DNA of 64,000 nt from Lebetimonas natsushimae (GTDB lineage: Bacteria; Campylobacterota; Campylobacteria; Campylobacterales; Nautiliaceae). This document shows positions 1 to 64,000 of the stretch, one piece after another; position 1 is the first letter of the stretch, and every line of letters begins with the position of its first letter. The notes beneath the pieces were generated by a model. That model had not been told where the DNA came from and did no database searches. It saw only the letters and a list, made by a program, of their open reading frames with translations. A program made the translations under genes and the position numbers. Where the stretch lies: assembly GCF_002335445.1 (NCBI RefSeq), contig NZ_BDME01000001.1, positions 62,001-126,000 on the forward strand, read 5' to 3'.

Positions 1-695
1 CTGATACAAATTCCGGCTGTTGTAAAAACTGCAGCTAAAACAGAGCTTAAAATAATCATTTTATAAAATTTATTTGTAAATCTCTCAGCAATAAGCGGAG
101 GAATGGTAAAAAGGGCCAAAACCAGAATAATTCCAATAGCCCTTACACTCATTACAATACTTAATGTTGTAAGGATTAAAAACAGGGTATAAATTAGATT
201 TGCATTTATTCCCCTTAAATATAAAAATTCTCTGTCATAACTCATTGCAAGAAAATAGTTGTAAAGTAAAATAATTGAAATTATTAAAACAATATCAACG
301 CTTATCATATATTTTAAATCATTTGAATCAACAAGTAAAATATTTCCGAAAAGATAGCTTAACACATCCGAATGATATCCGGGTGCCATGGATAAAAAGA
401 GAATTCCCAAACTCATTCCCACAGCCCATATAACTCCTAAGAAACTATCAAGTCTGTTTGGATATTTAACTGAAATAAAAGCTAAAATAAGGGTTAAAAA
501 CAAAGCAAAAACGGTGGTTGTAAGTAAAACACTGCTTCCAAGAAAAATGGCAAGCCCGATTCCTCCAAAACTTCCGTGTGCAATACTTCCCGTAATTGCG
601 CTTGCTTTATTTATTACTATCAAAGAGCCTATTATTCCAATGGCAATGCTAAGCAGCACTCCTGCGTATATTGAATTACTTATTAAATCCCACAT
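1..695 (-). CDS. znuB: Metal ABC transporter permease, ZnuB-like (3' end cut by window edge)
   Basis: Reading the minus strand from the ATG at 695-693 gives an uninterrupted frame beginning MWDLISNSIYAGVLLSIAIG that runs off the left edge. The product is strongly hydrophobic with several membrane spans and has the look of the ABC-3 (ZnuB/MntB) permease family. It would form the inner-membrane channel for zinc or manganese with the ATPase encoded just upstream. The start overlaps the end of that ATPase gene by 20 bp, implying translational coupling in a znuA-znuC-znuB operon. About 231 codons are visible and the C-terminus is missing. Family is clear; metal specificity is inferred from the Zur-like regulator. 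Confidence 0.85.
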   Translation of the reverse strand, partial: MWDLISNSIYAGVLLSIAIGIIGSLIVINKASAITGSIAHGSFGGIGLAIFLGSSVLLTTTVFALFLTLILAFISVKYPNRLDSFLGVIWAVGMSLGILFLSMAPGYHSDVLSYLFGNILLVDSNDLKYMISVDIVLIISIILLYNYFLAMSYDREFLYLRGINANLIYTLFLILTTLSIVMSVRAIGIILVLALFTIPPLIAERFTNKFYKMIILSSVLAAVFTTAGICI

Positions 696-1404
696 CTGTA
701 TCCTTTAAAAATTCCATTAATTCCACTTCACAGAAATGCTGGTCTGTTGGAATATTAAGTTTAGGCCCTTCGTGAATAATGGCAATTTTATTTATATATG
801 CTATTTTATCTACTTCTTTAAATAATATTTTAATATCATGGCTTACTACTATTCTTGTTATATCAAGACTTTCTATTAAATCCAAAATTTCTTTTTGGCC
901 TTTTATATCAATTGCGCTGGTCGGTTCGTCCATTATCAAAATTTTTGGTTCAGTTGCAAGAGCACGTGCAATTAATACTTTTTGCCTCTGGCCTCCTGAG
1001 AGGTCGCGTATTTTTTTATCTTTTAAATGGGCAATATTTAATCTCTCAAGCATTAAAAGAGCTTTATGTTTGTCTTCTTTTGAATAAAAAAACTTGCCTT
1101 TTTTAAGTCTTCCCTGCAGTACTATATCAACAACGGTTATAGGAATATCAAGTGAGAAAGTTGTATATTGAGGAACATATCCTATTAAATGGCGTGCTTG
1201 AAGTGGGGATTTGCCATAAATTTTAATCTCTCCCCTGTTTGGCTTTAAAAATCCTAAAATCAGTTTTAAAAGAGTGCTTTTTCCCCCTCCGTTTGGACCT
1301 ATGATGGCCAAAAATTCTTTATCCATGAGGGTTAAATTTATATTTTCTAAAATCCAGTCTTTATCGTATTTAAAATATAAATTTTTTATTGTAATGGCTT
1401 TCAT
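676..1404 (-). CDS. znuC: Metal ABC transporter ATP-binding protein, ZnuC-like
   Basis: This 242-aa ABC ATPase has Walker A GPNGGGKST at about residues 36-44, the signature LSGGQ at 135-139 and Walker B ILIMDEP near 155-161, followed by the H-loop in VSHD. It has no membrane segment and would power metal uptake from the cytoplasmic face. It overlaps the end of the upstream binding-protein gene by 4 bp (ATGA type) and the downstream permease gene by 20 bp, so the three genes form one operon. The order solute-binding protein, ATPase, permease is typical of zinc/manganese importers. Zinc is favoured because the operon abuts a Zur-like gene; the ATPase itself does not fix the substrate. Confidence 0.9.
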   Translation of the reverse strand: MKAITIKNLYFKYDKDWILENINLTLMDKEFLAIIGPNGGGKSTLLKLILGFLKPNRGEIKIYGKSPLQARHLIGYVPQYTTFSLDIPITVVDIVLQGRLKKGKFFYSKEDKHKALLMLERLNIAHLKDKKIRDLSGGQRQKVLIARALATEPKILIMDEPTSAIDIKGQKEILDLIESLDITRIVVSHDIKILFKEVDKIAYINKIAIIHEGPKLNIPTDQHFCEVELMEFLKDTDVGFNK

Positions 1405-2222
1405 TTAAGTGCTTTTATAAGTTTTTTGATTGTAATTCTCGGATCTTCATTTAGCGGGCTTATTACATATGTTTTAGCACCTATTTTTTGTGCAATAATT
1501 TCAGCATATTTTTTAGGAAATTCCGGTGAAATGATTACAGTTTTTATGCTGTTTTCCTTTGCAATTTTTAAAATTTTATTCAAGTAAGAAAAGCTCGGTT
1601 CTTTTCCCTCTTTTTCGAGAGCTATTTCTTTTATGTGAAAATCCTCTGCAAAATGATAAAATGCGGGATGGAATGTAATAAAGGATTTTTGTTTTATGTT
1701 TAAAAATCCCTCTTTTTCAAGACTGGCCAGTGAATCAATAAATTTTACATAATTATTTAGATAAAATTTTTTATTTTCAGGGTCTGCTTTAATGAGTTCA
1801 TCCAATACCACTTTTGCTTGAAGTTGCAATTTAGCGGGACTTAGCCAGATATGAGGGTTAGAATTTTTGTTTAAGTATTTTCCAAAATATACCACTTTAA
1901 TGTCGGGATTAACTTCTTTTATTTTTGAGAGGTATTTTTTATCAAATGGTACGCCTATTGTAAAATAAATATCGCTTTTTTTAATGTTTTTAAGTTCTTT
2001 GAATCCTATTGAATAGGTTGCAGGAGAACTTCCCGGAGGTACCATTATATAAACATTAGCCTTTTTACCCGCTATTGCTTTTACAACCCCTTTTTGGGGT
2101 AACACGGTTACTGAAATATTCAGTGCAAAACTTAAAACAGGCAATAACAAAAATAACAAAAATTTTTCACTTTTAATTTTTAACTTTCCACTTTTTTTTA
2201 CACTCATTGCATATTCCTTCAA
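1401..2222 (-). CDS. znuA: Metal ABC transporter substrate-binding protein, ZnuA-like
   Basis: This 273-aa protein of the cluster A-I metal-binding family has a hydrophobic signal at about residues 20-34 (LLFLLLPVLSFA) for export to the periplasm. Candidate metal ligands are His124 in NPHIW and His185/190 in FHPAFYHF. The usual first ligand, a His in the family motif PHxYxP, is Ala68 here (SPATY), and there is no His-rich loop. The start overlaps the zur gene by 50 bp; a later ATG at residue 6 is possible. The n-region of the signal peptide (SGKLKIKSEK) is encoded by one copy of the heptamer repeat family. Zinc is the likeliest substrate, but manganese or another metal cannot be excluded. Confidence 0.85.
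   Translation of the reverse strand: MKEYAMSVKKSGKLKIKSEKFLLFLLLPVLSFALNISVTVLPQKGVVKAIAGKKANVYIMVPPGSSPATYSIGFKELKNIKKSDIYFTIGVPFDKKYLSKIKEVNPDIKVVYFGKYLNKNSNPHIWLSPAKLQLQAKVVLDELIKADPENKKFYLNNYVKFIDSLASLEKEGFLNIKQKSFITFHPAFYHFAEDFHIKEIALEKEGKEPSFSYLNKILKIAKENSIKTVIISPEFPKKYAEIIAQKIGAKTYVISPLNEDPRITIKKLIKALK
2163..2203 (-). repeat. Heptamer repeat copy R1 (znuA start / zur end)
   Basis: On the minus strand the sequence parses into 7-mers GTGTAAA, GTGGAAA, GTTAAAA, ATTAAAA, GTGAAAA with one irregular A-rich spacer. It lies across the overlap between the end of zur and the start of znuA and encodes the basic n-region of the ZnuA signal peptide. Confidence 0.6.
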
Positions 2223-2568
2223 ATTTAATTTTTATCGAATCTATCGCAAAATCGGTATAATTGGACAAACTTATCACATCTTCCGGTTTTAAAGCATTCA
2301 GGCAATAAATTTTTTTGCATATTTTGCATTCAAAATGCGGATGAATCGGGTTGTGAATTTTACAGTTTATTTCGTAAAAACTGATTCCGTCACTGTTTTT
2401 TATTTCTCTAATTATTTCTTTTTTTAAAAGAGAGTGCAGATTTCTATAAATTGTAGTTTTGTCTACATTTAAAATGTTTTGCAACTCTTTTGCGGGTAAA
2501 ATATGTTTTTGTAACAGTTTGGCTATTTTTAATTCTGTTTTTTTCAAATTTTTTAATTTTTCACACAT
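2173..2568 (-). CDS. zur: Fur-family metalloregulator, Zur-like
   Basis: This 131-aa protein has an N-terminal winged-helix region (about residues 1-75, recognition helix around DKTTIYRNL at 36-44) and a metal/dimerisation half with HPHFEC at 76-81. Two CxxC pairs, Cys81/Cys84 and Cys120/Cys123, match the structural zinc site of Fur proteins. It is the first gene of the znuACB operon, which argues for zinc-dependent repression of its own operon. A perfect inverted repeat lies 18 bp upstream of its start codon. A TATAAT on the minus strand (2575-2580) is so close to the ATG that the transcript would start at or within a base or two of the start codon. Fur or PerR function is less likely given the operon. 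Confidence 0.85.
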   Translation of the reverse strand: MCEKLKNLKKTELKIAKLLQKHILPAKELQNILNVDKTTIYRNLHSLLKKEIIREIKNSDGISFYEINCKIHNPIHPHFECKICKKIYCLNALKPEDVISLSNYTDFAIDSIKIKFEGICNECKKKWKVKN

Positions 2569-2574
2569 ATTGAA

Positions 2575-2621
2575 ATTATAGCAAAATGCAACTTAGTTGC
2601 AAATAATTTTTATATTATAAT
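2575..2621. promoter_or_regulatory. Divergent zur/chemoreceptor promoter with palindromic operator
   Basis: The palindrome TGCAACT-T-AGTTGCA (2587-2601) is a perfect 7-1-7 inverted repeat. On the minus strand a TATAAT at 2575-2580 serves zur. On the plus strand a TATAAT at 2616-2621 serves the chemoreceptor gene, with its -35 region falling at about 2593-2598. The palindrome therefore overlaps the -35 region of both promoters, a typical repressor position. Binding by the adjacent Zur-like protein is inferred. Confidence 0.65.
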
Positions 2622-2645
2622 TATAAAAACAATAAGGAGAAAGAA

Positions 2646-3467
2646 ATGTTTTTTGGCAAAAATGACTGTAAGGATTATGAAAAAAAAATAAAACAATTGG
2701 AAGAAGAATTGAGTGAAAAGGACAGAATTATAGAGGATTTAAAGAGTCAGTTGAACGAAAAAAAAGTATTGGAAAATAAACTTAATAAATTTACTTCAAA
2801 AGCAAGCAGCTGTTTTAACACATTGGAAGAAAACATTGGGTTAATAGAAAAAATTGCCAATAAAGCGGATATTCATATAAATGATGTAAAAACATTAATA
2901 GAAGTTGTAAAGGGGAATAAAAAAGAAATAGATGAATTAAAAAGAATTTTTGAAAATTTTGTTAAGGAAGTAGAAAAATTAATCCAGTTTTCCGATGTTG
3001 CAAGACAAAATATAGTAGAATTGAATGAGAGTGTAGGAAATATTAATAATATTATACAGCTTATTAAAGAAATTGCAGATCAGACCAATTTATTGGCACT
3101 TAATGCCGCAATTGAGGCAGCAAGGGCGGGAGAGCACGGAAGAGGTTTCGCTGTGGTTGCCGATGAGGTGAGAAAACTGGCTGAAAGGACTCAAAAAGCA
3201 ACAAGTGAAGTTGAAGTGACTATTAATGTTTTAAAACAAAATACTTCCAATTTTACCCAGGAAGGTGCTAATTTAGATCATATCATATTTCAGATGCAAG
3301 AACTTTTAAACAGTTTTAAAGAAGGGTTTGAACATTTATTAAGTATTGATGAAAAAGTTTTTGATGAAATTGAAGATATGACTTCTTCTTTAGATGAGTT
3401 GGAATCAAAAATTAAAAATTTTGAAAATTTATTGCAAAATCAATACAGAGAAATAGTTAAAGTATAA
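2646..3467 (+). CDS. Soluble methyl-accepting chemotaxis-type signalling protein
   Basis: This 273-aa protein has an N-terminal coiled coil (about residues 8-50) and a chemoreceptor signalling domain. The conserved hairpin tip spans about residues 135-180, with [20 protein letters not shown] and the following [15 protein letters not shown]. There is no transmembrane segment and no HAMP domain, so the protein is cytoplasmic. The helices after the tip are short, about 95 residues, and carry no recognisable CZB zinc-binding motif or CheR-tethering tail. AAGGAGA precedes the ATG at good spacing. The gene is divergent from zur and shares its control region, which makes metal-responsive expression possible. 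It would couple to CheA/CheW arrays; the ligand is unknown. Confidence 0.85.
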
Positions 3468-4062
3468 TGCCTTTCTTTAAAGGAACAAATTCACACTTTT
3501 CAATCTCTTCTTTTTTGCCGTTTTTATAAAATCTGGTAATTATTTGTTTATTCTCCTTATTAATTGGTGCCAAAATAAAACCATTTTCGTCCAATTGGGC
3601 GAATAATTCTTTTGGTATTTCATCAGTTGCGGCAGAAAAAAGGATTCTCTCGTATGGTGCAAATTCCCTCCAGCCGTTTCTTCCGTCGTCGCATTTAATA
3701 TTAATATTAAAGAGTCTCAGCTTTTCAAATTTCTGTTTTGCCTCTTTTACTAAAGGGCAAATTCTCTCAACAGTAAAAACTCTTCTTACAATTTTGCTTA
3801 AAATTGCAGCCTGATATCCGCTGCCGCTTCCTATTTCTAAAACTTTATCTACATTTTCGGGTTCAAGTAAAATGGTCATTTTAGCGATTGTAAGAGGTGA
3901 GGAAATTGTGGAATTATCAGCAAGCGGAAGAGGTGTAATGTTATATGCGTGTTTTTCAAGGCCTATCGGAACAAAAAATTTCCTGTCTATTTCAGAAAAC
4001 GCTTTGTATATAATTGGTGAAAAATTTACATAATCAGCAAGTTTATCGGCTAAAGGATTCAT
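3457..4062 (-). CDS. pcm: Protein-L-isoaspartate O-methyltransferase
   Basis: This 201-aa class I SAM methyltransferase has VLEIGSGSG at residues 74-82 (motif I) and the upstream STISSP block (51-56) that corresponds to the family's QTISQP substrate region. It repairs isoaspartyl residues in aged proteins using S-adenosylmethionine in the cytosol. The length is normal. Its start overlaps the end of the nitrilase-family gene by 4 bp, so it is probably translated from the purB-nitrilase-pcm transcript. Its 3' end overlaps the convergent chemoreceptor gene by 11 bp. Confidence 0.9.
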
Positions 4063-4745
4063 TTTATTCCTATATTTAATTTTTTTCTTATTTTTTTGTT
4101 TTTTTCTAAATCGACAAAAGTTATAATTTTTTCATTATCAAATCCAACTCCCTCACCCCATCCATCAAAACTGCATCCGTACGCTTTTTCATTTGCGCTG
4201 TTTACTGCAAGAATTTGTGATTGAGTTGAAAGGCTTAGGGCTTTATTTAAAGTTTTAAAATGATTTATTCTCTCTTTTCCCCACCTTGAAGGTACTAAAA
4301 TCAAATCAACGCCTTTAAATTTTTCCCAATATTCTAAGAATCTTAGCTCAAAACAGATTAAATTTCCTAGCTTAAGTCCTCTCCATTCAAAAATATCCGG
4401 TTTGTCCCCAATTTCAAAATATTTTGTTTCATATCCGAAAAGATTAAATTTAGCCCTTTTATAAATAAGCCCGTTATCAAAAAAACAGAAATAATTTTTA
4501 TTTTCCAAAATTAAAGTCAAAGCAAATGCTTTATTTAATTTTGATAGCTCATCAATCGCAAATTCACCAAATTTATTTGCTTTTTGCCAGTTTTTATAAT
4601 CAAATCCAGTTAGGGCAACTTCCGGAAAAAGAAGTAAATCGGAAGTAGAGTTTTTAATTATTTGAATAATTTTCTTTAAATTTTTTTCATAATCATTGGT
4701 TGAATAAAAATTAACTAATTCAATCTGTAATTTTCCATTATACAT
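4059..4745 (-). CDS. Carbon-nitrogen hydrolase (nitrilase superfamily)
   Basis: This 228-aa protein has the nitrilase catalytic triad: Glu42 in LLFPEVALTGF, Lys99 (or Lys96) in YKRAKFNLF, and Cys131 in GNLICFELRF. No signal or membrane segment is seen, so it is a stand-alone cytosolic amidase. The substrate cannot be told; omega-amidase-like and deaminated-glutathione-amidase-like roles are common for single-domain members. The gene follows purB after 3 bp. The annotated ATG is the first triplet of a heptamer repeat unit and lacks a close Shine-Dalgarno, so the start is less certain than the frame. It is shorter than many family members (usually 250-280 aa). Confidence 0.8.
   Translation of the reverse strand: MYNGKLQIELVNFYSTNDYEKNLKKIIQIIKNSTSDLLLFPEVALTGFDYKNWQKANKFGEFAIDELSKLNKAFALTLILENKNYFCFFDNGLIYKRAKFNLFGYETKYFEIGDKPDIFEWRGLKLGNLICFELRFLEYWEKFKGVDLILVPSRWGKERINHFKTLNKALSLSTQSQILAVNSANEKAYGCSFDGWGEGVGFDNEKIITFVDLEKNKKIRKKLNIGIK
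4725..4745 (-). repeat. Heptamer repeat copy R2 (start of nitrilase-family gene)
   Basis: On the minus strand three units read ATGTATA, ATGGAAA, ATTACAG. The first triplet is the annotated start codon, and the translated units give MYNGKLQ. Confidence 0.5.
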
Positions 4746-4748
4746 TGA

Positions 4749-6086
4749 TTACGCATTGTCTCCATAAACTCTTTTATAAATTTTATCCACATTTCTTGTA
4801 TAATAGTTGTAATCAAAAAGATTTCTTATTTCATCCTCTTTCATAACTTTTTTTAAATCTTCGTCTTTAAGGAGATTTTCTAAAAACAGGCTCTCACCTT
4901 TTTCATTTATAGGTTTTTCGCCTTTTTGAAGCGCTTCCCAAACTTTCATAGCGTTTCTTTGAACAATTTTATAAGCGTCTTCCCTGCTTATACCCCTTTT
5001 TGGAAGTTCAAGTAGTACTCTTTGAGAAAATACAAGTCCGCCCGTAAGATTCAGGTTTTTCATCATGTTTTTTGGATATACCAAAAGATTTGAAATAATG
5101 TTATTTAATCTATGCAGCATAAAGTCTGTTGTAACAAACGCATCCGGAAGCCAGAATCTCTCAACCGAACTGTGGCTTATGTCTCTTTCATGCCACAAAG
5201 CCACATTTTCCATTGCAGGTACAGTATAACTTCTGATAACCCTGGCTAAACCTGTGATGTTTTCACTGAGCACAGGATTTCTTTTATGAGGCATTGCAGA
5301 AGAGCCTTTTTGTCCTTTTGAGAAATATTCTTCGGCTTCATAAACCTCTGTTCTTTGAAAATGTCTGATGTTTACTGCTATTTTTTCAACAGTTGATGCA
5401 AGTAAACCAAGGGCTGATGCAAGGCGTGCGTATCTGTCTCTTTGAATTACCTGATTTGAAATAGGGGCAGGTTTTAATCCTAAAAATTCACATGTAAGCT
5501 CTTCTAGTTCAACCGGTGCGTGCGCAAAATTACCCATAGCCCCGCTAATTTTCCCGACACTTATAACTTCAAGGGTTTCTTCAAGGTTTTTAAGATGTCT
5601 TTTCATTTCATCATACCAGATTGATAAAACAAGTCCGAAAGTTATAGGTTCTCCGTGAATTCCGTGGCTTCTTCCCACCATTAAAGTGTATTTATGCTCC
5701 ATCGCCCTTTTTTTAATACTCTCCATTACCATCTTAACATCATTAATAATAATTTTTAAACTGTCTCTCATCTGAAGAGCAACTGCAGTATCGATTGTGT
5801 CAGAACTTGTCATTCCGTAATGAACCCATCTGCTCTCACTCCCTAAACTCTCAGCCACACTTGTTAAAAATGCAATTACATCGTGTTTTGTCTCTTTTTC
5901 TATTTCGTCTATTCTTTTAATGTCAAATTTTGCGTTTTCTACAATTTTTTTAGCATCTTCATCAGGAATAAGCCCCAGTTTGTTCCAAGCTTTTACAGCC
6001 GCTTTTTCAACTTCAAGCCATGCATTGTATTTGGCTTCCTGACTCCAGAGTTTTTTCATTTCTTCTCTTGCATATCTTTCAACCAT
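4749..6086 (-). CDS. purB: Adenylosuccinate lyase
   Basis: This 445-aa fumarase/aspartase-superfamily enzyme carries the signature GSSAMPHKRNP at residues 261-271, with supporting blocks HYGMTSSD (89-96) and GRSHGIHGEP (138-147). It cleaves SAICAR to AICAR and adenylosuccinate to AMP plus fumarate in purine synthesis. Length and blocks are normal. It heads a minus-strand operon with the nitrilase-family gene and pcm. A TATAAT on the minus strand lies about 25 bp before the ATG within the 51-bp region shared with tatB. purA, the preceding enzyme of AMP synthesis, is elsewhere in the window at 55 kb. Confidence 0.95.
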   Translation of the reverse strand: MVERYAREEMKKLWSQEAKYNAWLEVEKAAVKAWNKLGLIPDEDAKKIVENAKFDIKRIDEIEKETKHDVIAFLTSVAESLGSESRWVHYGMTSSDTIDTAVALQMRDSLKIIINDVKMVMESIKKRAMEHKYTLMVGRSHGIHGEPITFGLVLSIWYDEMKRHLKNLEETLEVISVGKISGAMGNFAHAPVELEELTCEFLGLKPAPISNQVIQRDRYARLASALGLLASTVEKIAVNIRHFQRTEVYEAEEYFSKGQKGSSAMPHKRNPVLSENITGLARVIRSYTVPAMENVALWHERDISHSSVERFWLPDAFVTTDFMLHRLNNIISNLLVYPKNMMKNLNLTGGLVFSQRVLLELPKRGISREDAYKIVQRNAMKVWEALQKGEKPINEKGESLFLENLLKDEDLKKVMKEDEIRNLFDYNYYTRNVDKIYKRVYGDNA

Positions 6087-6137
6087 TAAAATCCTTTTTT
6101 TTGATACAATTATACAATATTTACTAAAAGGACTAAT
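6087..6137. promoter_or_regulatory. Divergent purB/tatB promoter region
   Basis: This 51-bp region contains the near-palindromic AT core around ATTATACAATAT. On the minus strand it reads TATAAT and suits purB. On the plus strand ATTATACAAT-type sequence sits about 25 bp before the tatB ATG. AAAAGGA (plus) and AAAAGGAT (minus) are the ribosome-binding sites at either edge. Confidence 0.5.
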
Positions 6138-6554
6138 ATGCCGGATATGGGCTTTAGTGAAATTTTATTTGTAGCGGTTATTGCCATTATTGTTTTAGGA
6201 CCTGAAAAACTTCCCGATGCCATGAGGGATTTGGGAAGGCTTTTTATAAAAATAAAAAAGATGTGGAGAGATGCAACCGCCGATATCAGAAGAGAACTGG
6301 AACTTGAAGAAATGAAAGCAGAAATGGAACAGTATAAAAAGCAGCTTCAGGAACTTCAAAACAAGGTAACTGGTGAGGCGAATGAAATTAAAAGTTCACT
6401 GACTTCCCTTGACGAATTGACAGCTGTCGGTAATACAAGGGATTTTTCAAATATGTTAAATAATAATGAGAAAGTAGATAATGTAAAAAGTAAAATGGAA
6501 AATGAAAATAAAAATAATGAAAAGTTAGAAAAAAGTGAAAATAAAGAAAAGTAA
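6138..6554 (+). CDS. tatB: Sec-independent protein translocase subunit TatB
   Basis: This 138-aa protein begins with one N-terminal membrane helix (about residues 5-21) followed by GPEKLP and an amphipathic helix (DAMRDLGRLFIKIKK), the TatA/TatB fold. The long charged coiled-coil tail of about 90 residues favours TatB over TatA. It works with TatC to recognise twin-arginine substrates. No tatC follows; the next gene is a pseudouridine synthase. The last 30 or so codons are A-rich and Lys/Asn/Glu-only, resembling decayed heptamer repeat sequence, so the C-terminus is probably unconstrained. Confidence 0.88.
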   Translation: MPDMGFSEILFVAVIAIIVLGPEKLPDAMRDLGRLFIKIKKMWRDATADIRRELELEEMKAEMEQYKKQLQELQNKVTGEANEIKSSLTSLDELTAVGNTRDFSNMLNNNEKVDNVKSKMENENKNNEKLEKSENKEK

Positions 6555-6584
6555 TTATCCATTTTTCATTATCCATTTTCCATT
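6553..6584 (-). repeat. Heptamer repeat copy R3 (tatB-rluD intergenic)
   Basis: On the minus strand four units read ATGGAAA, ATGGATA, ATGAAAA, ATGGATA. The copy fills nearly the whole gap between tatB and the pseudouridine synthase and is oriented against the flanking genes. Confidence 0.7.
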
Positions 6585-6593
6585 AGGGATATT

Positions 6594-7475
6594 ATGGGAT
6601 TTGTAGTTAAAGAATTTGAAATCAAAAATCAGAAGATTCTGGATTTTTTAATAGATCTTGGTTTTTCTATGCGCGAAGCCAAAAGGGCAATCGACAGGGG
6701 AAGGGTCAGCCTGAACGGAAAAAGGGTAACTGAAAAGTCCGCAAGAGGCAGCGGAATATTAAAAGCCATAGTGTTTGAACCAAACGGATACGGATTAAAA
6801 CCAGTTTTTGAAACAGCACATTTTGCCATTTTTGATAAACCAAGCGGAGTTGCTATTCATCCCAAAAAGCTTGCAAATACCAAAAGTCTGCTTGATGATG
6901 TAAGGGCGCTGTGGGGAAATAATGCAAATTTAGTCCACAGACTTGACAGGGAGACAAGCGGGCTTGTGATTGCAAGTAAAAACAAGTTTGCCGAAAGTGT
7001 TTTAAAGCAGGCGTTTCAAAATAAAAATGTTAAAAAAAGTTATTTAGCCTTGGTTAAAGGTCATTTAGAAAAAACTCTTACCATTAAAAAGCCGATTTTA
7101 GCCAATAAAAATGAAAACATTAAAGTAAAGGTAATCATACATCCCGATGGAAAAGAATCCGTTACAATAGTAAAACCCATTAAAAAAATAGGGGACAATA
7201 CTTTAGTTGAATGTGATTTACTTACAGGCCGCCAGCATCAGATAAGGGTGCATCTGTTCAGCATTGGCCATCCTGTTGTGGGAGATCCATTATATGGTGT
7301 AAGTAATGAATTTGCAGACAGATATTTAAATAAACAAGTAACTGAGGAAGAAAGAATTAAAACTACAGGAGCTAAAAGACTTATGCTTCATTCATATAAA
7401 CTTGAATTTAATTTTATGAATAATAAATACGTAATAAAAAGTGATAAATTTGAAGAATATTTAAGCCAACTTTAA
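6594..7475 (+). CDS. RluA/RluD-family pseudouridine synthase
   Basis: This 293-aa protein has an N-terminal S4-like RNA-binding domain (about residues 16-60) and a RluA-type catalytic domain with HRLDRETSG at 115-123, where Asp118 is the nucleophile. The later GRQHQIRVHL and HPVVGDPLYG blocks are intact. It isomerises uridine to pseudouridine in rRNA or tRNA. S4 plus RluA architecture fits RluD or RluC, but the target position cannot be assigned from sequence. AGGG lies 5 bp before the ATG. The last codons of the gene are part of an 11-bp-periodic array (7460-7498). Confidence 0.88.
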   Translation: MGFVVKEFEIKNQKILDFLIDLGFSMREAKRAIDRGRVSLNGKRVTEKSARGSGILKAIVFEPNGYGLKPVFETAHFAIFDKPSGVAIHPKKLANTKSLLDDVRALWGNNANLVHRLDRETSGLVIASKNKFAESVLKQAFQNKNVKKSYLALVKGHLEKTLTIKKPILANKNENIKVKVIIHPDGKESVTIVKPIKKIGDNTLVECDLLTGRQHQIRVHLFSIGHPVVGDPLYGVSNEFADRYLNKQVTEEERIKTTGAKRLMLHSYKLEFNFMNNKYVIKSDKFEEYLSQL

Positions 7476-7514
7476 GCCAAACTTAAGCGAACATTAAGTT
7501 TTTTCTGTTATAAT
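7460..7514 (+). promoter_or_regulatory. 11-bp direct-repeat operator array with -10 TATAAT
   Basis: TTAAG recurs at 7461, 7472, 7483 and 7494, exactly 11 bp apart, within units TTTAAGCCAAC, TTTAAGCCAAA, CTTAAGCGAAC and ATTAAG. A 7-bp core plus a 4-bp spacer repeated every helical turn is the layout of PhoB/OmpR-family response-regulator boxes. TATAAT at 7509-7514 places the last two half sites over the -35 region, a class II activator arrangement. The first unit overlaps the stop region of the pseudouridine synthase gene. The bound regulator is unknown. Confidence 0.6.
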
Positions 7515-7520
7515 TTTAAC

Positions 7521-7590
7521 TCAATTTCCCCTCCTTAAAAGTTTTTAAGAATTACCTCCTCTTTTGCCCTTTTGGGCATATTGTTAAATA
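7521..7590 (+). ncRNA. Candidate small RNA with anti-Shine-Dalgarno-like loops
   Basis: A transcript from the promoter at 7509-7514 would start near 7521 in the 125-bp gap between two convergent genes, where no ORF is seen. It would contain CCCCTCC (7528-7534), a stem CTTAAAA/TTTTAAG, ACCTCCTC around 7554-7561 and a GCCC-TTTT-GGGC hairpin (7566-7577). Both C-rich motifs are complementary to Shine-Dalgarno sequences. The terminal hairpin lacks a clear U-tract, so the 3' end is uncertain and the RNA could run antisense into the 3' end of fliI. Confidence 0.35.
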
Positions 7591-7600
7591 AAATGTAAAT

Positions 7601-8899
7601 TCATATTATTTCTTTTAGCAAGTTTAAAATTTCTTCATATTTGTATAATTCATCAGGATTCTGTTTTAAAAAATTTTCCATGGCTTCTTTTTTTTCAATT
7701 GCTTCGTCTAAATCCCTGTCAACCCCTTTTTGATATGCACCGATTCTTATTAACACTTCATTTTCTTTAAGAAGAGAGTATAAATATTTAAATTTCTGAA
7801 CCAATGTTAAATGCTCTTTATTTACGACATTGTTCATAACTCTGCTGGCAGATGAAAGGATATCAATTGGAGGATACATACCTCTGTCTGTCAGTTCCCT
7901 GTTTAAAATAATATGTCCATCCAGAATACTTCTTGCCTGGTCTGCAATCGGATCGGCTGAGGTATCGTCTCCTTCTACCAAAACGGTAAAAAATGCGGTA
8001 ATTGAACCTTTGCCTTTTTCTTTTCCGGCTCTTTCCATTAATTGGGGGAGTAAAATAATTGAGCTTGGAGGGTAACCTTTAGAAGTAGGAGGTTCCCCCT
8101 GTGCCAGACCTATTTCTCTTTGTGCCATTGCAAAACGTGTTATACTGTCCATTAAAAACAATACATCTTTCCCTTTGTCTTTAAAATATTCAGCCACAGC
8201 CATTGCAGAAAACGCCCCGTATTTTCTCATTAAAGCCGAATCATCGCTTGTGGCGGCGATAATTACAGTATTGGCTAAATCCCCCTTTAAATTATGTTCT
8301 ATAAATTCGGGAATTTCACGGCCCCTCTCACCAATCAGGGCTATTACTTTAATTTCAGCAGAACTTCCTTTTACAATCATACTCATTAAAGTCGATTTTC
8401 CAACCCCGCTTCCGGCAAAAATACCCAGTTTCTGACCTTTACCGCAGGTTAAAAGTCCGTCTATCGCTTTAATTCCGGTGGAGAAAACTTCATTTATCAC
8501 GCCTCTTTTAAGAGGGGATATGGGTTTTTTCATAATCGGATATTTTTTTTCAAATGTTATAGGGCCTTTTGAATCAATCGGATTCATAAAAGGATCCACC
8601 ACTCTTCCAAGCAGTCCTTCTCCAACCGGGATATTCATTCCGTTTTCGTCTATATAAATTTTATCCCCTATTTTAAAGCCCTCTAAAAAACTAAAAGGGG
8701 TGACAATAAAAGAGTTTTCATCGAGGCTTGTCACCATTCCGGGCATTTCTTTTTCATTTGAGCAGATTTTTACTATATCCCCGATTGAAGGATTTAGGCC
8801 CGTTGCAATCAAATTGGTTGAATTTATTTTTTTAATAATTCCAAAAGGGCGTGAAAGTTTTTTGGAATTGATTTTATTCTTTATATTCTTTAGAGGCAT
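7601..8899 (-). CDS. fliI: Flagellar protein export ATPase FliI
   Basis: This 432-aa F1-beta/FliI-type ATPase has Walker A GSGVGKST at 163-170, the Walker B region VLFLMDSITRFAMAQREIGL and the export-ATPase block GEPPTSKGYPPS. It energises the flagellar type III export gate with FliH and FliJ. The length is normal. AAAGGAAACG precedes the ATG. Other flagellar genes in the window (flgB-flgC-fliE, a FliJ-like gene) are far away, which is usual for Campylobacterota, whose flagellar genes are scattered. Confidence 0.93.
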   Translation of the reverse strand: MPLKNIKNKINSKKLSRPFGIIKKINSTNLIATGLNPSIGDIVKICSNEKEMPGMVTSLDENSFIVTPFSFLEGFKIGDKIYIDENGMNIPVGEGLLGRVVDPFMNPIDSKGPITFEKKYPIMKKPISPLKRGVINEVFSTGIKAIDGLLTCGKGQKLGIFAGSGVGKSTLMSMIVKGSSAEIKVIALIGERGREIPEFIEHNLKGDLANTVIIAATSDDSALMRKYGAFSAMAVAEYFKDKGKDVLFLMDSITRFAMAQREIGLAQGEPPTSKGYPPSSIILLPQLMERAGKEKGKGSITAFFTVLVEGDDTSADPIADQARSILDGHIILNRELTDRGMYPPIDILSSASRVMNNVVNKEHLTLVQKFKYLYSLLKENEVLIRIGAYQKGVDRDLDEAIEKKEAMENFLKQNPDELYKYEEILNLLKEII

Positions 8900-8958
8900 C
8901 GTTTCCTTTCAAATTGTTATAAAATTATGGTATTATACACTTTAAAAAAGGATAATGT
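8900..8958. promoter_or_regulatory. Divergent fliI/tig promoter region
   Basis: This 59-bp gap has TATTAT at 8931-8936 facing tig and GTTATA at 8916-8921, which is TATAAC on the minus strand, facing fliI. Ribosome-binding sites AAAAAAGGA (tig) and GAAAGGAAA (fliI) flank it. No operator-like repeat was seen. Confidence 0.5.
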
Positions 8959-10245
8959 ATGGTTGAAGCTAAAAAAATAGATTCTGCTAATAGTATAATA
9001 AAAGCTGAAATTGAAAATCAAGATTTGGAAGCAAAAAAAGACAAAATTGCTAAGCAACTTGCAAAAAAAGTAAAAATTCAGGGATTCAGACCCGGAAAAG
9101 TTCCAGTAAAAATAGTTAAAAAAATGTATGCTGCAGATATAGAACAAGACGCAATAAGCGAAGCCGTAAGAGATGTTTTAAATGAAGGTTTAAAAGCCCT
9201 TGAAATTGCTGAAATGATTGCGGAACCGGAAGTTGTTAAATTTGATAAAGGCGAAGAAAAAATTGAAGTGGAAATCAAAGTATTTACCAGACCTGAGGTA
9301 AATATTGAGGGTTATGAAGAATGTGTGCCTGAAATTGAAAAAATTGAAGTAAGTGATGAAGAAATCAATGAAGAATTACAAAATATTGCAAAAAGCTTAG
9401 CTGAAATTAAAGATTCTGAGAAAGAAGTTGCCCAAAAAGGTGATATTGCCGTTATTGATTTTAAAGGATATATTGACGGGAAAGAAATGGAAAACGGAAG
9501 CGCTGAGGATTATCCGCTAGAGCTTGGAAGCAATTCTTTTATTCCTGGATTTGAAGACCAGATTGTAGGTATGAAAGTAGGTGAGAGTAAAAAAATTAAA
9601 GTAACTTTCCCTGAAAATTACGGAGCAAAAGAAATTGCAGGAAAAGAGGCTGAATTTGAAGTAACCCTTAAAAAAATCCAGGAAAAAATACCGGCTGAAA
9701 TTAATGATGATCTGGCTAAAAAATATTTAAATGATGAAAATGCGACATTAGATACTCTTAAAGAACATGTTAAAGAATTGATTTTAAGCAGAAAAAAAGC
9801 GGAAGTATTTGCACCTAAAAAAGAAGAAATACTTGAATGTCTGGTTAAAAAATATGAAATTGACCTTCCTGAATCAGTAGTTGAGAGAGAAGTTGAAATA
9901 ATGATTAATCAGGAAGCTTCTAAAATGAGTCCTGCAGAAATTAAAGAACTTCAGGAAAATCCTGAAAAAGTAAAAGAACTAAGAGAAAAATTACTGCCAG
10001 ATGCAAAAGACAGGGTAAAATTAACTTTCTTAATTGATGCTATTGCCAAAAAAGAAAATGTAGATGTAAGCGACCAGGAGCTTTCACAGGTGATTTATTA
10101 TGAAGCTTTGATGCAGGGGCAAAATCCTCAGGATGTGATAAAATATTATCAGGAAAACAATTTACTTCCTGTAATTAAAATGAATATGATTGAGGAAAAA
10201 CTTTTAAATAAACTTCTTGATGACAAATTATCAAGTGAAGGATAA
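8959..10245 (+). CDS. tig: Trigger factor
   Basis: This 428-aa ribosome-associated chaperone and prolyl isomerase has the ribosome-docking signature GFRPGKVP at residues 42-49. A FKBP-type PPIase domain follows at about 150-235 (GDIAVIDFKGYIDGKEMENG onward), then a long helical chaperone arm. It receives nascent chains at the exit tunnel. It is followed after 3 bp by clpP, the tig-clp pairing common in bacteria. Length and domain order are typical. Confidence 0.95.
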   Translation: MVEAKKIDSANSIIKAEIENQDLEAKKDKIAKQLAKKVKIQGFRPGKVPVKIVKKMYAADIEQDAISEAVRDVLNEGLKALEIAEMIAEPEVVKFDKGEEKIEVEIKVFTRPEVNIEGYEECVPEIEKIEVSDEEINEELQNIAKSLAEIKDSEKEVAQKGDIAVIDFKGYIDGKEMENGSAEDYPLELGSNSFIPGFEDQIVGMKVGESKKIKVTFPENYGAKEIAGKEAEFEVTLKKIQEKIPAEINDDLAKKYLNDENATLDTLKEHVKELILSRKKAEVFAPKKEEILECLVKKYEIDLPESVVEREVEIMINQEASKMSPAEIKELQENPEKVKELREKLLPDAKDRVKLTFLIDAIAKKENVDVSDQELSQVIYYEALMQGQNPQDVIKYYQENNLLPVIKMNMIEEKLLNKLLDDKLSSEG

Positions 10246-10248
10246 GAA

Positions 10249-10836
10249 TTGAGTATTTTAATACCTACTGTTATTGAAAAAACAGGAAGAGGCGAGAGGG
10301 CATATGATATTTACTCCCGTCTGCTTAAAGACAGAATTATTATGCTTCAGGGTGAAATAAACGACCATGTAGCAAGTATAATAGTGGCGCAGCTTCTGTT
10401 TTTGGAAGCTGAAAATCCGGAAAAAGATATATATCTTTATATAAATTCCCCGGGAGGTGTGGTTACAAGCGGAATGGCTATTTATGATACAATGAATTAT
10501 ATAAAACCCGATGTTGTAACAATCTGTATGGGGCAGGCCGCAAGTATGGGCGCTTTTTTACTCAGCAGCGGTGCAAAGGGTAAAAGGTTTGCCCTGCCTC
10601 ATGCCAGAATTATGATTCACCAGCCTCTAGGAGGAGCGCAGGGTCAGGCTACCGATATTGAAATTCATGCAAAAGAGATTTTAAGAATGAAAAAAGAGCT
10701 TAATAAAATTTTAGCTGAAAACACAGGACAAAGTATAAGAAAAATAGAAAAAGACACAGAAAGAGATTTCTTTATGAGTGCTGAAGAGGCTATGAAATAT
10801 GGTCTTGTAGATAAAGTGCTTAAAAAGAGAGATTAA
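10249..10836 (+). CDS. clpP: ATP-dependent Clp protease proteolytic subunit
   Basis: This 195-aa serine protease subunit has the catalytic Ser99 in GQAASMGAF, His124 in IMIHQP and Asp173 in ERDFF. It forms tetradecameric barrels that degrade proteins fed by ClpX or ClpA. The start is TTG, 3 bp after the tig stop. The last base of the stop codon is the first base of the next ATG, so the GGDEF gene is coupled to it. No propeptide of note is visible. Confidence 0.95.
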
Positions 10837-11840
10837 TGATTAATAAAAGTGACGAAAAATATGTCAGTGCTTCAACTAAATCTGTCTCAAAGAATAATTT
10901 AGAAATATTTGCCAAAAAAGTATTTGACAAATTAATATCAGACGGGGTTCCCCCAATCCCCTACAATTATAAAGTTTATTTTTTAAACGAACTTGATAAT
11001 GAAGACCCAGAATTTAAAAAACATGTCTATGAAATGATTGCTTTAGAAGAGAGCAATGATTTGGAAAAAGATATAGAATTCGAAATTAAATTAAAAAATT
11101 CTTTTAAATTTTCAAAAGATTTGTTAAGTCATGTATCAATAGTTTATAAATTAAGTAAAAAATTAAAAGAACTGCTTGAAATACAGTTAAAAGAAGCAGC
11201 GCATATTACGAATAACAAGGCTTTGATTAAGCTTATAAATGCTTTTGAAAACAATTTAAAAATTATTGATACAAGACTTAGTAGAGAAATGGATGAGATT
11301 AAAAATATTTATTCAAAAAATGTTGAAGTATTAAAAGATATTGAAAAAAATTCTATTTATGATGCAAGATACGGTGTTTATAACAAAAATTATTTTTTAA
11401 ATGAAATAAAAAAAGAAATTACACTTATAAATAAATTTCATCATACAAGTTCGATAATTGCTGTTAAAATTAAAAATGAAGTATTTAATAAACTTTCATC
11501 TGAAAAATCCAGGATTTTAATAAACAGAAGTCTAGCTAAAATAATGCTTAAAACTTCAAGAAGAACAGATGTTGTTGCAAGATTTGAAGAAAATATTTTT
11601 GCAATGCTGCTAAAACATACTGATATAATAGGAGCTCAGCGTACAGTTGAGAGGCTTTCTGATGCAATATCCAATGCTTCTGTTTTTTTAGAAGGCGAAG
11701 AATTAGATTTAAAAATTGCAGCAGGTATTGTGGAATTAAAAGAAGGTAAAGATGCTGAAACATTTATTTTCAAAGCATTAAAAGCGTTGGAAGAAGCGGA
11801 AAAAAACGATGAATTATATGTTATTGAAAAGGCAGAATAA
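10836..11840 (+). CDS. Degenerate GGDEF-domain protein, probable c-di-GMP effector
   Basis: This 334-aa soluble protein has a helical N-terminal domain (about residues 18-160) containing the VPPIPYNYKVYF block, which resembles the N-terminal region of other stand-alone GGDEF proteins. A GGDEF-fold domain follows from about 172. The signature is replaced by EENIF (251-255), so cyclase activity is not expected. The RxxD inhibitory-site motif survives as RRTD (242-245), five residues before it as in active cyclases. The gene sits between clpP and def with single-base overlaps on both sides. A c-di-GMP-binding regulatory role is inferred from the retained motif. Confidence 0.75.
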   Translation: MINKSDEKYVSASTKSVSKNNLEIFAKKVFDKLISDGVPPIPYNYKVYFLNELDNEDPEFKKHVYEMIALEESNDLEKDIEFEIKLKNSFKFSKDLLSHVSIVYKLSKKLKELLEIQLKEAAHITNNKALIKLINAFENNLKIIDTRLSREMDEIKNIYSKNVEVLKDIEKNSIYDARYGVYNKNYFLNEIKKEITLINKFHHTSSIIAVKIKNEVFNKLSSEKSRILINRSLAKIMLKTSRRTDVVARFEENIFAMLLKHTDIIGAQRTVERLSDAISNASVFLEGEELDLKIAAGIVELKEGKDAETFIFKALKALEEAEKNDELYVIEKAE

Positions 11841-12364
11841 TGGCAGTACTTGATATAGTTACCTATCCAAATAAAATACTGAAACAGATTTCAAAACCGG
11901 TAGAGAGATTTGACAGTGAACTTCATAAACTTCTTGATAACATGTATGAAACAATGATCGCTAAAAACGGAGTCGGGCTTGCCGCTATTCAGGTAGCGGT
12001 TCCTATTAGGGCTTTAATTATAGATATAGGAGATGAAGAGGGAAAACAGGGGGAAAAAACTAAAATAGAAGTCATAAATCCCGAGTTTTTAGTTTGGGAA
12101 GGAAGTCAAAAAGATACAGAAGGATGTTTAAGCGTACCCGATTATTTTGATGAAGTGGAAAGGTATGCCAAGGTTAAGGTTAAATATTTTGACAGATTCG
12201 GAAAAGAGCATATAACTGATGCAGAAGGCTTACTTAGTGTTGCGTTTCAACATGAAACCGACCATTTAGACGGACATTTGTTTGTAGAAAGGCTTGATTA
12301 TATAAAAAGAAAGAAATTTGAAAAAGAATGGAAAAAACTTCTAAAACAAAAACGAAAAAAATAA
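11840..12364 (+). CDS. def: Peptide deformylase
   Basis: This 174-aa metalloenzyme has the three deformylase motifs: GVGLAAIQ (44-51), EGCLSVP (94-100) and HETDH (138-142). Cys96, His138 and His142 bind the metal and Glu139 is catalytic. It removes the formyl group from nascent proteins, which suits its placement near trigger factor. Motif 1 has Ile where many homologues have Pro. The basic C-terminal tail overlaps the start of comM by 37 bp. Confidence 0.95.
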   Translation: MAVLDIVTYPNKILKQISKPVERFDSELHKLLDNMYETMIAKNGVGLAAIQVAVPIRALIIDIGDEEGKQGEKTKIEVINPEFLVWEGSQKDTEGCLSVPDYFDEVERYAKVKVKYFDRFGKEHITDAEGLLSVAFQHETDHLDGHLFVERLDYIKRKKFEKEWKKLLKQKRKK

Positions 12365-13803
12365 ATTCAGCCACCCTTGAGGGATTTAATGCAAAAAAAG
12401 TAGAAGTTGAAAGTTCTTTTACAAAAGCACTTCCCGGTTTTTCAATTGTAGGACTTACAAGCCAGTCTATTCAAGAAAGTAAAGAGAGGGTAAAATCGGC
12501 TCTACTTAATAATGATTTTGAATTTCCCCCGCTTAAAATAACTATTTCGCTCTCACCTGCGGATTTGAAAAAAGAGGGGAGTCATTTTGATCTGCCAATA
12601 GCCCTCAGTATCTTATATCACAAAAAAGATATCAATTTAGATGATTTTTTGGTTTTGGGAGAGCTTGGGCTTGACGGTACACTTAAAGATACAAATGCAA
12701 TTTTTCCAATAATTTTATCTCTTAAACCGAAAAAAGTGATAATCCCGCTTGAGAGCGCCGCTAAGGTATCTAAAATTCCCGGAATTGAAATCTATGCTTT
12801 TTCACATCTAAAAGAGTTTGAAGAGTTTAAACCGAAAGAGTTCAAAAAGAGTGAACTACATTATGACTCAATAAAAATTGATGGTAAAAAATATTATTAT
12901 GTAAATGAATTTAAAGAAGATTTTATAGATGTAATAGGACAAAATGAGGCAAAAGAAGCCGCTTTGATTTCAGCCGCCGGATTTCACAATATTTTATTAG
13001 AGGGAAGTCCGGGTGTTGGAAAATCTATGATTATAAGCAGGATGAGATATATTCTTCCACCGATGAGTTTAGAAGAGATTTTGGAAGTTGAAAAATATAA
13101 TTCACTTGAAGGTAAAGTTGTAACGTTTAAACCTCTCAGACCTTTCAGGGCGCCTCATTATTCATCAACTAAAGCGGCCATATTTGGAGGAGGCAGCAGA
13201 GGGGCTAAAATTGGAGAAATTGCTTTTGCTAATAAAGGAATTTTATTTTTTGATGAACTGCCTTATTTTCAAAAGGATGTTTTGGAAAATCTGCGTCTTC
13301 CTCTGCAGGATAAAAAAGTATTAATCAGCAGGGTTAATTCAAAAATAGAATATGAAACGGATATACTTTTTGCAGCGGCTATGAATCCTTGTCCATGTGG
13401 TAATTTATTGAGCCCTGTTAAAGAGTGCAGATGCACAGACCTTGAAATAAGACGATATAAAAACAGAATTAGCGAGCCTTTATATGACAGAATTGAAATT
13501 TATCATCAGATGACAGAAGATGATGCAAAGGACACGATATCAAGTGAAGAATTGTTTGAAAAGGTTTTAATTGCATTTGAAATGCAAAAAGGTAAATTTA
13601 ATGCAAATTTAGAGGAAAATTATAAATTTAATTTGGAAAATGAGGCGGTAGAAATTTTAAACAAAGCTAAAAGGAGTTTTGCTTTAAGTAGAAGAAGTGA
13701 ATTTAATCTGTTGAAAGTTTCCAAAACCATTGCAAATTTAGATAAAAGAAACAAAATAAAAAAAGCAGATATTTTAAAAGCGTTAAGGTTTAGAAAAAGA
13801 TGA
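12328..13803 (+). CDS. comM: YifB/ComM-family Mg-chelatase-like AAA+ ATPase
   Basis: This 491-aa protein has an N-terminal Lon-protease-like fold region (SATLEGFNAKKVEVESS to GLTSQSIQESKERV), Walker A GSPGVGKS at about residue 228 and Walker B ILFFDELPYF. A Cys cluster NPCPCG is followed by a CRC motif. ComM is a helicase that promotes branch migration of incoming DNA during natural transformation in other bacteria. The annotated ATG lies inside def; the first 11 residues (MEKTSKTKTKK) could be extra, but no better start is evident. The next gene overlaps its stop by 4 bp. Confidence 0.88.
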   Translation: MEKTSKTKTKKINSATLEGFNAKKVEVESSFTKALPGFSIVGLTSQSIQESKERVKSALLNNDFEFPPLKITISLSPADLKKEGSHFDLPIALSILYHKKDINLDDFLVLGELGLDGTLKDTNAIFPIILSLKPKKVIIPLESAAKVSKIPGIEIYAFSHLKEFEEFKPKEFKKSELHYDSIKIDGKKYYYVNEFKEDFIDVIGQNEAKEAALISAAGFHNILLEGSPGVGKSMIISRMRYILPPMSLEEILEVEKYNSLEGKVVTFKPLRPFRAPHYSSTKAAIFGGGSRGAKIGEIAFANKGILFFDELPYFQKDVLENLRLPLQDKKVLISRVNSKIEYETDILFAAAMNPCPCGNLLSPVKECRCTDLEIRRYKNRISEPLYDRIEIYHQMTEDDAKDTISSEELFEKVLIAFEMQKGKFNANLEENYKFNLENEAVEILNKAKRSFALSRRSEFNLLKVSKTIANLDKRNKIKKADILKALRFRKR

Positions 13804-14408
13804 AAGAAATATTTAAGATTTTAAGTGAAGAGCACAATGCGATTAATTTGTTTTGGAATAATTTTCATAAAATAGATACAGGGGTTTACAGAAGTGCACA
13901 GATTCTTCCCTGGAGACTTAAAAAACTTATTAGAAAACATAACATTAAAACAATTATTAATTTAAGAGGGAGTAATAATTATCTTTATAAAAAAGAAAAA
14001 GAGATATGCGAAAAACTTGGGGTTGAATATATTGAACTTCCCATTTCTTCAAGGACATTGCCTAAAATAGAAGAAATGCAAAAATTAAAAAATATTTTAT
14101 TTGATAAAAATAAAAGACCAATTCTTTTTCATTGTAAAGCAGGGGCGGACAGAAGTGGATTTGTGGCCACGTTTTACAGGATTATTAAAGGTGAAAATCC
14201 AAAAGAAGCCATAAAAAAAGAATTGAAACTTAAATACGGATTCATTGCTTTAAGCAAAGCCGGAAGAATAAAAGAATTTTTTTCAAAGTATGATGGAAAA
14301 AAAGATTTTTTAGAGTGGGCAAAAGAAAACAGGGATAAAATCCAGGAAAATTTCAGTGAAAATCCTTTTATTGATTTTGTGTATGAAAAGATTTTAAGGA
14401 GGGAATAG
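13800..14408 (+). CDS. Dual-specificity/tyrosine phosphatase-like protein
   Basis: This 202-aa protein has the Cx5R phosphatase loop HCKAGADRSG at 111-120, with Cys112 as nucleophile and Arg118 binding phosphate. It also has the early block GVYRSAQILP (28-37) and TIINLRG (51-57) seen in the DSP and Tyr-phosphatase-2 families. No signal peptide or membrane span is seen, so it is cytoplasmic. The substrate may be a phosphoprotein, phosphoinositide-like lipid or phosphosugar; the sequence does not decide. It overlaps comM by 4 bp and abuts nnr through a shared base. Confidence 0.75.
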   Translation: MKEIFKILSEEHNAINLFWNNFHKIDTGVYRSAQILPWRLKKLIRKHNIKTIINLRGSNNYLYKKEKEICEKLGVEYIELPISSRTLPKIEEMQKLKNILFDKNKRPILFHCKAGADRSGFVATFYRIIKGENPKEAIKKELKLKYGFIALSKAGRIKEFFSKYDGKKDFLEWAKENRDKIQENFSENPFIDFVYEKILRRE

Positions 14409-15799
14409 TGAGAAGAGTTTTTAGGGATGTTTATGCTTTGGATAAAAAATGTTATGAAAAATATAATTTAACGGAAGATATTTTGATGGAACATGCCGCT
14501 TATGAAATGGCGCTTGAAATATATAAAAGAATTGAAAAAGGCAGTAGGGTGACAATTGTGGCCGGTCCCGGAAATAACGGGGCTGACGGGATTACACTTG
14601 CAAGAATTCTTTTAGGGGATTATAAAGTAAATCTGTTTTTACCGCTTAATGCAAAATCGCAGATGGCAAAGCTGCAGCTTGAAAGGTTTTTAAGGATTGG
14701 AGGAAAAGTTAGCAAAAAATTAAAAGAAGCGGATGCAGTGGTAGATGCCATATTTGGAAGCGGGCTTAAAAGGGATTTGAGTGATGAAATAGTGAAAACA
14801 ATTGAAAAAATGAATGAAATGAACGGTTTTAAACTTGCCTGTGATATTCCAACAGGAATTGATGAAAAAGGGAATATAAGACCTGTGGCATTTAAAGCCG
14901 ATTTAACCGTTACAATGGGTGCTGAAAAACTAAGTCTCTATTCAGATTCGGCAAAAGATTATGTGGGGGAGATTAAGCTGGCAAATTTAGGTATATCTTT
15001 TTCAAATTATGTTGAAAAAAGCGATTTTTTTATTTTGGAAAAAGGGGATTTAAAACTGCCTGTAAGAGCTAAACAAAATTCACATAAACGCTCTTACGGA
15101 CATTTGGGGATTTTATGCGGAGAAAAAAAAGGTGCCGCAGTTTTGGCAAGTCAGGCGGCTTTTAATTTTGGATGCGGGCTTGTGAGTTTGGTTGAGAGTG
15201 AAAAATGTAAAGTGGAAAATTATCCGTATGAGATTATGAAAAGCGGTAGTGTTGAAGGATTCAGTGCGCTTGCGTTTGGAATGGGAATGGGAGAGTGTTT
15301 TGATGATAAATTAGCTGAAATTGCAAAACTTGATATTCCGATGGTAATTGATGCCGATATGTTTTATAAAAAAGAGATTTTAAAATTTTTAGAAAAAAAA
15401 GTGGTTTTAACTCCTCATCCAAAAGAATTTTCATCTTTACTTAAAATTAGCGGGGTAGGTGAATATTCCACAAAAGAAATTCAGGAAAACAGGTTTGATT
15501 TGGCTTTGGAATTTTCTAAAAAATATCCACAAGTAGTTTTGCTTCTTAAAGGTGCAAATAAAATAATAGCCCATAATAAAAAATTTTATATTGACCCATA
15601 CGGCAGTGTGGCACTTGCAAAAGGCGGAAGCGGGGATGTGCTTGCCGGTATGATAGGTTCTTTGCTGGCGCAGGGAGAAGATTTATTATCTGCTACAATT
15701 AATGCAAGTCTGGCCCATTCAATTGCTGGAAATTATGAACCGAATTATGCCTTAACCCCTACTAAACTTATAAAAAGAGTTGAAAAGATTAGGATTTAG
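14408..15799 (+). CDS. nnr: Bifunctional NAD(P)H-hydrate epimerase / ADP-dependent dehydratase
   Basis: This 463-aa fusion has an N-terminal YjeF epimerase domain (about 1-200, with GPGNNGADG at 53-61) and a C-terminal ribokinase-like dehydratase domain (about 215-463, with VLTPHPKEF and GGSGDVLAG starting near 406). Together they repair hydrated NADH and NADPH, a damage product favoured by heat. The start is GTG at the preceding stop. Residues ESEKCKVENYPYE, near 265, are encoded by a heptamer repeat copy (15198-15225), a low-constraint insertion in the second domain. The 3' end overlaps the convergent msbA-like gene by 11 bp. Confidence 0.9.
   Translation: MRRVFRDVYALDKKCYEKYNLTEDILMEHAAYEMALEIYKRIEKGSRVTIVAGPGNNGADGITLARILLGDYKVNLFLPLNAKSQMAKLQLERFLRIGGKVSKKLKEADAVVDAIFGSGLKRDLSDEIVKTIEKMNEMNGFKLACDIPTGIDEKGNIRPVAFKADLTVTMGAEKLSLYSDSAKDYVGEIKLANLGISFSNYVEKSDFFILEKGDLKLPVRAKQNSHKRSYGHLGILCGEKKGAAVLASQAAFNFGCGLVSLVESEKCKVENYPYEIMKSGSVEGFSALAFGMGMGECFDDKLAEIAKLDIPMVIDADMFYKKEILKFLEKKVVLTPHPKEFSSLLKISGVGEYSTKEIQENRFDLALEFSKKYPQVVLLLKGANKIIAHNKKFYIDPYGSVALAKGGSGDVLAGMIGSLLAQGEDLLSATINASLAHSIAGNYEPNYALTPTKLIKRVEKIRI
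15198..15225 (+). repeat. Heptamer repeat copy R4 (inside nnr)
   Basis: Four units read GTGAAAA, ATGTAAA, GTGGAAA, ATTATCC in frame within the nnr dehydratase domain and encode about ten residues (SEKCKVENYP). The repeat's ATG strand is the coding strand. Confidence 0.55.
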
Positions 15800-17486
15800 A
15801 ATAGAGTTTTTTGAACTCCTCACAGTTTTTAAGCAGTTCTTCTTTTTTGCCTTTGCAGACGATTTCCCCGTTTTTGAATACTAAAATTTCATCAGTATTT
15901 TCTATAGTGTTGAGCCTGTGTGCCACGATAAAAACAAGTTTATTTTTAAGATTTAAAATAGAATCCATTATAACTTTTTCGCTTTTATTATCAAGTGCGC
16001 TTGTGGCTTCATCCAAAATTAAAACGTCAGGTTCTTTATATAATGCCCTGGCAATTGCAATTCTCTGTCTCTGACCTCCGCTTAGGTTGCTTCCCCCTTC
16101 ATTTAAAACGCTGTAAATTCCATTTTCCAAATTTTTTACAAAATTCCATAAATTGGCTTTTTTAAGTGCTTCAATTATTTTTTCCTCGTTAATTTCCCTT
16201 CCGTAAGCAATATTTGCTGCAATTGTATCGTTGAATATATGTACATTTTGTGGAATATAAGCAATTTTATCCCTCAAAGAAAAAATATCATAATTTTTAA
16301 TATTTTTATCATTTATTAATATTTCTCCCTCACTTGCATCATAAAATCTTTCAATCATTGAAACAAATGAACTTTTTCCGCCTCCGCTGTCTCCTACAAG
16401 TCCTATGATTTTAGGTTTAACGGCGGTATAATTTATATTTTTTAGCGCTTTTTTGTCTCCATATTTTAAAGACACATTTTTAAATTCTATTTTTTCAATT
16501 GAATTTAATTTTTCATTTCCAGAATTAATTTCCGGTTTTAGATTAAAAATTTCTTTTAATCTTTCATTTGCGGCTATGGCATCCTGAAATCTTGAATAGG
16601 TATTGGCTATCCTTCTTATAGGGTCAGTCATCATAAACAAAGCCGTCATAAAGGAAAAAAATGCCCCTACACTCATTTCCCCATCAATTACCTCTTTACC
16701 TCCTACAATTATTACAACCGCTGCGATTGAAGCTGTGAGAGTTTCAAGAACAGGAATCAAAATGGCCTGTGTTCTTATGGTTTTTAGGTTAATTTTTAGA
16801 TATTTAAGATTCAGTTCTTCAAATTTTTTAATTTCGTATTTTTTTGCATTAAAAGCTTTGATTGTTTCAATGTTTTTGAATATTTCACTTAAATGTTTAT
16901 TGAGTTTGGCAGTCTGTTTTTGGGCCTCTTTTGATAATTTTTTAAGTTTTTTTGAAATTATACTTACCGGGTAAATGATAAAGGGCAGAATGACTAAGGC
17001 AAAGAAAGCAAGTTTTGGATTTTGATAAACAACCACCCCAAGCAGAAAAACCGCCATTAAAACATCTCTTAACAGATTTGCCAAAGAGTGGCTTACTGCC
17101 CCCTGAATTCTATTTATATCGTTAATAATTCTGCTGACAAGTTCGCCTGAATGTGTTGTTTTAAAATAATTTAAATCAAAACTTAAAATGTGTTTTAGAA
17201 ATTTATCCCTAATTTGCCTTACAATATCTTCTCCTATATAACTTACATAATATTGCTGTAATATGGAACCGATTCCTTTAAAAAAATAAGCCAGAATTAT
17301 TGCTAGTGGAAGAAGGTAAAGCAGGTGAATGTTTTTTTCTATAAAGATTTTATCAAGAACAGGTTTTACCAGATATGCAGTTGCGGCAGTTGAGATGGAA
17401 ACTAAAAACATTCCTATAATTGCAAAAAAAATCTCTTTTTTGTAATTTTTATAAAAAGGCATATATTCTTTTAAAAATTTAAGCAC
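15789..17486 (-). CDS. msbA: MsbA-like ABC exporter (lipid A-core flippase)
   Basis: This homodimer-type ABC exporter has a six-helix transmembrane domain (about residues 15-310) and a C-terminal nucleotide-binding domain with GDSGGGKSS (Walker A), LSGGQRQR and ILDEATSALD. I place the start at GTG 17486, because AAAAAGGA lies 5 bp upstream; this gives 565 aa. A longer frame reaching 17543 would begin before the promoter and overlap waaC. Its place at the head of the LOS core locus, divergent from waaC, supports flipping of core-lipid A across the inner membrane. Other lipid or multidrug exporters of this family cannot be excluded. Confidence 0.85.
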   Translation of the reverse strand: MLKFLKEYMPFYKNYKKEIFFAIIGMFLVSISTAATAYLVKPVLDKIFIEKNIHLLYLLPLAIILAYFFKGIGSILQQYYVSYIGEDIVRQIRDKFLKHILSFDLNYFKTTHSGELVSRIINDINRIQGAVSHSLANLLRDVLMAVFLLGVVVYQNPKLAFFALVILPFIIYPVSIISKKLKKLSKEAQKQTAKLNKHLSEIFKNIETIKAFNAKKYEIKKFEELNLKYLKINLKTIRTQAILIPVLETLTASIAAVVIIVGGKEVIDGEMSVGAFFSFMTALFMMTDPIRRIANTYSRFQDAIAANERLKEIFNLKPEINSGNEKLNSIEKIEFKNVSLKYGDKKALKNINYTAVKPKIIGLVGDSGGGKSSFVSMIERFYDASEGEILINDKNIKNYDIFSLRDKIAYIPQNVHIFNDTIAANIAYGREINEEKIIEALKKANLWNFVKNLENGIYSVLNEGGSNLSGGQRQRIAIARALYKEPDVLILDEATSALDNKSEKVIMDSILNLKNKLVFIVAHRLNTIENTDEILVFKNGEIVCKGKKEELLKNCEEFKKLYSKS

Positions 17487-17533
17487 GTAATTCCTTTTTG
17501 TTATAATTTTACATATTTTAACAAAAGGAAGTA
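17487..17533. promoter_or_regulatory. Divergent msbA/waaC promoter region
   Basis: This 47-bp gap contains TTATAATTTTAC. TATAAT serves the plus-strand LOS operon, and on the minus strand a TATAAC-like sequence precedes the GTG of the msbA-like gene. AAAAGGAAGTA (plus) and AAAAAGGAATTAC (minus) are the two ribosome-binding sites. Confidence 0.5.
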
Positions 17534-18451
17534 ATGGAAGCAATAATAAAACTGAGTTCCCTTGGAGATATTATTCATTCTTTAATTGTTTTGCCAAAAC
17601 TTAATAAAAAAATAGATTTTTTTGTGGATAATATTTTTAAAGAAATACTTGAATACAATCCTTTTATCGGAAATATTATTCCAGTAAAATTAAGAGAAGC
17701 AAAAAAAAATAAAAGTTTATATTTTAAAGAATTTATCAGACTGAAATCAATGAATACTTATGATGAAGTATATGATCTGCAAGGTCTACTAAAAAGTGCA
17801 CTTTTGGCAAGACTTGCAGGGGATAAGGTGGTCGGTTTTAAAAATCCAAGAGAAAGTCTGGCCAAATTTTTTTATGATGAGAAAAAAGAAATTTTCGGGG
17901 ATACAGCAATCAGAAGATATTTAAATCTTTTTGATATGGATGATATAGAATATCTTACAAATCATCCAAAACTTTTATTTTATCAGGATAGGGAATTTGA
18001 ATTTTTAAGTAAAAATAAAAAAAATATTGTATTCATAATCGGGGCAAGCTGGGAGTGCAAAAAAGTCCCGCTTAAAATTTGGAGCGAGCTTGCTGAATAT
18101 TTCAAAAATGAAAACATAATTGTTCCTTTTTACGGAGAAAGTGAAAAAAAAGATGCTTTAAATTTAGCTGAAAATAATGCAAATATAACGCCTGTCAGTT
18201 TAAATTTAAATGATTTAAAAGCATTGATTGACAAATCGGATTTACTTATAGGAAATGATACGGGACCCAGTTTTATAGCTTGGGCAAACAATATTAATAA
18301 TATAATACTTTACGGTTGTACTTATAACAATAAAATATATGAAAACCGCTTTTCCAAAAGCGTGGAAATTCAGAAAAGTATAAAAAAAGGTTTGATGGTA
18401 ATGGATAAAATGGATATTAAAGAAATTGTAAAGAAGATTGATGAATTTTAA
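17534..18451 (+). CDS. waaC: Lipopolysaccharide heptosyltransferase I
   Basis: This 305-aa family 9 glycosyltransferase starts with the family motif MEAIIKLSSLGDIIHSL and has the donor-site block LLIGNDTGPSFIAWA near residue 238. WaaC adds the first L-glycero-D-manno-heptose to Kdo2-lipid A at the cytoplasmic face. The gene leads the LOS operon and is followed by a lipid A acyltransferase gene, the same waaC-waaM order found in Campylobacter jejuni. AAAAGGAAGTA precedes the ATG. The specificity call rests on the SSLGD motif and on gene order. Confidence 0.85.
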   Translation: MEAIIKLSSLGDIIHSLIVLPKLNKKIDFFVDNIFKEILEYNPFIGNIIPVKLREAKKNKSLYFKEFIRLKSMNTYDEVYDLQGLLKSALLARLAGDKVVGFKNPRESLAKFFYDEKKEIFGDTAIRRYLNLFDMDDIEYLTNHPKLLFYQDREFEFLSKNKKNIVFIIGASWECKKVPLKIWSELAEYFKNENIIVPFYGESEKKDALNLAENNANITPVSLNLNDLKALIDKSDLLIGNDTGPSFIAWANNINNIILYGCTYNNKIYENRFSKSVEIQKSIKKGLMVMDKMDIKEIVKKIDEF

Positions 18452-19298
18452 AGATTTCAGTTATTATGGGTATAAATTTATAGAAAAAATTATAACTTTT
18501 TTTCCAAAAGAATTTATGATAAATTTTTTAGGAAATTTAGGTTATATACTCGATAATAAAAGAAAAAATGTGATTTGTGTGAATTTAAATTTAGCTTTTC
18601 CTGAGAAAAGTAAAGAAGAAAAAAGAAAAATAATAAAAAAAATTTATAAAAATTTTGCCAGAAATTTAATAGAATTTATTGAAAATAAAAAAATAAGCAA
18701 AGAAAAACTTTTGGAAAAAATTGAATTTGTGGGATTTGAAAATATCCCAAAACAGGCTATTTATGTTACCGCCCATTTTGGAAACTGGGAAATTACATCT
18801 TTGAGTTTTGGTGCAAAGTTTGGAAAAATTGATATTGTATACAGAAAACTGGATAATCCTAAATTAAATGAAGAAGTTGTTAAAAGCAGAAGCAGATTTA
18901 ATGTGGGGGTGATTGAAAAAAAAGGCGCCATGAAAGAACTTGTTAAATCTATTAAAAAAGGTCATAATATTGGTCTTTTGGTAGATCAAAACACGGCTGA
19001 AAACGAGGGGATTGAAACTGTTTTTTTTAATAGAAAAGTTTTGCAGTCCCCAAGTGCCGCAATTTTATCCAAAAAATTTAATCTGCCAATAGTTATGAGT
19101 TTTGCTATTCCTAAGGGAAATAAATGGCAGGTAATTGTAAAAGATATTTTTTATACGGATGATATTCAAAAATCAGTTGATAGACAGTCAAAAGTTTTTG
19201 AAGAGATGATAAAAGAATATCCTGATGAATATTATTGGTTTCATAAAAAATTTAAACATTTTTATGAAGAAGAATATGATAAAAAGTGTAAAGTTTAA
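18441..19298 (+). CDS. waaM: Lipid A biosynthesis lauroyl/myristoyl acyltransferase (LpxL/WaaM family)
   Basis: This protein of about 285 aa has the LpxL/LpxM active-site block HFGNWE at about residue 112 and the later block VDQNTAENEG, where proteobacterial homologues bind the acyl donor. It adds a secondary acyl chain to lipid A on the cytoplasmic leaflet. The extreme N-terminus is amphipathic with one hydrophobic stretch. ATG 18441 is preferred over TTG 18438. It overlaps waaC by 11 bp and ends one base before the next gene's ATG, inside heptamer repeat R5. Confidence 0.88.
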   Translation: MNFKDFSYYGYKFIEKIITFFPKEFMINFLGNLGYILDNKRKNVICVNLNLAFPEKSKEEKRKIIKKIYKNFARNLIEFIENKKISKEKLLEKIEFVGFENIPKQAIYVTAHFGNWEITSLSFGAKFGKIDIVYRKLDNPKLNEEVVKSRSRFNVGVIEKKGAMKELVKSIKKGHNIGLLVDQNTAENEGIETVFFNRKVLQSPSAAILSKKFNLPIVMSFAIPKGNKWQVIVKDIFYTDDIQKSVDRQSKVFEEMIKEYPDEYYWFHKKFKHFYEEEYDKKCKV

Positions 19299-19320
19299 AA
19301 TGAAAAGTGAAAAATTAAGT
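19286..19320 (+). repeat. Heptamer repeat copy R5 (waaM stop / glycosyltransferase start)
   Basis: Five units read GTGTAAA, GTTTAAA, ATGAAAA, GTGAAAA, ATTAAGT. The TAA of waaM lies in the second unit, and the third unit's ATG (19300) is the start of the next gene. Confidence 0.7.
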
Positions 19321-20031
19321 ATAGTAATACTTACAAAAAATTCTCAGAAGTATTTGGAAAAAGTTTTAAAAAGCGTTGAATTTGCCGATGAGGTTATTAT
19401 TTATGACAGCGGAAGTAGTGATAAAACTTTGGATATTGCTAAAAATTTCAAAAATGTAAAAATTTTTGTGGATAAAAACTGGGAAGGGTTTGGAAAGCAA
19501 AAACAAAAGGCTGTTGATAGGGCATCTAATAAATGGGTATTTGTATTGGACAGTGATGAAGTTTTTACTGATAACCTTAAAAAAGAGGTATTGGAAATTT
19601 TAAAAAACCCAATCTATGATGCATACAGAGTCGCGAGACTTAATAACTTTTTTGGAAAATGGATTAGACACTGCGGGTTGTTTCCGGATTATTCAATAAG
19701 ACTTTTTAACAGGGAAAAATGTAAGTTTAATGAAAGAGAGGTTCATGAAAGCGTGGAATGCAAAAGAGTAGGTGTTCTTAACAACTATTTTCTGCATTAT
19801 GCATATGAAAATATTGAAGAATTTATTGATAAGCAAAACAGATATTCAAGCTTGGGGGCCAAACCAAATAAATTAAAGGCAATATTTTCCCCCTATTGGA
19901 CTTTTTTAAAAATTTATTTTATAAAGCTAGGTTTTCTTGATGGATGGGCTGGGTTTGTAATAGCGAAACTTTACAGTGAATATACCTTTTGGAAATATGT
20001 TAAGGACAAATATGAGAATATTGGTAATTAA
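19300..20031 (+). CDS. Family 2 glycosyltransferase, WaaE/KdtX-like
   Basis: This 243-aa GT-A fold enzyme has LSIVILTKNSQKYLEKVL at the N-terminus, YDSGSSDKT and the nucleotide-sugar/metal motif VLDSDEVF. The FPDYSIRLFNRE...VHESVE block is typical of the WaaE/KdtX group, which adds glucose to the inner core heptose region in several bacteria. It is cytosolic, possibly membrane-associated through the hydrophobic C-terminal third. I chose ATG 19300 over 19225 because the latter lies deep in waaM. The chosen start is itself a heptamer repeat ATG and encodes MKSEKLS. The donor sugar is inferred. Confidence 0.82.
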   Translation: MKSEKLSIVILTKNSQKYLEKVLKSVEFADEVIIYDSGSSDKTLDIAKNFKNVKIFVDKNWEGFGKQKQKAVDRASNKWVFVLDSDEVFTDNLKKEVLEILKNPIYDAYRVARLNNFFGKWIRHCGLFPDYSIRLFNREKCKFNEREVHESVECKRVGVLNNYFLHYAYENIEEFIDKQNRYSSLGAKPNKLKAIFSPYWTFLKIYFIKLGFLDGWAGFVIAKLYSEYTFWKYVKDKYENIGN

Positions 20032-21094
20032 ATTCAGAAATATCGGGGATGTTTTACTGACGACGCCTTTAATTAAAAATTTAAAATTAAATTATCCTGA
20101 TGCAGAAATTGACTGTTTGGTAAACAAAGGTACAGAGGAGATGCTTACATTAAATCCTAATATTGATAAAATTTACACTTATGACCGAAATTATTTTAAA
20201 AATCTGCCTAAAATGAAAAAAATTGTTGAAGAATTTAAATTTTTAAAAAGTTTCAAAAATTATGATATCGTGATTAATACAACAGAAGGTGATAGGGGGG
20301 CGTTTATCGCCAAATTCAGCAGAGCTAAAATAAAAATTGGTTTTACTCCTAAAAAGAATCTTTTTTTAAAAAATACATTTACCCATAAATTAAAAAATCC
20401 ACCGCTTTTAAGACATATTATTGAAAACAATTTGGATGCAATTAGGATTTTGAATAAAAAAATTTATGAAAAAAAAGTTGAAATTTTTTGGGATGAAAAA
20501 GATAACGAATTTATTGATTCATTTAATTTGCCTCAAAAATTTGTGCATTTTCATCCTGTTAGCAGATGGCTTTTTAAATGTATAAATGATAAAATTTCAG
20601 CTAAGATTATTGATTTTATAGAAAAAGAATTGAAATTAAAAGTAGTATTAACCTCAGCACCGGTTAAAGAAGAGATGGGAAAAATTAATAAAATATTATC
20701 TTTAACTAAATCTAATCCAATGAATTTAAGCGGAAGATTGACATTAAAACAAACAGCTGCTTTAAATAAGAGGGCTAAATTTTTTGTGGGTGTTGATACT
20801 GCCATTATGCATATAAGTGCTGCAAATGATGTGCCTGTTTTAGCGTTTTTTGGACCAAGTGGTGCATTTAACTGGGGACCTTGGGATAATGATTTGTTTG
20901 AAAGTGGATATACAAAGAAAAACGGATTTCAAACAATGGGAAAACACAGGGTAATTCAGGTTGACTGGGAGTGTGCTCCATGCGGACAGGATGGATGCAA
21001 TGGAAGTAAAATTAGCGAATGTTTAATAAGTGGACTTGATTTTGAATTTATTAAAAAAAATATAGAGGAAATGAATGAAAACACGAATACTTGA
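20012..21094 (+). CDS. Family 9 glycosyltransferase (heptosyltransferase, WaaQ-like)
   Basis: This 360-aa protein has the family motif ILVIKFRNIGDVLLTTPL at the N-terminus, VGVDTAIMHISAA and the C-terminal Cys-containing CAPCGQDGC block seen in WaaQ/RfaQ-type enzymes. It probably adds a branch heptose to the inner core from ADP-heptose. The start at 20012 has AAGGAC upstream and overlaps the previous gene by 20 bp; the longer frame from 19976 would add 12 unlikely residues. It is one of five family 9 enzymes in this locus. A run of six G at 20295-20300 lies in the coding region. Confidence 0.8.
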   Translation: MRILVIKFRNIGDVLLTTPLIKNLKLNYPDAEIDCLVNKGTEEMLTLNPNIDKIYTYDRNYFKNLPKMKKIVEEFKFLKSFKNYDIVINTTEGDRGAFIAKFSRAKIKIGFTPKKNLFLKNTFTHKLKNPPLLRHIIENNLDAIRILNKKIYEKKVEIFWDEKDNEFIDSFNLPQKFVHFHPVSRWLFKCINDKISAKIIDFIEKELKLKVVLTSAPVKEEMGKINKILSLTKSNPMNLSGRLTLKQTAALNKRAKFFVGVDTAIMHISAANDVPVLAFFGPSGAFNWGPWDNDLFESGYTKKNGFQTMGKHRVIQVDWECAPCGQDGCNGSKISECLISGLDFEFIKKNIEEMNENTNT

Positions 21095-22136
21095 ACTTGA
21101 ATCCTCAAAAGGTTGGGGAGGACAGGAAAAAAGAACCGTTAGACTTAATAATAATTTGTCAGATAAATTTGAAATCTTTTGGGGAGTGGAGAAAGAAAGC
21201 GAGCTTTTTAAAAGACAAAAAGATATAAGAGGAAATTTCTTTAATTTTGAACTTGATAAAATTTATAATTTAAAAACCATTTATAATCTGGTTAAATTTG
21301 TAAAGAAAAATAAAATAGATATTATTTCCACTCACTCCGGAAAAGATGCATGGATTGGAAATATTGTTGCTAAATTAGCGGGAGTAAAAATAATCCGAAC
21401 GAGGCATCTTTTAACCAAAATAAAAGGTCCTTTGAGTTATAATTTATCTGATAAAGTGGTATGTGTAAGCAAACAGGTAAAAGAATACTTAGCTAGTGAG
21501 GGTGTAAAAAAAGAGAAGTTAGAAGTTATTTATACAGGAATTGATACAAAAAAGTTCAAATCTTATAGTGACTATAATTTAAGAGAAGATTTTAATATTA
21601 ATGAAAATACAGTAATTATAGGAATTGTTGCAGTTTTAAGGGCTGCAAAAAGACATATTGATTTGCTTAAAGCTGTAAAAGAAATAGATAATGTAAAAGT
21701 AGTAATTGTGGGAAGCGGTCCACAGGAAAAAAATATTAAAAATTTTATACAAAAAAATAATTTAGAAGATAAAGTTTTAATGTTAGGACACAGGGAAGAT
21801 ATAGATAAAATTTTGCCTAATTTTGATATTTTTGTATTACCTTCGAATCTTGAAGCTCTCGGTACTGCTCTGCTTGAAGCCCAGTCTTGCGGAGTGCCAG
21901 TAGTTGCAAGCAGGGTGGGGGGGATTCCTGAATGTGTAAATGAGGGAAAAACCGGGTTTTTGTTTGAAAAAGAAAATGTTTCTGATTTGAAAGATAAACT
22001 TTTGAAATTAATAGAAAATAGAAATTTAAGAGAAGAATTTTCTAAAAATGCAAGGAAATGGATAGAAGAAAAGTTTTCTACTGAAAAAATGGTAAAAGAT
22101 ACAGAAAAATTGTATGAAAGAATTTTAAGTGAATAG
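21075..22136 (+). CDS. Family 4 glycosyltransferase
   Basis: This 353-aa GT-B enzyme has an N-terminal glycine-rich acceptor loop (GWGGQEKR near residue 13) and the GT4 donor site region LPSNLEALGTALLEAQSCGV followed by VASRVGGIPE. No membrane helix is seen. It transfers a hexose or similar sugar from a nucleotide donor to the growing LOS core. The sugar cannot be read from sequence. It overlaps its neighbours by 20 and 8 bp. A run of seven G (21917-21923) encodes part of RVGG, unusual in such AT-rich DNA. Confidence 0.82.
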   Translation: MKTRILELESSKGWGGQEKRTVRLNNNLSDKFEIFWGVEKESELFKRQKDIRGNFFNFELDKIYNLKTIYNLVKFVKKNKIDIISTHSGKDAWIGNIVAKLAGVKIIRTRHLLTKIKGPLSYNLSDKVVCVSKQVKEYLASEGVKKEKLEVIYTGIDTKKFKSYSDYNLREDFNINENTVIIGIVAVLRAAKRHIDLLKAVKEIDNVKVVIVGSGPQEKNIKNFIQKNNLEDKVLMLGHREDIDKILPNFDIFVLPSNLEALGTALLEAQSCGVPVVASRVGGIPECVNEGKTGFLFEKENVSDLKDKLLKLIENRNLREEFSKNARKWIEEKFSTEKMVKDTEKLYERILSE

Positions 22137-22887
22137 TGTACCAGTACTTATGTATCATCATATTTTGCCAAAAAGCGGATTTATTGCAAGCAGTGTTGAT
22201 GAGTTTGAAAAGCAGATGAAGTTTTTGGCTGAAAATAATTATAAAACTTTAAAAAGTGAAGAATTTTTAGAATTTAAAAAAGGTAAGAGTTTTAAAAAAG
22301 CTGTGTTTATAACTTTTGATGACGGATGGAGGGATAATTATTATTATGCATATCCGATTTTGAAAAAATATAATTTAAAAGCAACTATTTTTTTAGTAAC
22401 TGAATGGATAGAAAAAGCAAGTGAAAAAAAAGAGGAATTTAAACCATTAGGACATAATGAAGCAAAAAAAGAAGTTCAAGTTAATCCTTCAAATGTGATT
22501 TTAAACTGGGATGAAATTGAAAAAATGAAAGATGTATTTGATTTTCATTCACATACTCATTCGCACAGGGATTTTTATTTTGATAAAGAATATTCGTGGG
22601 AAGAGGAGTTTATTTATTCCAAAGATATTTTAAAAAAAAGACTTGGAATTGATTCTAAGCATTTATGCTGGCCAAGAGGAAAATATGATAATGATTTGAT
22701 AGAATTAGCAAAAAATTATTTTAATGTTCTTTATACAACAAAAAGAGGAATTAATTTACCGGATAATAATTTGGATGAAATAAAAAGAATAGCAGTTAAA
22801 AAAGATGAAAAATGGCTAAAAAAGCAGATAAAAATTTTTTCAAATCCTATTTTAGGATATTTATATTCGAAGGTAAAGCCTGAATGA
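22129..22887 (+). CDS. Polysaccharide deacetylase (NodB family), apparently cytoplasmic
   Basis: This 252-aa protein has the NodB motifs: TFDDGW (about residue 63, motif 1 with catalytic and metal Asp), HSHTHSH (about 142-148, motif 2 metal His residues) and CWPRGKYDN (motif 3). It starts at GTG within the upstream gene's end. It has no signal peptide, so deacetylation of an N-acetylated sugar, or of a lipid-linked LOS intermediate, should occur on the cytoplasmic side. It is embedded between glycosyltransferase genes of the core locus with 8-bp and 4-bp overlaps. The substrate is unknown. Confidence 0.82.
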   Translation: MNSVPVLMYHHILPKSGFIASSVDEFEKQMKFLAENNYKTLKSEEFLEFKKGKSFKKAVFITFDDGWRDNYYYAYPILKKYNLKATIFLVTEWIEKASEKKEEFKPLGHNEAKKEVQVNPSNVILNWDEIEKMKDVFDFHSHTHSHRDFYFDKEYSWEEEFIYSKDILKKRLGIDSKHLCWPRGKYDNDLIELAKNYFNVLYTTKRGINLPDNNLDEIKRIAVKKDEKWLKKQIKIFSNPILGYLYSKVKPE

Positions 22888-23819
22888 AAATTTTACTTGT
22901 AAGAAATGATAACATTGGCGATTTAATCTGTACCACCCCTGCAATAGAGGCGCTTAGAAAAAAATACCCTGATGCCGAGATTGATATTGTGGTAAATAGT
23001 TATAATTTTGTGGCAATCAACAATAATCCATTTATTGATAATATTTATGTTTATACTAAACCAAAACATAAAAATAATTTTTTAGATAAATTAAAAGCCC
23101 TTAGCGGAAAAATTAAAATAATGAAAAATATTTTTTTTGAAAAATATGATGTAGCAGTTGTGTTTAGAAGCGGTTATTCGAGTTCAGCCGAGCAGTTTAG
23201 TAATATAAGTGGAGCAAAAATTAGAATTGGTGTAAAAGATAAAAAAAACAGGGATAATTTTACTCATCATATTGAAACCAATCCCAATGAACATGAAGTT
23301 GAGTTTTGTTATAGATGTTTAGCACCTCTTGGTGTAGAAAAAGATAATGAAAAAATATTTTTTTATGTTCCTGAAAATTTAAAAAAGAAATACAAAAATT
23401 ATAAAAATTATATTTTATTTCATATCTCTTCAAGGGTAAAAGAGAATAGGTATTCAAAAGAAAAATTTAAAGATATTATTGATAGTTTAGATGAAAATGT
23501 TTTAATCACAGCAGAACCAAATGATTTTGAAAGTGCAAAATGGCTTGAAGAAAACACTAAAGCTAAATGGATAAAAACCGAAAGTTTATTAGATTTAGCA
23601 GGATTAATTGCTAATGTAAAATTATTTGTAAGTTTAGATGGCGGGGCTATGCATTTAGGACCTGCTCTTAACGTTAAAACTATTGCAATCAGTGGAAAAA
23701 CAAATATGAATAAATGGTATCCATGGGGATACAAAGATTTGGTTATTCAAGATAAAAGTAAAATTGCTGAAAATATTAATCCTCAAATTATTATTAATAA
23801 AATTAAGGAGAACATTTGA
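22884..23819 (+). CDS. Family 9 glycosyltransferase (heptosyltransferase-like)
   Basis: This 311-aa protein begins MKILLVRNDNIGDLICTTPA, the family 9 motif, and has LFVSLDGGAMHLGPAL as the donor-site block. It would add heptose or a related sugar to the LOS core. The C-terminal block NKWYPWGY matches the family. Overlaps of 4 bp on both sides show it is part of the operon. It differs from the waaC and waaF products in the window and is probably specific for an outer-core linkage. Confidence 0.78.
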   Translation: MKILLVRNDNIGDLICTTPAIEALRKKYPDAEIDIVVNSYNFVAINNNPFIDNIYVYTKPKHKNNFLDKLKALSGKIKIMKNIFFEKYDVAVVFRSGYSSSAEQFSNISGAKIRIGVKDKKNRDNFTHHIETNPNEHEVEFCYRCLAPLGVEKDNEKIFFYVPENLKKKYKNYKNYILFHISSRVKENRYSKEKFKDIIDSLDENVLITAEPNDFESAKWLEENTKAKWIKTESLLDLAGLIANVKLFVSLDGGAMHLGPALNVKTIAISGKTNMNKWYPWGYKDLVIQDKSKIAENINPQIIINKIKENI

Positions 23820-24871
23820 AATTTTTAGAAAAATTTTTAAATTTATTTTTAGGTCCTGCTAAACCTATCGATTCTTTAAAAATTAATGAAAATCATACGT
23901 TTATTGTGATTTCAAATACCGGTTTGGGTGATACGATATTATCTACACCTGCAATAAAATCATTAAAAAAATCTTTTCCACAAAACAAAATAATTGCAGT
24001 GTTAAAAAAATCCCATTCTCCTTTATTTAAAAATTTTAAATATATTGATAAAATTATTGAATATGACGGCAAATATAAAGGTTTTTTTAAAACACTTTTT
24101 AAATTGAAAAAATATAAAAATAAAATTACTCTTATATTTCATTCAAACGGACCGCAAGATATTCAACTAGCAATTTTAAGTGGCAGTGAATATATTTTAA
24201 AACATCCGACCAATAGTTATTTAAAAAAATATTTATCTTATGATTTTACTAAAAAAACCCAACATAATATTGAAGATAAATTAGATTTGGTTAGAAAAAT
24301 TGGAGGTAAAAATATTGATAAAACTATGGAAATCGGAGATGTTATTGATAGTGATTTTAAAGAATTTAAAAACTATATTGGATTTCAAGTAGGATCTGTA
24401 GATTTTTGTAGAATGTGGCCTATTGAAAGGTTTAGCAAGTTAGCTGAAATATTGATAAAAAATAATGAAAAAATTGTTATTTTGGGTGCAGAAAATGAAA
24501 AATATTTGGGAGATAAAATAATAAAAACCATAAATAATAAAAACATAATTAATATGTGTGGTAAAACTGATCTAGTTACTCTTGCAAATATTGTAAATAA
24601 TTTAAAAATGTTAATAACAAATGATACAGGTACTATGCATCTTGCAATTGCTCTAAAAATACCTACTATTTCCCTTTTTTCCGCAAGCGATTCAAATGCA
24701 ATGGGGCCTTATCAGAATTTAGAAATTCATAGAGTTATTCAAAAAGACGGCAGTTTTATTCAAAAACTTCCAAAGAAAAAAAGGGATGATTCTGCTATGA
24801 AATTGATAGAAGTAGATGAAGTTTATGAAAAATACAAAGAATTAAATGAATATTTAAAAGGTAAAAATTGA
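23816..24871 (+). CDS. Family 9 glycosyltransferase (heptosyltransferase-like)
   Basis: This 351-aa protein starts at TTG. The family motif FIVISNTGLGDTILSTPA begins near residue 28, after an amphipathic N-terminal extension. The donor-site block is MLITNDTGTMHLAIAL near 262. It is the fourth family 9 member in the operon. Its C-terminal part (FIQKLPKKKRDDSAM) lacks the Cys cluster of WaaQ/WaaF types. The transferred sugar and acceptor cannot be assigned. The base composition from here to about 29 kb is visibly poorer in G and C than the heptose-pathway genes that follow. Confidence 0.75.
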   Translation: MKFLEKFLNLFLGPAKPIDSLKINENHTFIVISNTGLGDTILSTPAIKSLKKSFPQNKIIAVLKKSHSPLFKNFKYIDKIIEYDGKYKGFFKTLFKLKKYKNKITLIFHSNGPQDIQLAILSGSEYILKHPTNSYLKKYLSYDFTKKTQHNIEDKLDLVRKIGGKNIDKTMEIGDVIDSDFKEFKNYIGFQVGSVDFCRMWPIERFSKLAEILIKNNEKIVILGAENEKYLGDKIIKTINNKNIINMCGKTDLVTLANIVNNLKMLITNDTGTMHLAIALKIPTISLFSASDSNAMGPYQNLEIHRVIQKDGSFIQKLPKKKRDDSAMKLIEVDEVYEKYKELNEYLKGKN

Positions 24872-25950
24872 AATTTTGTATGTATAATGTAACTACTGCA
24901 ATAAAAACAGGCGGAATTGAAACTTTTTATTGGGAAGTTAGTAAAGAGTTGATTAAAAAAGGATTTGAAACTGAAATAATTAGTGGAAAAGGAAATTATA
25001 TAAAATATCAGGAAATTCCATTAAAAATGTTTGATTTTACTAAAAGGAATAAAGTTATTAATTTGGGTAATAGATTTAGAAAGTGGGGAGAGAGGATTAG
25101 TTTTTTTAAAAATGCTTATTCTTATTTAAAAAATCAAAAATATGATGTTTTTTTAATTCATAAACCATTGGATTTTTTTAGTTGTTATTTTATGAAAAAA
25201 ATTAATCCCAATATAAAAACAATATTTATATCCGGAGGAGAAGATTTTTATGGCTTTGATAAATTTTTTTCTAAATATGTAGATTATATGTTTGCTGTAA
25301 GTAAGGCAAATAAGGAAATAATTGAAAACAGATATAAAAGAAAAGTAAAGCTTTTATATAACGGAGTTGATATTGATGTATTTAGAAAAGATGAAGTTGT
25401 TAGAAATGAAATGAAAAAAAAATATAATTTAGAGGATAAAAAGGTTTTATTAAGTGTGGGAAGAATTGAAGGTTGGAAAGGATTTAATTTAGTCATAGAA
25501 ATACTGCCTGAATTACCAGAAGAGTTTGTATATATTTTAATAGGTAAAGGAAAAGAGTTAGAAAATTTAAAAAAACTTGCAAAAAAATTAAATGTGGAAA
25601 ATAGAGTTTTGTTTTTAGGAGAAATAGAAAATAAAGAACTTTTTAAATATATAAATATGGCTGATTTATTTATTCAACCAAGTATAGGGCATGAAGCATT
25701 TGGTATTACATTAATTGAAGCAATGGCTTGCGGTGTTCCTGTTATTGCAAGTAGAAATGGAGGAATGAAAGAGATTGTGAAAGATAATGAAAATGGATTT
25801 TTATTTGAAATAAATAATAAACAAGAACTAAAAGAAAAAATTTTAAAAGCAATAGATATGAAATTTAATACACGTGAATATGTAAAAAATAATTTTACCT
25901 GGGAAATTACAGTAAATAATTTATTGAAGGGAATTAATGTTGAAATTTAA
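24868..25950 (+). CDS. Family 4 glycosyltransferase
   Basis: This 360-aa GT-B enzyme starts at TTG. It has the N-terminal block AIKTGGIETFYWEVSKEL, LLSVGRIEGWKG at about 190 and the donor site FIQPSIGHEAFGITLIEAMA followed by SRNGGMKEI. It adds an unknown sugar in LOS core assembly. A run of nine A lies at 25414-25422. It overlaps the upstream gene by 4 bp and the ligase-like gene by 14 bp. Confidence 0.8.
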   Translation: MKFCMYNVTTAIKTGGIETFYWEVSKELIKKGFETEIISGKGNYIKYQEIPLKMFDFTKRNKVINLGNRFRKWGERISFFKNAYSYLKNQKYDVFLIHKPLDFFSCYFMKKINPNIKTIFISGGEDFYGFDKFFSKYVDYMFAVSKANKEIIENRYKRKVKLLYNGVDIDVFRKDEVVRNEMKKKYNLEDKKVLLSVGRIEGWKGFNLVIEILPELPEEFVYILIGKGKELENLKKLAKKLNVENRVLFLGEIENKELFKYINMADLFIQPSIGHEAFGITLIEAMACGVPVIASRNGGMKEIVKDNENGFLFEINNKQELKEKILKAIDMKFNTREYVKNNFTWEITVNNLLKGINVEI

Positions 25951-27160
25951 TGAAAAAACAATAAATTATATAAAGATGTTTTTTTTATCTCTTTTTTTAT
26001 TTGGGTTTTTAATTAACGGACTAAGTTTTATAAAATACTTTGGTTTATATGGGGCAATTTTATTTTATTTAATAGATTTATTTTTTAATTTTGAAAAGAT
26101 TAGAAATCTTTATTTAAATTTTTACAAACAAGAAAAAATTCTTTTTATTATACTTTTTTTAATTCTATTTTCCATTATTGTTTCTATTATTTTTTCATTT
26201 TCAAATTCTCTGCCTTCTTGGAGAGAATTTAGAATAGAATTTTTAAATATATTTTTATTTATGTTAATAAGCTTAAGTATAGAAAAAAAAGAAATAAAAA
26301 AGTTTTTTTTTATTTCTATAATTTTAGCTTTTGTTTTTGATGCGTTTAAATTTGGATATGAATATATAAAAATTAATCCTAATTTAAATTTTTCTATTAG
26401 ATTAGAAAGACTTTCTGCAGTTTATTTTGAGATATTAATTCCTTTTGTGTTTATTTCTTTTTTTCTATTAAAGAATAAAATTATTAAAATATTTTTAGTT
26501 GTTATTTTTTTATTGGCTTTATTTGAGCTGTTTTTAACAGGAGCAAGAGGTGCATGGGGAAGTGTATTATTTGAATTACTCTTAATTTCTTTATTAATAG
26601 GTTTGAAATTTAATTATAAAAAAATATTTGTATATTTGGGATGGTTATTTATTGTATTAATAGTTTCTGGAATTTTTGTTTACAAAAATTCTAATTTAAT
26701 ACAAACTAAAATACATCAAGGATTTAATCCAAATGGAAGAGATAAAATAATTAAAACAAGATTTCCTATATTTTTAAAACATGGTAATTTTTTAACAGGA
26801 ATAGGAGGTCCCGGTAATTATCAGTATAACGAATTTTTAAATTATTATAAAGCACCAAAGATTTTGGGGGTAAAAGAAAAAAATAAATTTCATTATTGGT
26901 CTGATGAGCCGTTTTTACTTCAGATTTTTTATAAAGAAGGTATTTTAGTGTTATTTGTATTTTTATTATTTAGTGGTATATTTATTTATAAGTTATATAA
27001 AAATCTAAATTTTTATACTTTAGCAATTTTAGCTTCATTTATTGGATATTATTTTGTAAGAGGGTTAGCTGAAGGTAGGAATTTTAAATATTTAGTTTTA
27101 TATTTTACGCTTTATTTAATATGTAAGGATAAAAATGAAAATAGCTTATGTGTATCCTGA
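25937..27160 (+). CDS. waaL: O-antigen ligase-like membrane protein (WaaL family)
   Basis: This 407-aa polytopic protein has roughly ten hydrophobic segments and a large periplasmic loop around residues 250-320 (HQGFNPNGRDKII to GVKEKNKFHYWSDEP). This is the Wzy_C/WaaL topology. The LTGARGAWGS block before the loop matches the conserved Arg region of ligases. WaaL joins undecaprenyl-linked glycan to lipid A-core in the periplasm. A Wzy polymerase cannot be ruled out, but placement in the core locus favours ligase. The sequence is extremely AT-rich. It overlaps both neighbours. Confidence 0.75.
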   Translation: MLKFNEKTINYIKMFFLSLFLFGFLINGLSFIKYFGLYGAILFYLIDLFFNFEKIRNLYLNFYKQEKILFIILFLILFSIIVSIIFSFSNSLPSWREFRIEFLNIFLFMLISLSIEKKEIKKFFFISIILAFVFDAFKFGYEYIKINPNLNFSIRLERLSAVYFEILIPFVFISFFLLKNKIIKIFLVVIFLLALFELFLTGARGAWGSVLFELLLISLLIGLKFNYKKIFVYLGWLFIVLIVSGIFVYKNSNLIQTKIHQGFNPNGRDKIIKTRFPIFLKHGNFLTGIGGPGNYQYNEFLNYYKAPKILGVKEKNKFHYWSDEPFLLQIFYKEGILVLFVFLLFSGIFIYKLYKNLNFYTLAILASFIGYYFVRGLAEGRNFKYLVLYFTLYLICKDKNENSLCVS

Positions 27161-28202
27161 AAAATTACCTTCAAAAAAGGCAAGGGCTATTTCTGTAGTA
27201 AATACAGCATGTGAGCTTTCTAAAATTGTTGATACAACTTTAATTTATGAAAAAAACGGTGATAATGTTTTGGATTTTTATGGAATAAATTGTAATTTAA
27301 ATTTAAAACCTGTTTCAAGAAAATTTATAATAAGAAGTAATAAAATTTTTAATTTTAATCTTAAAAAAGAAATTAAAAAATATGATTATTTTTATGTAAG
27401 GCATTTGAAAACAGCTGAATTTTTAATCAAAAACGGAGCTAATGTAATTTTTGAATCACATGAAATTTTTCAAATAAAAAATAAAAAAATTAAAGAAATA
27501 GAAAATTTTGTGTATAAAAATGCTAAAGGATTAGTGTTTATTAATGAAAATTTGCAAAAAAAAGCCAAAAAATTTTTTAATTTTACTATTCCAAGTAAAA
27601 TTATTCGTAATGGTTGCGGATTTAAAGTAGATTTTATTAAAAAAGATTTTTCAAAATTAAATGAAATTTATTATATAGGAAATTTTTATAAATGGAAAGG
27701 AGTCGATTTTTTAATTGAAGCCGTAAAAGGTTTGAATATAACATTAAAAATTGTTGGTGATGGGGAGAGAAAAAATGAATTATTAAATAAAGCATCTAAA
27801 AATGTTAAATTTTTAGGATATAAATCTCAAAATGAGATTGTAAATATTCTTAAAAACTCCAAAATCACAGTTATTCCTAATATTCCCACTATTGATTCTG
27901 AATTTTCAACACCTATTAAACTTTACGAATATTTAATGACTTCAAATGTTGTATTGGCCAGTGATTTTCCTACAATTCAAGAAATAATAAAAGATGGAGA
28001 AAATGGATTTTTATTTAAAGCAGGAGATAAAAAAGATTTCTTAAAAAAATTAAATTATATTTTATCCCTGCCGCAAAAAGAATTAGAAACAATTTCAAGA
28101 AATGCTTATAAAACAGGGAAGCGGTTTACTTGGAAAAACAGGGCTAAACAGATAGTTAAATTTATTAAGGAAATTGATGAAAATAACATTTCTTCGTCTT
28201 AA
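27135..28202 (+). CDS. Family 4 glycosyltransferase
   Basis: This 355-aa GT-B enzyme begins with MKIAYVYPEKLPSKKARAIS, a variant acceptor loop typical of GT4 proteins. The donor half contains IYYIGNFYKWKGVDFLIEAV (about 180-199), STPIKLYEYL and GENGFLFKAGD. The canonical EAMA segment is replaced by KLYEYLMTSNVVLASDF, as in the capsular GT4 subgroup that keeps a single Glu. The sugar is unknown. It overlaps the ligase-like gene by 26 bp. Confidence 0.78.
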   Translation: MKIAYVYPEKLPSKKARAISVVNTACELSKIVDTTLIYEKNGDNVLDFYGINCNLNLKPVSRKFIIRSNKIFNFNLKKEIKKYDYFYVRHLKTAEFLIKNGANVIFESHEIFQIKNKKIKEIENFVYKNAKGLVFINENLQKKAKKFFNFTIPSKIIRNGCGFKVDFIKKDFSKLNEIYYIGNFYKWKGVDFLIEAVKGLNITLKIVGDGERKNELLNKASKNVKFLGYKSQNEIVNILKNSKITVIPNIPTIDSEFSTPIKLYEYLMTSNVVLASDFPTIQEIIKDGENGFLFKAGDKKDFLKKLNYILSLPQKELETISRNAYKTGKRFTWKNRAKQIVKFIKEIDENNISSS

Positions 28203-29190
28203 AAAAAACCCTTTCGGGGGAGCTGAGAGATATTTGGAAAGACTATCAAATGAATTGAAAAAAGAAAATATTGATTTTGAAATAATTAATTGTAGTTGTC
28301 CTAAATTTATACCCGGTTTCCTAAAAGCTATTTGGTTTAATGTGCAGGTATGTTTGAATAAAAAAGATAAATTTTATTTTTCTCTTGAAAGAATCACGTG
28401 TCCGGATATCTACAGGGCGGGTGACGGGGTACACAGGGCTTTTTTGGAGATTAAAAAATCTTTTAATCCTTTGCATTTTGTATATCTTTTTATAGAAAAA
28501 AGAATGTTTAAGAATGCCAAAAAAATAATTGCAAATTCTAAAATGGTTAAAAATCAGATAATTAAATATTATGGGATAGATGAAAATAAAATCAAAGTTA
28601 TTTATAATGGAATTCCTCTAAAGGAAAAAGTTGATTTTAGTGATATAAAAAAAGAATTTAATTTAAACAATGAAAAAATTATTCTTTTTGTTGGGAGCGG
28701 GTTTGAGAGAAAAGGTGTGAAAAAGGCAATTGATATTGTTTCGAATATTAAAGGAAATTTTAAATTCATTGTTGTAGGAAAAGAAAAAAACATTTCATTT
28801 TATAAAAATTATGCAAAAGAAAAAGGAGTTAATGCAATTTTTACAGGTCCAAGAGGTGATGTTGATAAATTTTTTGGAGTGGCCGATATATTTTTATTTC
28901 CTACAAAATATGAGCCGTTCAGTAATGTGGTATTAGAAGCTATGAATTTTGAATGTGTGATTTTTACAACAAAACAAAACGGGGCTAGTGAAATTTTGCC
29001 GGAATTTAATGTAATGGAAAATCCCAATGATTTAAGTGTTGTAGAAAAAATAAATATCCTTTTTAAAAATGATAAAATTTTAGAAGAAAAAAAACGGGAA
29101 ATGAAAGAAATATCAAAACAATTCAGTATAGAAAAAAATGTAAGAGAGACTATTAAGGTAATAAATGAAATTTTTAAAAAAAGATATTGA
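28177..29190 (+). CDS. Family 4 glycosyltransferase, WaaG-like
   Basis: This protein of about 337 aa has NPFGGAERYLERLSNEL at the N-terminus, SLERITCPDIYRAGDGVHRA near residue 68 and FVGSGFERKGVKKAI near 171. All three resemble WaaG, which adds the first outer-core glucose to heptose II. The donor-site block is FPTKYEPFSNVVLEAM. ATG 28177 is preferred over TTG 28174 because AAGGA lies 5 bp before the TTG. It overlaps its neighbours by 26 bp on each side. Glucose as donor is inferred from the resemblance. Confidence 0.8.
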   Translation: MKITFLRLKKNPFGGAERYLERLSNELKKENIDFEIINCSCPKFIPGFLKAIWFNVQVCLNKKDKFYFSLERITCPDIYRAGDGVHRAFLEIKKSFNPLHFVYLFIEKRMFKNAKKIIANSKMVKNQIIKYYGIDENKIKVIYNGIPLKEKVDFSDIKKEFNLNNEKIILFVGSGFERKGVKKAIDIVSNIKGNFKFIVVGKEKNISFYKNYAKEKGVNAIFTGPRGDVDKFFGVADIFLFPTKYEPFSNVVLEAMNFECVIFTTKQNGASEILPEFNVMENPNDLSVVEKINILFKNDKILEEKKREMKEISKQFSIEKNVRETIKVINEIFKKRY

Positions 29191-29644
29191 AGTAAATTTT
29201 GGAAAAATTTCTTTGAAAGAAATGTTGTTTGATGATAAATTTAAACTGCTTCTTTTTTACAGATTAGCAAATTATTATATTTATAAACCACAAAAAAATC
29301 CTATTGAAAGATTCTTGCAAAGTATATTTAATAAATTTTTTAAATATTATTCAAAAAAATTTTGTATGGATTTTAAGGCAAAAGTAAAAATAGGATATGG
29401 ATTATATATTCCTCACCCAATAGGAATAGTCATTAACGGTAAATCTGTTATTGGTAATAACTGTACAATAATGCAGCAAGTTACTTTGGGTAATGATTTG
29501 ATAGAAATTAATAAAGCGCCTATTGTCGGGGATAATGTAAAAATTGGTGCTAATGCGGTAGTAACTAAAGATATACCTGATAATTGTGTGGTAGCGGGAG
29601 TGCCTGCTAAAATTATTAGGAGATTAGATGAAGTTATTAATTGA
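29165..29644 (+). CDS. Serine-acetyltransferase-like hexapeptide O-acetyltransferase
   Basis: This 159-aa left-handed beta-helix protein has hexapeptide repeats from about residue 78 (GYGLYIPHPIGIVINGKSVI) and the catalytic-region HPIGIVI. The C-terminal VVAGVPAKIIRR is typical of acetyltransferases of this class. The N-terminal helical region (about 1-60) is shorter than in CysE. Placed between WaaG-like and WaaF genes, it most likely acetylates an LOS sugar with acetyl-CoA. Serine acetylation for cysteine synthesis is the alternative but does not fit the context. Confidence 0.75.
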   Translation: MKFLKKDIEVNFGKISLKEMLFDDKFKLLLFYRLANYYIYKPQKNPIERFLQSIFNKFFKYYSKKFCMDFKAKVKIGYGLYIPHPIGIVINGKSVIGNNCTIMQQVTLGNDLIEINKAPIVGDNVKIGANAVVTKDIPDNCVVAGVPAKIIRRLDEVIN

Positions 29645-30512
29645 ACCTCCAACCTGGCTTGGCGATGCGGTTATGGCAAGCGGGGCGATAAACAGACTTC
29701 TTGAATATTTTAAACCGGATAAATCTGTTCTTTTTGGTAGTTTTGTATCAACTGAGCTTTTTAAAAGTAAATTTGATGAAGTTATAGTAGATGACAGAAA
29801 TCACAGATTCAGTCAGTTTTTTAAAATCCCAAGGGTTGATTTGTTTATAAGTTTCAGGGGAAGTTTATATTCCAAACTAATAGGTTTAAAATCAAGAAGG
29901 TATTTTACATTTGATAACAAATTTTCAGGACATATGGTAGAAAAATATTCAAAATATGTTAACAATATTATAAAAGAAAACAGAATTTATCCTCCAAAAC
30001 TTGATTTTAAACCTTTTGAATTTGTAAAGCCAACAATCGGTATTAATCCGGGGGCAACTTACGGCAGTGCAAAGAGGTGGTATCCTGAAAAGTTTGCCGA
30101 AGTTGGAAATTATTTTAAAGATTACAGACTAATTATTTTTGGAGGGCCAGGGGAAGAGGAAATAGCAAAAGATATTGAAAAAAATCTTTCTCATTCTGAT
30201 GTTTTGAATTTATGTGGGAGATTAAGTATCAAGCAGCTTTGCGAATATATAGGTGGACTTAAATTATTTATTACAAACGATTCTGGTCCTATGCATATAG
30301 CGGCAGCTTACAATGTACCGATTGTGGCAATATTTGGGCCGACTGATTACAAAGAGACAAGCCCCTGGAGTAAAAATTATAAAATAGTCACCAAAAATTT
30401 GGAATGTGCTCCGTGTAAAAAAAGGGAATGTCCTTTAAAAACGCATGAATGTATGAAAAGCATTGAAGCTGATGAGGTTATAAAAGCGGCGGAGGAACTG
30501 TTAAATGGATAA
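29628..30512 (+). CDS. waaF: Lipopolysaccharide heptosyltransferase II
   Basis: This 294-aa family 9 enzyme begins [20 protein letters not shown], matching the WaaF N-terminal motif (xWLGDxVM). It has the donor block [19 protein letters not shown] and the C-terminal [10 protein letters not shown] Cys block. It adds the second heptose of the inner core. It directly precedes gmhB, hldD, hldE and gmhA, which make its ADP-heptose donor. Its TAA stop lies within heptamer repeat R6, and the next gene's ATG comes before it. Confidence 0.9.
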
Positions 30513-30539
30513 TGGAAAATGGATAATGGAAAATGAAAA
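30505..30539 (+). repeat. Heptamer repeat copy R6 (waaF stop / gmhB start)
   Basis: Five contiguous units read ATGGATA, ATGGAAA, ATGGATA, ATGGAAA, ATGAAAA. The waaF stop codon (30510-30512) and the gmhB ATG (30505) are both inside it. It is the cleanest copy in the window and shows the 7-bp period directly. Confidence 0.85.
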
Positions 30540-31017
30540 GATAAAAGCTGCATTTTTGGACAGGGACGGAGTAATAAACATAGATAAAAATTATGTTCAT
30601 AAAATAGAGGATTTTGAATTTAAAGACGGGATATTCGATTTATTGAAACTACTTCAAGATAAAGGATTTGTTTTATTTGTAGTAACAAATCAGTCGGGAA
30701 TAGGCAGGGGATATTACACTCTTGAAGATTTTAAAAAATTAACGGATTATATGTTAAATGAATTAAAAAAAAGAGGAATTAAAATAAAAGAGGTTGCTTT
30801 TTGTCCCCATCATCCGGGTGTTAATTGTGAATGCAGAAAACCAAAACCGGGGATGATACTTAATCTGGCTAAAAAATATAATATTGATTTAAAACATTCC
30901 ATTTTAATAGGAGATAAGCAAAGCGATATAGAAGCCGGAAAGAATGCAGGAGTTGGTAAAACATATTTAGTGGAAGATTCTTTATTTGATATAATTGAAA
31001 AAATCAAAAAGGAATGA
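30505..31017 (+). CDS. gmhB: D-glycero-beta-D-manno-heptose-1,7-bisphosphate 7-phosphatase
   Basis: This 170-aa HAD-family phosphatase has the nucleophile motif [11 protein letters not shown] (about residues 15-25), VTNQSG (motif II), a zinc-binding [14 protein letters not shown] block and GDKQSDIEA (motif III/IV). It removes the 7-phosphate in ADP-heptose synthesis. The first 12 residues ([12 protein letters not shown]) are encoded by the heptamer repeat and are absent from the usual family start. A strong GGAGGA lies 8 bp before ATG 30505, which supports that start, although ATG 30526 is possible. It overlaps waaF by 8 bp. Confidence 0.92.
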
Positions 31018-31018
31018 A

Positions 31019-32011
31019 ATGAAATATGCGGATATTGATTTTAATAATAAAACTATCCTCGTTACCGGTGGGGCAGGATTTATAGGAAGTAATCTTGCTT
31101 TTTATTTTCAGGAAAATTATCCGGACGCAAAAGTTATAATCTTTGATAAATTCAGAAATGAAGAGACTTTTTCAAACGGAAATTTAAAATCATTTGGCCA
31201 TTTTAAAAATTTAATAGGATTTAATGGGATAGTAATCAGCGGGGATATTACAAATAAGGAAGATTTGGAAAGACTTGAAGAGTATGATATCGATTATATT
31301 TTCCATGAAGCTGCAATTTCAGACACAACCGTTTTAGACCAGAAAATAATGATAGATACAAATGTAAATGCTTTTAAAGATTTGCTTGATTTGGCGATTA
31401 AAAAAGATGCGAGTATGATTTATGCAAGTTCTGCTGCTACATATGGAAATTCTAAAATATTTAAAGTGGGATATGAACATCCTAACAATGTATACGGGTT
31501 TAGTAAACTAATGATGGATAATCTGGCAAAAGAGTATTATGATAAATTAAAAGTTGTAGGGCTCAGGTATTTTAACGTATACGGTCCAAGGGAGTATTTT
31601 AAAAATAAAACGGCTTCAATGGTACTTCAGTTTGGACTTCAACTATTAAAGGGCGAGAGTGCAAAACTGTTTGAGGGAAGCGATAAAATAAAAAGGGATT
31701 TCATTTATGTTGAAGATGTGATTCAGGCAAATATAAAAGCCTGTGAGGCTAAAAAAAACGGCGTTTATAATGTAGGAACCGGAATTGCCAGAAGTTTTCA
31801 GGATATTGTGTATATATTAAAAAAAGAGCTTAACATAGAGAGAGTTGATGTTTATATTCCAAATCCTTATGCAAAACAGTATCAGTATTTTACCCAGGCC
31901 GATATTGAAGATACAAAAAAATATTTGGGGTATAATCCAAGATTCAGTTTAGAAGAAGGGATAAAAGCATATATTCCTGAAATAATCAGAATTTATGAAG
32001 AAGTAAAATGA
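31019..32011 (+). CDS. hldD: ADP-L-glycero-D-manno-heptose 6-epimerase
   Basis: This 330-aa extended SDR has the NAD(P)-binding motif TGGAGFIGSN near residue 14, the catalytic pair YGFSK (Tyr-x3-Lys) near 160 and Ser in YASSAATYGNS. It converts ADP-D-glycero- to ADP-L-glycero-manno-heptose, the donor for WaaC and WaaF. I chose ATG 31019 because AAAAAGGA lies 5-6 bp upstream; the frame open from 30995 would add eight residues overlapping gmhB. It overlaps hldE by 4 bp. Confidence 0.93.
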   Translation: MKYADIDFNNKTILVTGGAGFIGSNLAFYFQENYPDAKVIIFDKFRNEETFSNGNLKSFGHFKNLIGFNGIVISGDITNKEDLERLEEYDIDYIFHEAAISDTTVLDQKIMIDTNVNAFKDLLDLAIKKDASMIYASSAATYGNSKIFKVGYEHPNNVYGFSKLMMDNLAKEYYDKLKVVGLRYFNVYGPREYFKNKTASMVLQFGLQLLKGESAKLFEGSDKIKRDFIYVEDVIQANIKACEAKKNGVYNVGTGIARSFQDIVYILKKELNIERVDVYIPNPYAKQYQYFTQADIEDTKKYLGYNPRFSLEEGIKAYIPEIIRIYEEVK

Positions 32012-33396
32012 TAGCAGTTATCGGTGATTTTATGATAGACCATTATTTATGGGGGAAAAGCAGCAGAATTTCCCCTGAAGCACCGGTGCCTGTGGTTGAA
32101 GTGGAAAAAGAAGAAGACAGGCTCGGAGGTGCCGGTAATGTTGTAAATAATTTAATAACTCTCGGAGCGGATGTACTGGTTTCAAGTGTTATTGGCAGAA
32201 ATTCAAGAAGAATGTTAAAACTGGTAGAAGAAAAAAACATTGATACAAACGGGGTTTTTATAGACAAATCCCGTGAAACAATTATAAAAAGCAGAGTTAT
32301 AGCTTCTCACCAGCAGGTAATCAGGTATGACAGGGAAACCATTAATCCAATCAGTGAAGAATATGAAAATAAAATAATTGAGTATTTAAATAAGTATATA
32401 CAAAATATAGAAATAATTCTGCTTAGCGACTACGAAAAAGGTGTTTTGACAAAAAGTTTAACACAAAAAATAATTAAACTTGCAAACAGGTTTAATAAAA
32501 AGCTTATAATTGACCCTAAAAAAGATTTTTCAAAATATGTAAATGCATGGATGTTAAAACCAAATAAAAAAGAACTTGAAACCGCTTCCGGCATGCAAAT
32601 AAAGAATAAAGACGATTTGATAAAAGCCGGATGGAAAGTCAAAAAAGACCTTAATTTAGATTATCTTTTAGTGACTCTCAGTGAAGATGGAATGGCCCTT
32701 TTTGCTGATGAATATATAGAAGTTCCGACCCTTGCAAGAGAAGTATATGATGTAACAGGGGCCGGAGATACAGTTTTGGCATCTCTTGGGTTTTATTTGA
32801 GTAAAAGTGATGATTTGGTAAATGCAATGCATTTCGCAAATGCCGCGGCGGCTGTAGTAGTTGGAAAACTTGGAAGTGCAACCGTTACACTTGAAGAAAT
32901 TAAGGAAACTCAGAGAAGGATTGATAACAGCGTAGATTATAAAATAGTGGATTTTAATACAATTGAAAAAATAGCAAATGAATTAAGAAGCGAAAATAAA
33001 AAGATAGTTTTTACAAACGGTTGTTTCGATATTTTGCATATAGGGCATGTGAAGTATCTGCAAAAAGCCAAAACACTTGGTGATAAACTAATAGTCGGTG
33101 TTAATTCCAATGAATCTGTAAAAAGATTAAAAGGGCCAAGTAGGCCTGTAAATGATGAATATGACAGAGCTTATCTTTTGGCAAGTTTGGAAGTTGTGGA
33201 TTATGTTGTAATTTTTGATGAAGATACTCCTTACGAATTAATAAAAAGAATTAAACCAGATATTTTGGTAAAAGGCGCCGATTATAAAAACAAAGAGGTT
33301 GTAGGAAGTGATATTGCTAAAGAAGTAAAATTAATTGATTTTGTCGAGGGAAAGAGTACCACTAATATTATTAAAAAAGTGAAAAATGAAAAGTGA
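32008..33396 (+). CDS. hldE: Bifunctional heptose 7-phosphate kinase / heptose 1-phosphate adenylyltransferase
   Basis: This 462-aa fusion has an N-terminal ribokinase-family domain (about 1-305; RLGGAGNVVNN near 33 and DVTGAGDTVLA near 245). A C-terminal cytidylyltransferase-like domain (about 325-462) has FTNGCFDILHIGHVKYL. It phosphorylates heptose 7-phosphate at C1 and adenylylates the product after GmhB action. Its TGA stop and last codons (VKNEK) are inside heptamer repeat R7. It sits in an unbroken gmhB-hldD-hldE-gmhA set. Confidence 0.95.
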   Translation: MIAVIGDFMIDHYLWGKSSRISPEAPVPVVEVEKEEDRLGGAGNVVNNLITLGADVLVSSVIGRNSRRMLKLVEEKNIDTNGVFIDKSRETIIKSRVIASHQQVIRYDRETINPISEEYENKIIEYLNKYIQNIEIILLSDYEKGVLTKSLTQKIIKLANRFNKKLIIDPKKDFSKYVNAWMLKPNKKELETASGMQIKNKDDLIKAGWKVKKDLNLDYLLVTLSEDGMALFADEYIEVPTLAREVYDVTGAGDTVLASLGFYLSKSDDLVNAMHFANAAAAVVVGKLGSATVTLEEIKETQRRIDNSVDYKIVDFNTIEKIANELRSENKKIVFTNGCFDILHIGHVKYLQKAKTLGDKLIVGVNSNESVKRLKGPSRPVNDEYDRAYLLASLEVVDYVVIFDEDTPYELIKRIKPDILVKGADYKNKEVVGSDIAKEVKLIDFVEGKSTTNIIKKVKNEK

Positions 33397-33431
33397 AAAA
33401 TTAATAGAAAATGTATAATGAAAAATTGAAA
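33379..33431 (+). repeat. Heptamer repeat copy R7 (hldE stop / gmhA upstream)
   Basis: Units read GTGAAAA, ATGAAAA, GTGAAAA, ATTAATA, a GAAA remnant, then ATGTATA, ATGAAAA, ATTGAAA. It supplies the hldE stop codon and fills the hldE-gmhA gap. An open ATG in it (33411) would extend gmhA but is not the favoured start. Confidence 0.75.
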
Positions 33432-33440
33432 GGATTAAAA

Positions 33441-33992
33441 ATGTTGACTAAATGCTTATACGGGCATATTGAAACGGCTAAAAAAATGGAAAAACTGCTG
33501 CCGGATATTATAAATGCGGCCGAGCTTTGCCTTAGTTCTCTTAAAGACGGTGGCAAGATAATGCTTTGTGGAAACGGCGGGAGTGCTGCGGATTCACAGC
33601 ATATAGCGGCAGAGCTTAGCGGCAGGTTTAAAAAAGAAAGAATGGCCCTTGCCGGTATTGCCCTGACTACCGATACTTCTGCCATAACAGCCATAGGAAA
33701 TGATTATGGATTTGAACAAATCTTTTCAAGGCAAGTTGAGGCTTTGGCAAAAGAGGAAGATACACTTATTGCAATTTCAACAAGCGGAAATTCTGAAAAT
33801 GTGATAAATGCTATCAATTCAGCAAAAAAAATAGGGTGTAAAATAATAACTCTCACTGGGAAAAACGGTGGAAAAATGAAAGATTTGGGAGATGTGAATA
33901 TTGTAATTCCAAGCAATGATACACCCAGAATTCAGGAAATGCATATAATGGTGGGACATATGATATGTGCTTTTATTGATGAAGAGTTTTAA
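33441..33992 (+). CDS. gmhA: Sedoheptulose 7-phosphate isomerase
   Basis: This 183-aa SIS-domain isomerase has [20 protein letters not shown] (about residues 42-61) and [14 protein letters not shown] (about 111-124), the GmhA sugar-phosphate-binding blocks. It converts sedoheptulose 7-phosphate to D-glycero-manno-heptose 7-phosphate, the first step of heptose synthesis. ATG 33441 is chosen because AAAGGA lies 7 bp upstream; the frame from 33411 begins inside repeat R7. Its 3' end overlaps the convergent murG gene by 20 bp. Confidence 0.93.
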
Positions 33993-35004
33993 TTATTTCG
34001 TCTACTATAAATTCTGCTCCGTTTTTTTGAACTGTTTTAGATAAATTTTTTGAAATTTCTTCTAAATTGGAATGAAAAAGAATTTCTAAAATTTTTTCTT
34101 TTTTTATTTTCTCTTCTCTTATCACAAATCCTGCATTTTTTTCTTCCAAAAATCTGGCGTTATAATACTGGTGGTCTCCCGCGGCATAAGGATATGGGAT
34201 AAAAATAGCAGGGATATTGTTTGCAACCAGTTCAAACATAGTTGATGCCCCGGCTCTGCTGATAGCAAAATCTGCTTTCGTTATTTTATCTGCCAAATTT
34301 TTTGAAAAATCAAAAATATCTGCATTTATTGCATTTTTTTCATAAAACTCTTTAATTCTTTCATAATCTTTTTTTCCTGTCTGATGAATGATATTTATAT
34401 TTTTTTCTTTTAAAATCGGTGCAAGTGAAATGGCTAAATTATTTATTGCTACAGCCCCCTGGCTTCCGCCTAAGAAAATAACGGTTTTTAATTCTTTTCT
34501 GATTCTTTTCTTTTCAAAAAAAATTTCTTCAACCGGATACGGGTCGTTATAAAGAAAAGTTGAAAAAAATCTTTTAGAAAATGGTTTTAATAATTTGTTA
34601 AGCGAACCTATATATGCGTTTTGTTCGTGAATAAAGAGAGGTCTGTTTAATAAAAGAGCGGCAAAAGAGGCAGGGGCAGCCGAATATCCTCCTACACTGA
34701 ACACAGCGTTGATTTTGTTTTGCTGTAGAATTTTTTTAGCTTTTAAAGAAAGTTTGAATATATTTATTAAAGAAATGATTTTATTTAAACCTTTTTTATT
34801 AACAACCCCTTTTGAACTTAAAAAATATTTTTTACTAAAACCCATGTCTTTTTCAAACCACTTTTTATCTGCACCGTTGGTTGAGCCGATATAAATTGGT
34901 TTTAACCCTCTTTTATTTAATTCCTCTTTAATAACTTTCGCAATTTTAAGGTGTCCTCCGGTTCCCCCTCCCGTTATGGCTATTTTTAATTTTTTATTTT
35001 CCAT
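33973..35004 (-). CDS. murG: UDP-GlcNAc:lipid I N-acetylglucosaminyltransferase MurG
   Basis: This 343-aa GT28 enzyme has [13 protein letters not shown] at the N-terminus (about residues 9-21), [21 protein letters not shown] and the donor site block [15 protein letters not shown]. It makes lipid II at the inner face of the membrane. It follows ftsW on the minus strand after 13 bp, a standard cell-wall pairing. The start ATG is the first triplet of a heptamer unit (ATGGAAA), and the N-terminal MENKKLK is repeat-like. Confidence 0.94.
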
Positions 35005-35018
35005 TATTTGTCCATTAT
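34984..35018 (-). repeat. Heptamer repeat copy R8 (ftsW-murG junction)
   Basis: On the minus strand it reads ATGGACA, a 4-bp spacer, ATGGAAA, ATAAAAA, ATTAAAA. The second ATG unit is the murG start codon. It fills the 13-bp ftsW-murG gap and extends into murG. Confidence 0.6.
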
Positions 35019-36157
35019 TAAAGTTTCGCTTTTTTACTAATCATTAAAACCATACCTATTGCAATTAAATTTGCCAGGAGGGAACTTCCTCCGTAACTTA
35101 AAAACGGGACAGTAAGACCTTTTATAGGTATAAGTGATGTAACTCCCAGTCCGTTGAAAATAAACTGAAGTGAAATCAGTGTTCCCACTCCGAACGCAAA
35201 AAGCTGATACTCTTTTTTTTCACTTCTGTTTGCTATTTTGAATATTCTGTAAACTAACACCATAAATAATATAACAACAAGGCTTATTCCGATAATACCG
35301 CTTTCTTCTGCAATCCCTGCCAACACAAAGTCTGTATGAACATCGCTTAAAAAGCCGAGTTTAAAAACGCCGTTTCCTATACCCTGACCCAAAATACCTC
35401 CGTTATGAATGGCGTTTAATGATTCTTTTACCTGTCCGTAACTGGCACTTGAAGCGTCTATAATTGGATGAGGAAAAAAATTTGAAGACATTAAAGCAAG
35501 CCAGGCTTTAAATCTCGCAAGTCTGTAATGTGAAGAGGAAACGGCTAAGATAAAAATAAAAATACCACCGGATATAATAAGTGTAAAAGTTTTAAATTTT
35601 CCTCCCGCGATTAAAAGCATAAAAGCAAAAACCAAAGCCATTACCATAACCTGTCCAAGGTCTGACTGGTAAGCCAAAATTAAATACCAAAATCCTCCTA
35701 AAATAACAACATAAGGTAAAATAAGCTTTATTTCCTCTTTTAAAGATTTAATATTTTTAACTTTTCTTGTGAAAGACCAGGAAAGAAAAAAAATTACCCC
35801 AATTTTAAAAAATTCTACCGGTGAGAATTTAAAGGGTCCTATTTTTATCCATCTTCTAGCCCCATTAATTACAGGTGCTATTGTTTCAGGTAAAAAAGGC
35901 ATTGAAATAACAAGAATTGACGATGTAATAAGTATTCCCCATCCGATAACATTAAACCATTTATCCGGATTTAAATATGATAAACCCACCATCAGGCCAA
36001 AACCGACAGTGGCAAACAATAAATATCTTGCTACAAAATGGTATTCTCCCAAATTTTTTACGGTTTCCAAGTATATTGGCAGAGAATATGAAAAAAGTGC
36101 CCCTAGTAATAAAAAAATAGCAACTATTATGAAAATGATTATATCAATTTTTTGCAA
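35018..36157 (-). CDS. ftsW: Cell division lipid II polymerase/flippase FtsW (SEDS family)
   Basis: This 379-aa SEDS protein has about ten membrane helices, the block NGARRWIKIGPFKFSPVEF near residue 98 and the periplasmic loop GILGQGIGNGVFKLGFLSDV followed by HTDFVLAGIAEESG. The C-terminal PFLSYGGSS is diagnostic of the family. With a class B PBP it polymerises septal glycan. FtsW is favoured over RodA because murG follows. Its promoter lies in the 115-bp region shared with flgB. Confidence 0.9.
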   Translation of the reverse strand: MQKIDIIIFIIVAIFLLLGALFSYSLPIYLETVKNLGEYHFVARYLLFATVGFGLMVGLSYLNPDKWFNVIGWGILITSSILVISMPFLPETIAPVINGARRWIKIGPFKFSPVEFFKIGVIFFLSWSFTRKVKNIKSLKEEIKLILPYVVILGGFWYLILAYQSDLGQVMVMALVFAFMLLIAGGKFKTFTLIISGGIFIFILAVSSSHYRLARFKAWLALMSSNFFPHPIIDASSASYGQVKESLNAIHNGGILGQGIGNGVFKLGFLSDVHTDFVLAGIAEESGIIGISLVVILFMVLVYRIFKIANRSEKKEYQLFAFGVGTLISLQFIFNGLGVTSLIPIKGLTVPFLSYGGSSLLANLIAIGMVLMISKKAKL

Positions 36158-36232
36158 AATCTACCTTTATAGTGTATAATTTATATAGAATTTTATCATA
36201 TATAAATTATGAATAGTGGGTAAATAGCAAGA

Positions 36233-36246
36233 GGAATAAAAATTGC
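36233..36246 (+). promoter_or_regulatory. Sigma-54 promoter of flgB-flgC-fliE
   Basis: GG at 36233-36234 and GC at 36245-36246 are separated by exactly ten bases, with TTGCT (36243-36247) matching the -12 element. This is the GG-N10-GC sigma-54 pattern. It lies 27 bp upstream of the flgB start and fits the known RpoN control of rod genes in Campylobacterota. The -24 element is weak after GG (GGAAT instead of GGCAC). Confidence 0.7.
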
Positions 36247-36272
36247 TTGTATTAAAAAAAAGGAGTTAGGGC

Positions 36273-36680
36273 TTGTTTAAAACAATAAATTTTTTAGAAA
36301 AATCCCTTGGATATAGAAAAATAAGACAGGATTTAATAGCAAGTAATATTGCTAATGCAGATACTCCTAATTATAGACCAAGGGATATAAGATTTGAAGA
36401 GGCACTAAAAAGTGAATTGGAAAATAAACCTATTCATAAATTAGAACTTGCAAAAACAAGTCCAATGCACATGGAACCAAAAAATATAAATGATGATATT
36501 AAACCTGTAGTTTTTTTTAGAGACGGGCATTTGGCAAGAAATGACGGAAACAGCGTGGATATTGATGTGGAAACTACAGAAATGGCTAAAAACACCATAA
36601 TGTATAATGCAGAAATCGCAGCTGTAAAAAAAAGAGTGGAACTTTTTAAACTTGTAATCGATTCAAGCAAAAGTATTTAA
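36273..36680 (+). CDS. flgB: Flagellar basal-body rod protein FlgB
   Basis: This 135-aa proximal rod protein starts at TTG, with AGGAG 7 bp upstream. The rod/hook N-terminal block RQDLIASNIANADTPNYRPR (about residues 19-38) and the C-terminal helical pairing region are present. It is exported through the flagellar type III apparatus into the periplasm. It is the first gene of flgB-flgC-fliE, preceded by a sigma-54 promoter. Confidence 0.93.
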   Translation: MFKTINFLEKSLGYRKIRQDLIASNIANADTPNYRPRDIRFEEALKSELENKPIHKLELAKTSPMHMEPKNINDDIKPVVFFRDGHLARNDGNSVDIDVETTEMAKNTIMYNAEIAAVKKRVELFKLVIDSSKSI

Positions 36681-36693
36681 TTAAAGGTAAAAA

Positions 36694-37191
36694 ATGGGAT
36701 TTTTAAACAGTTTTGATATTTCAGGTTACGGGCTTTCAGCTCAGCGTTTTAGAATAAACATCATTTCAGAAAATATTGCAAACGCAAATACTACAAGAAC
36801 CGATGAAGGCGGACCTTATAGGAGAAAAGAGGTTATTTTTAAAGCGGTGCCTTTTGAAAATATAATTAATAAAGAATTGGAAAACAATGCCGATTTTCAC
36901 AAATATGAAAATCCTTTGGATGAACCAAGTGAAAATAACGCCCAGGCAAAACCTCCTATAGAGACAGTTATAGTTGATAAAGTAGTAAGAGACGATTCTA
37001 AACCGATTTTAAAATACGATCCGACAAATCCGGATGCGAATAAAGACGGATATGTGGCATATCCTAATATTAATCCTGTTATTGAAATGGCCGATTTATT
37101 AGAAGCCACAAGGGCTTATCAGGCAAATGTAGCGGCATTTCAAAGTGCTAAAACCATGGCAAACAGTGCTATAAATATACTTCAAGGCTAA
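36694..37191 (+). CDS. flgC: Flagellar basal-body rod protein FlgC
   Basis: This 165-aa rod protein has the N-terminal motif SAQRFRINIISENIANANTT (about residues 15-34) and the C-terminal DLLEATRAYQANVAAFQSAK block. It forms the proximal rod with FlgB, FlgF and FliE. The central insert KPILKYDPTNPDANKDGYVA is typical of FlgC. It is 13 bp from flgB. Confidence 0.95.
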   Translation: MGFLNSFDISGYGLSAQRFRINIISENIANANTTRTDEGGPYRRKEVIFKAVPFENIINKELENNADFHKYENPLDEPSENNAQAKPPIETVIVDKVVRDDSKPILKYDPTNPDANKDGYVAYPNINPVIEMADLLEATRAYQANVAAFQSAKTMANSAINILQG

Positions 37192-37201
37192 GGAATAAAT
37201 A

Positions 37202-37495
37202 ATGGCTTTTATAAATAAAATAAATTCTGATATAAACATTGGCAATATACAAAATAAAAATAATAAAAATGACAGCGGAAATTTTGAAGAATTATTAAAA
37301 AAAGAATTAAATGAAACAAACGGTATGCTAGAGGATGCAAAAAAAGCGGAAACAGATATAGCTACAGGTGATGTTAAGGATTTGGCAAAGGCAAGTATTA
37401 CCATTCAAAAAGCCGAACTTAAAATGAAAATGATGCTTGAAGTCAGAAATAAAGCTATAAGTGCATATAAAGAGCTTCTTAAAACACAAATTTAA
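37202..37495 (+). CDS. fliE: Flagellar hook-basal body complex protein FliE
   Basis: This 97-aa protein has the FliE C-terminal pattern IQKAELKMKMMLEVRNKAIS, which forms helices that join the MS ring to the rod. The length is normal. It is 10 bp after flgC, and its TAA last base is the ATG of the penicillin-binding protein gene. Confidence 0.92.
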   Translation: MAFINKINSDINIGNIQNKNNKNDSGNFEELLKKELNETNGMLEDAKKAETDIATGDVKDLAKASITIQKAELKMKMMLEVRNKAISAYKELLKTQI

Positions 37496-39225
37496 TGAAA
37501 AACAATAAAATCCCTATAGTTTATATTGTATTTTTTCTTGCTTTTTTAACTATTTTTGGCGCTTTTCTGTTTTTATCCGTTTATAAACCAAAAGAATATT
37601 TTAATCCTTATATTAAAAAATTGGAAAGTGCATTAAGGGGAGATATTGTTACTAAAAATTTCACTTTAGTAAAAAGTGACAGAATTTATGCCGTTTATTT
37701 AGACCCGGATTATATCGCACATACTAAAAGAAATTTATTTATAGATTTATTCAGTATTTATACTGGGATAAACAGAAAAACTATTGCCCAAAAATTACAT
37801 ACGCATCAGAGAACTTTATTGGCCATTGTAGATAAAAAAACAAAACAGCAATTGATATATCTAAGAAGGATTTTAGACAAATACAGGGTTTTTTTATCAG
37901 TAAATGGTATTAGAAGAGGATATGATATTGAAAGTGTAATTTTAAAAAATATTAACGGTAATTTAGTGTTTTCACCTCTTTTTAGGAGATTTTATCCTTA
38001 TAAAGACATTTTTGAACCGTATCTCGGGAGTTATTCTAAAGAAAAAGAACGAGGCAATAACGGAATTGAAGAATATTACGACAATATATTAAGACCCGGT
38101 AGAAACGGTGTTATTAAGGGTTTTAGAGATGTAGGGGGACATATTATATATGATAAAAATGCATATGTTAAATATCCTCAAAACGGTAAAACTTTAAAAC
38201 TTAATATAAATTTGGTTTTGCAAAAAAGAATAGAAAAATTACTGGATAAAGCAAAAAGTAAATTTCAGGCAGATGAAGTGATTGCTGCGGTAATGGATTC
38301 TAAAAGCGGGAAAATATTGGCTTTGGCTTCATCAAACAGGTTTGATCCAAACCATATAACCCAAAAAGATATTCCTAATATGAAAATATCGGCTGTAAGG
38401 GAACTTTTTGAGCCGGGTTCGGTTATGAAGCCGATAACTTTTGCTATTTTATTGGAAAATAACAAGGTAAATCCTTATGAAGTATTGAATGCATATAATG
38501 GAAAATGGAAACCGGAATGGAGGAAAACACCTATAAGAGATGATGAAGCGAGACAGTGGATTAGTGCGGAAGATGGGATTGTATATTCCAGTAATATTGT
38601 TTTGTCTCAATTAGCCCTGAGACTTTCTGCAAAAGAACAGTTTTACGGATATAGAAAGTTTGGTCTTGATAAAATAAGCGGAATAGACCTGCCGTATGAA
38701 TTAAAAGGAAGATTACAGCCCTTAAAACTTTATAATTATCCTGTGTATAAATCAACGTCTGCATATGGTTACGGAATTGTTGTAAATTTTGTTGAACTAC
38801 TTAAAGCTTACAATGTGTTTAATAACAACGGTATTATGGTTACACCGAAAATTGCCGATATAAAAACGGATAGTAAGCAGATTATAAAACCCGTTACTGC
38901 TAACGAAATGCTGAGAATCTTAAGAAAAGTAGTTTTAAAAGGTACTGCAAAGGGTGCTTTTATAGATGATATTTTTACAGCGGGGAAAACGGGGACCGCC
39001 CATGTAAGTATAAAAGGGAGTTATCAAAAAATTTATAATTCGTCTTTCTTTGGATTTGCCAATGCAAATGGTAAAAAATTTACAATAGGCGTTACTTTTT
39101 TTCATATAAAAGCACCGTTTCCAAACTACTTTGCATCTCAGAGTGCTGTACCTTTATTTAAAAATATTGTTATAATTATGAAAGATGAAAAAATGTTTGG
39201 GGGAAAGGATGAAGGAAATAATTGA
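37495..39225 (+). CDS. ftsI: Class B penicillin-binding protein (FtsI/PBP2-type transpeptidase)
   Basis: This 576-aa protein has an N-terminal membrane anchor (about residues 8-27) and a PBP dimer domain. The transpeptidase domain has SVMK in FEPGSVMKPI (about 306-315, Ser nucleophile), SSN in VYSSNIVLS and KTGTA near 502. It crosslinks peptidoglycan in the periplasm. It is coupled to fliE by one base, an order also found in Campylobacter jejuni. FtsI (septal) is favoured over the elongation PBP2 by that synteny. Confidence 0.88.
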   Translation: MKNNKIPIVYIVFFLAFLTIFGAFLFLSVYKPKEYFNPYIKKLESALRGDIVTKNFTLVKSDRIYAVYLDPDYIAHTKRNLFIDLFSIYTGINRKTIAQKLHTHQRTLLAIVDKKTKQQLIYLRRILDKYRVFLSVNGIRRGYDIESVILKNINGNLVFSPLFRRFYPYKDIFEPYLGSYSKEKERGNNGIEEYYDNILRPGRNGVIKGFRDVGGHIIYDKNAYVKYPQNGKTLKLNINLVLQKRIEKLLDKAKSKFQADEVIAAVMDSKSGKILALASSNRFDPNHITQKDIPNMKISAVRELFEPGSVMKPITFAILLENNKVNPYEVLNAYNGKWKPEWRKTPIRDDEARQWISAEDGIVYSSNIVLSQLALRLSAKEQFYGYRKFGLDKISGIDLPYELKGRLQPLKLYNYPVYKSTSAYGYGIVVNFVELLKAYNVFNNNGIMVTPKIADIKTDSKQIIKPVTANEMLRILRKVVLKGTAKGAFIDDIFTAGKTGTAHVSIKGSYQKIYNSSFFGFANANGKKFTIGVTFFHIKAPFPNYFASQSAVPLFKNIVIIMKDEKMFGGKDEGNN

Positions 39226-40285
39226 TATTTTAAACACCACTATACTTGATACCCCTTTATATAAAATAATTTTAGCCTTTTTAATATTTTTTACATTTTT
39301 GTTTTTTAGGAAAATATTTACTCTTTTTATTTTGTCTTTTTTTCAGAAATTAACAGTTAAGACAAAAACCGAAATAGATGATAAATTTTTTAATTCGATT
39401 AAAAATCCTTTAAGGTTTTTATTTATAATCGCAGGAATTTGGGGGTTTTTTTATATTTTAGGTATAAAAGGGGATTTTTTAAAACATATTATCAGAGGAC
39501 TTTTGATATTTGATATTTTTTGGCCTTTTTATAATATAGTATGTGAATTTGAAGATTTTGTATATCACATTTTAGGAAAATATGGAAAAGCTTCAAGGGA
39601 ACTCGCTTCTTTTTTGATAAAACTTACAAAAGTTTTTGTAATAATAATCGGTGTTGTTGCAATGCTGCAAGAGTTCGGAATAAATGTAACCGGATTTATT
39701 GCTTCGCTGGGACTTGGCGGTTTGGCTTTTGCCCTTGCTGCAAAAGACACTGCGGCAAATCTTTTTGGCGGAATAGCAATTTTAACAGATAATATGTTTA
39801 AAGTGGGAGAATGGGTAAAAATAGGTAATGCCGAAGGTATTGTTGAGGATATTGGAATGAGAACCACTAAAATAAGAGCTTTTGATAAAAGATTAATTGT
39901 TGTGCCAAATTCTGTTATAGCCACTTCAAATGTAGAAAATTTTTCAAGACGGGATAGAAGAAGAATTTCTATGAGGATAGGGGTAACTTATTCAACCAGT
40001 ATAAAAAATTTAAATAATTTATTGAATGAGATTAGGAATTATCTTAAAAACCATCCCATGATTCATAAAGAGCCCTTATTAATTTATTTTGATGAATATC
40101 AGGACAGCAGTTTAAGTATATTCTGTTATTATTTTACAAAAACGGCTGATTGGGAAGAGTATTTAAAAATAAAAGAAGAAACAAATATTGAAATTAAAAG
40201 AATTGTGGAAAAATATTCTTCTTTTGCTTTTCCTTCCCAAAGCCTATATTTTGAAACCCCGATAAGAGTAAAAAATGAAAATTAA
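39209..40285 (+). CDS. mscS: MscS-family mechanosensitive ion channel
   Basis: This protein of about 358 aa has three to four membrane helices in the first 170 residues and the pore-lining, Gly/Ala-rich segment FIASLGLGGLAFALAAKDTA. The MscS beta domain follows (NMFKVGEWVKIGNAEGIVED, then VPNSVIATSNVENFS). It opens on membrane tension to release solutes. ATG 39209 is preferred to 39185 because of the purine-rich GGGGGAAAGG just upstream and less overlap with ftsI. Confidence 0.88.
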   Translation: MKEIIDILNTTILDTPLYKIILAFLIFFTFLFFRKIFTLFILSFFQKLTVKTKTEIDDKFFNSIKNPLRFLFIIAGIWGFFYILGIKGDFLKHIIRGLLIFDIFWPFYNIVCEFEDFVYHILGKYGKASRELASFLIKLTKVFVIIIGVVAMLQEFGINVTGFIASLGLGGLAFALAAKDTAANLFGGIAILTDNMFKVGEWVKIGNAEGIVEDIGMRTTKIRAFDKRLIVVPNSVIATSNVENFSRRDRRRISMRIGVTYSTSIKNLNNLLNEIRNYLKNHPMIHKEPLLIYFDEYQDSSLSIFCYYFTKTADWEEYLKIKEETNIEIKRIVEKYSSFAFPSQSLYFETPIRVKNEN

Positions 40286-41552
40286 AAAATTATCAATTAT
40301 TTTATTAATAGTAATATGTTTATTTGTTTTAGCGGTTTGGGCGCTTTTTAACACTTCTGCAGGAAATAATTTAATAAAACTCTATTTTCAGAATAAAATC
40401 ACCTATTATTTCCCCAATATGAAAATAGATAAATTTAGCATTAATTATAATAATTTTTTTATGAGTTTACATGAAGGTGACAATCATTATAAACTTTATG
40501 GTCAATTACACCCTTTTGATGCAATTTTGGAAGGGAAAATTAAAAAACTTGCAATTTCAAAAAATAAATTTAAAGATAATGTAATTTTAAAAGGTCACGT
40601 GGATAAAAAATATTTTATTCATTCTATTGTGTATTTTGATAAAAGTGTCGGTTTTTTGGATATAAAATTAGGAAAAGGAAAAATAATCAATTTTAAAACC
40701 AATAATGTTGATCTACAGTATATTATGGATAATTTTTCCATTAAAAATATCAAAGGTCTAAAAGCAAAAGTTAATCTTAATTTATTGATTAAAAATAATA
40801 ATTATTTTATTAAAACGTTAATAAAAGGATTATATAAAAATATTCCTTTTAATTCTAACATTAATTTTTATTTTAATTCATCAAATTTTATTACCTTTGA
40901 AGGTTTTACAAGAAGTGAAATTTTAGACGGAACATTTAAAGGCGTATATAATAATAAAAAACTGGTTTATGATGCTGATTTTAAAAAGTTTGATTTAAGA
41001 TTGTTAAACTTAATATATCCTTTTAGGGGGAAAATTTATTTAAAAATAAGGCATGACAAATCTGGAATAATTAAATTTTTTTCCAAAGATTTCAGGGGAT
41101 TTAAAGATGATAATATAAATATTGAATTTAATATGCCCGTGCAAGATTTTTTCAATTATGCAGGAATATATAATATTTTTGATAAAGGAAATGTTATAGG
41201 AAGAATTATAATATCAAAAAAAGGCTCCTTTAATTTTATTATTCAAAATGCATTTTTAAAAGAAAAATTAGCAAACAAATTGAAATTAAAAAACAATCTT
41301 TTAAGAAAAATTTTTGTAAAAGGATATTTTGACAGTCAACATGTGGTTTTTGATTTATTATCAGATAATAAAAAATTTGCCCTTAATATAAAAAATGGGA
41401 AAATTTTCATAAAACCGAATATAGTTGCTTCATTTATTCTCATAGTTAACAATAACAAAGAAGAGGATTATTATAAATTTAATAAAAATAAACTATTTTT
41501 ATTAAAAAAGAGATTTTTAGTGGATGACGATAATCAAATATTAGTCTTTTAA
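40275..41552 (+). CDS. AsmA/TamB-like inner-membrane-anchored protein of unknown function
   Basis: This 425-aa protein has one N-terminal membrane anchor (about residues 5-26, LSIILLIVICLFVLAVWALF) followed directly by NTSAGNNLIKLYF, which resembles the AsmA/TamB N-terminus. The rest is rich in beta-strand-forming, Asn/Lys/Ile/Phe repeats (INFYFNSSNF, IEFNMPVQDFF) without catalytic motifs. It would sit in the periplasm tethered to the inner membrane, perhaps helping lipid or outer membrane protein transport. That role is inferred from fold type only. It overlaps mscS by 11 bp. Confidence 0.5.
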   Translation: MKIKKLSIILLIVICLFVLAVWALFNTSAGNNLIKLYFQNKITYYFPNMKIDKFSINYNNFFMSLHEGDNHYKLYGQLHPFDAILEGKIKKLAISKNKFKDNVILKGHVDKKYFIHSIVYFDKSVGFLDIKLGKGKIINFKTNNVDLQYIMDNFSIKNIKGLKAKVNLNLLIKNNNYFIKTLIKGLYKNIPFNSNINFYFNSSNFITFEGFTRSEILDGTFKGVYNNKKLVYDADFKKFDLRLLNLIYPFRGKIYLKIRHDKSGIIKFFSKDFRGFKDDNINIEFNMPVQDFFNYAGIYNIFDKGNVIGRIIISKKGSFNFIIQNAFLKEKLANKLKLKNNLLRKIFVKGYFDSQHVVFDLLSDNKKFALNIKNGKIFIKPNIVASFILIVNNNKEEDYYKFNKNKLFLLKKRFLVDDDNQILVF

Positions 41553-41563
41553 TATAAACTTTC

Positions 41564-41592
41564 TTGACAATTTCGATAAATTATTGTATAAT
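41564..41592 (+). promoter_or_regulatory. Consensus sigma-70 promoter of hsp20
   Basis: TTGACA (41564-41569) and TATAAT (41587-41592) are separated by exactly 17 bp, a perfect consensus that is rare in Campylobacterota, where -35 elements are weak. Between and overlapping them an imperfect inverted repeat ACAATTT/AAATTATTGT (about 41567-41587) could be an operator. No CIRCE element is present. Confidence 0.75.
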
Positions 41593-41625
41593 TTCAGTGT
41601 AAAAATTAAGGAGAAGGAGGGGAAC

Positions 41626-42048
41626 ATGTGGCCAACAGTATTTGATCCATTCAAAGAATTACAAGACATTGAAAGAAGACTGGGTGCAGTTTTAGGAGCA
41701 AACAAACCTGTACAAAAAGTAGAGGCTTTCACACCGGCAGTTAATGAAAAGGTTGATGATAAAGGTTATTACCTTGAAATTGATTTACCTGGAGTTAAAA
41801 AAGAAAACATTGAAATTAATGTAAATGACGGTGTTTTAACAGTTTCAGGTGAGAGAAAACTTGAGAAAAAAGAAGAAAAAGAAAACTATACAAGAATTGA
41901 AAGTTTCTTTGGAAGATTTGAGAGAGCATTTAAATTGCCAGCTGATGCAGATGCTGACAATATTGAGGCTAAATTTGAAGACGGGGTGTTAAAAGTATTT
42001 ATTCCAAGAAAAGCAAAAGCAGAAGGTAAAAAAATAGAAATTAAATAA
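41626..42048 (+). CDS. Small heat shock protein, Hsp20 family
   Basis: This protein of about 140 aa has a central alpha-crystallin domain (about residues 38-130) with LEIDLPGVKKENIEI, VLTVSGERK and FERAFKLP. It ends in a short tail lacking a clear IxI motif (FIPRKAKAEGKKIEIK; the IEI near the end may serve). It holds unfolding proteins in ATP-independent oligomers. ATG 41626 follows the strong GGAGGGG; the frame open from 41584 would start upstream of the promoter's -10. It is monocistronic behind a consensus promoter, consistent with strong induction. Confidence 0.92.
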   Translation: MWPTVFDPFKELQDIERRLGAVLGANKPVQKVEAFTPAVNEKVDDKGYYLEIDLPGVKKENIEINVNDGVLTVSGERKLEKKEEKENYTRIESFFGRFERAFKLPADADADNIEAKFEDGVLKVFIPRKAKAEGKKIEIK

Positions 42049-42139
42049 TCTCCTTTTTTTCTCTTTTAACCATTTTTTTATTTTATATTTTTTTGCCAAT
42101 CTCCTTTATTATTCATTTTACATTTTCTTTTCTACATTG

Positions 42140-42145
42140 TATAAT
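42140..42145 (+). promoter_or_regulatory. -10 element of the purine permease gene
   Basis: TATAAT at 42140-42145 is followed by AAAAAAAGG (42151-42159) and ATG at 42166. No -35 element is evident. The 117-bp gap after hsp20 is otherwise pyrimidine-rich and without a clear stem-loop terminator. Confidence 0.5.
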
Positions 42146-42165
42146 TACTTAAAAAAAGGTCTTCT

Positions 42166-43452
42166 ATGTTTGAGAGACTCTTCAAATTATCCGAAAAAAA
42201 CACTACAGTTTCCACTGAGGTTAGAGCCGGGTTTACCACATTTTTAGCAATGATGTATATTGTACCTGTAAATGCTTCTATTATGAGTTTGACAGGTATG
42301 CCGTTTGATGAACTAATTACCGCCACAGCTGTTGTTACTATTATCGCCACCATTTTAAACGGTATATGGGCAAACACTCCTGTTGCCATGAGTGTCGGAA
42401 TGGGGCTTAATGCTTATTTTACATTCGGACTTGTAAAAGGAATGCATATTCCTTGGCAGACCGCCCTTGGAATTGTAATGATATCGGGTCTTATATTTTT
42501 GGCGCTATCGTTTACAAAATTCAGGGTTTGGGTGCTTGAATCGGTCCCTGTTGATATAAGGAGGGCGATAAGTGCCGGTATCGGCATGTTTATAGCATTT
42601 ATCGGACTTAAGGGAATGGGTGTTATTGTGGATAATCCCGCTACATTGGTTACTCTTGGTGATTTTCATGATCCAAAAGTTCTTTTAGGTGTATTTGGAT
42701 TTATTGTTGCAGCAACCCTTTTTGCTTACAGAATAAAGGGGGCTTTTATTTTGGCAATTATTATAACTTCAATTGTGGCATGGATCTTGGGACTTGGAGA
42801 ACTTCCAGAAGGTATTATTTCTATGCCGGCGGGTATCGGAGATATTGCTTTTCATTTTGATATCAAAAGTGCTTTAACCCTTTCACTTTTACCTGTTATA
42901 ATGACATTTTTGATTACAGATATGTTTGATACAATTGGGACTCTTGCAGGTATTGGAATGAGGGCCGGTTTATTTAAAAAAGGAAGCCGTGAAATTCAAA
43001 AAACCCTAGAAGCTGATGCGGCGGCAACCGTAATAGGTGCAAGTCTTGGAACATCTACCACAACTTCATTTATCGAAAGTGCTGCTGGTGTTGAAGAGGG
43101 CGGAAGAACGGGTCTTACTGCTGTGATAACCGGACTTTTATTTATTACAACATTATTCTTTTTACCACTTTATAAAGCGATTCCTGATAATGCTATTTAT
43201 CCAATTTTGGTAATGGTTGGCGTACTTATGTTCAGCGAGCTTAAAAACATTGATTTTTCAGACGGGACTGTTGCGGTTGCAAGTTTTATCACCGCCGTTT
43301 TAATGCCTCTTACGTATTCAATTACAATAGGGATCAGTGCCGGATTTGTGGTATATTTGATTTTAGCTGTTTTAAAAAGGGAATTTGATAAAATCAACAT
43401 AGGAACTATAACACTTGCGTTGATTGGATTACTTGCATTTATCTTTCATTAA
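42166..43452 (+). CDS. NCS2/AzgA-family purine permease
   Basis: This 428-aa polytopic transporter of about 12-14 helices begins FERLFKLSEKNTTVSTEVRA, and the block GFTTFLAMMYIVPVN is typical of AzgA adenine/guanine/hypoxanthine permeases. Other family blocks are SVGMGLNAYF, MFDTIGTLAG and GASLGTSTTTSFIESAAGVE. It imports purine bases with protons. It is a single-gene unit with its own -10 element and an inverted repeat after the stop. Confidence 0.88.
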   Translation: MFERLFKLSEKNTTVSTEVRAGFTTFLAMMYIVPVNASIMSLTGMPFDELITATAVVTIIATILNGIWANTPVAMSVGMGLNAYFTFGLVKGMHIPWQTALGIVMISGLIFLALSFTKFRVWVLESVPVDIRRAISAGIGMFIAFIGLKGMGVIVDNPATLVTLGDFHDPKVLLGVFGFIVAATLFAYRIKGAFILAIIITSIVAWILGLGELPEGIISMPAGIGDIAFHFDIKSALTLSLLPVIMTFLITDMFDTIGTLAGIGMRAGLFKKGSREIQKTLEADAAATVIGASLGTSTTTSFIESAAGVEEGGRTGLTAVITGLLFITTLFFLPLYKAIPDNAIYPILVMVGVLMFSELKNIDFSDGTVAVASFITAVLMPLTYSITIGISAGFVVYLILAVLKREFDKINIGTITLALIGLLAFIFH

Positions 43453-43469
43453 TTCCTTTGAAAAAGGAA
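43453..43469 (+). terminator. Possible weak terminator hairpin after the purine permease
   Basis: TTCCTTT-GAA-AAAGGAA (43453-43469) forms a 7-bp stem with a 3-nt loop, directly after the TAA. The following bases are ATATTATAAAAC and only later a T-rich stretch (43482-43498), so it is not a textbook intrinsic terminator. Confidence 0.35.
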
Positions 43470-43518
43470 ATATTATAAAACTTTTTCTTCTTTTTTTTCG
43501 TCTTTAAGTATAAAAATT

Positions 43519-43547
43519 ATACATTATCCATTGTCCATTTTCCATTA
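43519..43547 (-). repeat. Heptamer repeat copy R9 (upstream of the alpha operon promoter)
   Basis: On the minus strand units read ATGGAAA, ATGGACA, ATGGATA, ATGTATA. It ends 7 bp before the -10 element of the ribosomal operon and is oriented against it, so it occupies the -35 region. Confidence 0.7.
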
Positions 43548-43553
43548 ATTTGA

Positions 43554-43559
43554 TATAAT
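43554..43559 (+). promoter_or_regulatory. -10 element of the alpha ribosomal operon
   Basis: TATAAT at 43554-43559 with a TGA-type extension upstream. Initiation about 6 bp downstream would start the transcript at the CCCCCT strand of the leader's basal helix. Confidence 0.6.
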
Positions 43560-43564
43560 TTCGT

Positions 43565-43662
43565 CCCCCTGAACGGAAAGAGGCTTTGCATCTGTTCATA
43601 AACAGTTGCAAGGGCTGGTCATCTGACCTAAGGGGATTTAAGTACTATGTAAAGGAAACGAG
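43565..43662 (+). promoter_or_regulatory. Structured 5' leader of the alpha ribosomal operon
   Basis: The 98-nt leader folds by inspection into a three-way junction. P1 pairs CCCCT (43566-43570) with AGGGG (43631-43635). P2 pairs TTGCA-CTGTT (43586-43596) with AACAG-TGCAA (43601-43611) around a CATA loop. P3 pairs GGTC (43617-43620) with GACC (43625-43628). Downstream lie AAAGGA and the rpmJ ATG. In E. coli the same operon is repressed by S4 binding its leader, so an autoregulatory element is likely here, but this structure is not one I recognise. Confidence 0.55.
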
Positions 43663-43776
43663 ATGAAAGTAAGAGCTTCAGTTAAAAAAATTTGCCCAAA
43701 ATGCAAAATCGTTAAAAGAAAAGGCGTTGTAAGGGTAATTTGCGAAAATCCAAGACATAAACAAAGACAAGGATAA
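43663..43776 (+). CDS. rpmJ: 50S ribosomal protein L36
   Basis: This 37-aa protein, [20 protein letters not shown] onward, has the four-ligand zinc ribbon C-x2-C...C-x4-H (CPKC, then CENPRH) of the zinc-binding C+ form of L36. It is the first gene of the operon, has AAAGGAAACGAG upstream and ends 3 bp before rpsM. It is a small gene easily missed by length filters. Confidence 0.97.
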
Positions 43777-43779
43777 AAC

Positions 43780-44148
43780 ATGGCAAGAATTGCAGGTGTA
43801 GACTTACCAAAAAACAAAAAAGTAGAATATGCGCTTCCATATATTTATGGAATCGGATTAACATTAAGTAGAAAAATTTTAAAAGATACTGGAATTGATC
43901 CAAATAAAAGAGTATATGAACTTACAGAAGATGAAGTTTCAACTTTAAATAAAGAAATTCAAAACAATTACATTGTTGAGGGTGAACTTAGAAAAATAGT
44001 TCAGCTTAACATTAAAGAACTTATGGATTTAGGATGCTACAGAGGTCTTAGACACAGACGCGGTCTTCCGGTTAGAGGTCAAAGAACTAAAACTAATGCT
44101 AGAACCAGAAAAGGTAAGAAAAAAACTGTTGGTGCAAAAGCAAAATAA
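43780..44148 (+). CDS. rpsM: 30S ribosomal protein S13
   Basis: This 122-aa protein begins [20 protein letters not shown] and ends in the basic block [19 protein letters not shown] characteristic of S13. It sits at the head of the 30S subunit and contacts the 50S. It is the second gene of rpmJ-rpsM-rpsK-rpsD-rpoA-rplQ. Confidence 0.98.
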
Positions 44149-44159
44149 AAGGGTGAATG

Positions 44160-44552
44160 ATGGCAAAAAGAAAAGTAACTAAAAAGAAAAAAATTAAAAA
44201 ACAAGTTGGACGCGGAATAGTTTATATTTCAGCAACATTCAACAATACTATGATTACTGTGACTGATGAAATGGGTAATGCGTTATGCTGGAGTTCTGCA
44301 GGACACCTTGGATTTAAAGGTAGTAAAAAATCAACTCCATTTGCAGCTCAACAAGCGGTAGAAGATGCTATGGCTAAAGCTAAAGAATACGGAATTAAAG
44401 AAGTAGGTATTAAAGTACAAGGACCTGGTGGAGGTAGGGAAACTGCAGTAAAAACTGTCGGTGCTATTGAAGGAATTAAAGTACTTTGGATGAAAGATAT
44501 TACTCCATTACCTCACAATGGTTGTAGACCAAGAAAAAGAAGAAGGGTGTAA
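44160..44552 (+). CDS. rpsK: 30S ribosomal protein S11
   Basis: This 130-aa protein has the S11 blocks [20 protein letters not shown] and [11 protein letters not shown], with C-terminal [12 protein letters not shown]. Two ATGs are adjacent (44157, 44160); the second is preferred by its spacing from AGGG. S11 lines the mRNA exit of the platform. Confidence 0.97.
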
Positions 44553-44554
44553 CG

Positions 44555-45181
44555 ATGGCAAGATATACAGGACCAGTTGAAAGAATAGAAAGAAGACTAG
44601 GAGTTAGTCTAGAACTTAAAGGTGAGAGAAGATTAGCTGGAAAATCAGCACTTGATAAAAGACCTTATGCACCAGGACAACACGGGCAAAGAAGAAGTAA
44701 AATCAGTGAATACGGATTACAGCTTAGAGAAAAACAAAAAATTAAATATTATTACGGTGTTCTTGAAAAACAATTTAGAAAATTTTTCCATGAAGCCAAC
44801 AGACAGGAAGGCTCAACAGGGGAAAACTTAATTAAACTTCTTGAGAGAAGACTTGACAATGTGGTTTACAGAATGGGATTTGCATCAACTAGAAGATTTG
44901 CAAGACAACTTGTAACTCACGGACACGTTTTAGTAAACGGAAAAAAAGTAAACATACCTTCATATCTTGTAAAAGAAGGTGACAGAATAGAAATTAAGGA
45001 AAAAACAAAAAATAACCCACAAGTTCAAAGAGCGTTAGAACTATCTAAACAAACTGGAATTGCTCCATGGGTAGATGTAGACAGAGATAAAGTTGCAGGT
45101 ATTTTCCAAAGAGTTCCTGAAAGAAGTGAAGTAAATATTCCAGTAGAAGAAAGATTAGTAGTTGAGTTGTACTCTAAATAA
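44555..45181 (+). CDS. rpsD: 30S ribosomal protein S4
   Basis: This 208-aa protein has the N-terminal block [20 protein letters not shown] and an S4 RNA-binding domain (about 98-160, [20 protein letters not shown]). It lacks the zinc-binding Cys cluster found in some S4 forms. S4 nucleates 30S assembly and in E. coli represses this operon, so it is the prime candidate ligand of the leader at 43565-43662. Confidence 0.98.
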
Positions 45182-45194
45182 TAGGGGTTAAAAA

Positions 45195-46190
45195 ATGAAT
45201 AAAATTAAAACAGAACTTATTGTTCCAAGTGAAGTTTCTTATGAAGAAAATGAAAACAAAGCAAAAATTGAAATTTATCCTTTTGAATCAGGTTTTGGAG
45301 TAAGTGTAGCCCATCCGATAAGAAGGACATTAATTGCTTCAACTCCTGGTTTTGCTCCTGTTGCTATGAAAATAGAGGGAGTAAAGCATGAATTTGATTC
45401 ATTAAAAGGTATGCTTGAAGATGTTGCAAGTTTTATAATTAATCTCAAAAACGTTAGATTTAAAATTAAAGAGGGTGATGAAGCAGAAGTAACCTATCAT
45501 TTTGTAGGCCCTAAAGAAATTAAGGGGGCTGATTTAGAAAATGAAGTAGTTGAAATTGTTACACCTGAAACATATATTGCAACTCTTAATGAAGAAGGTG
45601 AGCTTAAATTAACTTTGATTATTAAAAAAGGTATGGGATTTGTAGCCGTTGAAAACTTCAGAGACGAACTTCCTGAAGGCTTTATAGGACTTGATGCATA
45701 TTTCAGCCCTATTAAAAAAGTGGTTTATAATATTGAAAATATATTGGTTGAAGATGACCCTAATTTTGAAAAAGTAATATTCGAAATTGAAACAGACGGT
45801 CAAATCAGTCCGATTGATGCTTTTAAAACGGCAATCGATACATATTTAAAACAGTTTACTATTTTTACAAAAGAATTTAATATTGAAACAAAAACAGCAC
45901 AGAGTATAGAACTTGACGAAAGTTACAATATTTTATTCGAGCCTATTGAAAATTTAAATCTTAGAAGCAGAAGCTTTAATGCACTTGACAGAGCGGGTAT
46001 AAGATTTATAGGTGAACTTGTTTTAATGGGTAAAGAAAAATTATCCAACATTAAAAATTTAGGTGCAAAATCACTTGAGGAAATTTTTGAAAAATTAGAA
46101 GAAATCGGATTTTCTGTAAATAAAACTTTGCCGCTTGAAATTAAAAAAGTTATTGAAGAGAAACTATCAAAACTTAAGGAGAATGAATGA
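45195..46190 (+). CDS. rpoA: DNA-directed RNA polymerase subunit alpha
   Basis: This 331-aa protein has the alpha N-terminal dimerisation domain ([20 protein letters not shown] near residue 33) and a C-terminal alpha-CTD (about 250-320, with [20 protein letters not shown] and [10 protein letters not shown]). A helix-hairpin-helix pattern is visible. The spacing from rpsD is 13 bp, and it overlaps rplQ by 4 bp. Confidence 0.97.
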
Positions 46191-46555
46191 GACACAAACA
46201 CGGATACAGAAAACTGGGTAGAGACTCTGAACACAGAGCGGCTTTACTTAGAAATTTAGCATGTGATTTAATAGAACATGAAAAAATTGAAACAACAGTT
46301 CCAAAAGCAAAAGAACTTAGAAGATATATTGAAAAATTAATTACTCGTGCAAAAAATGCAGATTTTAACACACATAGATATGTATATTCTAAACTTGGAA
46401 GTAATCAAAGGGCAAAAGCGGCAACTCAAAAACTAATTGATATTATCGCACCTAAATTTGAAAATAGAAATGGTGGATATACAAGAATTGTTAAAACAAG
46501 ATTTAGAAGAGGTGATGCAGCTGAAATGTGTATCATCGAATTTGTTCAAGACTAA
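46187..46555 (+). CDS. rplQ: 50S ribosomal protein L17
   Basis: This 122-aa protein begins [20 protein letters not shown], the L17 signature, and ends [14 protein letters not shown]. It closes the alpha operon. The stop is followed by seven C (46557-46563) and a T-rich stretch but no clear hairpin. Confidence 0.98.
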
Positions 46556-46592
46556 TCCCCCCCTTTTTCTTTTTTCCTATTGATTAAAATTC

Positions 46593-46598
46593 TATAAT
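46593..46598 (+). promoter_or_regulatory. -10 element upstream of nfuA
   Basis: TATAAT at 46593-46598 lies 28 bp before the nfuA ATG, with AAAAAAGGA as ribosome-binding site. A second possible -10 (TTATATTT) lies at 46602. No -35 element is evident. Confidence 0.45.
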
Positions 46599-46626
46599 TT
46601 GTTATATTTAGTAAAAAAGGATAATT

Positions 46627-46923
46627 ATGGCTGAAATTCCATTTTCTGATGAAGAACTAAAAGAAGCTGTAAGCGGTGTGATTGAAGAACTTCGTCCCAT
46701 GCTTCAGATGGATGGCGGAGATGTTACATTGATTGATGTTAAAAAGCCAGTCGTATTTGTTCAGCTTCAAGGCGGATGTGTCGGATGTGCAAGTGCCGGG
46801 GCTACTTTAAAATACGGTATTGAAAAAGCGCTTAAAGAAAAAATTCATCCGGATTTAGTTGTTATGAATGTGCCACACGGATATGAGGACAGGCTTGATG
46901 AGTTACTCAAATATTCATTCTGA
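46627..46923 (+). CDS. NifU C-terminal-like Fe-S cluster carrier
   Basis: This 98-aa protein is a stand-alone NFU domain with the cluster-ligating Cys pair in GGCVGCASAG (Cys57 and Cys60). It carries a 4Fe-4S cluster between subunits for delivery to apoproteins in the cytosol. The order NifU-like, short orf, murE matches Campylobacter jejuni. The start of the next gene lies inside it. Confidence 0.9.
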   Translation: MAEIPFSDEELKEAVSGVIEELRPMLQMDGGDVTLIDVKKPVVFVQLQGGCVGCASAGATLKYGIEKALKEKIHPDLVVMNVPHGYEDRLDELLKYSF

Positions 46924-47263
46924 AATAAAAGCTTTGCTTAAAGAAGCAATGGAAAAAAAAGATTATAAAAAAATAATTAAAATATTGAATTCTTTGGTTA
47001 AAGAAGATAAATTTAATCCAGATACATTAAAAGGTATTTTATTTAAAGATGTAAAAGATATTATCAAAACAAAAGAAGATTTAGAAAATATCCTGCTTTC
47101 CACTAAAGTTATTTTTGAGACAAAAGAAGAAGTTCTTGAATTTTTTGAACTTTTATTGAAATACGGATTTAGGGAAAATGCAATTGATTATTTTGAAGAA
47201 CTGATGTTTAATATAAATGATTTGGAACTTATTGAAGGGTTTAACTCATTACTAAAACAATGA
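46898..47263 (+). CDS. Conserved helical protein of unknown function between nfuA and murE
   Basis: I do not recognise a named domain. From ATG 46898 the product is about 121 aa, highly charged and almost wholly helical (EIKALLKEAMEKKDYKK, then repeated helix pairs suggestive of a TPR- or HEAT-like bundle). It has no Cys, signal or membrane segment. The frame is open from ATG 46868, but that would give a longer overlap with the NFU gene. It overlaps murE by 4 bp. A similarly placed short gene occurs in Campylobacter, suggesting a conserved role. Confidence 0.6.
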   Translation: MSYSNIHSEIKALLKEAMEKKDYKKIIKILNSLVKEDKFNPDTLKGILFKDVKDIIKTKEDLENILLSTKVIFETKEEVLEFFELLLKYGFRENAIDYFEELMFNINDLELIEGFNSLLKQ

Positions 47264-48465
47264 ATTATGAAGAGTTGATTAACAAAAATGCAATTACAGA
47301 TAATACAAAAGAACTAATTAATAATAAAATTTTTTTAAAAACTGCACAAAATGAAAAATATTCTCAAAATATTTCTTCTTTTTTGACTCCGAAAGATTTA
47401 TTAAACAATATTAAAACAAAATTTATAGGAATTACCGGTACAAACGGTAAAACTACAACAGCTTTTGTTTTGGGCTTTTTGTTAAATCAGGCAGGTTTCA
47501 ATGTAGCTGTTCAGGGGACTGAGGGGTTTTTTGTAAACGGAGAAAAAAGAGAAGACAAAACTCTTACAACTCCTTCTATTTTTACTACAATAAAAAGAGT
47601 ATATAAATATAAACCCGATTTTTTTATTATGGAAGTGAGCTCTCACGCAATTGCACAAAACAGGATTGAAGGGATTGATTTTACTGCTAAAATTTTAACT
47701 TCATTTTCCCAGGACCACCTTGATTATCATAAATCAATGAAAGAGTATAAAAAAATTAAAGAGGGTTTTTTTCAGGATGAAACACTTAAGATTGTAAATG
47801 GACAATGGAAAATGGATAATGGAAGATTTAGTATTATAACTGTGAGCGGTTATGATTTTAAAATTAATTCAAAAAATTTATATGTCTTAGAAAAATCGAT
47901 AGTTAATGATATCCCGATGGCCGGTGAATTTAATAAAATGAATTTTTCTTTGGCCCTTAAAACAGCAGAAAATTTAACTTCATTATCCCTTAATAATTTT
48001 TTATTTGATAATTTTAAGGGTGTCCCAGGTAGAATGGAAATAGTATCTATTAATCCTTTGATAATTATAGATTTTGCCCATACTCCGGATGGAATGCAAA
48101 AAGTTATAAGTTCCCTTAAAGGAAAAAAACTGGTTGTATTTGGTGCCGGGGGAGACAGAGACAAGGGAAAAAGAGTAAAAATGGGAGAAGTTGCCGATAA
48201 ACTGGCAGATTACATAATTTTAACAAATGACAATCCCCGTTGTGAAAAGCCTGAAGATATAGTAAGTGATATTAAAAGTGGTATAAAAAAAACTCCTTTT
48301 GAAATCATACTTGATAGAAAAGAAGCTATAAAAAGGGCGGTAGAACTTTCCAAAAATTTTGATGCGACACTGATTTTGGGAAAAGGGGATGAAAAATATA
48401 TAGAACAATGCAGAGAAAAAATTCCTTTTTCTGACAGGGAAACAGTTAAAAACTTTTTAATTTAA
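47260..48465 (+). CDS. murE: UDP-MurNAc-tripeptide ligase MurE (meso-diaminopimelate type)
   Basis: This 401-aa Mur ligase has the ATP motif GITGTNGKTTTAF (about residues 58-70), MEVSSHAIAQNRI and the substrate motif DNPRCEKP near 325. The DNPR form signals meso-diaminopimelate as the added residue. It is shorter than most MurE proteins (around 480 aa), mainly at the N-terminus. Residues 180-189 (NGQWKMDNGR) are encoded by a heptamer repeat copy inserted in frame in the central domain. It acts in the cytosol in peptidoglycan precursor synthesis. Confidence 0.92.
   Translation: MNYEELINKNAITDNTKELINNKIFLKTAQNEKYSQNISSFLTPKDLLNNIKTKFIGITGTNGKTTTAFVLGFLLNQAGFNVAVQGTEGFFVNGEKREDKTLTTPSIFTTIKRVYKYKPDFFIMEVSSHAIAQNRIEGIDFTAKILTSFSQDHLDYHKSMKEYKKIKEGFFQDETLKIVNGQWKMDNGRFSIITVSGYDFKINSKNLYVLEKSIVNDIPMAGEFNKMNFSLALKTAENLTSLSLNNFLFDNFKGVPGRMEIVSINPLIIIDFAHTPDGMQKVISSLKGKKLVVFGAGGDRDKGKRVKMGEVADKLADYIILTNDNPRCEKPEDIVSDIKSGIKKTPFEIILDRKEAIKRAVELSKNFDATLILGKGDEKYIEQCREKIPFSDRETVKNFLI
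47798..47825 (+). repeat. Heptamer repeat copy R10 (inside murE)
   Basis: Four units read ATGGACA, ATGGAAA, ATGGATA, ATGGAAG. Translation in the murE frame gives NGQWKMDNGR. It is nearly identical to the intergenic copy R9 read on the other strand. Confidence 0.8.
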
Positions 48466-48516
48466 TGTATAATAAAATTAAATATGATATAAACGGGCTA
48501 AAAAAAAGGAGTGCAT

Positions 48517-48852
48517 ATGCAAATGCCAAAACCGCAAAATATAATGTTTATGTGTCAGGTAAAACGACCTCCAAATTTTCCAAAACCAAGCTGTGTAAGA
48601 GAGGGAAAAGAAGATTTGTTTCCTTACACTCAGCAAAAAATGATGGAAATGGGAATTGACCCTGAAAGAAACTGGCTGGTACCTACAGGGTGTCTTAACC
48701 GATGTAAATTCGGACCCGTAATGCTGGTTGAACCTGGAAGTTATATGTATGTGGATTTAGATAAGGATAAAATTGACAGAATTTTGGAAGAACATATCAA
48801 AAACGGGAATCCTGTAAAAGAATATTTAATTGCGGAGGAATTCTGGGCATGA
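48517..48852 (+). CDS. Thioredoxin-fold [2Fe-2S] ferredoxin-like protein
   Basis: This protein of about 111 aa has four Cys at the positions of Shethna-type/thioredoxin-like ferredoxins: [16 protein letters not shown], then [11 protein letters not shown]. It would carry a 2Fe-2S cluster in the cytosol as an electron or cluster carrier. ATG 48517 is chosen since AAAGGAG lies 6 bp upstream; GTG 48511 is in frame. A TATAAT at 48468-48473 could provide a separate promoter. It overlaps panD by 4 bp. Confidence 0.82.
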
Positions 48853-49223
48853 AAATAGAAATGCTTTATAGCAAAATCCACAGAGCCACAGTTACAGATG
48901 CAAACCTTAATTATGTCGGTTCTATTACAATAGATGAGGAATTAATAGAAAAAGCAAATCTGCTTGTCGGTCAAAAAGTAGATATTGTAAATATAAATAA
49001 CGGGGAGAGATTTTCCACTTATGTGATTAAAGGAAAAAGAGGCAGTGGTGAAATATGTTTAAACGGAGCAGCCGCAAGAAAAGTTCATGTGGGGGATAAA
49101 ATTATTATTATTGCATATGCTTCTATGGAGCTTGAAGAAGCAAAAAATTTTAAACCATCTGTTATAATTGTGGATGAGAATAATAAAATTCAAGAGATAA
49201 CAGATAATTTAAAGGCGGAGTGA
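48849..49223 (+). CDS. panD: Aspartate 1-decarboxylase
   Basis: This 124-aa pyruvoyl enzyme has the self-cleavage site Gly24-Ser25 in NYVGSITID and [20 protein letters not shown] as the active-site region. It makes beta-alanine for pantothenate and CoA. The length is normal. Its TGA overlaps the next ATG (TGATG). Confidence 0.96.
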
Positions 49224-49510
49224 TGTTTGGGAATATGGATTTAAATGAAATGATGAAAAAACTACAGGAGAGTATGGCGGAAGCTGACAATAAAACGTAT
49301 ACAGCAACAGCGGGCGGTGGAATGGTCGAAGCTACAGTAAACGGCAGATTCGAAATAATTGATTTAAAAATAGATGATTCACTTCTTGAAGATAAAGAGT
49401 CGCTTCAAATTTTAATAATGAGCGCTGTAAATGATGCCATTAAAATGGCGATAGAAGACAAAAAATCTCAGGCTCTTAATATGTTTGGAGGGATGAATTT
49501 AGGACAATGA
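49223..49510 (+). CDS. YbaB/EbfC-family nucleoid-associated protein
   Basis: This 95-aa protein has the YbaB core TATAGGGMVEATVNGRFEI and DLKIDDSLL, ending in a Met/Gly-rich tail. Such proteins bind DNA as dimers. GTG 49220 is in frame, but ATG 49223, preceded by AAGGCGGAG, is the better start. It overlaps the downstream PDZ-protein gene by 4 bp and precedes it as in Campylobacter jejuni. Confidence 0.92.
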   Translation: MFGNMDLNEMMKKLQESMAEADNKTYTATAGGGMVEATVNGRFEIIDLKIDDSLLEDKESLQILIMSAVNDAIKMAIEDKKSQALNMFGGMNLGQ

Positions 49511-50397
49511 AAAAATTAATTTTTCTTTTTCCTCTTTTTTTATTTGCCTTTGTAGATTTTTCTCCATGTCTTAAAAAATACTCTTTTATAAAAAATTATA
49601 TTCCTGTAACGAAAAATTTAAGTATTGTTTTTGATAATAAAAATTGTATAAAATATGATCCTTTTACCAAAATGTGTTTAATTAAATCAAAAAATAAAAA
49701 AGTTGTTAAATTTTATGAAAATCCAAAACTTGCCTGGTGGATGGCAAGTATAAAGAAAAATAAAATATATGTTGGCAATTTTGCTGAGGATATGAATTTT
49801 TTAACCCCTGCAAAATTAAGTGTTAAATCTCTTAAAAATTCTGTAATTTCAGATATGTTTTGCAGGGCTTACGGAATAGGCAGAGGTGAAGGGTTTATAA
49901 AAAGTGAATTTGTTAAACATTTTATAAATTACGGATACTGGGGAGATATTGGAATCGATGTCGATGAAAATATGAAAATTGCCTCATTTGACCCTTTTTA
50001 TGTGAAAAATTTAAGTATTGGTGAAAAAATTATTTCAATAAATAATAAAAAAGCGACCCCTGAGAATTTTTCAAAATATATTTTGCTTGGAAAAGTTGGA
50101 GATATTGTTAAAATTAAAACTGATAAACATTCTTATAAAATTAAAATCAGAAAAAAAATATATAAATTTACCCCTTTAATGCATTTTGGGATATATGTGG
50201 ATAAAAATTTAATAATTACAAGACTTCCTGAAAAATTAAAAGAAAAATATTATATAAAAGAGGGGGCTAAAATTATAAAAGTAAACAATCAAAAAGTTTC
50301 TACATTAAAAGAGCTAAAAAAAGCACTTTCTACTTATAAAAATGTTACAATTACACTAAATTTTCAAGGTATTAATTTAAATATTCCACTAAGGTAA
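49507..50397 (+). CDS. Periplasmic PDZ-domain protein of unknown function
   Basis: This 296-aa protein has a signal peptide (about residues 1-16, KKLIFLFPLFLFAFVDF). A central region with a Cys pair near 53-58 (KNCIKYDPFTKMC) and GRGEGFIKSEFVKHFINYG follows. Two PDZ-like segments lie at about 155-215 (IGIDVDENMKIASF) and 220-296 (KLKEKYYIKEGAKIIKVNN). No protease catalytic motif is present. It may be a periplasmic scaffold. The ebfC-PDZ-ispA-tkt order is shared with Campylobacter. Confidence 0.7.
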   Translation: MKKLIFLFPLFLFAFVDFSPCLKKYSFIKNYIPVTKNLSIVFDNKNCIKYDPFTKMCLIKSKNKKVVKFYENPKLAWWMASIKKNKIYVGNFAEDMNFLTPAKLSVKSLKNSVISDMFCRAYGIGRGEGFIKSEFVKHFINYGYWGDIGIDVDENMKIASFDPFYVKNLSIGEKIISINNKKATPENFSKYILLGKVGDIVKIKTDKHSYKIKIRKKIYKFTPLMHFGIYVDKNLIITRLPEKLKEKYYIKEGAKIIKVNNQKVSTLKELKKALSTYKNVTITLNFQGINLNIPLR

Positions 50398-50400
50398 TAA

Positions 50401-51237
50401 ATGGAAAAGTTTATAAGAGAAAATTTGATTAAAGCTGAAAGTTTTCATCCTTTTTTTGAAAAAGCTTTAAATGAAATGTTGTTAGCAGGGGGTAAAAGAT
50501 TTAGGCCGAAACTTCTTTTGGCAGTGGTAAGGGCTTATAATCCACTTCTACTAGAAAATGCAAAATATGCCGCTTTTGCAATAGAATTAATTCATACATA
50601 TTCACTTATTCATGATGATTTGCCTGCTATGGATAATGCTTCTCTCAGAAGAAATCATCCCACATTACATACAACTTATGATGAAGAAACAGCTATATTA
50701 GTGGGCGATGCGTTAAATACTTACGCTTTTGAAGTTTTAGCAAAAGCCCCAATGCATTGTGATGTTAAAATAGAACTTATTAAAACATTATCTGAAGCTG
50801 CTGGACCAAACGGAATGGTGCTTGGTCAGGCGATAGACTGTTATTTTGAAAATAAAAAACTAAATCTTGATGAACTTAAATTTTTACATATTAATAAAAC
50901 GGGTAAAATGATAGCCGCATCTCTTAAAATGGGTGCAATTATTGTAAATAAACCTGATTTGGCTGAAAAATTATATGATTTTGGATTAAAACTAGGTCTT
51001 CTTTTTCAAGTGCAGGATGATTTATTGGATTTGTTAGACAGCTCTGAAACAGGCAAAACTACAGGGGTTGATGAAAATAAAAATACTTTTGTAACATTTC
51101 TTGGAAAAGAAGGTGCGATGGAAAAAGCTGACAGATTAGCTGGTGAAATTAAAAAAGAATTAAATGGTTTCAATGAAAATTTAAAAAAAGAACTTGGCAC
51201 TTTGCTTGAGAAGTATTTGTATAGACATAAAAATTAA
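50401..51237 (+). CDS. ispA: Farnesyl/geranyl diphosphate synthase
   Basis: This 278-aa prenyltransferase has the first Asp-rich motif LIHDDLPAMDN (about residues 71-81) with Arg residues after it, and the second motif FQVQDDLLD near 201. It also has GGKRFRPKL (31-39), the substrate-binding Lys/Arg block. It condenses IPP with allylic diphosphates for undecaprenyl and quinone chains, the former needed for the glycan loci in this window. It is 13 bp from tkt. Confidence 0.93.
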   Translation: MEKFIRENLIKAESFHPFFEKALNEMLLAGGKRFRPKLLLAVVRAYNPLLLENAKYAAFAIELIHTYSLIHDDLPAMDNASLRRNHPTLHTTYDEETAILVGDALNTYAFEVLAKAPMHCDVKIELIKTLSEAAGPNGMVLGQAIDCYFENKKLNLDELKFLHINKTGKMIAASLKMGAIIVNKPDLAEKLYDFGLKLGLLFQVQDDLLDLLDSSETGKTTGVDENKNTFVTFLGKEGAMEKADRLAGEIKKELNGFNENLKKELGTLLEKYLYRHKN

Positions 51238-51249
51238 GGAGACAGATAA

Positions 51250-53109
51250 ATGCAAATGAAGAAAAAAATGGCGGATACAATAAGATTTTTAGCGGCAGAT
51301 ATGGTGCAAAAGGCAAATTCTGGACATCCCGGGGCTGCTCTTGGACTTGCGGATATTATGGTAGAACTCAGTGAAGTTATTAATTTAACCCCTAATAACC
51401 CTCATTTTATAAACAGGGACAGACTTGTATTTTCAGGAGGACATGCAACACCTCTTATTTATTCACTTCTTTATCTTTGGGGATATGATATTACTATGGA
51501 TGATTTGAAAAACTTTAGACAGCTTGGCAGCGTTACTCCAGGACATCCAGAATTCGGACATACACCAGGAATTGAAGTAACAACAGGTCCTTTAGGACAA
51601 GGCGTTGCAAACGCAGTCGGTTTTGCAATGGCTAAAAAATTTTTGAATAAAAAATTTCCAGAAATTACTCATAAAGTTTGGTGTTTATGTGGGGATGGTG
51701 ATTTGGAAGAAGGTATTTCTTATGAAGCATGTTCAATTGCCGGAAGCCTGGGGCTTGAAGATTTGATATTAATTTATGACAGCAATAACATCTCAATTGA
51801 AGGTGAGGTTGAAAAAGTATTTAAAGATGATGTTAAAAAAAGATTTGAATCCCAAAATTTCAGAGTGCTTGAAATGAACGGGCATGATTATGAAGATATT
51901 GCCAATACGCTCAAAAAGGCTCTAAAATCTGATGGAAGACCGACTTTAATTATTGCACATACAATTATTGCAAGAGGTGCAGTGGGGCTTGAGGGAAGTG
52001 AAAAAACCCACGGAGCGCCTCTTGGGGAAGATGTAATAAAAGAGAGTAAAAAGGCTGCCGGATTTGACCCTGAAAAAACTTTTTATGTGCCTGAGGATGT
52101 ACTTGTAAGATTTAGATGTGTAAGAGAAAGAGGAGAGTTGCTTGAAGTTGAATGGAATAAAAAAGCCAGAGTGGAAGAGATAGAAGAATTTTTCCACAGA
52201 GATTTTAATAAAATTGTATGGCCTGAATTTGAAGAGGGGACAAGTATTGCCACAAGAAAAAGCAACGGGGAAATTTTAAATGCTATTGCAAAAGCTATCC
52301 CTTCATTTTTAGGCGGAAGTGCTGATTTGGCTCCATCAAATAACACTCTTTTAAAAGATGAAGATGATTTCCCTCACGGAAGAAACTTACATTTTGGAAT
52401 TAGAGAACATGCAATGGGAGCAATTAACAATGCCCTTAGTGCTTACGGGTTTTTACCATATGCAGCAACATTTTTGGTATTCAGTGATTATTTAAGGGGT
52501 GCTTTGAGAATTGCAGCGCTCAGCAAGCATAAAAATTACTGGATATTTACACATGATTCTATTGCCCTTGGGGAAGACGGGCCTACCCATCAGCCGGTTG
52601 AGCATTTAACCGCACTTAGGGCTATTCCTAATCTTTATGTGTTTAGACCTGCAGATGCGAATGAAAATGTGAATTGCTGGAAAATGGCATTAAATATTGA
52701 TGCACCCGTTGCATTTGCTCTTAGCCGTCAGGGATTAAAAAACATAACCCCGAAAAACATTGATTTAAGCAAAGGCGCTTATGTATTAAGAGAAGGTGAA
52801 GATATTACATTGGTTGCGAGCGGTAGTGAAGTAAATTTGGCTATGGAAGTGGCTGAGAAAATCAATGCAAGGGTTGTAAGTGTGCCTTGTTTTGATCTGT
52901 TTGACGAACAGCCAGATGAATTTAAAAATGAACTATTAAAAGGAAAAGTTGTGGCAATTGAGGCTGCAAGAGGGCTTGAATGGTATAAATATGCTGATAT
53001 GGTAATTGGAATGAACACCTTTGGTGCCAGCGGAAAAGGAAGTGAAGTTTATAAATATTTTGGATTTGACGTGGATAAAATTATAGAAAAATTAAAGGAT
53101 ATTAAATGA
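51250..53109 (+). CDS. tkt: Transketolase
   Basis: This 619-aa enzyme has the thiamine diphosphate motif GDGDLEEGISYEACSIAGSL followed by YDSNNISIEG, and the pyrimidine-domain block FTHDSIALGEDGPTHQPVEH. The N-terminal ANSGHPGAALG is also typical. It links pentose phosphates to the triose pool in the cytosol and supplies sedoheptulose 7-phosphate, the substrate of GmhA. AAGGAGA precedes the ATG. Slightly shorter than the usual 660 aa. Confidence 0.96.
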   Translation: MQMKKKMADTIRFLAADMVQKANSGHPGAALGLADIMVELSEVINLTPNNPHFINRDRLVFSGGHATPLIYSLLYLWGYDITMDDLKNFRQLGSVTPGHPEFGHTPGIEVTTGPLGQGVANAVGFAMAKKFLNKKFPEITHKVWCLCGDGDLEEGISYEACSIAGSLGLEDLILIYDSNNISIEGEVEKVFKDDVKKRFESQNFRVLEMNGHDYEDIANTLKKALKSDGRPTLIIAHTIIARGAVGLEGSEKTHGAPLGEDVIKESKKAAGFDPEKTFYVPEDVLVRFRCVRERGELLEVEWNKKARVEEIEEFFHRDFNKIVWPEFEEGTSIATRKSNGEILNAIAKAIPSFLGGSADLAPSNNTLLKDEDDFPHGRNLHFGIREHAMGAINNALSAYGFLPYAATFLVFSDYLRGALRIAALSKHKNYWIFTHDSIALGEDGPTHQPVEHLTALRAIPNLYVFRPADANENVNCWKMALNIDAPVAFALSRQGLKNITPKNIDLSKGAYVLREGEDITLVASGSEVNLAMEVAEKINARVVSVPCFDLFDEQPDEFKNELLKGKVVAIEAARGLEWYKYADMVIGMNTFGASGKGSEVYKYFGFDVDKIIEKLKDIK

Positions 53110-54202
53110 TTTTAGCGACACCGGGACCTGTTGAAATCCCTTATTTTGTAAGGGAAACTTTTTTAAAAGAGACAATTCATCACAGAACCCCAGAATTTAA
53201 AGCAATTTTGCTTGATACACTTGAAAAATTTAAAAATGTTACCCATTTGCCTGAGGCTGTATTTTTAACAAGCTCCGGAAGCGGGGCTATGGAAGCTGCA
53301 GTAATCAATATAGTTAAGAAAAAGGCATTAACTGTAAATGCAGGTAAATTTGGTGAAAGATGGGGTAAAATCTGTGCGGCTTTTGATATTCCTTTTAGGG
53401 AAATTAAATATGACTGGGATACGCCTGCAAGTGCAGATGATATTGTAGCTGCCATTGAAGAAGATGGTGAAATTGATTCTATTTTTATTCAAATAAGTGA
53501 AAGTGCCGGTGGACTTAGACATCCGGTTGAAGAAATAGCGGCTGAAGTAAAACTTATAAATCCTGATATTATCATTGTAGCAGATGCAATTACCGCTATG
53601 GGGGTTGAAGATATAGACACTTCAAACATTGATGTATTGGTAGGCGGTAGTCAAAAAGCATTTATGCTGCCTCCAGGACTTGCAATGCTAGGCCTTAGCG
53701 TTAAAGCAGTGGAGAGGATAGGAAAAGGAAAAGGGTTTTATTTTAACCTTGCAAATGAAATTAAAAAACAAAGAGAGGGTTCTACTTCATTTACACCGGC
53801 TACAAGTTTAATCATTGCATTAAATGAAGTACTTAAAAAACTTGAAGAAATAGGATTTGAGAAACATTATGAAAATACAGCTAAAAGACACGCTGCCCTA
53901 CTTGCAAGTATTGAGGCAATTGGACTTAACATTTTCCCACAAGTACCAGCACTTTCAATGGCTGCAGTTTATAGTGAAAAAGCAGAAGAGATTAGAAAAA
54001 TTTTAAAAGAAAAATATGAAATAAATGTAGCGGGTGGTCAGGATTTTATGAAAGGAAAACTGTTTAGAATTAACAATATGGGAATTATTGAAGAAAATAA
54101 AATGCAATATATTGTAAATTCACTTGAACTTGCTCTAGATGAGCTTGGAATTAGAAAATATGATGGAACTGCTGTTAGAGTTTATACAAATGAAAGAGAA
54201 AA

Positions 54203-54206
<4 letters not shown>
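53106..54206 (+). CDS. Class V aminotransferase (alanine-glyoxylate / serine-pyruvate type)
   Basis: This 366-aa PLP enzyme begins MILATPGPVEIPYFVRETFL, the family N-terminus. The cofactor Lys is in LVGGSQKAFMLPPGLAML (about residue 185), and LTSSGSGAMEAAVINIV is the phosphate-binding region. It transfers an amino group between serine, alanine or glycine and 2-oxoacids; the true donor is not readable. It overlaps tkt and the hisZ-like gene by 4 bp each. Confidence 0.85.
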
Positions 54207-56248
<2,042 letters not shown>

Positions 56249-56249
<1 letters not shown>

Positions 56250-56290
56250 TTGATAATGGAAAATGTATAATGGATAATTAAAAGTGAAGA
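56249..56290 (+). repeat. Heptamer repeat copy R11 (purA stop / fliJ-like start)
   Basis: Six contiguous units read ATTGATA, ATGGAAA, ATGTATA, ATGGATA, ATTAAAA, GTGAAGA. The first base is shared with the purA stop, and the last unit's GTG (56284) is the next gene's start codon. The whole purA-fliJ-like gap is repeat. Confidence 0.8.
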
Positions 56291-56706
56291 CAAAATTTTC
56301 AACTGTTGTAAAAGTCAAGAAGCAGGAAGTTGATAAAATTGAAAAAGATATTCAAAAGATAAATTTTTCTATTTTAGAACTTAATAAAAAAATAGAGGAA
56401 CTTCAAAATATTCTTTTTTCTTTAACTCTTCCTCAAAATGGAAATTTTTCCCTTTTTTCACAAGTTAAAACACAGCAGAATATGTTAAGGAATGAAATTG
56501 AAAAATTTAAAAATCAGATTCTTTTTTTGGAAAACAGAAAAAATGAGCTTATGAATGAGCTTAAAAAAGCAAATATTGAATATGAAAAAATGAAATATCT
56601 TGAAACTCAGGAAATTAAAAAAATGCTTAAAAAAGCAAAACTTAAAGAATCAAGAGATATGGATGAAATAGCAATACTCCTTAGGAAAAACAGTGAATCC
56701 GAATAA
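56284..56706 (+). CDS. FliJ-like coiled-coil protein
   Basis: This 140-aa protein is almost entirely a heptad-patterned coiled coil (about residues 10-125) with charged helices and no signal or membrane span. The N-terminal KFSTVVKVKKQEVDKIEKDI resembles FliJ and other flagellar export chaperones. A gene of this kind follows purA in Campylobacter. FliJ would bind FliI, encoded at 7.6 kb, and the export gate. Assignment is from pattern and synteny only. The GTG start is supplied by repeat R11. It overlaps the next gene by 14 bp. Confidence 0.6.
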   Translation: MKTKFSTVVKVKKQEVDKIEKDIQKINFSILELNKKIEELQNILFSLTLPQNGNFSLFSQVKTQQNMLRNEIEKFKNQILFLENRKNELMNELKKANIEYEKMKYLETQEIKKMLKKAKLKESRDMDEIAILLRKNSESE

Positions 56707-57133
56707 GATTTATTTAACCCAGACTGATACTACTGTCGGATTTTTATCCCAAAGCAAGGAGAAATTAAATAAAATAAAAAATCGCTCCTTAAATCAGCCT
56801 GTTTTAATTGAAATAGACAGTTTAAATACTCTTAAAAGATTTACAAGAGTTCCAAATAAATTTAAAAACAAAGTTCGCAGAAGTAGAAAAACTACCTTTA
56901 TATATCCCAATAAAAAAAGTTTTAGGGTTATAAAAGATGAAATGCATTTGGAGTTTTTAAGAAAATTTAACTGGATGTATTCAACTTCTGCTAATATGTC
57001 TGGTCAAAAATTTGATGAAAAATGGGCTAAAGAAAAAGCCGATATTATTGTTGAAGATAAAAGAGGATTATTTGAAGGAAGAGCTTCAAAGATTTATAGA
57101 TTAGGTAAAAATAAAATAAAAAAAATCAGATAG
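56693..57133 (+). CDS. Short YrdC/Sua5-family protein
   Basis: This 146-aa protein starts at GTG and has the YrdC N-terminal motif LTQTDTTVGFLS and the late motif YSTSANMSGQKFDE. YrdC/Sua5 makes threonylcarbamoyl-AMP for tRNA t6A. At 146 aa it lacks about 40-60 residues of the usual core, and the KxR-containing loop (KNRSLNQP) is abbreviated. It may be a divergent paralogue with another role, while a full Sua5 lies outside the window. It overlaps the convergent wzz-like gene by 8 bp. Confidence 0.7.
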   Translation: MNPNKIYLTQTDTTVGFLSQSKEKLNKIKNRSLNQPVLIEIDSLNTLKRFTRVPNKFKNKVRRSRKTTFIYPNKKSFRVIKDEMHLEFLRKFNWMYSTSANMSGQKFDEKWAKEKADIIVEDKRGLFEGRASKIYRLGKNKIKKIR

Positions 57134-57965
57134 AAGATTCTTCTTTAAAGTTTTTTACAAATTCAATAAAAAATACGAGAAAAATTGAAAGTATAAATCC
57201 AGTAATAAATGCCACTGTAATAATTAATTTCTTTTTTGGTTTTACAGGATGGTTGTGTTGAATGATTTTTCCAATAATATGTGTTTTTGTAATATTGACA
57301 GGTGAGATTTGATTTTCTAAATCTGCAATTTTTAATTTGGTTGTCACTGTTTCTTTTTGATATTTGGCTATGTTGTCAAGAATAGATTTATAAATATCAG
57401 GGTCTTTTGTTGTTTTAAGTTGTTGTTTCAAATTTTTTATTTGATTTTGCAATGTTTTAGAATAATCTTTTAAGATGTTTATTTTGGATTTAATATTTTT
57501 AATATATACATTTAATTTTTTGTCTTCTTTTTTATGTATGAAAGATAATATTTTATTTAAATAATTCAAACCTTCTTTATTTGAGAATGTTTCGATTTTT
57601 AAATTTAAAATATTTTTTGTATTCTTTATAAAATTAGCATTAACATTTGGAAAATTATTTTGTATATAAACTTTTAAAGCTTGAGGATCAATAATGTAAG
57701 TTTTATCAATATATGTTTTATTAATACTTATTCTATTAACATTATTAAAATACCCTATTTGAAAATAAGCTTTAGTTTCATAAACAGGTGTTTTTAAAAA
57801 AGCATATAAAGCCGCTAAAAAAGTAATAAGCAGCGTAAAAATAACAATAAATTTTTTGTATTTTAAAATAGTTTTTATTAATTCTTTTAAATCAATTTCA
57901 TCTTCTTCACACTGGGTTACTGGTATATATTGAATGGGTATTATTTGCTGTTGTTTTTTATCCAT
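57126..57965 (-). CDS. wzz: Polysaccharide chain-length regulator, Wzz family
   Basis: This 279-aa protein has the Wzz topology: a cytoplasmic N-terminus, membrane helix at about residues 37-55 (FIVIFTLLITFLAALYAFL), a periplasmic coiled-coil domain (about 85-220) and a C-terminal helix at about 248-270. The block PVKPKKKLIITVAFITGF precedes the second helix as in PCP proteins. It controls the length of Wzy-dependent polymer. It is divergent from the nucleotide-sugar dehydrogenase gene across 89 bp, with a minus-strand TATAAT at 57993-57998. Confidence 0.85.
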   Translation of the reverse strand: MDKKQQQIIPIQYIPVTQCEEDEIDLKELIKTILKYKKFIVIFTLLITFLAALYAFLKTPVYETKAYFQIGYFNNVNRISINKTYIDKTYIIDPQALKVYIQNNFPNVNANFIKNTKNILNLKIETFSNKEGLNYLNKILSFIHKKEDKKLNVYIKNIKSKINILKDYSKTLQNQIKNLKQQLKTTKDPDIYKSILDNIAKYQKETVTTKLKIADLENQISPVNITKTHIIGKIIQHNHPVKPKKKLIITVAFITGFILSIFLVFFIEFVKNFKEESSI

Positions 57966-58054
57966 TTTTTTCTCTTTTGTATTTTTTATGGAATTATATT
58001 AAAAATAGCAGTTATATTTAAATTATGTTAATATTTTAAATAAAAAGGGCATTG

Positions 58055-59332
58055 ATGAAAGCAATATCAATAATAGGCCTGGGTTATGTAGGGCTTCCGC
58101 TTGCAGTGGCATTTAGCAAAAAATATAAAGTAACAGGATTTGATATTAATAATAACAGGATAAAAGAACTTAAAAAAGGAATTGACAAGACACTTGAAGT
58201 TAGTGAAGAAGAATTAAAAAAAGCAATAAAAAGAGGACTTGAATTTACAAGTAATTTAGAAAAAATAAAAAAAGCAAATATTCATATTGTAACTGTTCCA
58301 ACTCCAATAGATGAACACAAAAATCCTGATTTAACTCCTTTAATAATGGCAAGCAGAAGTATAGGAAGAATTTTAAAAAAAGGCGGTATTGTAATTTATG
58401 AATCAACAGTATATCCGGGATGTACGGAGGAAGTGTGTGTGCCGGAATTAGAAAAAGAGAGTGGATTAAAGTTTAATAAAGACTTTTTTGTAGGATATTC
58501 ACCGGAAAGAATTAATCCTGGAGATAAAGAACATACAGTAACAAAAATAAAAAAAGTTACTTCAGGAAGCACACCTGAGATTGCAAAAGAGATAGATAAA
58601 CTTTATTCAAGTATAATTGAAGCAGGAACACATTTGGCGCCGAGTATAAAAGTGGCGGAAGCTGCAAAAGTAATTGAAAATTCACAAAGAGATATAAATA
58701 TAGCATTTGTAAACGAACTTGCATTAATTTTTGATAAACTGGGAATTGATACTTTGGATGTTTTGGAAGCCGCAGGAACAAAATGGAATTTTTTAAAATT
58801 TAAGCCTGGACTTGTAGGAGGACACTGTATCGGCGTAGACCCGTATTATCTTGCATATAAGGCAAAAGAAATTGGATATCATCCACAGATTATTTTGGCA
58901 GGTAGAAGAACAAATGACAATATGGGAATATTTGTAGCAAATAAAGTAGTGAAACTGATGATAAAAAAAGGCCATACAATAAGGGGAAGCAGGGTATTGG
59001 TTTTGGGAATAACATTTAAAGAAAACTGTCCTGATATCAGAAACTCAAGGGTGATAGATGTAGTCAGAGAACTTCAAGATTTTGGAATAAATGTGGATGT
59101 ATATGATTCCTGGGCAGACAGAGAAGAAGTAAAGAGAGAATATGGTATTGAGTTAATGGATAAAAAAGATCTGGAAATAAAAAATTATGATGCAGTTGTT
59201 TTAGCTGTATCCCATAATGAATTTAATGAGCTGGAAGATAAAATAAGAAAAGTAAAAGAAAAAAACAAAAATTTAGTTGTTTATGATATTAAAGGATTTT
59301 TTGATAAAAATTTAGTGGATGGGAGACTTTAA
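58055..59332 (+). CDS. UDP-N-acetylhexosamine 6-dehydrogenase (TviB/WbpO/WecC-like)
   Basis: This protein of about 425 aa is a nucleotide-sugar dehydrogenase with [20 protein letters not shown] (NAD site) and the catalytic Cys in [19 protein letters not shown] (about residue 260). The [12 protein letters not shown] form is typical of the Vi-antigen TviB / WbpO group that oxidises UDP-GalNAc or UDP-GlcNAc to uronic acids. WecC (UDP-ManNAc) is the alternative because wecB follows. ATG 58055 is preferred to TTG 58052. It begins the second glycan operon. Confidence 0.85.
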
Positions 59333-59335
59333 TTA

Positions 59336-60472
59336 TTGAAAATTTTAACGGTATTTGGAACACGGCCAGAAGCTATAAAAATGGCACCCCTCGTAAAAAC
59401 TTTAGAAAAAGAGAAATCAATTGATTTAAAAATATGTGTAACAGCCCAACATAGAGAAATGCTAGACCAAGTTTTAAATTTTTTTGAAATAAAACCTGAT
59501 TATGATTTAAATATTATGAAAATAGGGCAGGATTTATATGATATAACATCAAATGTTTTATTAAAAATGAGAGAAGTATTGGAAGATTTTAAACCAGATA
59601 TTGTGTTGGTTCATGGAGATACAACTACAACTTTTGCAGCATCTCTTGCAGCTTTTTATCAGAAAATAAAGATAGGTCATGTAGAAGCAGGGCTTAGGAC
59701 TTATAATTTGTATTCTCCTTGGCCGGAAGAAGCAAATAGAGAACTTACAGGAATACTTGCAAATTATCATTTTGCACCAACACATAACGTAAAAGAGAAT
59801 TTATTAAGAGAAGGAAAAAATCCTAAAAATATAATAGTTACAGGAAATACTGTAATTGATGCATTATTCTTAGCAGTTGAAAAGATAGAAAAGAATGAAA
59901 GATTAAAAGATGAGATTATAAGAAATATAAAAAAACAATATCCATTAAATGAAATGAAAAAAATAATTTTAGTAACAGGACACAGAAGAGAAAATTTTGG
60001 AGAAGGATTTTTAAATATATGTGAGGCTTTAAAAGAAATAGCAATAAATAATCCTGAAATTGATATAGTATATCCGGTTCATTTAAACCCAAACGTTCAA
60101 AAACCAGTAAAAGAAATTTTATCTAATATAAAAAATGTTTATTTGATAAAACCTTTAAATTATCCTGAATTTGTATATTTAATGAAAAAGTCATATTTTA
60201 TAATAACAGATAGCGGGGGAATACAAGAAGAAGCACCATCACTTGGAAAACCGGTATTAGTAATGAGAGATACAACAGAAAGACCGGAGGCTGTAAAAGC
60301 CGGAACAGTTAAACTTGTAGAAACTGATAAAGAAAAAATAGTAAGAGAAGCTCAAAAATTAATAGATGATAAAAAAGAATATGAAAAAATGAGTAAAGCA
60401 CATAATCCATATGGCGATGGAAAAGCTAGTGAAAGAATAAAGGAGTTTTTGCTTGAAACAAAAATTGTATAA
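59336..60472 (+). CDS. wecB: UDP-N-acetylglucosamine 2-epimerase
   Basis: This 378-aa enzyme starts at TTG and has [54 protein letters not shown] and [20 protein letters not shown], all typical of WecB. It makes UDP-ManNAc. With the preceding dehydrogenase it should yield UDP-ManNAcA or a related acidic sugar for the polymer. It is 3 bp downstream of that gene and overlaps the next by 20 bp. Confidence 0.92.
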
Positions 60473-62210
60473 AATTTATGGATTTTTGCATAGTTTAAAA
60501 TACCCTAAAATTTTAAGATCTTCGATAAATTCTATTTTTGATGAAAATGTTTTTAATAATGAATTACATTTAAAAATGGCAGGTAATTGGCTTTTATTTA
60601 TGCAAAATGAAGATGGTGGATATAGTAGGAAATTCTCTTTTATTAATGGAAAAGATAAAAGTTATATTGAAACTACCGGTTATATTATTCCTTCTATGTG
60701 GAATTTAGGAGAAAAATTAAATGAAAAAAAATATATTAATTCAGCTAAAAAAGCAGGAGAGTGGCTTTTAAAGATTCAAAATAGTGATGGAAGTTTTAGT
60801 GAAATAGATAAAAATTTACCTTTTGTATTTGATACAGGACAATGTTTAATAGGTTTAAATTTTTTATATGAGAAAACAAAAGAGGAAAAGTATTTAAAAG
60901 CAGCTAAAAAAGCTAGTTATTGGTTAGAAAGTGTTCAAGAAAATGATGGAAGTTGGGTTAAATTTGCTTATAATAAAGAGCCTCATACTTACTATTCAAG
61001 AGTTTCTGCTGCAATGTTTAAATATGGAGTTTTAACAAATGATGAATATATAAAAAATGTTGCAATGAAAAATATAAATTGGGTTTTAAATAATCAAATG
61101 GATAATGGATTTTTTAAATATTCTTCATTTTTAAAAAATGTGCCACCATTTTTGCATACTTTAATTTATGTTTTAGAGGGACTTTTAGATGTATATGAAT
61201 TAATGAGAGATGAAAAAATTTTGGAGGCTGTTTTAAAAAATGCAAATAAATTCAAGAATATAAATTTAAACCATGATTTAATATTATGTTCGCAATATGA
61301 TGAAAATTTTAATTGCGTAAATAAAGAAAGATGTATTACAGGTCTTGCACAATGGGCAGGTGTTGCTTTAAAACTTTATAAAATTACAAAAGATGAAAAT
61401 TTTAAAACTTGTGCAATTAATACTATTTTTTATTTAAAGGCTAAACAACTAAAAAATTCTATTATGAAAGGCGGATTTAGTGCATCTATTCCGTTTTGGG
61501 GGAGATATGGTAGTTTTGATTTTGTAAATTGGACTAATAAATTTTTTATAGATACTTTATTGGATTATGAAAATTTAAATAAAGAGACTGAACAGGAAAG
61601 TTTTGTAAAAACTGCTTTTAATATCTCTTCGGATGTGGTGACTGATAATTTGTCTTATATGGATAAAGAGTATATAAAAAGGTTAAAGGAAATTTTACCA
61701 AAAGATAAAAAATTAAAAGTTTTAGATGTAGGATGCGGAAAAGGAGTTATTATAAATGAATTGAAAAAAGAATTTCCTAACATTAAATTTTTTGGCATAG
61801 ACCCAGTCTTTGAAAAAGAAAATATTTTAAAAGGCAGTGTTTATAATATCCCATTTAATGATAACTATTTTGATATTGTAATGACTTTTGAAGTATTGCA
61901 ACATACTTATATTGATAGTGCTTTAAAAGAAATTAAAAGAGTATTAAAAAACAATGGTGAAATAATTATAGGGGAGAGAAATCCTTTTTCAATTTTAGGA
62001 TTGTTAAAACCTGTTTTAGAATTAAAAGGTAAGTGGATGTATCCTTTTGATTCACCATTTAGAGAAAAATGGTATAGTAAAAAAGAGTGGAAAAAAATTT
62101 TGAAAGAAAACGGATTTACATTAGAAAATGTTGAAGTTATTGAAGGGAATGGAAAAAAATTTGTAAATAGATATTATTTGATAGAAGGAATAAAATGTCA
62201 AAAACAATAG
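60453..62210 (+). CDS. Fusion: alpha/alpha-toroid domain plus SAM methyltransferase
   Basis: This 585-aa protein starts at TTG. Residues about 1-390 show repeated helices with QxxDG turns ([48 protein letters not shown]). This pattern is shared by alpha/alpha toroids such as squalene-cyclase-like, glucuronyl-C5-epimerase-like and polysaccharide-lyase folds. Residues about 420-585 are a class I methyltransferase ([18 protein letters not shown], then [18 protein letters not shown]). No signal peptide is seen, so it should be cytosolic. It probably modifies a nucleotide sugar or lipid-linked glycan, with methylation by the second domain. The function of the toroid is unknown. Confidence 0.7.
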
Positions 62211-63535
62211 CTGTTATTCTTGCTGGAGGAAGTGGAGAAAGATTTGGTAGTGAATTACCAAAACAATTTATTAAATTAGCCGGTAAACCTATAATAGAAT
62301 ATACTTTAAAAACATTTCAAGAGCATCCTTTGATTGAGGAAATAATTGTAGTAATTAAACAAGAATATGAAGAAAAATTATGGAATATTGTAAAAGAAAA
62401 TAATTTCTATAAAGTAAATAAAATTATTAATGGAGGAAAAGATAGATTTGGTTCAACTTATGCTGCATTAAATGCGTTAGAATATGAGGATAGCAATATT
62501 AAAGTCCTTTTTCATGATGCAGTAAGACCATTAGTTGATAAAAAAACTATAGATGATGTTATTAAAGCTTTAGATAAATATGATGCAGTAGATACTGCAA
62601 TAGATGCTACAGATACGATTATAAAAATAAATGATGATTGGATTATTGAAGATATTCCTAATCGTAAATATATGAAAAGAGGTCAAACCCCTCAAGGTTT
62701 TAAATTAAATACCATAAAAAAGGCTTATCAAAAAGCAATTAATGAAAATAAGCGTAGTTTTACCTGTGATTGTGGTGTAGTTAATGAAATGTTAAAAATC
62801 CCTATTAAAGTTGTAAAATCAACAATTAAAAATATAAAAATCACTTATCCTATTGATTTATATATTGCCGAAAAATATATTCAAATGGGAATAGAATATG
62901 ATTTAAAAGAGATTAATTTAGAAAAATTAAAAGGTAAAAATATAGTTATTTTTGGGAATAGTAGTGGAATAGGAAAAGAAATTGAAAAAATTGCTTTAAA
63001 GTATGGGGCTAATGTATATGGTGGAAGTAGAAAAAATGGTTTAGATATAAGAGATAAAAAACATATTGAATCATTTTTATCAGAGATATCAAATATTGAT
63101 GTGATAATAAATACTGCTGCAATTTTATTTAAAAAACCATTAGATTATATGTCTGAAAAAGAAATAAATGAGATTATTGATATTAATTATAAAGGGACTG
63201 TAAATGTGGCATTGGTTGCAAAAAAATTTTTAGAAAAAACAAATGGAATGTTAATAAATTTTGCGTCAAGTTCTTATACGAGAGGTAGAGCTAATTACTC
63301 ATTATATTCTTCTTCAAAAGCAGCAATTGTAAATTTAACACAAGCTTTAAGTGAAGAGTGGGATAATGTGAAGGTTAATTGCATTGTTCCACAAAGAACT
63401 AAAACTCCTATGAGAGAAAGAAATTTTGGATATGAAGACCCATCTACTCTTTTAAATCCTTCTGATGTTGCATTAAAAACTTTAAAATTAGCTTTAAGTG
63501 ATAAAACAGGAATTATATTGGAGATAAAAAAGTGA
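62195..63535 (+). CDS. IspD-like cytidylyltransferase / SDR fusion, Bcs1-type CDP-ribitol synthase
   Basis: This 446-aa protein fuses an IspD/TarI-type cytidylyltransferase (about 1-232; VILAGGSGERFGSELPKQF and HDAVRPLVD) to a short-chain dehydrogenase (about 245-446; IVIFGNSSGIGKEI, catalytic YSSSK near 365). The same order is found in Haemophilus influenzae Bcs1/Acs1, which reduces ribulose 5-phosphate and couples the product to CTP to give CDP-ribitol. The neighbour is a CDP-alcohol phosphotransferase, which fits. The alternative is CDP-glycerol or another CDP-polyol. The N-terminus overlaps the upstream gene by 16 bp. Confidence 0.78.
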   Translation: MSKTIAVILAGGSGERFGSELPKQFIKLAGKPIIEYTLKTFQEHPLIEEIIVVIKQEYEEKLWNIVKENNFYKVNKIINGGKDRFGSTYAALNALEYEDSNIKVLFHDAVRPLVDKKTIDDVIKALDKYDAVDTAIDATDTIIKINDDWIIEDIPNRKYMKRGQTPQGFKLNTIKKAYQKAINENKRSFTCDCGVVNEMLKIPIKVVKSTIKNIKITYPIDLYIAEKYIQMGIEYDLKEINLEKLKGKNIVIFGNSSGIGKEIEKIALKYGANVYGGSRKNGLDIRDKKHIESFLSEISNIDVIINTAAILFKKPLDYMSEKEINEIIDINYKGTVNVALVAKKFLEKTNGMLINFASSSYTRGRANYSLYSSSKAAIVNLTQALSEEWDNVKVNCIVPQRTKTPMRERNFGYEDPSTLLNPSDVALKTLKLALSDKTGIILEIKK

Positions 63536-64000
63536 ATAAAATAAACAAGAAAAAAGTGATAAAATATAGCGATTTTATTTCCAATTATTTTTATCAACAG
63601 ATAGCTTTTTTAATTACTTCTTTTTTAGTAAAAACAAAAATAACACCTAATATTATTACTTTAATCTCATTATTTTTAGGGATAATTAGTGCAATATTAG
63701 TATATTTACGTTCTCCAATATTAGCAATTATTTTTTTGAATTTTAGTTTTATTTTAGATTGTGTAGATGGGCAATTGGCAAGAGTCAAAAAATTGGAAAG
63801 TGATTTTGGAATGTGGTTAGATAATGTTTCTGATAGAATAGTAGAAAATATTATTATTTTATCAATAGGTTTTTTGTACATTAATAACACATTTTTAATA
63901 AAAGGAGTATTGTTACTTATTTTTTTAAATATGTTATATGCTTATATGAATGATATGGTAATATATCAGGGTAAAATATATAGGACTTTAACAGTAAAGG
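63532..64000 (+). CDS. CDP-alcohol phosphotransferase family protein (3' end cut by window edge)
   Basis: From GTG 63532 an open frame of 156 codons runs off the right edge. It contains the complete family motif D-x2-DG-x2-AR-x8-G-x3-D-x3-D: DCVDGQLARVKKLESDFG followed by MWLDNVSD. Membrane helices precede the motif (TLISLFLGIISAILVYL, SPILAIIFLNFSFIL). Family members move a phosphoalcohol from a CDP-alcohol, or to a lipid from CDP-diacylglycerol. Directly behind a CDP-ribitol-type synthase (4-bp overlap) it may use CDP-ribitol. GGAG lies 8 bp before the GTG. Confidence 0.8.
   Translation, partial: MNKINKKKVIKYSDFISNYFYQQIAFLITSFLVKTKITPNIITLISLFLGIISAILVYLRSPILAIIFLNFSFILDCVDGQLARVKKLESDFGMWLDNVSDRIVENIIILSIGFLYINNTFLIKGVLLLIFLNMLYAYMNDMVIYQGKIYRTLTVK

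Follow-up and report, generated by a model that had tools for sequence, protein, structure and literature searches.

Translated heptanucleotide arrays recur at the same sites of MurE and other enzymes within Nautiliaceae

Introduction

How does a dispersed tandem repeat come to lie, translated, in the middle of an essential gene? The question is raised by murE of Lebetimonas natsushimae, a hydrothermal-vent bacterium whose genome (1.64 Mb in 8 contigs; denoted G000, with its relatives numbered from G001) includes the window analysed here, a stretch of 64,000 nucleotides. A first-pass annotation of the window had proposed that a heptamer repeat is inserted in frame in murE and tolerated there as a surface loop, in the manner of Rickettsia palindromic elements.

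Among the long simple repeats of many bacteria, those with a heptanucleotide unit are the most abundant, and polymerase-slippage ideas have been put forward for them (Mrazek 2007, as cited in PMC4679880 and PMC4692102). Repeats of the heptamer TAACTGA are found at gene starts and sometimes in open reading frames (ORFs) (PMC4679880), insertions of Rickettsia palindromic elements preserve the reading frame (Ogata 2000/2002, as summarised in PMC10969869), and Borg repeats form protein segments (PMC9879509).

Results

A heptamer array is translated within murE

The host gene (47260-48465, forward strand) is identified as UDP-N-acetylmuramyl-tripeptide synthetase by TIGR01085 (337.9 bits; cut-off 257.3), and the Foldseek matches of its product in the PDB are MurE structures. 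Within it lies array R10 (47796-47824, forward strand), a 29-bp direct repeat of the units AATGGAC, AATGGAA, AATGGAT and AATGGAA rather than a palindromic element of approximately 100-150 bp; it was detected with a period of 7 by Tandem Repeats Finder and by a genome-wide pattern search. Translation of the gene confirms the earlier observation of a repeat inside murE: codons 180-189 (47797-47826, forward strand) are encoded by R10 and read NGQWKMDNGR in frame. The reported likeness to an intergenic array on the other strand, R9 (43516-43547, reverse strand; AATGGAN type, found by Tandem Repeats Finder and a pattern search), also holds, as the reverse complement of R9 is 85 per cent identical to the murE copy over 33 nt. 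Taken by itself, R10 is only weakly more periodic than synonymous recodings that preserve its amino acids and codon usage (P = 0.09). The case for it is made by the genome-wide repeat family and by the comparison between genomes.

The repeat family across the genome and the window

The pattern ATGGA-N-AATGGA-N-AATGGA-N-AATGGA, with up to three mismatches, has 125 + 64 = 189 matches in G000, and the reversed pattern used as a control has 0 + 0. A shorter AATGGAN pattern matches 22 times within the window, against 0.96 matches expected. For AAAAGTG such a control is uninformative, since reversal of this unit yields only a rotation of it. Across 400 kb of G000, tandem periods are enriched at 7 (23 arrays) and 14 (7 arrays) and at no other value (0-2 arrays for other periods), and Markov shuffles give 0; a tandem unit of exactly 7 nt beyond chance, the mark of bacterial heptanucleotide LSSR, is thus present in this genome. 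The unit families found were AATGGAN, AATTGAN, AAAAGTG, GTAGTGA, AAGTTCC, and others, and a census of the general form AAKKKAN counted 49 arrays in the 400 kb. Further strict period-7 families are GTAGTGA/GTTGTGA, TAGTCGA, AAGTTCC/AAGTTAC, TTGATGG, and AAATGTT (stretches L247, L248, L250, and L252 of G001; L246 and L259). A run of approximately 5 kb of N in the G001 stretch L245:7497-12504 also scores as periodic and is to be excluded from censuses. Two genomes from other families of the order stand out: the AAAAGTG arrays of G023 are perfect, and AATGGAN matches number 50 in G044, whereas most non-Nautiliaceae genomes have none. No source of the heptamer unit sequences was found in this analysis.

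The window holds a second array that is read in frame, R4 (15191-15226, forward strand; VESEKCKVENYP), in nnr (14408-15799; TIGR00196/TIGR00197). R4 had been offered as a second case of a tolerated in-frame repeat; sequence comparison shows that the in-frame array is real but that its unit belongs to a sister family, AAAAGTG/AAAGTGG, and not to AATGGAN. Further arrays lie at or across the ends of ORFs: a 5.3-unit array (30503-30539, forward strand) at the junction of ORFs 29628-30512 and 30505-31017, where it overlaps the stop of the first and the start of the second; one at the 3' end of ORF 6138-6554 (6471-6509, forward strand), with an inverted partner in the opposite orientation (6554-6585, reverse strand); one at the gene junction after ORF 55008-56249 (56245-56281, forward strand); an array of mixed AAAAGTG and AATGNAN units that straddles the end of ORF 32008-33396 (33375-33430, forward strand); an AAAAGTG/AAAAGTT-type array overlapping an ORF end (2161-2195, reverse strand); and an AAAAGTG-type array overlapping an ORF junction (19283-19315, forward strand). 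At 30498-30540, (TAATGGA)n creates overlapping stop/start TAATG motifs in several frames, which could possibly serve translational coupling. Inverted pairs of arrays 10-60 bp apart are frequent, several of them at convergent-gene junctions with each array sense to its own gene (window 6471-6585; G000:C1 15133-15223, 176032-176098, 185495-185567, and 395947-396024; stretch L257 2500-2593), and could make RNA hairpins.

Arrays inside genes are read in open frames

By crude ORF calls over 400 kb of G000, which define the division into genic and intergenic arrays throughout, approximately half of the period-7 arrays lie in or overlap ORFs. Thirteen ORF-internal arrays are in sense orientation versus one in the opposite orientation, and at co-directional gene junctions the numbers are 25 and 4 (both classes pooled, P = 2.5e-7). 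The bias at junctions lies beyond what protein-level selection explains. At least 13 ORFs in the 400 kb carry open-frame arrays. The hosts include RnhB, ThiE, QueH, MurE, an STT3-type oligosaccharyl transferase, a DegT aminotransferase, GalE, a FAD oxidoreductase, Dxr, RecJ, an MqnD-like protein, TrxB, and RimM, where all names but those of MurE and Nnr were read by us from the ORF sequences; in MurE, Dxr, GalE, RnhB, TrxB, and QueH, the in-frame arrays lie inside functional genes.

Since 7 is not a multiple of 3, all frames of (AATGGAN)n encode one seven-residue cycle, N-G-(K/Q/E)-W-(K/R)-M-(D/E), which is a strand / Asn-Gly turn / strand pattern. In AATGGAN, only a T at the variable position before AA closes the frame. 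A variable T giving TAA occurs in 0 of 16 cases in internal arrays versus 42 of 147 in non-internal ones (P = 0.013), the pattern expected if the internal arrays are translated.

Different heptamer families occupy one site of MurE

We searched for MurE in 60 related genomes and aligned a subset of the sequences. The MurE relatives that are 62-69 per cent identical come from Nautiliaceae and mostly from metagenome-assembled genomes. At the position of residues 180-189, AATGGAN arrays are found in G000, G002, G006, and G015, AATTGAG-containing arrays in G005, G017, and G018, and AAAAGTG arrays in G001, G003, G007, G008, and G011. The array-poor genome G010 still has a weak AAAAGTG-like remnant there. 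The extra residues are absent, as had been anticipated, from the array-poor Nautiliaceae G009, G012, G014, and G016 and from all outgroup families aligned, in which the site is array-free and short; conservation of these residues in MurE of repeat-free genomes was not found in the alignment. Some peptides are common to several genomes (ELRIENSNFSL in G005 and G018; EKCKVKSGG in G003, G007, G008, and G011). In a MurE tree built without the array columns, supported branches force at least five changes for AATKGAN and at least three for AAAAGTG. Alignment and tree therefore contradict a single insertion into MurE: the site has been refilled repeatedly with different heptamer families across Nautiliaceae.

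The AlphaFold2 model of MurE (mean pLDDT 93.6) places the array residues in a predicted beta-hairpin, with strands at 182-186 and 189-195 joined by an NG turn (DSSP), so that the array would lengthen a hairpin spanning residues 182-195. The region is also variable in an alignment of MurE structures from the PDB, and in the model for G018 the longer array forms a loose loop (block pLDDT 59). The expected surface position fits this model: judging from the predicted hairpin and the length variation, the MurE array is probably exposed to solvent.

A second heptamer site of MurE was recognized by alignment at residues ~240-252 (47977-48015, forward strand), where the array of G000 is short and degenerate. 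Period-7 clusters are present at this site in 12 Nautiliaceae MurE genes, in which the outgroup segment TNEELQKICDVVENF is overwritten by reverse arrays of four unit families that read NSPFSILNSQLKNF, NSSLSTFNFSLF, NYSLLTTHYSLF, or WNLDLGTWNAF, mostly with little or no change in length. The description of the event as a pure insertion accordingly fails here and in TrxB, where native codons were overwritten without net change in length.

Recurrently filled sites in other genes

Dxr, TrxB, GalE, RnhB, QueH, and ThiE repeat the pattern of MurE, in that one site carries differing heptamer families. In a count over six genes (MurE, Dxr, TrxB, GalE, RnhB, and QueH), period-7 arrays occupy the G000 sites in 45 of 81 Nautiliaceae orthologues (39 of 75 without G000) versus 1 of 43 outgroup genes; the remaining 63 kb of these genes contain 14 period-7 clusters, 12 of which are the second MurE site. 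G000 and G001, which belong to one genus, are both occupied at 7/7 sites (MurE, Dxr, TrxB, GalE, RnhB, QueH, and ThiE; the Dxr array of G001 scores 14 of 21, just below the threshold used), and their unit families differ at six of the seven. RnhB of G003 has a further family, AAGTTCC; Dxr of G003 and G007 carries reverse-strand arrays; and the matching site of ThiE, as read in fetched stretches, has AAGTTCC units in G001, AATGGAN in G008, and a possible AAAAGTG-like array in G002. In two DegT-type aminotransferases, distant paralogues of 29 per cent identity, G001 (stretch L245 1-1210) has TYRWKMENGKWKIN at the place of YYKLKMDNGEWKIK in G000 (G000:C1:133671-134768). In G001, dxr (G001:C1:858435-859513) is broken in two by the loss of one base from a run of T directly after the heptamer array; this is either an assembly error or a genuine frameshift in an essential gene.

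On the gene trees, unit type changes at least 5 times in GalE, 6 times in Dxr, and 8 times in RnhB, and the minimum numbers of changes between occupied and empty states are 3, 4, and 5, respectively. An empty GalE state, DISEIG(N/S/D)GI, is common to G006, G008, G009, and G014, which represent two genera, and G005 and G011, congeners of the empty G008, are filled with different arrays. Because the empty state is near-identical across genera, the GalE arrays are repeated gains. GalE settles part of the choice between gain and switch: at filled sites, switching of families, or loss of arrays followed by regain, must also occur. The single-gene trees are weakly resolved, and some shared states could reflect recombination or descent; for the same reason, allele exchange between co-occurring lineages is a possible source of such states.

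Discussion

A process that would write arrays of period 7

We favor, with a probability of roughly 0.7, a mutational process specific to period 7 that writes arrays often, with selection retaining in-frame ones in a few tolerant loops. On this view, the MurE segment is translated from one copy of a degenerate, dispersed tandem repeat with a unit of seven nucleotides. The putative process would be active in array-rich Nautiliaceae and would write short arrays of several families both in genes and between them, in some cases adding codons and in others replacing them. Where the net array length keeps the frame, a hairpin would be lengthened or replaced; selection would purge nearly all other events, survivors would accumulate in a small, recurring set of permissive loops and enzymes, and arrays in these loops would be swapped for other unit families over time. 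Independent events would share sites because few loops tolerate arrays. Frequent writing combined with strong purifying selection is the most economical reading of these sequence comparisons. Counting against it are the weak resolution of the single-gene trees, the weak DNA periodicity of AATGGAN copies once their amino acids are taken into account, the orientation bias at gene junctions, the remnant at the MurE site of the array-poor G010, and the failure to find a source of the unit sequences.

It is possible, though we lean against it, that the family ancestor already carried arrays and that unit type was later switched by array conversion or allele exchange among vent bacteria, with little or no new insertion. 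Such a history would suit the joint occupancy of all seven sites in G000 and G001 as well as some unit types, and even peptides (the two shared in MurE), common to several genera. It is opposed by the GalE empty state in four genomes of two genera, with filled congeners beside G008, by the short, outgroup-like loops that array-poor genomes mostly have at the sites, and by the at least 3-5 occupancy changes required per gene.

We are more doubtful that local replication slippage expanded a short motif already present, for instance a AATGGAAAA that encodes Asn-Gly-Lys in a turn, with nothing copied in from other places. The length of DNA that a polymerase holds has been proposed as the basis of period 7 (Mrazek 2007, as cited in PMC4679880 and PMC4692102), and some MurE arrays in the alignment do begin on a native NGK codon run. 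However, seed 6-mers are not in excess in empty alleles (8/1343 versus 112/25264 positions), on which ground the local-seed hypothesis was rejected, the same few unit families appear at unrelated sites, and replacement that preserves length is not expected of simple slippage.

Selection on the protein alone, such as for hairpin peptides that confer thermostability, would make the heptamer appearance a by-product of amino-acid periodicity and AT-rich codons, and we consider it very improbable. AATGGAN copies are barely more periodic than their synonymous recodings, and the peptide WKMENGKW resembles designed beta-hairpins such as trpzip2, which we count in its favor; against it, other families at the same sites encode different peptides, none of 2000 recodings is as periodic as the array in MurE of G001, RnhB of G008, or Dxr of G003 (0/2000 in each), the same units are common between genes, and reverse-strand arrays exist too. 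Least credible is a contingency repeat that switches the gene by frameshift: tandem repeats elsewhere act as such phase-variation switches and the unit length is no multiple of 3, but we rejected this explanation because the arrays are degenerate with few perfect units, have housekeeping genes as hosts, and keep the frame in every orthologue that is intact, the sole broken copy (G001 dxr) being off by a single T and not by 7 bases.

If period-7 writing followed by selection does operate, its agent might be a dedicated or polymerase-driven 'heptamer writer' of array-rich Nautiliaceae that synthesizes arrays of several heptamer families into the chromosome, overwrites coding loops in place, and possibly needs Pol IV (DinB), a speculation that we think improbable in this specific form. 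DinB/Pol IV (PF00817; in G000 at G000:C2:361482-362039, compared with 20 relatives) is encoded by 11 of 14 array-rich versus 1 of 7 array-poor Nautiliaceae (Fisher P ~0.016, with shared ancestry not removed) and, among genomes at least 90 per cent complete, by 8 of 8 versus 1 of 4 (Fisher P ~0.018, likewise with shared ancestry not removed). The two also track each other inside two genera. Many DinB-bearing genomes outside Nautiliaceae lack arrays of this kind, and some arrays occur in G032, which has no DinB; the co-occurrence is a weak, post hoc lead only. Reverse transcriptase was rejected as the writer, as RVT_1, which G000, G002, and G006 have, is missing from other array-rich genomes. 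If the conjecture is true, a heptamer writer would act as saturation mutagenesis in nature, leaving a mark at each permissive loop in the proteome.

Relation to known repeats

As the cited sources describe them, bacterial heptanucleotide LSSR (Mrazek 2007, as cited; GGGNATC in Xanthomonas/Nostoc, PMC4692102) share with the Nautiliaceae arrays the period of 7, the dispersal mostly near gene ends, the inverted pairs, and a strong turnover of length and sequence. They are reported there to be under-represented in coding regions, whereas many Nautiliaceae arrays are in frame inside housekeeping genes, where, unlike in LSSR, several unit families swap at one site. The TAACTGA heptamers of Beggiatoaceae likewise form arrays at gene junctions and in some ORFs, one near the end of MurG, but TAACTGA read forward gives stops in all frames and its ORF copies are mainly at protein ends (PMC4679880); the Nautiliaceae arrays are internal, forward, and recurrent, their unit differs, and AATGGAN forward frames are open in 13 ORFs. 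The analogy to Rickettsia palindromic elements holds for in-frame copies of dispersed DNA that are tolerated in functional genes and breaks down for the unit, which is a direct heptamer with no palindrome: in the summary cited, the Rickettsia elements are palindromic, ~150 bp long, and fall into defined families (PMC10969869), whereas the arrays are ~30 bp of degenerate direct heptamers and can replace native codons. Borg tandem repeats are also fast-evolving and independently arisen, lie within and between genes, and form new protein segments, but their coding repeats are perfect, mostly disordered, and of lengths divisible by three (PMC9879509), whereas here the unit is 7 nt and the arrays are degenerate and hairpin-forming.

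Our literature search, which is not proof of absence, found no description of these repeats in Nautiliaceae, nor one of family-wide refilling or overwriting of the same essential-enzyme loops by different heptamer families. Heptamer repeats and in-frame selfish insertions were already known; recurrent rewriting of the same site appears to be new in the literature searched.

Implications

The arrays show selfish or mutational tandem DNA colonizing the same positions of essential enzymes again and again; the position is kept and the unit family changes. Two questions become testable in this way: the preference of bacterial tandem repeats for a period of exactly 7, and the frequency with which conserved proteins acquire new peptide segments. 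The contrast of array-rich and array-poor genomes within one family may offer a route to the responsible pathway, and the repeats may serve as a natural test and map of the loops that tolerate insertion or replacement, to be compared with protein-engineering data.
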